The notes beneath the pieces were generated by a model. The model did not search any database. It saw only the letters and a program-made list of their open reading frames with translations, and was not told the origin of the DNA. A stretch of 16,593 nucleotides of DNA from Lactobacillus amylolyticus DSM 11664. GTDB lineage: Bacteria > Bacillota > Bacilli > Lactobacillales > Lactobacillaceae. Positions 1 to 16,593 of this stretch are shown here, piece by piece. Where the stretch lies: NCBI RefSeq assembly GCF_000178475.1, contig NZ_ADNY01000024.1, forward strand, positions 1 to 16,593. The letters are read 5' to 3'. The stretch's first letter is position 1. Every line of letters begins with the position of its first letter. The position numbers and the translations under genes are program-made.

Positions 1-19
1 TCAGAAGCGTGTATTTTTA

Positions 20-385
20 TTAGTTGTTACTACTGTTGATTTCCTTTAGTAAACCAATGAAAGATTTGCTGACATGTTCAGCCTGATTCTTTGGCAAATT
101 ACGCAATTCATTAGTAACTTTTTGGATAAAAGCAGGAGTGTTATCTTGGTTTTCATCCGCCTTTACCTTTTTAAAACGATAAGCATTATTAATAATATCA
201 GGTGTAGTAGTGTTCAATGCACATGCAATAGAATCTAACTTTTGAATACTGATATTTTGATTTTTTGTTCTTTCCAAACGAGAAATAAAGTTGACAGAGA
301 GACCACTTAACTCGGCTAAATCTTCTTGAGTCAATTTTTGATCGCGTCTACGACGTGAAATTTCATCCCCTAGATTAATACTCAT
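20..385 (-). CDS. XRE-family helix-turn-helix regulator
   Basis: A 121-residue protein with a Cro/CI-type helix-turn-helix at about residues 7-60 (EISRRRRDQKLTQEDLAELS, then SVNFISRLER). This fold usually binds operator DNA as a dimer. Residues 61-121 are charged and match no domain I recognise; they may mediate dimerisation or ligand sensing. The ATG is preceded by AAAGGG (398-403 on the plus strand), 12 nt away, which is slightly long. A perfect 19-bp palindrome lies 32 nt upstream and overlaps likely promoter elements, so autoregulation is plausible. The gene stands alone: its only close neighbour is the divergent broken VOC gene about 480 nt away. It could be a stand-alone regulator or the remnant of a mobile element or toxin-antitoxin module; no toxin gene is visible. 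The family call is firm, the targets are unknown. Confidence 0.85.
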   Translation of the reverse strand: MSINLGDEISRRRRDQKLTQEDLAELSGLSVNFISRLERTKNQNISIQKLDSIACALNTTTPDIINNAYRFKKVKADENQDNTPAFIQKVTNELRNLPKNQAEHVSKSFIGLLKEINSSNN

Positions 386-417
386 GAAGCACTCGACCCT
401 TTCAATTACTTATAAAA

Positions 418-436
418 CTATAGCTATTAGCTATAG
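418..436. promoter_or_regulatory. Perfect palindrome, candidate operator of the XRE regulator
   Basis: CTATAGCTATTAGCTATAG is a perfect inverted repeat of 9 bp arms around one T. It lies 32 nt upstream of the XRE start codon and includes a possible minus-strand -10 (TATAGT, complement of 417-422). A symmetric site of this size at the promoter of an HTH gene fits a dimeric repressor's own operator. This is an inference from position and symmetry only. Confidence 0.5.
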
Positions 437-798
437 ACTATAAAAACGTAATAAAATGAAATAGATTATTTTAATATTATTAAATTACACTATATTAACA
501 ATAAATACTTGAAAAATCCTTATAAAAACATCATCTCATTAAATTATGATAAAACAATAATTTGAATAAAATATGAATTCTTTAAGAATTTCAGCAAATA
601 AATTGATAAATCCCTAAAATATTATACAAAAAACAAGAAATTTATATAATATTTACTACAAGTAACATAGAAACATAATATTTATTGTTTTGTCAAGCAA
701 ACGCCGTTTATTGGTCATTAGTTAGTAAATAATTTTGAATTTAATGAAGTTTAATGTTAATTAATAGTGAAAAACGATAATAGAGTAATGGATAAGAG
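437..798. other. AT-rich intergenic stretch with no gene seen
   Basis: Very AT-rich DNA between the divergent XRE and VOC genes. I see no reading frame with a plausible ribosome binding site, no convincing terminator hairpin and no structured RNA. Short A/T runs and near-repeats of AATATT/TAATAT are present but do not form a clear array. Confidence 0.5.
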
Positions 799-827
799 TT
801 GAATAATCACTTCGTATAATATATATT
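799..827 (+). promoter_or_regulatory. Candidate promoter of the broken VOC gene
   Basis: A -35-like TTGAAT (799-804) is separated by 17 nt from TATATT (822-827). A consensus TATAAT also lies at 815-820 but has no good -35 at normal spacing. The ribosome binding site GGAGG is at 851-855, eight nt before the ATG at 864. The expression signals thus look intact although the gene is broken. Confidence 0.5.
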
Positions 828-863
828 ATGTAAAGTAAATTCTCAAAATTGGAGGTAGACTAA

Positions 864-1262
864 ATGAAGATACTAAATATGGATCATTTTGTTATCACAG
901 TAAATAATCTGGACAAAGCAAAAGATTCTATCATCGAATTATTGGATTAAAAATAGTAAATCAGCGAAGCAACCAAGATTTTGTGACGATGATGTGTGGT
1001 GGTCATTCACTTCTTCGCTTAAGAAAGTCAACTAATGAAGTAATGCAATTGTGGCGAAGCATCTATCGACTGGTAGTTTTGATTTTTGTTTAGAGAGCTC
1101 AAATAATGTTCAAGAGACTAGACTATAAAGAATTTTGAAACAAATAATATTCAAATAGAATTAGGTCCAGTTGTTAAGCATGGTTTTAAAGGAAAAATGA
1201 TGTCTGTATATGTTAGAGATCCAGATGGTAATCTTGTTGAAATTTCTACTTATCATAATTAA
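864..1262 (+). pseudogene. VOC/glyoxalase-family gene with three frameshifts
   Basis: Reading across three frames gives a typical VOC-superfamily (glyoxalase/dioxygenase fold) protein of about 133 residues. It starts MKILNMDHFVITVNNLDKAKD (metal-ligand His at residue 8), continues FYHRIIGLKIV, then KHLSTGSFDFCLES, and ends VYVRDPDGNLVEIS (usual Glu ligand near the C-terminus). The frame moves by one lost base near 926, again near 1041 and again near 1124; the three losses total 3, so the last part is back in the starting frame. The unshifted frame stops at 948-950 after 28 codons. Promoter and a strong GGAGG remain. Family members range from glyoxalase I to resistance enzymes and the substrate here cannot be told. 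Non-function is near certain unless these are sequencing errors. Confidence 0.85.
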
Positions 1263-1380
1263 TGCTGAGAGAGATTCTGAGACGTTTAAAATCCAAAATG
1301 ATCATTAGTTTGTTTTATTAAGTTCATCTATTTTAGTCCAAAAGTAAGAACAAAGTTTATGAGTTCAGTTTTTTGCTAAG

Positions 1381-1410
1381 CTATCATTAAAACTATAATT
1401 TTAATGATAG
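1381..1410. other. Candidate dif site (difSL-like) for XerS
   Basis: Perfect 12-bp arms, CTATCATTAAAA (1381-1392) and TTTTAATGATAG (1399-1410), flank a 6-bp centre CTATAA. The central AAAACTATAATTTT matches, from memory, the core of the streptococcal/lactococcal difSL site recognised by XerS. It lies 317 nt upstream of xerS, and in those relatives difSL also sits beside xerS. Two recombinase arms around a 6-bp centre is the expected architecture. No T-run follows, so a terminator is less likely. If correct, this is where chromosome dimers are resolved, near the terminus. Confidence 0.7.
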
Positions 1411-1596
1411 GTAGATCTCATACTCTCAATTAAATACGGTTTGATATTTATCTTATTACTGAATTATTTAGTGAATTTATTTAAAAAGAATTTCTATTTT
1501 TGTTTTGCTGAATCAATAATTAATTTGAATCAATATTTGCAGCAACAAATAAGCTTGATATATCAATGTTGTGCTGTCTTCTTTAATCTTTTATTG
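1411..1596. other. Intergenic DNA between dif-like site and terminator, no gene seen
   Basis: AT-rich and non-coding. It holds a short direct repeat of TGAATCAATA (twice, near 1509 and 1527) inside a weak inverted repeat TTGCTG...CAGCAA. I assign no function to it. Confidence 0.4.
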
Positions 1597-1631
1597 CTCC
1601 CCGCTCTTTATTTTGGCTAGGGGAGTTTTTC
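1597..1631 (+). terminator. Rho-independent terminator upstream of xerS
   Basis: CTCCCC (1597-1602) pairs with GGGGAG (1620-1625) around a 17-nt loop and is followed at once by TTTTTCT. It would stop transcripts arriving from the VOC side and so insulate the xerS promoter. The long loop makes it moderate rather than strong. Confidence 0.6.
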
Positions 1632-1653
1632 TATGACGTTAAAGAACATGTGT

Positions 1654-1682
1654 TTGCAAAAGTGCCTTAAAATTGCTATAAT
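1654..1682 (+). promoter_or_regulatory. xerS promoter
   Basis: TTGCAA (1654-1659), 17-nt spacer, then an extended -10 TGCTATAAT ending at 1682 (TATAAT at 1677-1682). It starts just after the terminator and about 45 nt before the xerS start codon. Confidence 0.7.
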
Positions 1683-1727
1683 TTAAGCAGTTGTATAATA
1701 AAAATCATAATTAGAGGTAGACATGGC

Positions 1728-2801
1728 ATGGAAACAAAAAAATATTTAGCCTTAATTCAAGTTGAATTAAATAAAATGCCAGATTATGTAAAGCAATATA
1801 ATCTAGGAACCAATCACTCTCTAGCTACGAGTTATCAATATTTAACTGAAATTAGACGTTTTTTTGAATGGCTAAGAAAAGAAGGAATTTCGAAGGCTGA
1901 TAACAATCGTCAAGTTTCCACTTCTACCCTCGCCCATTTAAGACGTAACGATATCATGCTATATATTGATTATTTACGCCATTCTAAGAATCAACAGGGA
2001 CACCTCAATTCGCCAACAACAGTTAATCGTTCAATTAATGCTTTACGTTCCCTATTCAAATTTTTGACAATTACGGCTGACAATAATCATGGCCAACCAT
2101 ATTTTGAACGTAATGTAATGCTCAAAATAGATTCTTTAAACAGCACAAAAACGCTTAATTATCGTGCTCATATTTTAGAATCTCATATGTATACTGGCAA
2201 TTTAAAATATGAATTTCTTGATTTTATTGCAAAAAATTATGAGCAACATTGTAATAAACAGGCTCTACCAGCTTTCAAAAAGAATAAGCAGCGAGATCTT
2301 GCGATTATTGCCCTAATTCTGGGAACGGGAATTCGTGTGTCTGAATGTGCTAATGTCAATTTAAAAGATCTTAATTTAAAAGATGCAGTTTTAGATGTAA
2401 CGCGTAAAGGCGGTCAGAGGGACAGTGTGCCGATTGCTGAATGGACGGTCAACTATCTGATTGAATATAAAAAGATCCGTCAGCAGCGGTATTTGGCCGA
2501 TAAAACACAAACTGCATTCTTTCTAACTCGTTGGCATGATCAAACACGTCGTATTACAAGCAATGCAATTGAAAAAATGATCAATAAATATTCGGCAGCA
2601 TTCGGTCACCCGCTTACTCCACATAAATTACGCCACACTTTAGCTTCAGAATTGTATGAAGTAACTAAGGATCAAGTTTTAGTAGCGCAACAATTGGGTC
2701 AAAAAAGTACTTCGGCAACGGATTTATATACGCATGTTAATCAAGAAAAGCAACGTGCAGCTCTTAATGAAATACCTGATCTTGATCAGCATAAGTACTA
2801 A
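1728..2801 (+). CDS. xerS: Tyrosine recombinase XerS
   Basis: A 357-residue tyrosine recombinase close in length and sequence to XerS (about 356 residues), the single recombinase that replaces XerC/XerD for dimer resolution in streptococci and lactococci. The N-terminal SAM-like DNA-binding domain spans about residues 1-130, and the catalytic domain follows from about 185. Visible catalytic residues are R203 (GTGIRVSE), K227 (TRKGGQRD), H299 and R302 (PHKLRHT) and the nucleophile Y334 (TDLYTH). The sixth conserved position, usually His or Trp (LGH), is Gln here (LGQ, residue 325). The shared block KNKQRDLAIIALILGTG strongly supports XerS over XerC/D. The start at 1728 follows AGAGG at 1713-1717; an earlier out-of-frame ATG at 1723 would give only 8 codons. 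It has its own promoter and a dif-like site just upstream. Confidence 0.9.
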   Translation: METKKYLALIQVELNKMPDYVKQYNLGTNHSLATSYQYLTEIRRFFEWLRKEGISKADNNRQVSTSTLAHLRRNDIMLYIDYLRHSKNQQGHLNSPTTVNRSINALRSLFKFLTITADNNHGQPYFERNVMLKIDSLNSTKTLNYRAHILESHMYTGNLKYEFLDFIAKNYEQHCNKQALPAFKKNKQRDLAIIALILGTGIRVSECANVNLKDLNLKDAVLDVTRKGGQRDSVPIAEWTVNYLIEYKKIRQQRYLADKTQTAFFLTRWHDQTRRITSNAIEKMINKYSAAFGHPLTPHKLRHTLASELYEVTKDQVLVAQQLGQKSTSATDLYTHVNQEKQRAALNEIPDLDQHKY

Positions 2802-2869
2802 AAACACGTACAAAAAATGTATTCTTATATATAATATCATTAATTAATCTAAAAAATCTGCTTTTATAT

Positions 2870-2898
2870 TAAACAATCTGACTTTTAAGTGCTAGAAT
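2870..2898 (+). promoter_or_regulatory. Candidate promoter of the adenosine deaminase gene
   Basis: TAAACA (2870-2875), 17-nt spacer, extended -10 TGCTAGAAT (TAGAAT at 2893-2898). The gene start is 55 nt downstream with ribosome binding site AAGGAG at 2942-2947. Confidence 0.55.
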
Positions 2899-2953
2899 AT
2901 TAACAATTTAATCTTCACTTGTTTGATAAATTAATTTGATTAAGGAGATATTT

Positions 2954-3971
2954 ATGGAAGATTTAATTGATCTGCACTTACATTTGGATGGTTCAGTACC
3001 TTTTAATACCGTTAAGAAATTAAGCAAACTGCATCATTTTCCGTTAATATCCGTTAATAAGTGATGATAAATTGCATCAGAAATTATCTGTTTCAGATAA
3101 TTGCCATAACTTAAATGAATATTTAGAAAAATTCGCCTTTCCATTAAAATTAATGCAAACAAAAACAGATTTAGAATTGATTGTTTATGAATTGTTGCGT
3201 GATTTGCGCAAACAAGGCTGTATCTATGTAGAAATGCGCTTTGCCCCACAATTACACACGCAAAAAGAATTGACGCAGGAGGAAGCTATTAGGGCCTGTG
3301 AGATTGGTTATAAAAACTTTCTTAATTGGCAAGCGGTTTTGCGTGATGGCAAACCAGCCTTGCATGCTAACTTTATTCTTTGCTGTATGCGGCTGCGTGG
3401 TAATGAAAAAGAAAACTTTGAAACTGTTGAGTTGGCTCATAAATTGATGCCGATTACTCATGTTGTTGGAATTGACCTAGCCGGCGCAGAAACCCCCGAA
3501 TTTGCTATTCACAAATATAGTAAACTTTTTGCCAAGGCAAAAGAACTTGGTGTTCCCTACACTATTCATGCAGGGGAAGCAATGGGGCCTAATTCCATTC
3601 GTGAAGCCCTGGCATTAGGAGCTAAAAGAATTGGACATGGAATTAGATGTATTGAAGATCAGAATCTAGTAAATAAATTGGCAAAGGATAAGATAACTCT
3701 TGAATGCTGTGCTACTTCCAATTTAAATACTAAAGTTTTTGATCGCCTGACTAAATATCCAGTTAGAGAATTGCTCCATGAAGGTGTTCATGTAACTTTG
3801 AATACTGATAATATGACAGTTTCTCATACTAATTTACCAACTGAGTATCGACGTCTTGAAGTAAAAACAGGTCTTTTAGCAAGTGAAGAAAAAGAAATGC
3901 TGAAGAATTCAATCCAAGCTTCATTTGCCAGTCCAAAAGAAAAACAACGTTTGACTGCTCTTTTAGGTTAA
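2954..3971 (+). pseudogene. add: Adenosine deaminase, frameshifted by a 10-bp duplication
   Basis: Adenosine deaminase converts adenosine to inosine in purine salvage. The ATG at 2954, with good AAGGAG, begins MEDLIDLHLHLDGSV, giving zinc ligands H8 and H10. This frame stops at 3062-3064 after 36 codons. The rest continues in the next frame with the family hallmarks IHAGEAMG (catalytic Glu), IGHGIR (zinc His) and LNTDNM (zinc Asp). The cause is visible: TCCGTTAATA occurs twice in tandem (3040-3049 and 3050-3059). Removing one copy rejoins the frames into HHFPLISDDKLHQ and gives an intact 335-residue protein. No other lesion is seen, so the break looks recent and could revert by slippage or recombination. 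The downstream part could start at 3072, but without the HxH motif and with no ribosome binding site it should be inactive. Confidence 0.93.
3040..3059 (+). repeat. 10-bp tandem duplication inside add
   Basis: TCCGTTAATA repeated exactly twice with no spacer. Neither edge extends further. It adds ten bases and so shifts the reading frame by one. Confidence 0.98.
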
Positions 3972-3973
3972 AT

Positions 3974-4019
3974 AAAAAAAGAAGAACAAGTAGTATCTTT
4001 TTACTACTAGTTCTTTTTT
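3974..4019. terminator. Bidirectional terminator between add and DegV gene
   Basis: AAGAACAAGTAGT (3982-3994) pairs with ACTACTAGTTCTT (4003-4015) with a single A-A mismatch. It has T residues to 4019 on the plus strand and an A-run (3974-3980), which is a T-run on the minus strand. It can serve both convergent genes. Confidence 0.85.
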
Positions 4020-4024
4020 GCTTT

Positions 4025-4903
4025 TTATTTAGTTAAATCGATTTTATCAATATCAATCATCCAAGCAATAGCGATTGATTTTTCACCTAAGTGAGTAGCA
4101 ATAACAGGACTGAATTCTGCAACATCAATAGGCAAACCAGGGAAATTTTCAGAAATAAAGTCTTTAATTCCTGCGGCCTGCTTGGCATCGTTAGAATGAA
4201 AGACAAACAAACGTAATTTATCTTTATAATCAAGCTTACTAGTTCGTTCTAACGCAATACTTTCAATCTTGCTGACTGCACGCTTCATAGAACGAATTTT
4301 ATCAAACGCAACGATTTTACCATCTTTAAAAGTTAACAGCGGCTTAATATGAAGCATTGTACCGATAAATGCACTCGCATTACTTAAACGACCACCACGA
4401 CTTAAATTTTTTAAATTATCTACGACAAACAATTCATCAATTGTTGCTCTAATTTCATCAAGATGCTTAATAATCTGTTCAGGTGTTAAGCCGTTTTTGA
4501 TCATCCTAGCAGCTGCAAGAACTAAGTATCCTTGCAAACGCACAGTTATCTTTGAATCATAAGGATATAAATGATATTCAGGATTATTGCGAGCGATGTT
4601 TTGCAATGTCTCATTATATCCAGAAATCCCGCCCGATAAAGTAATATCAATAATGGCCTCATAGCCTTCTGCATGGAGCTTATTGCAAAGTTCAATCATC
4701 TTACCCATGCTTGGCTGTGAAGTCTTAGGAAAAGCAGCACCTTGTCTTTGAGATTCAAATAGTTGCTCTGCAGTGATGTTAATGTCTTCCAAATATTCCT
4801 TGTCGCCAATAATAACAGGAATTGGCATTACGATCACATTATTTTATTTAACTTCTTCTTTAGTTAATACGCTGGTGCTATCGGTCACTAATGCAATCTT
4901 CAT
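4025..4903 (-). pseudogene. DegV-family fatty-acid-binding protein, nonsense codon near start
   Basis: DegV-family (FakB-like) proteins bind a fatty acid and present it to the kinase FakA. The natural start is the ATG at 4903, with AAAGGG just upstream, encoding MKIALVTDSTSVLTKEEVK. Codon 20 is TAA (4844-4846), after which the same frame continues NNVIVMPIPVIIGDKEY to the end: 292 codons in all, a normal family length. The second hallmark is present (TSQPS, about residues 61-65), as is NLSRGGRLSNASAFIG. A shorter product could start at GTG (4837) or the ATG at codon 26, but neither has a good ribosome binding site, and it would lack TDSTS, part of the lipid-binding core. The paralogue at the right end of the window is intact here. 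Read-through or suppression is possible but not indicated. Confidence 0.85.
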
Positions 4904-4916
4904 TATATAACCCTTT

Positions 4917-4938
4917 CATCTATAAGAATTTATAGATG
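4917..4938. promoter_or_regulatory. Hairpin/palindrome at the DegV transcription start
   Basis: CATCTATAA (4917-4925) and TTATAGATG (4930-4938) form a perfect 9-bp inverted repeat with loop GAAT. It lies between the -10 box (4940-4945) and the ribosome binding site (4911-4915), so it covers the expected start of transcription. It could be an operator, for instance for the neighbouring MarR protein, or an mRNA 5' stem-loop. Confidence 0.45.
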
Positions 4939-4939
4939 A

Positions 4940-4948
4940 ATTATAGCA
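4940..4948 (-). promoter_or_regulatory. Extended -10 promoter of the DegV gene
   Basis: On the minus strand the sequence reads TGCTATAAT, a consensus extended -10. The -35 at 17-nt spacing is poor (TCGAAC), which extended -10 promoters tolerate. It lies 37 nt upstream of the ATG at 4903, in the gap after the marR-like gene. Confidence 0.65.
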
Positions 4949-4972
4949 TAAATTGAGCTCAAGTTCGAATAC

Positions 4973-5389
4973 CTATCCCATTTCTGAGAAGTCGTCATAT
5001 CCCATGCTTAGATTTTTTAGTTCTTGAGTAAATTTAGTTAACTCATTTGTATCAATTTTTGAAAATAGATTTTTTTCGATCTCACTAAGTGCCTTTTTTA
5101 ATTCGGCAACTTTACTTAGCCCCACTTCACTTAGGCAAACTATTTTACTTGAATCTTTATCTGATCTGGTTATCTCAATATAATCTTGTGTTTTCTTTTG
5201 CTGAAGCTGTCTGCTTAAAGTAGACAAAGAAATTGAGAGACCTTTTGCCAATTTTCCCATCGGTAAAGGCTGATTATTATTTCCATCGAAAAATAGCAAT
5301 ATTCTTGTTTGTGAAATACTCAACTTGCATTTGTGATTTATTTCTTTTTTGACGTGCTCCGCGATGGAATTAAAAAATAAAACATCCAT
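4973..5389 (-). CDS. MarR-family transcriptional regulator
   Basis: A 138-residue protein with the winged-helix layout of MarR/SlyA proteins: an N-terminal helical dimerisation part (about 1-30), a recognition region LPMGKLAKGLSISLSTLSRQLQQ (about 42-64), a wing with basic and acidic residues (ITRSDKDSSKIVCLSEVG, about 73-90) and C-terminal helices. Such proteins are usually ligand-responsive repressors of nearby genes. The DegV gene starts 69 nt downstream on the same strand with its own promoter. Upstream is a 340-nt region with four copies of TGTGAAA on one strand or the other, including a perfect inverted repeat at a likely promoter, which suggests autoregulation. In lactic acid bacteria FabT, a MarR protein, controls fatty-acid genes; whether this relates to the DegV neighbour is speculation. 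Confidence 0.82.
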   Translation of the reverse strand: MDVLFFNSIAEHVKKEINHKCKLSISQTRILLFFDGNNNQPLPMGKLAKGLSISLSTLSRQLQQKKTQDYIEITRSDKDSSKIVCLSEVGLSKVAELKKALSEIEKNLFSKIDTNELTKFTQELKNLSMGYDDFSEMG

Positions 5390-5562
5390 ATACTACTCTT
5401 CTCCAAAGTTTGTGAGTAAATCCCAGAGATATGTAGTCAGAAACCAACACTAATGTTGTGAAACTTTATACTGACCCATCTAGGATATTTACTATGTGAA
5501 ACATAATATATTGGCTTTGACTTATGCATTAGCTAAAACTAATATTACTCTTTTATAACTAT

Positions 5563-5597
5563 AGTATACCATTTTTCACAAATAAGTCTTTGTGAAA
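5563..5597 (-). promoter_or_regulatory. Candidate promoter and operator of the MarR gene
   Basis: On the minus strand an extended -10, TGGTATACT (5571-5563), is directly preceded by a perfect 9-bp inverted repeat, TTTCACAAA (5574-5582) and TTTGTGAAA (5589-5597) with a 6-nt gap. The repeat occupies the -35 region, where a bound dimer would block polymerase. Assignment to this MarR protein is by position only. Confidence 0.5.
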
Positions 5598-5688
5598 TTC
5601 TAAAAATATTATTATATAACCAGAAGTACACTATTTTAAGATTAGCAAAATTACTAGAATCAAGTTACTTAAGCAATAAGAAAATAAT

Positions 5689-5697
5689 TGATATAAT
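5689..5697 (+). promoter_or_regulatory. rqcH promoter (extended -10)
   Basis: TGATATAAT (TATAAT at 5692-5697) with a weak -35 (TTAAGC, 5669-5674). The rqcH ATG is 33 nt downstream, after AGAGGTGA at 5717-5724. Confidence 0.65.
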
Positions 5698-5730
5698 AGA
5701 TAACGTGTTTATGTTTAGAGGTGATACCAG

Positions 5731-7422
5731 ATGGCTTTTGATGGTTTATTTATTCATAGCCTATTAACTACTTTGACCCCTACTCTAGTGAGTGGACGGT
5801 TATCCAAAATTTATCAACCATTTGATCAAGACTTGGTCCTAGTATTTCGAAAAGAAAGAGAAAATCAACAGTTGCTGATTTCGGCAAATGCTCAATATCC
5901 AAGAATGTATTTGACCAAACAGACTATTGCCAATCCAGATAAGGCACCAACGTTTGTAATGGTGCTGCGCAAATATTTGGAAGGGTCAGTTTTAAAATCG
6001 ATTGAACAAATTGGGTTGGATCGAATTGTAAACTTCCATTTCAGCAATCGAAATGAACTTGGCGATCAAGTACAACTTGTTTTATCTGTCGAATTAATGG
6101 GCCGACACAGCAACGTAATTCTTTATGATCAAGAAAGCGGAAAAATTATTGATTTGCTAAAGAGAATTAATCCTGATGAAAATCGTGCAAGAATACTTCT
6201 CCCAAGAGCAAAATATGAATTGCCACCGTTAAAACCAGGAATAAATGGTTTAAATTTAACGGAAAAAGAATTTGAAGAACTAAAAAGGCAAAATCCTCTT
6301 CCTAGTGATTTTGTTAGAAAAATGGATGGTCTAGATCGTGATGATCGGATGGAACTAGAGGGCTATCTTGAAGATGAATTTTCATTTGCTTCTTTTCAAA
6401 CTTTCTTCGAACAATTTAATCATCCAAAGGCTTTTGTTCTTAAAACTCCGAGAAATAAACGAAAGATATTTCCTTACCTTCCCTATCATTTGGATCTGGA
6501 AAAAGAAAGCAGTGATCCAGATTTGAACCATGCACTTGATGAGTTTTATGAATATCAAGCAAATCGAGATTGGGTTAAACAGCGAGCTGCAAAGGTTGAA
6601 CGAGTTGTTAAAAACGAGCAGAAAAAATTAACTAAGAAAATTGCAAAATTGCAAAAACATCTTGATTTAGCTGAAAATTCAGAAGGCTATCGTATTCGTG
6701 GTGAAATTTTAAATGCAAATTTGTATCAGGTTAAACCTGGAATGACGGAAGTAGATTTGCCAAATTATTATGATAATAATCGCCCGTTAAAGGTAAAATT
6801 GGATCCGGCCCTTTCTCCAGCACGAAATGCACAAAAGTATTTCACCAGATATAAGAAACTGCGAGATTCAATTAAACACGTGCATGAACAAATAAAGATT
6901 GCACAAGCTAATTTGGCCTACTTTGATTCAATTCAAACAGCTATTGATAATGCTGATCCTCAGGATATTGATCAGATCAATGAAGAATTACAAAATCAGG
7001 GTTATATTAGCAAACCACAGAAACATGTTCGCCGTAAAAAGATTACTGAACGTAATTTAAACAAATTCAAACTTTCATCAGGTAAAACCGTTTTTGTTGG
7101 AAAGAATAATTATCAAAACGATTGGTTGACTTTAAAGAAAGCAAATAAGAATGATTATTGGTTCCATGTTAAAAATATGCCAGGCTCTCACGTTATTCTT
7201 CGTGATGATCAACCTACTCCTGAAGATATTAAAGAAGCAGCTGAAATTGCCGCCTTCTTTTCAAAAGGAAAGCTTTCTGCCCATGTTCAAGTGGATTATG
7301 TTCAAGACAAGCGGGTTAAAAAACCAAATGGTGCGAAACCAGGATTTGTAATCTACACAGGGCAAAATTCGATTGAAGTTACCCCTGAAGAAAAAAGCGT
7401 TATGTCAAAGAGAATTGATTAA
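5731..7422 (+). CDS. rqcH: RqcH, ribosome quality control factor (NFACT/FbpA family)
   Basis: A 563-residue NFACT-family protein, the usual length. RqcH binds stalled 50S-peptidyl-tRNA complexes and recruits tRNA-Ala to add C-terminal alanine tails that mark nascent chains for degradation. The NFACT-N domain occupies about 1-180, including ELMGRHSN (121-128) and the Asp-Arg pair D97/R98 needed for tailing in Bacillus subtilis RqcH. A helix-hairpin-helix-like part follows to about 270, then a charged coiled coil (about 275-400). The C-terminal NFACT-R domain (about 445-555) contains DYWFHVKNMPGSHVIL (475-490). Homologues were long annotated as fibronectin-binding protein FbpA; there is no signal peptide, so a cytosolic role is primary and surface binding is secondary at best. 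It is monocistronic: own promoter in front, strong terminator behind. Confidence 0.93.
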   Translation: MAFDGLFIHSLLTTLTPTLVSGRLSKIYQPFDQDLVLVFRKERENQQLLISANAQYPRMYLTKQTIANPDKAPTFVMVLRKYLEGSVLKSIEQIGLDRIVNFHFSNRNELGDQVQLVLSVELMGRHSNVILYDQESGKIIDLLKRINPDENRARILLPRAKYELPPLKPGINGLNLTEKEFEELKRQNPLPSDFVRKMDGLDRDDRMELEGYLEDEFSFASFQTFFEQFNHPKAFVLKTPRNKRKIFPYLPYHLDLEKESSDPDLNHALDEFYEYQANRDWVKQRAAKVERVVKNEQKKLTKKIAKLQKHLDLAENSEGYRIRGEILNANLYQVKPGMTEVDLPNYYDNNRPLKVKLDPALSPARNAQKYFTRYKKLRDSIKHVHEQIKIAQANLAYFDSIQTAIDNADPQDIDQINEELQNQGYISKPQKHVRRKKITERNLNKFKLSSGKTVFVGKNNYQNDWLTLKKANKNDYWFHVKNMPGSHVILRDDQPTPEDIKEAAEIAAFFSKGKLSAHVQVDYVQDKRVKKPNGAKPGFVIYTGQNSIEVTPEEKSVMSKRID

Positions 7423-7436
7423 TGAAATTTAAATAT

Positions 7437-7472
7437 AAAAAAGACATTCGGAAAGAGCCGAATGTCTTTTTT
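7437..7472. terminator. Strong bidirectional terminator between rqcH and carB
   Basis: Perfect 15-bp stem, AAAAAAGACATTCGG (7437-7451) against CCGAATGTCTTTTTT (7458-7472), loop AAAGAG. The T-run on either strand lets it end both the convergent rqcH transcript and the fhs-to-carB operon. Confidence 0.95.
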
Positions 7473-7478
7473 GATTTG

Positions 7479-10400
7479 TTAAATTGGTTGAGTAGTTAAA
7501 GACAAAGATTCTAGAAAATCTAAAATTAATTCGGCTGTTTCTATGCTTGAAAAAACTGGGATGTGAGTGTATAAAGCTTGATCCCTGATTCTAATTGCAT
7601 CAGCACTGGCGGCATCAGATAAATTAGTAACATTAACGACCATTACAATTTTATGTTGCCGAATTTTATCAAGCAAATTCTTAGGATTCTTGTGTACTTT
7701 GTCAACAATCCCAGTAGTGATTCCCGCTTCCGCAAACATTGTTGCAGTACCTTCAGTGGCCACCAGTTTAAACCCAAGTCGATCAAATCGACGAGCTAAA
7801 CTGGTTACTCTTTCCTTATCTTCGTCACGAACAGAGATGAAGATCGTTCCATAACTTGGAATATGTAAATCACTGGCTTCACATCCCTTATACAGTGCTT
7901 TGGCAAGCTGAGTATCTCGTCCCATAACTGAGCCAGATGACTTCATTTTTGAATCAAAAGTATTATAGCTGTTGTAATTGATGTAAGAAAAGACAGGCAT
8001 CTTTACATGAATAAAATCATTAGTCGTCCATAATTCTTCGTGATAGCCAAGATCAGCCAAATTCTTACCAGCGATTACTTGAGTAGCACAAGCAGCTAAA
8101 TCCTTACCTAGTGACTTGGACAAGAAAGCAACATTGTGACCAGCATAAGGCTTAATTTGCAATAAGTATAATTCACCATTCACCATTAGGAAGTGTAAGT
8201 TATAAATTCCCCTAGTTGATAACTGATTAATTAAGTTAATCGAATAATGTGCTAGCCTTATTTGACCATCCGTTTTTAAGTTTTGTGCTTTAAAAACGGC
8301 GATTGAATCTGAGGCATGTGATCCTGTTTGTTCCAAATGTTCAATTATTCCAGGAATAGTAGTTTGTTGGCCATCAGAGATCGCAGTTACTTCATATTTA
8401 TTGCCTTCGATAAACCTTGAAACAGTAATTTGATCTAACTGATTTTCATCTAGATACTTTTTAACAGCAGGAACATCGTAAACAACAGCTGATTTTTGCT
8501 TGATTTCTTTACTGAATCCTCCGATCAAAATTGGGAAGCCATAGTTATTTACGAATTTGACAACTTCTTTCTGGTCATGAGTAGTCAAAGATGGCACTCT
8601 TTTAAGTCCAGCAACTGGTTTTAGCAAAAGATTCTTAATTTTATCATGTAGATTGCCGTTTGAGCGACCAAGGATATTCAGACCGCTTTCGATCAGTTTT
8701 TGACTTAAAGAACTAACTTTCTTACCAGAAAATTGCAATAAAACATCTTTAATTCCCTCTTTGTGGGCCACTTTTACAATATTCTCGACAGTGATTGGAT
8801 CAAAATAAATACGGTCAACGTTCTTAAAGCGCTCAGCTATTGATTCATCATTGTTAGATAGCAGAATGGTTTCATAACCAATATTATGTAAAGTCTCAGT
8901 AGCATGTGAAAGTATATAGTCAAATTCACTAGTTACTGAAACCTGCAATGGCAGCATGCCAATGATTAAAACTTTCTTCTTAGAAGATAATGGTTGTACT
9001 TCGTTTTGAACATCATAGGCGCTGTAATAGCTTTGAATATTTGGTTTGTAGATACCAGCTGAACCATCAATTTGAAGATAAGCTGGTTTAAGATTGAATT
9101 GCTGCAATTTCTGCTCTATTTCATCTATTTTTGTATTGCGCAAAAGTGCTAATAAGTGATTTGAAAATCCTCGTCTTTTTGCTTCGATTAAAAGATCGAC
9201 GTTTAGTTTTTCTGCATCGTGAACTTTTTGCGCAATCAAAATAATGTTTTGCAATTTTTGGTAATAAACGGGATGCAGGTATACGATATCTTGCAGATTA
9301 CTATAAGACATGCCCTTTGCAATGGCTGCTAAAAGTCTGATCAAATGCAACTCATCAGGATGCAATAAATCCTGCAAAATTGTCTGTTCATCTTTTCGAT
9401 ATTCATGAATAAACGTTTTCCAGGCTAAATCAATATCAATTGTATAAGAAATTGCCTTTAAAAAAGCAGCTTCAAAGTTTTGCCCAATTCCCATTGCTTC
9501 GCCACTGGCTTGCATCCGATTGCCTAAAAGATAATGGTTATAACCAGATTCTGACAGTGACCAATATGGCATTTTTACGGAGAGTACATCTAAAGTTGGC
9601 TCAATTGAAGCATTTAAGCCAGAAACAGGGTCAGTTATTTCATTCAAATTGTAGCCAATCGCTACCTTGGCTACGATGTAACCAACACTATATAAGCCAG
9701 CTCTTTGAATCCAAACAGCACTTCTTGTTAAACGAGGCTTAATGGTTAGGACTTTATATTCAATTTGAGTACCATGATGGCGAATTGCAAAATGGATGCT
9801 CATAATTCCCAATAAGTTAAGATTGTCTGCAATCTTTTTACTCGTGCTGCGCAGTTCCTGAATCTGATCATTGTTTAAAGTTAAAACAGGCATGACAACA
9901 GCCGAATCACCTGAATTAATACCAACTGGTTCAATTGATCCAGCGAAATTACTGAAGACAATGTTACCGTCACGGTCGCGAATGACATTGACAATAACCT
10001 CTTCCCAGGTAGACAAGTCTTCGGTTAAACGATAGTGCTTCCAAGAAAAAGTTTCGCTTTGGCTTTCTTTTTTGAAGTAATTAATTAAATCATCTAAAGT
10101 CTTGAAGCCTAAGTGTTCGTTATGTACATATCGATGATATTTTGTAACTAAAACTGGAAATGAAACAGTTTCTTTAATTTGATCGATATGAGATAAAAGA
10201 TCATCAGTCGATAAATTAGCCAGTTGCCAGGATTGATTGACGTTAATTTTTAATTTGTTTAGCAGTTCCATTCTTTTTTGCTGATTGCCTAACGAAAGAG
10301 TTCTTGGATTTAAGGTCAGCAATTTAATATGCATTTGTTGCAAAATACCATCTTGAATTAATTTATTTGCAACCTTCAAACCAGTAGTTGAGCCATAGGC

Positions 10401-10664
10401 GGTCATGATTGCGTCAGGTTCTTCCATCCGCAAGATTCGTTTAAGGAAATCTAGCGTCATAGGTTCTAGGTAAACTGTCACGCCTTCTCTTTTATCAGTT
10501 GAAACTGTCGCTGGATTAGGATTTACCAAAACTACTTGAATTCCCTCTTCAACTAGAGCATTAATTGCGTCGCAGGCTAGCAGGTCCATTTCGGCAACGC
10601 TGCCAATTAAAGTTGGACCTGAACCAATGATTAAAACTTTATCCAAATCATTCTCTAAAGGCAT
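7479..10664 (-). CDS. carB: CarB-like carbamoyl-phosphate synthase large subunit, probably inactive
   Basis: A 1061-residue intact frame, close to the usual ~1070, with the whole CarB architecture: two ATP-grasp halves (about 1-405 and 560-930), a linker domain and a C-terminal MGS-like allosteric domain (about 935-1055). In normal CarB the halves make carboxyphosphate and carbamoyl phosphate for pyrimidines and arginine. Here key sites are changed. The first-half glycine-rich loop (RPAFTLGGTGGG in relatives) reads TKYHRYVHNEHLGF (174-187), and its GIHTGDS is GINSGDS (N250). The Mg-binding Glu-x-Asn is TIK (307-309) in half one and QIK (836-838) in half two, and the Gln partners are His (291, 824). 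The allosteric domain keeps GTIFISVRDEDKERV and LVATEGTA. It begins 4 nt after carA, with GGAGT at 10671-10675. Homology is certain; catalysis is doubtful. Confidence 0.88.
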   Translation of the reverse strand: MPLENDLDKVLIIGSGPTLIGSVAEMDLLACDAINALVEEGIQVVLVNPNPATVSTDKREGVTVYLEPMTLDFLKRILRMEEPDAIMTAYGSTTGLKVANKLIQDGILQQMHIKLLTLNPRTLSLGNQQKRMELLNKLKINVNQSWQLANLSTDDLLSHIDQIKETVSFPVLVTKYHRYVHNEHLGFKTLDDLINYFKKESQSETFSWKHYRLTEDLSTWEEVIVNVIRDRDGNIVFSNFAGSIEPVGINSGDSAVVMPVLTLNNDQIQELRSTSKKIADNLNLLGIMSIHFAIRHHGTQIEYKVLTIKPRLTRSAVWIQRAGLYSVGYIVAKVAIGYNLNEITDPVSGLNASIEPTLDVLSVKMPYWSLSESGYNHYLLGNRMQASGEAMGIGQNFEAAFLKAISYTIDIDLAWKTFIHEYRKDEQTILQDLLHPDELHLIRLLAAIAKGMSYSNLQDIVYLHPVYYQKLQNIILIAQKVHDAEKLNVDLLIEAKRRGFSNHLLALLRNTKIDEIEQKLQQFNLKPAYLQIDGSAGIYKPNIQSYYSAYDVQNEVQPLSSKKKVLIIGMLPLQVSVTSEFDYILSHATETLHNIGYETILLSNNDESIAERFKNVDRIYFDPITVENIVKVAHKEGIKDVLLQFSGKKVSSLSQKLIESGLNILGRSNGNLHDKIKNLLLKPVAGLKRVPSLTTHDQKEVVKFVNNYGFPILIGGFSKEIKQKSAVVYDVPAVKKYLDENQLDQITVSRFIEGNKYEVTAISDGQQTTIPGIIEHLEQTGSHASDSIAVFKAQNLKTDGQIRLAHYSINLINQLSTRGIYNLHFLMVNGELYLLQIKPYAGHNVAFLSKSLGKDLAACATQVIAGKNLADLGYHEELWTTNDFIHVKMPVFSYINYNSYNTFDSKMKSSGSVMGRDTQLAKALYKGCEASDLHIPSYGTIFISVRDEDKERVTSLARRFDRLGFKLVATEGTATMFAEAGITTGIVDKVHKNPKNLLDKIRQHKIVMVVNVTNLSDAASADAIRIRDQALYTHIPVFSSIETAELILDFLESLSLTTQPI

Positions 10665-10668
10665 ATTT

Positions 10669-11724
10669 TTACTCCATCATTTTTAAAAAATGGTCAAAAA
10701 TTTCAATTGCATCTAAACTGCCTGGTGCTCCTTCTGGATTAAAGGCAGTTGCAATGACCTTTTCTTTTTCCATTGTAAATCCAGCTAACAGTTCAGTATG
10801 AAGATCAAAAAATTCTTGATTCATATTTAGCTGAACACTATCAGGCAAAACTAACTGATTTATATCCATGGCCGTTTGCCAAATTGTGTTTGAATTCTGT
10901 TCAATTACGGGATAATTGATACCATCAAACTCTTGTGGCAAGTTAACCAATTCCAGCTTTAAATAATCGCTTAAAGCCAAAAAGCCCAGACCAATACCAA
11001 GAATCGGACATTTTTGGTAGAAATGGTCTAGTACAGGTTTTATTGCTTTTAAAATTTCGTCCGGCTGACCAGGACCGTTGGAAATAATAATGCCATCTGG
11101 TCTCAGATTTTCAATATCAACCGGAGTTGCATTGTATGGCAATACAGTTACATTTACTTGTCTTAAAGATAATTCACGCAACATCGAGTGCTTTAATCCT
11201 AAGTCTAAAACTGCAACCGTCTTTCCAACATTGGGTGCTGCATAAGCATTTTTTGTCGAAACAGAAGCTGATTTGTTTTTGGGCAAAACCAAGGCTTTAA
11301 TTTGATCAAAAGCATGCTCATCATCTGTATCCATGATAGAAGCCTTAATTGTTTCTTCACGCATTAAACGGTGAACCAAGGCGCGAGTATCAACATTAAA
11401 AATTGCCGGAATATTTTTTTCTTTTAAAAATAAATCTAGATCTTGGAAATTTTCGCTATCGGAAATATTCAATGCTACATCGTTAGCGATAATTCCTTTA
11501 ACAGTGGGGTCAATACTTTCATAGTCGATTGCATTGATTCCGCTATTTCCAATCATTGGTGAAGTAAAGACCAAAATTTTTCCGGCATTAGTCGGATCAG
11601 TCAAAGTTTCCTGATAACCAAAATTGGCAGTTTGAATTGCTAATTCACCAGTTGAAATGATGTTAGCACCAATCCCCTCACCTGAGAATGAACTGCCATC
11701 TTCTAGAATTAAGTAGCGTTTCAT
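10669..11724 (-). CDS. carA: CarA-like carbamoyl-phosphate synthase small subunit, dead glutaminase
   Basis: A 351-residue intact frame with the two CarA domains: the N-terminal CPSase_sm domain (about 1-135, with LILEDGSSFSGEG and VDTRALVHRLMRE) and a class I glutamine amidotransferase domain (about 168-350). CarA normally frees ammonia from glutamine for CarB. The nucleophile elbow GICLGHQ is GIGLGFL (243-249): the catalytic Cys is Gly 245, encoded GGT, one base from TGT. The catalytic His in the QYHPE motif is Asn 329 (AFNPEG); only Glu 331 remains. The SQNHG block is also lost (LNMNQEFF, 299-306). NGPGQPDE (216-223) and TGELAIQTANFGYQETLTDP survive. It sits between rluD and carB with 4-nt gaps on both sides, so it is co-transcribed with them. 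Glutamine hydrolysis by the usual mechanism is ruled out by these residues. Confidence 0.9.
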   Translation of the reverse strand: MKRYLILEDGSSFSGEGIGANIISTGELAIQTANFGYQETLTDPTNAGKILVFTSPMIGNSGINAIDYESIDPTVKGIIANDVALNISDSENFQDLDLFLKEKNIPAIFNVDTRALVHRLMREETIKASIMDTDDEHAFDQIKALVLPKNKSASVSTKNAYAAPNVGKTVAVLDLGLKHSMLRELSLRQVNVTVLPYNATPVDIENLRPDGIIISNGPGQPDEILKAIKPVLDHFYQKCPILGIGLGFLALSDYLKLELVNLPQEFDGINYPVIEQNSNTIWQTAMDINQLVLPDSVQLNMNQEFFDLHTELLAGFTMEKEKVIATAFNPEGAPGSLDAIEIFDHFLKMME

Positions 11725-11728
11725 TAAA

Positions 11729-12637
11729 TCACTTGTTTCTTCTAAGTTTATTTAAGGTTTCTTGAAATATTTTAGGCGGATCTACTTTAAATTCAAGCCA
11801 TTTTCCTGTTTTGGGATGCTTAAAGCCAAGAACTTGTGCATGCAAAAACTGCCCATTTCCCTTCAAAGTCTTTCGTGATCCATATAAAGGATCACCAGCA
11901 ACTGGATGACCTATGTAGGATAAATGAACTCTGATTTGATGAGTACGGCCAGTTTCTAGCTTGCATTGGATTAAGCTATAACCTTTAAATTGTTCAATTA
12001 CTTTAAAATGAGTTACCGCATGCTTACCACCGGCGACAACTCCCATCTTTTTGCGATCATGAGGATTGCGCGCAATTGGAGCATCGATGGTACCTTCTTC
12101 TTCTGCAAAATTGCCATGGACTATTGCCAGGTATAAACGTTTATTAGTCTTATGAGCCAATTGGTCTTCTAAAGATTCACGGACTTGGCTATTTTTTGCA
12201 ATCATCAATAAGCCAGAAGTATCTTTATCAATTCGGTGAACAATCCCAGGTCTAAAACCTTCAGGACTAGAAGCCAGATCCTTTGTATGATAAAGCAAAG
12301 CATTGACTAATGTATGATCGGGATGTCCAGCGGCTGGATGGACCACCATTCCTTGAGGTTTATTGACAACAATCACATCATTATCTTCATAAATAATATC
12401 AAGTGGGATATTTTCAGGAATAACGTCTAGCGGCTTAACCGCTGGCACAGTTACTTCAATTGCATCGCCATCTTTTACTTTATATGAAGCTTTTTCAACT
12501 TTCTGGTTGACGAGAATCAAACCGTCATCAATTAATTCTTTCACTCTAGTACGAGAAAGATCATCAATTTTATCTGCTAGGTATTTGTCTAGCCGGCCTT
12601 TTTCGTTCTCTACAGTTAATTCGTATTTTTTAGTCAT
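11729..12637 (-). CDS. rluD: RluD-family 23S rRNA pseudouridine synthase
   Basis: A 302-residue RluA/RluD-family enzyme that isomerises uridines to pseudouridine, in RluD's case in helix 69 of 23S rRNA. It has an N-terminal S4 RNA-binding domain (about 6-65, GRLDKYLADKIDDLSRTRVK) and a synthase domain (about 80-290) with the family signature HRIDKDTSGLL, whose Asp (residue 137) is catalytic. GRTHQIRVHL (about 231-240) is also typical. I chose the ATG at 12637 rather than the TTG at 12658. The ATG gives the usual N-terminus and an 8-nt ATGACTAA overlap with the lspA stop, which suggests translational coupling. No strong ribosome binding site is seen, consistent with coupling. lspA-rluD adjacency is common in Firmicutes. 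Which uridines are modified cannot be read from the sequence. Confidence 0.9.
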   Translation of the reverse strand: MTKKYELTVENEKGRLDKYLADKIDDLSRTRVKELIDDGLILVNQKVEKASYKVKDGDAIEVTVPAVKPLDVIPENIPLDIIYEDNDVIVVNKPQGMVVHPAAGHPDHTLVNALLYHTKDLASSPEGFRPGIVHRIDKDTSGLLMIAKNSQVRESLEDQLAHKTNKRLYLAIVHGNFAEEEGTIDAPIARNPHDRKKMGVVAGGKHAVTHFKVIEQFKGYSLIQCKLETGRTHQIRVHLSYIGHPVAGDPLYGSRKTLKGNGQFLHAQVLGFKHPKTGKWLEFKVDPPKIFQETLNKLRRNK

Positions 12638-13094
12638 GCTTATTTTCTTTTTCGTCAAAAAATACTAAGTAAATGAAAATTAAGATCACACCTACTGTGA
12701 TTGCAGAATCAGCAATATTAAAGATATTGAAATGAATAAAATCCAGTTGCAGCATATCAACTACGTATTTCAAATGCAAACGATCGATAAAATTACCAAT
12801 AATCCCGCCAAGAACTAATGCAATGCCAGCATCAAACCAAGTATTTTTATATTTTTTGTTAAATAAAAAGTATAAACAAACGCCAATAGTAACAATACTT
12901 ATTGCATAGAACAGCCACATTTGACCAGGAAGAACATTCCAGGCTGCTCCATTGTTTTGTAAATATGTAAAGGATAAGATCCCCGGAATAACTTGTTGAA
13001 CTTCACCTAAATGAAAGTTGGTTGCAATATAAAACTTTAAGCCTTGATCGGCAAGAACGATAAATAATGAAATAAGTAAATATAGAAACTGCAT
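12630..13094 (-). CDS. lspA: Lipoprotein signal peptidase (signal peptidase II)
   Basis: A 154-residue membrane aspartyl protease that removes signal peptides from diacylated prolipoproteins. Four hydrophobic segments are visible (about 1-20, 58-78, 87-104 and 128-146), as expected. Conserved elements are present in order: LADQGLK (D16, K20), NNGAAW (47-52), GNFIDRL (100-106), VVDM with catalytic D113 and FNIADSAI with catalytic D129. It starts 8 nt after the fhs stop and overlaps rluD by 8 nt, so it is a middle gene of the operon. The ribosome binding site is weak (GGGTT-like), again suggesting coupling. Function is well supported. Confidence 0.95.
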   Translation of the reverse strand: MQFLYLLISLFIVLADQGLKFYIATNFHLGEVQQVIPGILSFTYLQNNGAAWNVLPGQMWLFYAISIVTIGVCLYFLFNKKYKNTWFDAGIALVLGGIIGNFIDRLHLKYVVDMLQLDFIHFNIFNIADSAITVGVILIFIYLVFFDEKENKHD

Positions 13095-13102
13095 AAATTT
13101 TT

Positions 13103-14779
13103 TTAGAATAACCCACTAATTTTTCCGTTATTGTCAACGTCAATGTCAAGAGCTGCCGGATGTTTTGGCAAGCCTGGCATATCAAGAACGTGTCCAGTGG
13201 TGACAACGATAAATCTTGCACCATTTTTAAGACTGATTCCCTTCACATGAAGGGTGAAATCTTCAGGTGCGCCTAACAACTTCTTATTATCAGTAAATGA
13301 ATACTGTGTTTTGGCAATAATTACAGGTAGTTTTTCTTTACCTAATTGTTTGAGGTGACTAATCTCTTTTTCAGCCTTTTCACTGTATTCTACTTGGCTG
13401 GCATGATAAATTTTTTGGGCAACCTTTTTAATTTTTGTTTTGACGTCATCATTGTCATTATAAGTTGTCTTTAAATCTGCCTTGCCAGAGTTTGCAAGAT
13501 CAACTACGGCTTGAGCGGCTTCAATGCCACCCTTTGAACCAACATCATGATAATTAACAACTTCCGCTTGAATGCCTTGTTCTTGAATTAATTGCTTCAG
13601 CAAATCCAGTTCGACCTGTGTATCTGTATCGAAACGATTAATTAAAACAATTACCGGAACGTTATAACTACGCATGTTGTTCATATGACGTTCCAAGTTT
13701 TTGAATCCTTTTCTCAATGCTTCCAAGTTTTCTTGGCCCAAATTGTCTGTTGAGCCTTCGGCCTGGTATTTTAATGCACGAACAGTTGCAACGACGACAC
13801 TTGCATCAGGTTTCTTGTCCAAGTGCTTGGAAACAAAGTCCATAAATTTTTGACCGCCCAAATCACTGCCAAAGCCAGCTTCAGTAAGCGTGTAATCACT
13901 AAGGTGCAACGCAAGGTTGGTAGCCATAACTGAATTAGCCCCGTGAGCAATATTAGCAAAAGGTCCGCCATGAACTAAGGCCGGAGTATGTTCGATTGTT
14001 TGAACTAAGTTTGGCTTTAATGCATTAGATAAAAGAGCAGCGATAGCGCCATGGAAGCCTAAATCTTTAACATAAACTGGCTTGTCATCTGTTGTATAAG
14101 CGACGAGAATATCACCAATTCTTGCCTTTAAATCATCAATATCATTTGCTAGACAAAGAATAGCCATCAATTCATTGGCAACAGTAATTGCAAAACTTGC
14201 AGTATGTTCAATTCCATTAAATTTTGACCCTTGTCCTACAGTTACTTTCCGCAAAGCACGATCATTAACATCTAAACCGCGTTTGATCAGGATCTTTTCG
14301 GGATCAATATTTAAACTGTTGTCTTGATAAATATAGTTGTCAACTAGAGCTGCTAAAGTATCGATTGCACTGGTTAAAGCATGCATGTCGCCAGTAAAAT
14401 GAAGATTAATATCTTCCATCGGAATGATTTGGGCCATTCCACCACCGGTAGCACCACCCTTTAGTCCAAAAACAGGCCCCATTGATGGTTCTCTTAAGGT
14501 AATCATCGTTTTTTTATGGAGCTGATTATTGATGGCATCACCTAATCCAATTGTGATTGTTGACTTCCCTTCACCAGCCGGAGTTGGTGAAATAGAAGTA
14601 ACCAAGATCAATTTGCCCAGATGACCGTTTTTCTTGTTGCGATTAATTGCAGTCCAGTTTATTTTTGCTTTATCGTGACCATAAAGTTCCAAATCGCTTT
14701 CTGTTAAACCAACCTTCTTGGAAATTTCTGTAATATCTAATGCGTGAGAATTTTGTGCAATTTGAATATCTGATTTCAT
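13103..14779 (-). CDS. fhs: Formate-tetrahydrofolate ligase
   Basis: A 558-residue formyltetrahydrofolate synthetase of normal length. It joins formate to tetrahydrofolate using ATP and gives 10-formyl-THF for purine synthesis and Met-tRNA formylation. The ATP-binding loop TPAGEGKST is at 66-74, followed by the family motif [20 protein letters not shown] (about 98-117). [15 protein letters not shown] and [14 protein letters not shown] are also conserved. It is the first gene of the fhs-lspA-rluD-carA-carB operon. Ribosome binding site AGAGGT (complement of 14788-14793) lies 8 nt before the ATG. The promoter is an extended -10 about 110 nt upstream. I see no folate riboswitch in the leader. 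Confidence 0.95.
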
Positions 14780-14889
14780 ATTTGCAGACCTCTTTTTCTA
14801 ATATATTCGATTTGATTATTTTTGAAATTGTTGAAATTGATTTAGCGTTTTAGAATTTAGTCCCCTTATTTCTAAAAAATTATAATTTA

Positions 14890-14898
14890 ATTATACCA
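14890..14898 (-). promoter_or_regulatory. fhs operon promoter (extended -10)
   Basis: The minus strand reads TGGTATAAT, a consensus extended -10. The -35 at normal spacing is poor. It would drive fhs through carB with a leader of about 100 nt. It lies only about 30 nt from a plus-strand promoter-like sequence for the second DegV gene. Confidence 0.7.
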
Positions 14899-14903
14899 AA
14901 ATT

Positions 14904-14932
14904 TTACTTATTAAGTCTTAATACATTAAAAT
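14904..14932 (+). promoter_or_regulatory. Possible original promoter of the right-hand DegV gene
   Basis: TTACTT (14904-14909), 17-nt spacer, TAAAAT (14927-14932) on the plus strand. Before the IS inserted, this would have placed transcription start about 25 nt before the DegV ATG. Both boxes are weak matches. Confidence 0.35.
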
Positions 14933-14937
14933 AGATA

Positions 14938-14945
14938 CAGAGAAA
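14938..14945. repeat. IS target-site duplication, left copy
   Basis: CAGAGAAA directly before the left inverted repeat; identical to the copy at 16317-16324. Eight bp is normal for IS256-family elements. Confidence 0.95.
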
Positions 14946-14969
14946 GAAACTGTCAAATCTTTTGTGTAA
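14946..14969. repeat. IS left terminal inverted repeat
   Basis: 24 bp ending ...TTTTGTGTAA, matching the right end in inverted orientation with 4 mismatches. Confidence 0.9.
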
Positions 14970-15006
14970 ATAGATCTTTCTCATAGATTGATTTTTTATT
15001 ATTTAT

Positions 15007-16182
15007 TTAATCGAAGTAAGATTCTAAGGTGTCCTGAACCTGACCAAAGCCTTTGTGAATTCGGTTGAAGTAGCGGTCATTGTAGCTCATTGCCAGAATG
15101 CCAATGAAAGTATCAAGCGACTGTTCAGTCGGAAACTCTGCTTTGGGCTTAGGCTTGCGCTTAATGACGTTGTTAAAAGATTCAATCATGTTGGTAGAGT
15201 AAATTGAAGCTCTGATCTGCTTAGGATAATTGTAGAAGACCAGCAGGTCCGGCTCGATGTCTTTCAGGTTTCTTATGACATGATTATAACTCTTGTCCCA
15301 TTTGGCATAGAAGGCATGCAATATATCAACAGCGGCTGCTTTATTGGCTTGCTGGTGAATCTGCTTGAATTCGTTCATAATTGCCTCGCGATCCTCCACG
15401 CGTACTTTAGCGCAGATATTACGCATGACATGAACCAAGCAACGCTGGAAATGAGCTTGAGGATAGGTCTTTGCCAGTGCTGTCTTCATGCCCACAACGC
15501 CATCTAAAAGAAAAAGCTCTACTTGCTCTAAGCCACGAGATTTCATGCTTTGGAGCAGCTCCGTCCAGACTTCAATGTTTTCATTGGGCGCAATGCAGTA
15601 GTCGATAACTTCCTTGTGGCCATTAGGTTTGATACCAATGGCAATATAGACAGCTTCACGTTCAAAAGTTTCTCGGCGCAGAGGAACGTAGGTAGCGTCT
15701 AGATAAACACAGAAGAACTTATCGCTAAGCTTACGCTTGTGATAAGCCTCTACCTTGGGGATCATCTGCTTAGAAATATTGGATACTTGAGCGGGGCTGT
15801 AATGGCTGCCATACATTTTTTCAATCAAGTCAGCTATCTCTCTGGTAGTTACGCCTTTAGAGTAAAGCTTGATGATCATGTTTTCCAACACATCTGCATG
15901 CTGCTTGTAGTCAGGCAGCGTGTGCTGATGAAACAGGCCGTTGCGGTCTCGTGGCACCTGGATTTCAATTTCGCCAAACTGCGTATCCACCTTGCGAAAG
16001 TAGGCACCGTTCCTAGAATTGCCGGTATTCCAGCCGTCTCTTGCATAAGGATCATAGCCTAAAAACGCAGTTAGTTCAGCTTCTAACAAGTCATTAACTG
16101 CCTGTTGTAGTTCTTTACGCAATAAATCATTTATTTTGTCTTGATTATTGGAGTGCTTGAGCAATATTTTTGGTAAAATCAT
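15007..16182 (-). CDS. IS256-family (mutator type) transposase
   Basis: A 391-residue DDE transposase of the Transposase_mut family. The N-terminal DNA-binding half includes AELTAFLGYDPYARDGWNTGNSRNG (about 36-59). The catalytic residues appear in the family contexts: D162 (YLDATYVPL), D227 (LLDGVVGMK) and E334 (STNMIESFNNVIKRK), with the C-x2-H motif at CLVH (248-251). Length matches active members and the frame is unbroken. The ATG at 16182 is preceded by a large hairpin that pairs with the likely ribosome binding site (AGAGGAAC), which should limit translation from transcripts that start outside the element. Probably active. Confidence 0.95.
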   Translation of the reverse strand: MILPKILLKHSNNQDKINDLLRKELQQAVNDLLEAELTAFLGYDPYARDGWNTGNSRNGAYFRKVDTQFGEIEIQVPRDRNGLFHQHTLPDYKQHADVLENMIIKLYSKGVTTREIADLIEKMYGSHYSPAQVSNISKQMIPKVEAYHKRKLSDKFFCVYLDATYVPLRRETFEREAVYIAIGIKPNGHKEVIDYCIAPNENIEVWTELLQSMKSRGLEQVELFLLDGVVGMKTALAKTYPQAHFQRCLVHVMRNICAKVRVEDREAIMNEFKQIHQQANKAAAVDILHAFYAKWDKSYNHVIRNLKDIEPDLLVFYNYPKQIRASIYSTNMIESFNNVIKRKPKPKAEFPTEQSLDTFIGILAMSYNDRYFNRIHKGFGQVQDTLESYFD

Positions 16183-16187
16183 TCATG

Positions 16188-16253
16188 AAGGAGTTCCTCT
16201 TTCTGTATGTGTTTTTTGTTCAAACCAATCATACGAGAAAGGAACTCCTTTTT
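16188..16253. terminator. Long hairpin at the transposase start; SD-sequestering, terminator on plus strand
   Basis: AAGGAGTTCC (16188-16197) pairs with GGAACTCCTT (16241-16250). Pairing continues inward with small bulges to GTATG (16205-16209) and CATAC (16230-16234), loop 16210-16229. On the plus strand the stem is followed by TTTTTC, so it can end transcription heading for the DegV gene. In transposase mRNA that reads through from outside, the same stem hides the ribosome binding site. Confidence 0.7.
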
Positions 16254-16271
16254 CTAATATTTTAAGAAATT

Positions 16272-16300
16272 AATTTAAGGAATCATTCATCCTTACACAA
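16272..16300 (-). promoter_or_regulatory. Candidate transposase promoter starting in the right end
   Basis: On the minus strand TTGTGT (16300-16295, inside the inverted repeat), 17-nt spacer, TAAATT (16277-16272). Four of six consensus bases in each box. Confidence 0.4.
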
Positions 16301-16316
16301 ACTATTTTACAGTCTC
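16293..16316. repeat. IS right terminal inverted repeat
   Basis: 24 bp, the inverted partner of 14946-14969, directly before the right target duplication. Confidence 0.9.
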
Positions 16317-16324
16317 CAGAGAAA
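16317..16324. repeat. IS target-site duplication, right copy
   Basis: CAGAGAAA, identical to 14938-14945. Confidence 0.95.
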
Positions 16325-16343
16325 ATTAATGGAGGGACCAATT

Positions 16344-16593
16344 ATGAAAATTGCTGTCTTAACAGATAGTTCCGCATATTTATCAAAAGAGGATCAAGAA
16401 AAATACCACATTGATGTCATTCCTATCCCAATTATTTGGGGTGATAAAACTTATAAGGACTTAATTGATATCGGCTATGAGGAGTTTTATCAAAAACTTG
16501 AACATGCTGAAACGTTACCAACTACCTCTCAACCCTCAACCGGTGAGGTTCAAAAATATTTGGATCGTTATGTTGATGAGGGCTATACGGATG
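16344..16593 (+). CDS. DegV-family fatty-acid-binding protein, cut by window end
   Basis: The first 83 residues of a DegV/FakB-like protein, a lipid carrier that presents bound fatty acid to FakA. It begins MKIAVLTDSSAYLSKED, with the TDSS lipid-head-group motif, and has TTSQPS at 60-65, both hallmarks of the family. It is homologous to the broken gene at 4025-4903 but not identical, so it is a paralogue, not a recent copy. GGAGGG (16331-16336) lies 7 nt before the ATG. The IS insertion ends 19 nt before the start codon (after the target duplication), so the ribosome binding site is kept but any promoter to the left is now 1.4 kb away, beyond a terminator-like hairpin. Expression may be lost or altered. 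The rest of the gene is not in view. Confidence 0.92.
   Translation, partial: MKIAVLTDSSAYLSKEDQEKYHIDVIPIPIIWGDKTYKDLIDIGYEEFYQKLEHAETLPTTSQPSTGEVQKYLDRYVDEGYTD

Follow-up and report, generated by a model that had tools for sequence, protein, structure and literature searches.

The window analyzed here, the whole of a 16,593-nucleotide stretch of DNA from Lactobacillus amylolyticus DSM 11664, encodes a full-length pair of subunits resembling carbamoyl-phosphate synthase (CPS) in which all three catalytic centers of the glutamine-hydrolyzing E. coli enzyme, CarAB (PDB 1a9x, 1bxr, 1jdb), are replaced. On balance, we favor reading the pair as a relic of the pyr-operon synthase that has given up catalysis and persists as a nucleotide-sensing complex, retained on account of its allosteric half. 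From sequence comparisons, we infer that the pair carries out no chemistry and forms a complex, as well as the class of its ligand. More tentatively, a whole two-subunit enzyme complex may have become, in one bacterial genus, a dedicated pyrimidine-nucleotide signaling complex that belongs to the core genome and has outlived its pathway.

The dead CarB-like large subunit, pCarB (positions 7479 to 10664, minus strand, 1061 aa), is separated by 4 bp from the dead CarA-like small subunit, pCarA (10669 to 11724, minus strand, 351 aa), whose start lies 4 bp after rluD; the full-length, adjacent CarA and CarB frames in a tight operon described in the original prediction are thus borne out. Both subunits show the domain order and fold of CPS: pCarB aligns with E. 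coli CarB (1bxr) over residues 1-1032 (431 bits), with 28% identity over the structural alignment, and for pCarA the match to E. coli CarA (1a9x; 155 bits) falls into two segments, 4-134 and 170-351. These alignments confirm the earlier observation that the glutaminase cysteine and histidine, both ATP-grasp metal sites, and the glycine-rich loops are gone. In pCarA, the former nucleophile motif of the glutaminase now reads GIGLGFL (10978 to 10998, minus strand; Cys269 to Gly, His272 to Phe, Gln273 to Leu), and the former catalytic histidine motif reads FNPEG (10729 to 10743, minus strand), with His353 replaced by Asn and Glu355 kept. In pCarB, the metal-ligand motif of ATP-grasp 1 is now LTIKPR (9732 to 9749, minus strand; Glu299 to Thr, Asn301 to Lys) and differs among species. 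The corresponding ATP-grasp 2 motif is now LQIKPYAGHN (8133 to 8162, minus strand; Glu841 to Gln, Asn843 to Lys, Arg845 to Tyr, Arg848 to His), and its new residues Gln841, Lys843, Tyr845, and His848 are fixed or nearly so. Relative to E. coli CarB, pCarB has lost both glycine-rich loops and is also replaced at Arg129, Arg169, His243, Gln285, Arg715, Glu761, Gln829, Arg845, and Arg848; besides Glu355, the pair retains Lys202 and Glu215. In NCBIfam, the pair scores above the cut-offs of NF003671 (690 against 599) and NF009475 (426 against 221), and below those of TIGR01369 (663 against 1027) and TIGR01368 (265 against 307), the last of which is passed by one canonical Lactobacillus CarA with a score of 475.

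We identified pCarB in 74 of 75 Lactobacillus genomes, with a full-length frame in 71 of those 74. Cys269Gly and His353Asn are present in 75/75 pCarA sequences (a set without G138 and G065), and Glu841Gln and Asn843Lys in 73/73 pCarB sequences (a set without the frame-broken G013 and without G044, G065, and G138, which are cut at contig ends); in ATP-grasp 1 of the same pCarB set, Glu299 is retained in none and Asn301 in one. The substitutions are fixed between species, a point on which the original prediction had called for a comparison, and because identical ones are fixed genus-wide, they go beyond chance. Among 120 listed small-subunit relatives, 110 have Gly269/Asn353, eight have Cys/His, two do not extend over these positions, and no sequence combines residues of the two types. 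Spread by plasmid was considered and rejected, since none of the 54 plasmid records that match the pair does so at 60% identity or more.

Canonical Lactobacillus CarAB belongs to the same family and often lies within the same genome, in one case (L041) with pyrR, pyrB, and pyrC. Unlike the pair, it has intact catalytic residues in the copies checked, and canonical CarB is only 30-33% identical to pCarB. In human CPS1, the glutaminase cysteine is likewise replaced and ammonia is used, with both ATP-grasp centers kept and carbamoyl phosphate made. The pair and CPS1 are alike in keeping a non-functional glutaminase half as a structural or regulatory part, but the ATP-grasp centers are replaced only in the pair.

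Median dN/dS, calculated over close and non-independent pairs, is 0.034 for pCarA and 0.056 for pCarB, similar to the neighboring RqcH (0.042), RluD (0.053), and LspA (0.058). The original prediction took a ratio near 1 with frequent truncations as the sign of decay; the ratios are low and the frames largely intact. A pseudogene that is ageing but has so far been spared frameshifts would fit the one frame-broken pCarB, that of L. hamsteri, in which the break falls in the MGS domain. It would also fit the shortened small subunits: 7 of 112 listed dead-type sequences are under 250 aa, some of them on short contigs, and one of the short ones, which lacks the N-domain, represents 41 sequences assigned by name to L. 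helveticus. Decayed genes close by in the window, which the original prediction had pointed out and which we recognized by eye from their translations, are in line with it as well. Given the low dN/dS, the intact frames, and the same replacements fixed throughout the genus, we regard decay as extremely improbable and reject it. The pair instead has the properties of a conserved pseudoenzyme, with catalytic residues absent and their absence fixed across species, purifying selection, and retention of full length. The genus-wide fixation and the low dN/dS support the earlier proposal that a non-catalytic role is under selection. So does the full-length canonical CarB that 51 of 75 Lactobacillus genomes hold at a separate locus, the second copy that the original prediction had suggested looking for.

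This coexistence, with both large subunits full length in the 51 genomes, could mean that the dead pair regulates true CarAB, through mixed oligomers or titration of UMP, and the oligomerization and MGS domains are indeed still recognized in pCarB. We consider this quite improbable. Twenty genomes have neither canonical CarB nor PyrB and still hold pCarB, and the oligomerization domain is the least conserved, with 46% identity against 71% in the true enzyme. Reconstruction of pathway loss gives 10 changes (Fitch) or 12 losses (with no regain), a count that includes G102, from outside the genus. G042 and G069 have close sisters with the pathway and are possibly incomplete assemblies. The contigs of G047, G048, G050, and G102 span nearly the whole genome, so these losses are firmer. 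We compared summed rates relative to three housekeeping genes on a tree of the 69 rows having all five genes, from which G044 and G065 are absent, using branches of at least 0.01 and scoring G102 as pathway-bearing although it lacks the pathway: pCarA evolves at 0.93 on pathway-less and 0.88 on pathway-bearing branches (p 0.55), and pCarB at 1.37 and 1.32 (p 0.93). Faster pathway-less stems are those of G043+G047 (2.34 for pCarA, 2.99 for pCarB) and G004+G013 (1.79 and 1.84), and L. hamsteri pCarB, on a pathway-less branch, has a raised relative rate of 2.15. Because the 20 genomes keep pCarB after the loss of canonical CarB and PyrB with no detectable general change in rate, regulation of the true CPS, one of three roles originally suggested, did not hold up as the whole role, and we reject the pair as solely such a regulator.

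To locate the remaining constraint, we compared domain identity in the dead and the true enzyme across seven species (21 pairs). The MGS (allosteric) domain of pCarB (7479 to 7868, minus strand; PF02142, E 5.6e-19) is 81.4% identical in the dead enzyme and 73.3% in the true one; on shared filled columns, these values are 81.3 and 74.3, with the higher identity on the side of the dead enzyme in 17 of 21 pairs. The CarA N-domain (80.5 versus 74.7) and above all the CarA linker (90.2 versus 55.1) follow the same direction, and ATP-grasp 1 the opposite one (59.0 versus 87.7). Constraint in the dead pair has shifted from catalytic domains to regulatory parts. Within the MGS domain, we take Lys954, Thr974, Thr977, Lys993, Asn1015, Thr1016, and Thr1017 to be the nucleotide-site positions. 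The first five are present in 73/73 pCarB; the other two are not fixed, position 1016 being Ile or Val in 72/73 and position 1017 variable. Under every list tried, conservation of these columns exceeds that of randomly drawn MGS columns (P 0.00006 to 0.008); the first list, picked after the residues had been seen, was without 1016 and 1017, and adding both gave P 0.004-0.008. Retention of this site alone is no proof of sensing, because most of its residues are kept in the true enzyme as well. Taken together, the replaced active centers and the kept regulatory domain make nucleotide sensing probable rather than synthesis. Of the suggested roles, a nucleotide-sensing scaffold fits best, on MGS constraint and the nucleotide-site columns, and remains a putative assignment.

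The ATP-grasp 2 domain might instead have been rebuilt as a new active or ligand site, for new chemistry or for metal-free binding of an anionic ligand. New fixed residues, among them Lys761, His829, Gln841, Lys843, Tyr845, and His848, occupy 19 of 75 canonical-invariant positions in this domain, compared with 8 of 102 such positions in ATP-grasp 1 (p 0.0025). We nevertheless think such a site unlikely: positions 829, 841, and 843 are without any acidic residue, the loop bearing Arg715 and the glycines is lost, Phe/Leu now stands at the glutamine site, and a preset list of ATP-grasp 2 site positions does not significantly exceed its domain in conservation (P 0.074). The third role originally suggested, a new ligase-like reaction, finds little support.

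In our preferred model of a nucleotide-sensing relic, the pair would be the remnant of the ancestral pyr-operon CPS, left in place, whose glutaminase and both phosphorylation activities would have been lost before Lactobacillus diverged from its nearest sister lineages. A non-catalytic heteromeric complex, retained for its allosteric half, would most likely bind a UMP-class nucleotide at the conserved MGS site. Binding would alter the rebuilt ATP-grasp 2 pocket and the CarA N-domain and linker surface, and this altered pCarA/pCarB surface would signal to another protein, independently of true CPS and of de novo pyrimidine synthesis. Among the genomes compared, we found no gene that tracks the pcarAB pair.

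One candidate partner is suggested by position. In the window, rluD (11729 to 12658, minus strand) lies directly upstream of pcarA, and in 70 of 71 Lactobacillus loci holding both genes (G075 was not among the loci fetched with flanks) it ends at most 30 nt before pcarA. The pair could serve another machine as a scaffold or structural component, for instance together with RluD, with nucleotide binding incidental; in line with this, its most constrained parts include the CarA N-domain and linker. Yet rluD borders intact pyr operons in other genera too, other genes separate it from pcarA in G012, G102, and G114, and the conserved nucleotide site would be left unexplained; we judge a scaffold of this kind distinctly unlikely.

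The flanks of the pair point to an origin in situ. Upstream of rluD, an ancestral pyr-operon flank, lies lspA (12630 to 13094, minus strand), and an rqcH/fbpA-type gene (5731 to 7422, plus strand) forms the convergent downstream flank. In five of seven canonical loci from other Lactobacillaceae, carAB lies within a pyr operon adjoining rluD. In these five (L140, L142, L143, L144, L146), it occupies the same site as the pair, downstream of lspA-rluD, and the intact operons of L140, L144, and L146 are likewise flanked by rqcH. Their CarA proteins are 43-45% identical to pCarA, compared with 36-38% for the canonical CarA of Lactobacillus itself, and their CarAB, unlike the pair, has intact catalytic residues. 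Descent of the pair from the canonical copy that Lactobacillus itself carries is not favored: in a CarA tree, a branch with support 97/91 separates the Lactobacillus canonical copies from a group made up of the dead clade, the in-situ CarA of these five loci, and L186, and the finer order within this group is weak (88/69). A CarB tree gives the same picture, though its stem is very long and it carries long-branch warnings. Outside the genus, two genomes have a predicted PyrR attenuator (binding site RF00515) that precedes permease-pcarA-pcarB in G102 and pyrR-permease-pcarA-pcarB in G114, the permease being uracil-permease-like. A close match to this permease occurs in 45 of 75 Lactobacillus genomes (56-67% identity), away from the pair; a role tied to it is weakened by the 30 genomes without a close match, 29 of which still carry pCarB.

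Among the literature matches listed, we found no full-text description of a dead CarAB pair. Passages in PMC3582564 and PMC5453994 treat the CPS genes as ordinary, and PMC3520985 has another protein as its subject. Wherever a source in the lists of matches to the pair names it, it is called carbamoyl-phosphate synthase. Under that name, species without a catalytically intact synthase would seem carbamoyl-phosphate-competent, which could mislead metabolic modeling of lactobacilli and the prediction of their auxotrophies. The pair would represent a natural case of a classic enzyme whose allosteric sensing has come apart from its catalysis, maintained through about 10 pathway losses, in a near-universal gene of a heavily used genus.

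Elsewhere in the window, an adenosine deaminase gene has its 5' part shifted to a different frame, and positions 385-1728 contain scrambled remnants of coding sequence.

We read the residues at catalytic positions from alignments, taking the roles of these positions to be those of E. coli CarA and CarB. In the CarA-like subunit pCarA (window 10669-11724, minus strand), the glutaminase centre carries Cys269Gly, His353Asn, His272Phe and Gln273Leu. In the CarB-like subunit pCarB (7479-10664, minus strand), ATP-grasp 1 carries Glu299Thr, Asn301Lys, Arg129Gln, Arg169Thr, His243Asn and Gln285His and has lost its glycine loop, while ATP-grasp 2 carries Glu841Gln, Asn843Lys, Glu761Lys, Gln829His, Arg845Tyr and Arg848His and has lost Arg715 and its glycine loop. 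All three catalytic centres are thus replaced, as the original prediction held. The pair scores below the cut-offs of NCBIfam models TIGR01369 (663 against 1027) and TIGR01368 (265 against 307), and passes those of two other NCBIfam carbamoyl-phosphate synthase (CPS) models.

Key substitutions of the glutaminase centre and of ATP-grasp 2 are fixed across species. Among 75 pCarA and 73 pCarB sequences, including the window and two genomes from outside the genus (G102 and G114), Cys269Gly, His353Asn and Gln273Leu occur in 75/75 pCarA, and Glu841Gln, Asn843Lys, Glu761Lys, Arg715Gly and Arg848His in 73/73 pCarB. The first ATP-grasp site is lost yet variable: position 299 is Ser in 35, Thr in 25, Ala in 6 and other residues in 7 pCarB, and position 301 is Lys in 57, Arg in 11, the canonical Asn in 1 and others in 4. 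Among the 120 pCarB relatives listed, all carry Glu841Gln and Asn843Lys and eight keep Asn301; among the 120 pCarA relatives listed, 110 have Gly/Asn at positions 269/353, eight have Cys/His and two do not cover the sites.

pCarB is present in 74 of 75 sampled Lactobacillus genomes at 51-77% identity, with a full-length open frame in 71, a contig-end cut in two and a broken frame in one (L. hamsteri, G013; lesion in the allosteric MGS domain); the genome without it is a 0.9-Mb assembly. The two genes lie together in 72/73 fetched genus loci, separated by -17 to 16 nt, and a contig end interrupts the remaining locus. Among 397 family genomes drawn, matches of at least 46% outside the genus sample came from G102 (51%), G114 and G138 (both 46%). 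Eight more fell within the E-value limit at 34-35%, and all seven of these that were fetched retain the canonical residues. One dead-type small subunit (54%) is named Holzapfeliella. A pattern scan of a species-genome collection with CarB, which detects close relatives only, returned 13 loci. Twelve of these records bear the title Lactobacillus, the other Faecalicatena absiana. This last one (L006) follows the gene order of Lactobacillus, has two CarB genes resembling those of Lactobacillus, and is probably a mislabelled or mixed assembly.

Neutral decay of the pair is excluded by its dN/dS, which is not near 1: across 32 close genome pairs, which are not independent (pairs with too little synonymous distance being omitted), medians were 0.034 for pCarA and 0.056 for pCarB, with 0.042 for RqcH, 0.053 for RluD and 0.058 for LspA, encoded by the flanking genes. 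For L. delbrueckii and uncultured E27, the dead pair gave 0.043 and 0.042, and canonical CarB 0.022. Decayed genes do occur elsewhere in the window, as the original prediction remarked: positions 385-1728 hold scrambled, multi-stop remains of at least one gene, with a glyoxalase-like start by eye only. At 2801-3971, an adenosine deaminase gene has its first part in a different frame from the one listed, which starts at TTG. Human CPS1 has a dead glutaminase half, whereas in the Lactobacillus pair all three centres are replaced. No description of a CarAB pair so altered, near-universal in its genus and under strong selection, was found among the papers listed by searches of openly available full texts.

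Seven species that carry both copies gave 21 pairs for a comparison by domain. Mean identities for the dead and true copies, respectively, were 75.9/91.4% in pre-ATP 1, 59.0/87.7% in ATP-grasp 1, 46.2/71.2% in the oligomerisation domain, 61.9/86.0% in pre-ATP 2, 65.6/83.6% in ATP-grasp 2 and 69.0/78.9% in GATase. The order is reversed in MGS (81.4/73.3%), the CarA N-domain (80.5/74.7%) and the CarA linker (90.2/55.1%). On the 129 MGS columns filled in all rows the values were 81.3/74.3%, the dead copies being more alike in 17/21 pairs. Columns that we take to form the MGS nucleotide site have an entropy of 0.00-0.22 bits, depending on the list, versus 0.79 for the domain (P 0.00006-0.008); the variable positions are Thr1016 (now Ile/Val) and Thr1017. 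Newly fixed residues at canonical-invariant positions are more frequent in ATP-grasp 2 (19/75) than in ATP-grasp 1 (8/102; p 0.0025), and the preset ATP-grasp 2 site list by itself was not significant (P 0.074). Together, these patterns show the dead complex to be conserved more where a CPS is regulated than where it works. In the mechanism we propose, the pair would make no carbamoyl phosphate, a UMP-class ligand would bind the MGS domain through its conserved residues, and the surfaces marked by newly fixed ATP-grasp 2 residues and the conserved CarA N-domain and linker would carry a signal or bind a second ligand. Several observations count against it: no gene tracking the pair was found, 7 of 112 dead-type small subunits listed are shorter than 250 aa (one, starting inside the gene, represents 41 sequences named L. 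helveticus), and L. hamsteri pCarB is broken (L013, near 12868-12877), possibly by sequencing error. The L. hamsteri genome also lacks canonical CarB and PyrB.

A second, canonical copy, considered in the original prediction, does exist in most genomes: of the 75 from the genus, 51 have a full-length canonical CarB, one (G072) has it split over contigs, two (G018, G059) have a broken one, and 21, exactly those without PyrB, have none. In L041 the canonical cluster reads pyrR-pyrB-pyrC-carA-carB with pyrD, pyrF and pyrE near. On a 69-row tree, pathway losses number 12 without regain, or 10 changes by Fitch parsimony, G102 being counted in both. Twenty of the 21 genomes keep pCarB (17 full-length, two cut at contig ends, one broken), and relative to three housekeeping genes the rates of pCarA and pCarB on 21 branches lacking the pathway did not differ overall from those on the 96 branches that have it (p 0.55, 0.93). 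Single branches lacking it did run faster: the G043+G047 stem, the G004+G013 stem and, for pCarB, L. hamsteri. The role of the dead pair therefore needs neither true CPS nor de novo UMP synthesis. Canonical carB and pyrB are broken remnants in G018, and G034 combines a full-length canonical CarB with a pyrB interrupted by several stops, pointing to repeated loss of the pathway in the genus. Canonical CarB of L. delbrueckii (G009, L042) is distant from that of L041 (58%) and has allosteric-site changes K993R and N1015D; this CarB and its CarA cluster with non-Lactobacillaceae in trees, with long-branch warnings, and the genes were possibly acquired.

Outside the genus, 5/7 fetched canonical loci show the order lspA-rluD-pyrR-gap-pyrB-pyrC-carA-carB; rluD was not seen within the fetched stretch of L141 and L145. 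In L140 a permease gene occupies the gap, and in L140, L144 and L146 the operon runs on via pyrD-pyrF-pyrE to rqcH. The dead-clade loci L137 and L138 have the same flanks around pcarAB and lack pyrB, pyrC, pyrD, pyrF and pyrE there. The in-situ CarA of the five canonical loci next to rluD shares 43-45% identity with pCarA, versus 36-38% for the genus' canonical CarA, from which pCarA separates in the CarA tree (support 97/91); the CarB tree agrees, with a very long stem. The dead pair is thus most likely a relic of the in-situ pyr operon, and the working Lactobacillus copy most likely has a different history. G114 reads pyrR-permease-pcarA-pcarB and G102 permease-pcarA-pcarB, each cluster preceded by a predicted PyrR binding site (RF00515 scores of 55.7 and 56.7 bits over a cut-off of 54). 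Both permeases belong to the NCS2 family, with uracil permease as best model below its cut-off (420 and 439 against 477). Nor does the pair need a close relative of the G114 permease. Elsewhere in the genome, G114 has both canonical CarB and PyrB, and G102 neither. In L. corticis (L012, 6912-8768), the usual neighbours rluD and pcarA are parted by a gene whose 619-aa product has a sulfatase domain (PF00884) and is lipoteichoic-acid-synthase-like by eye.
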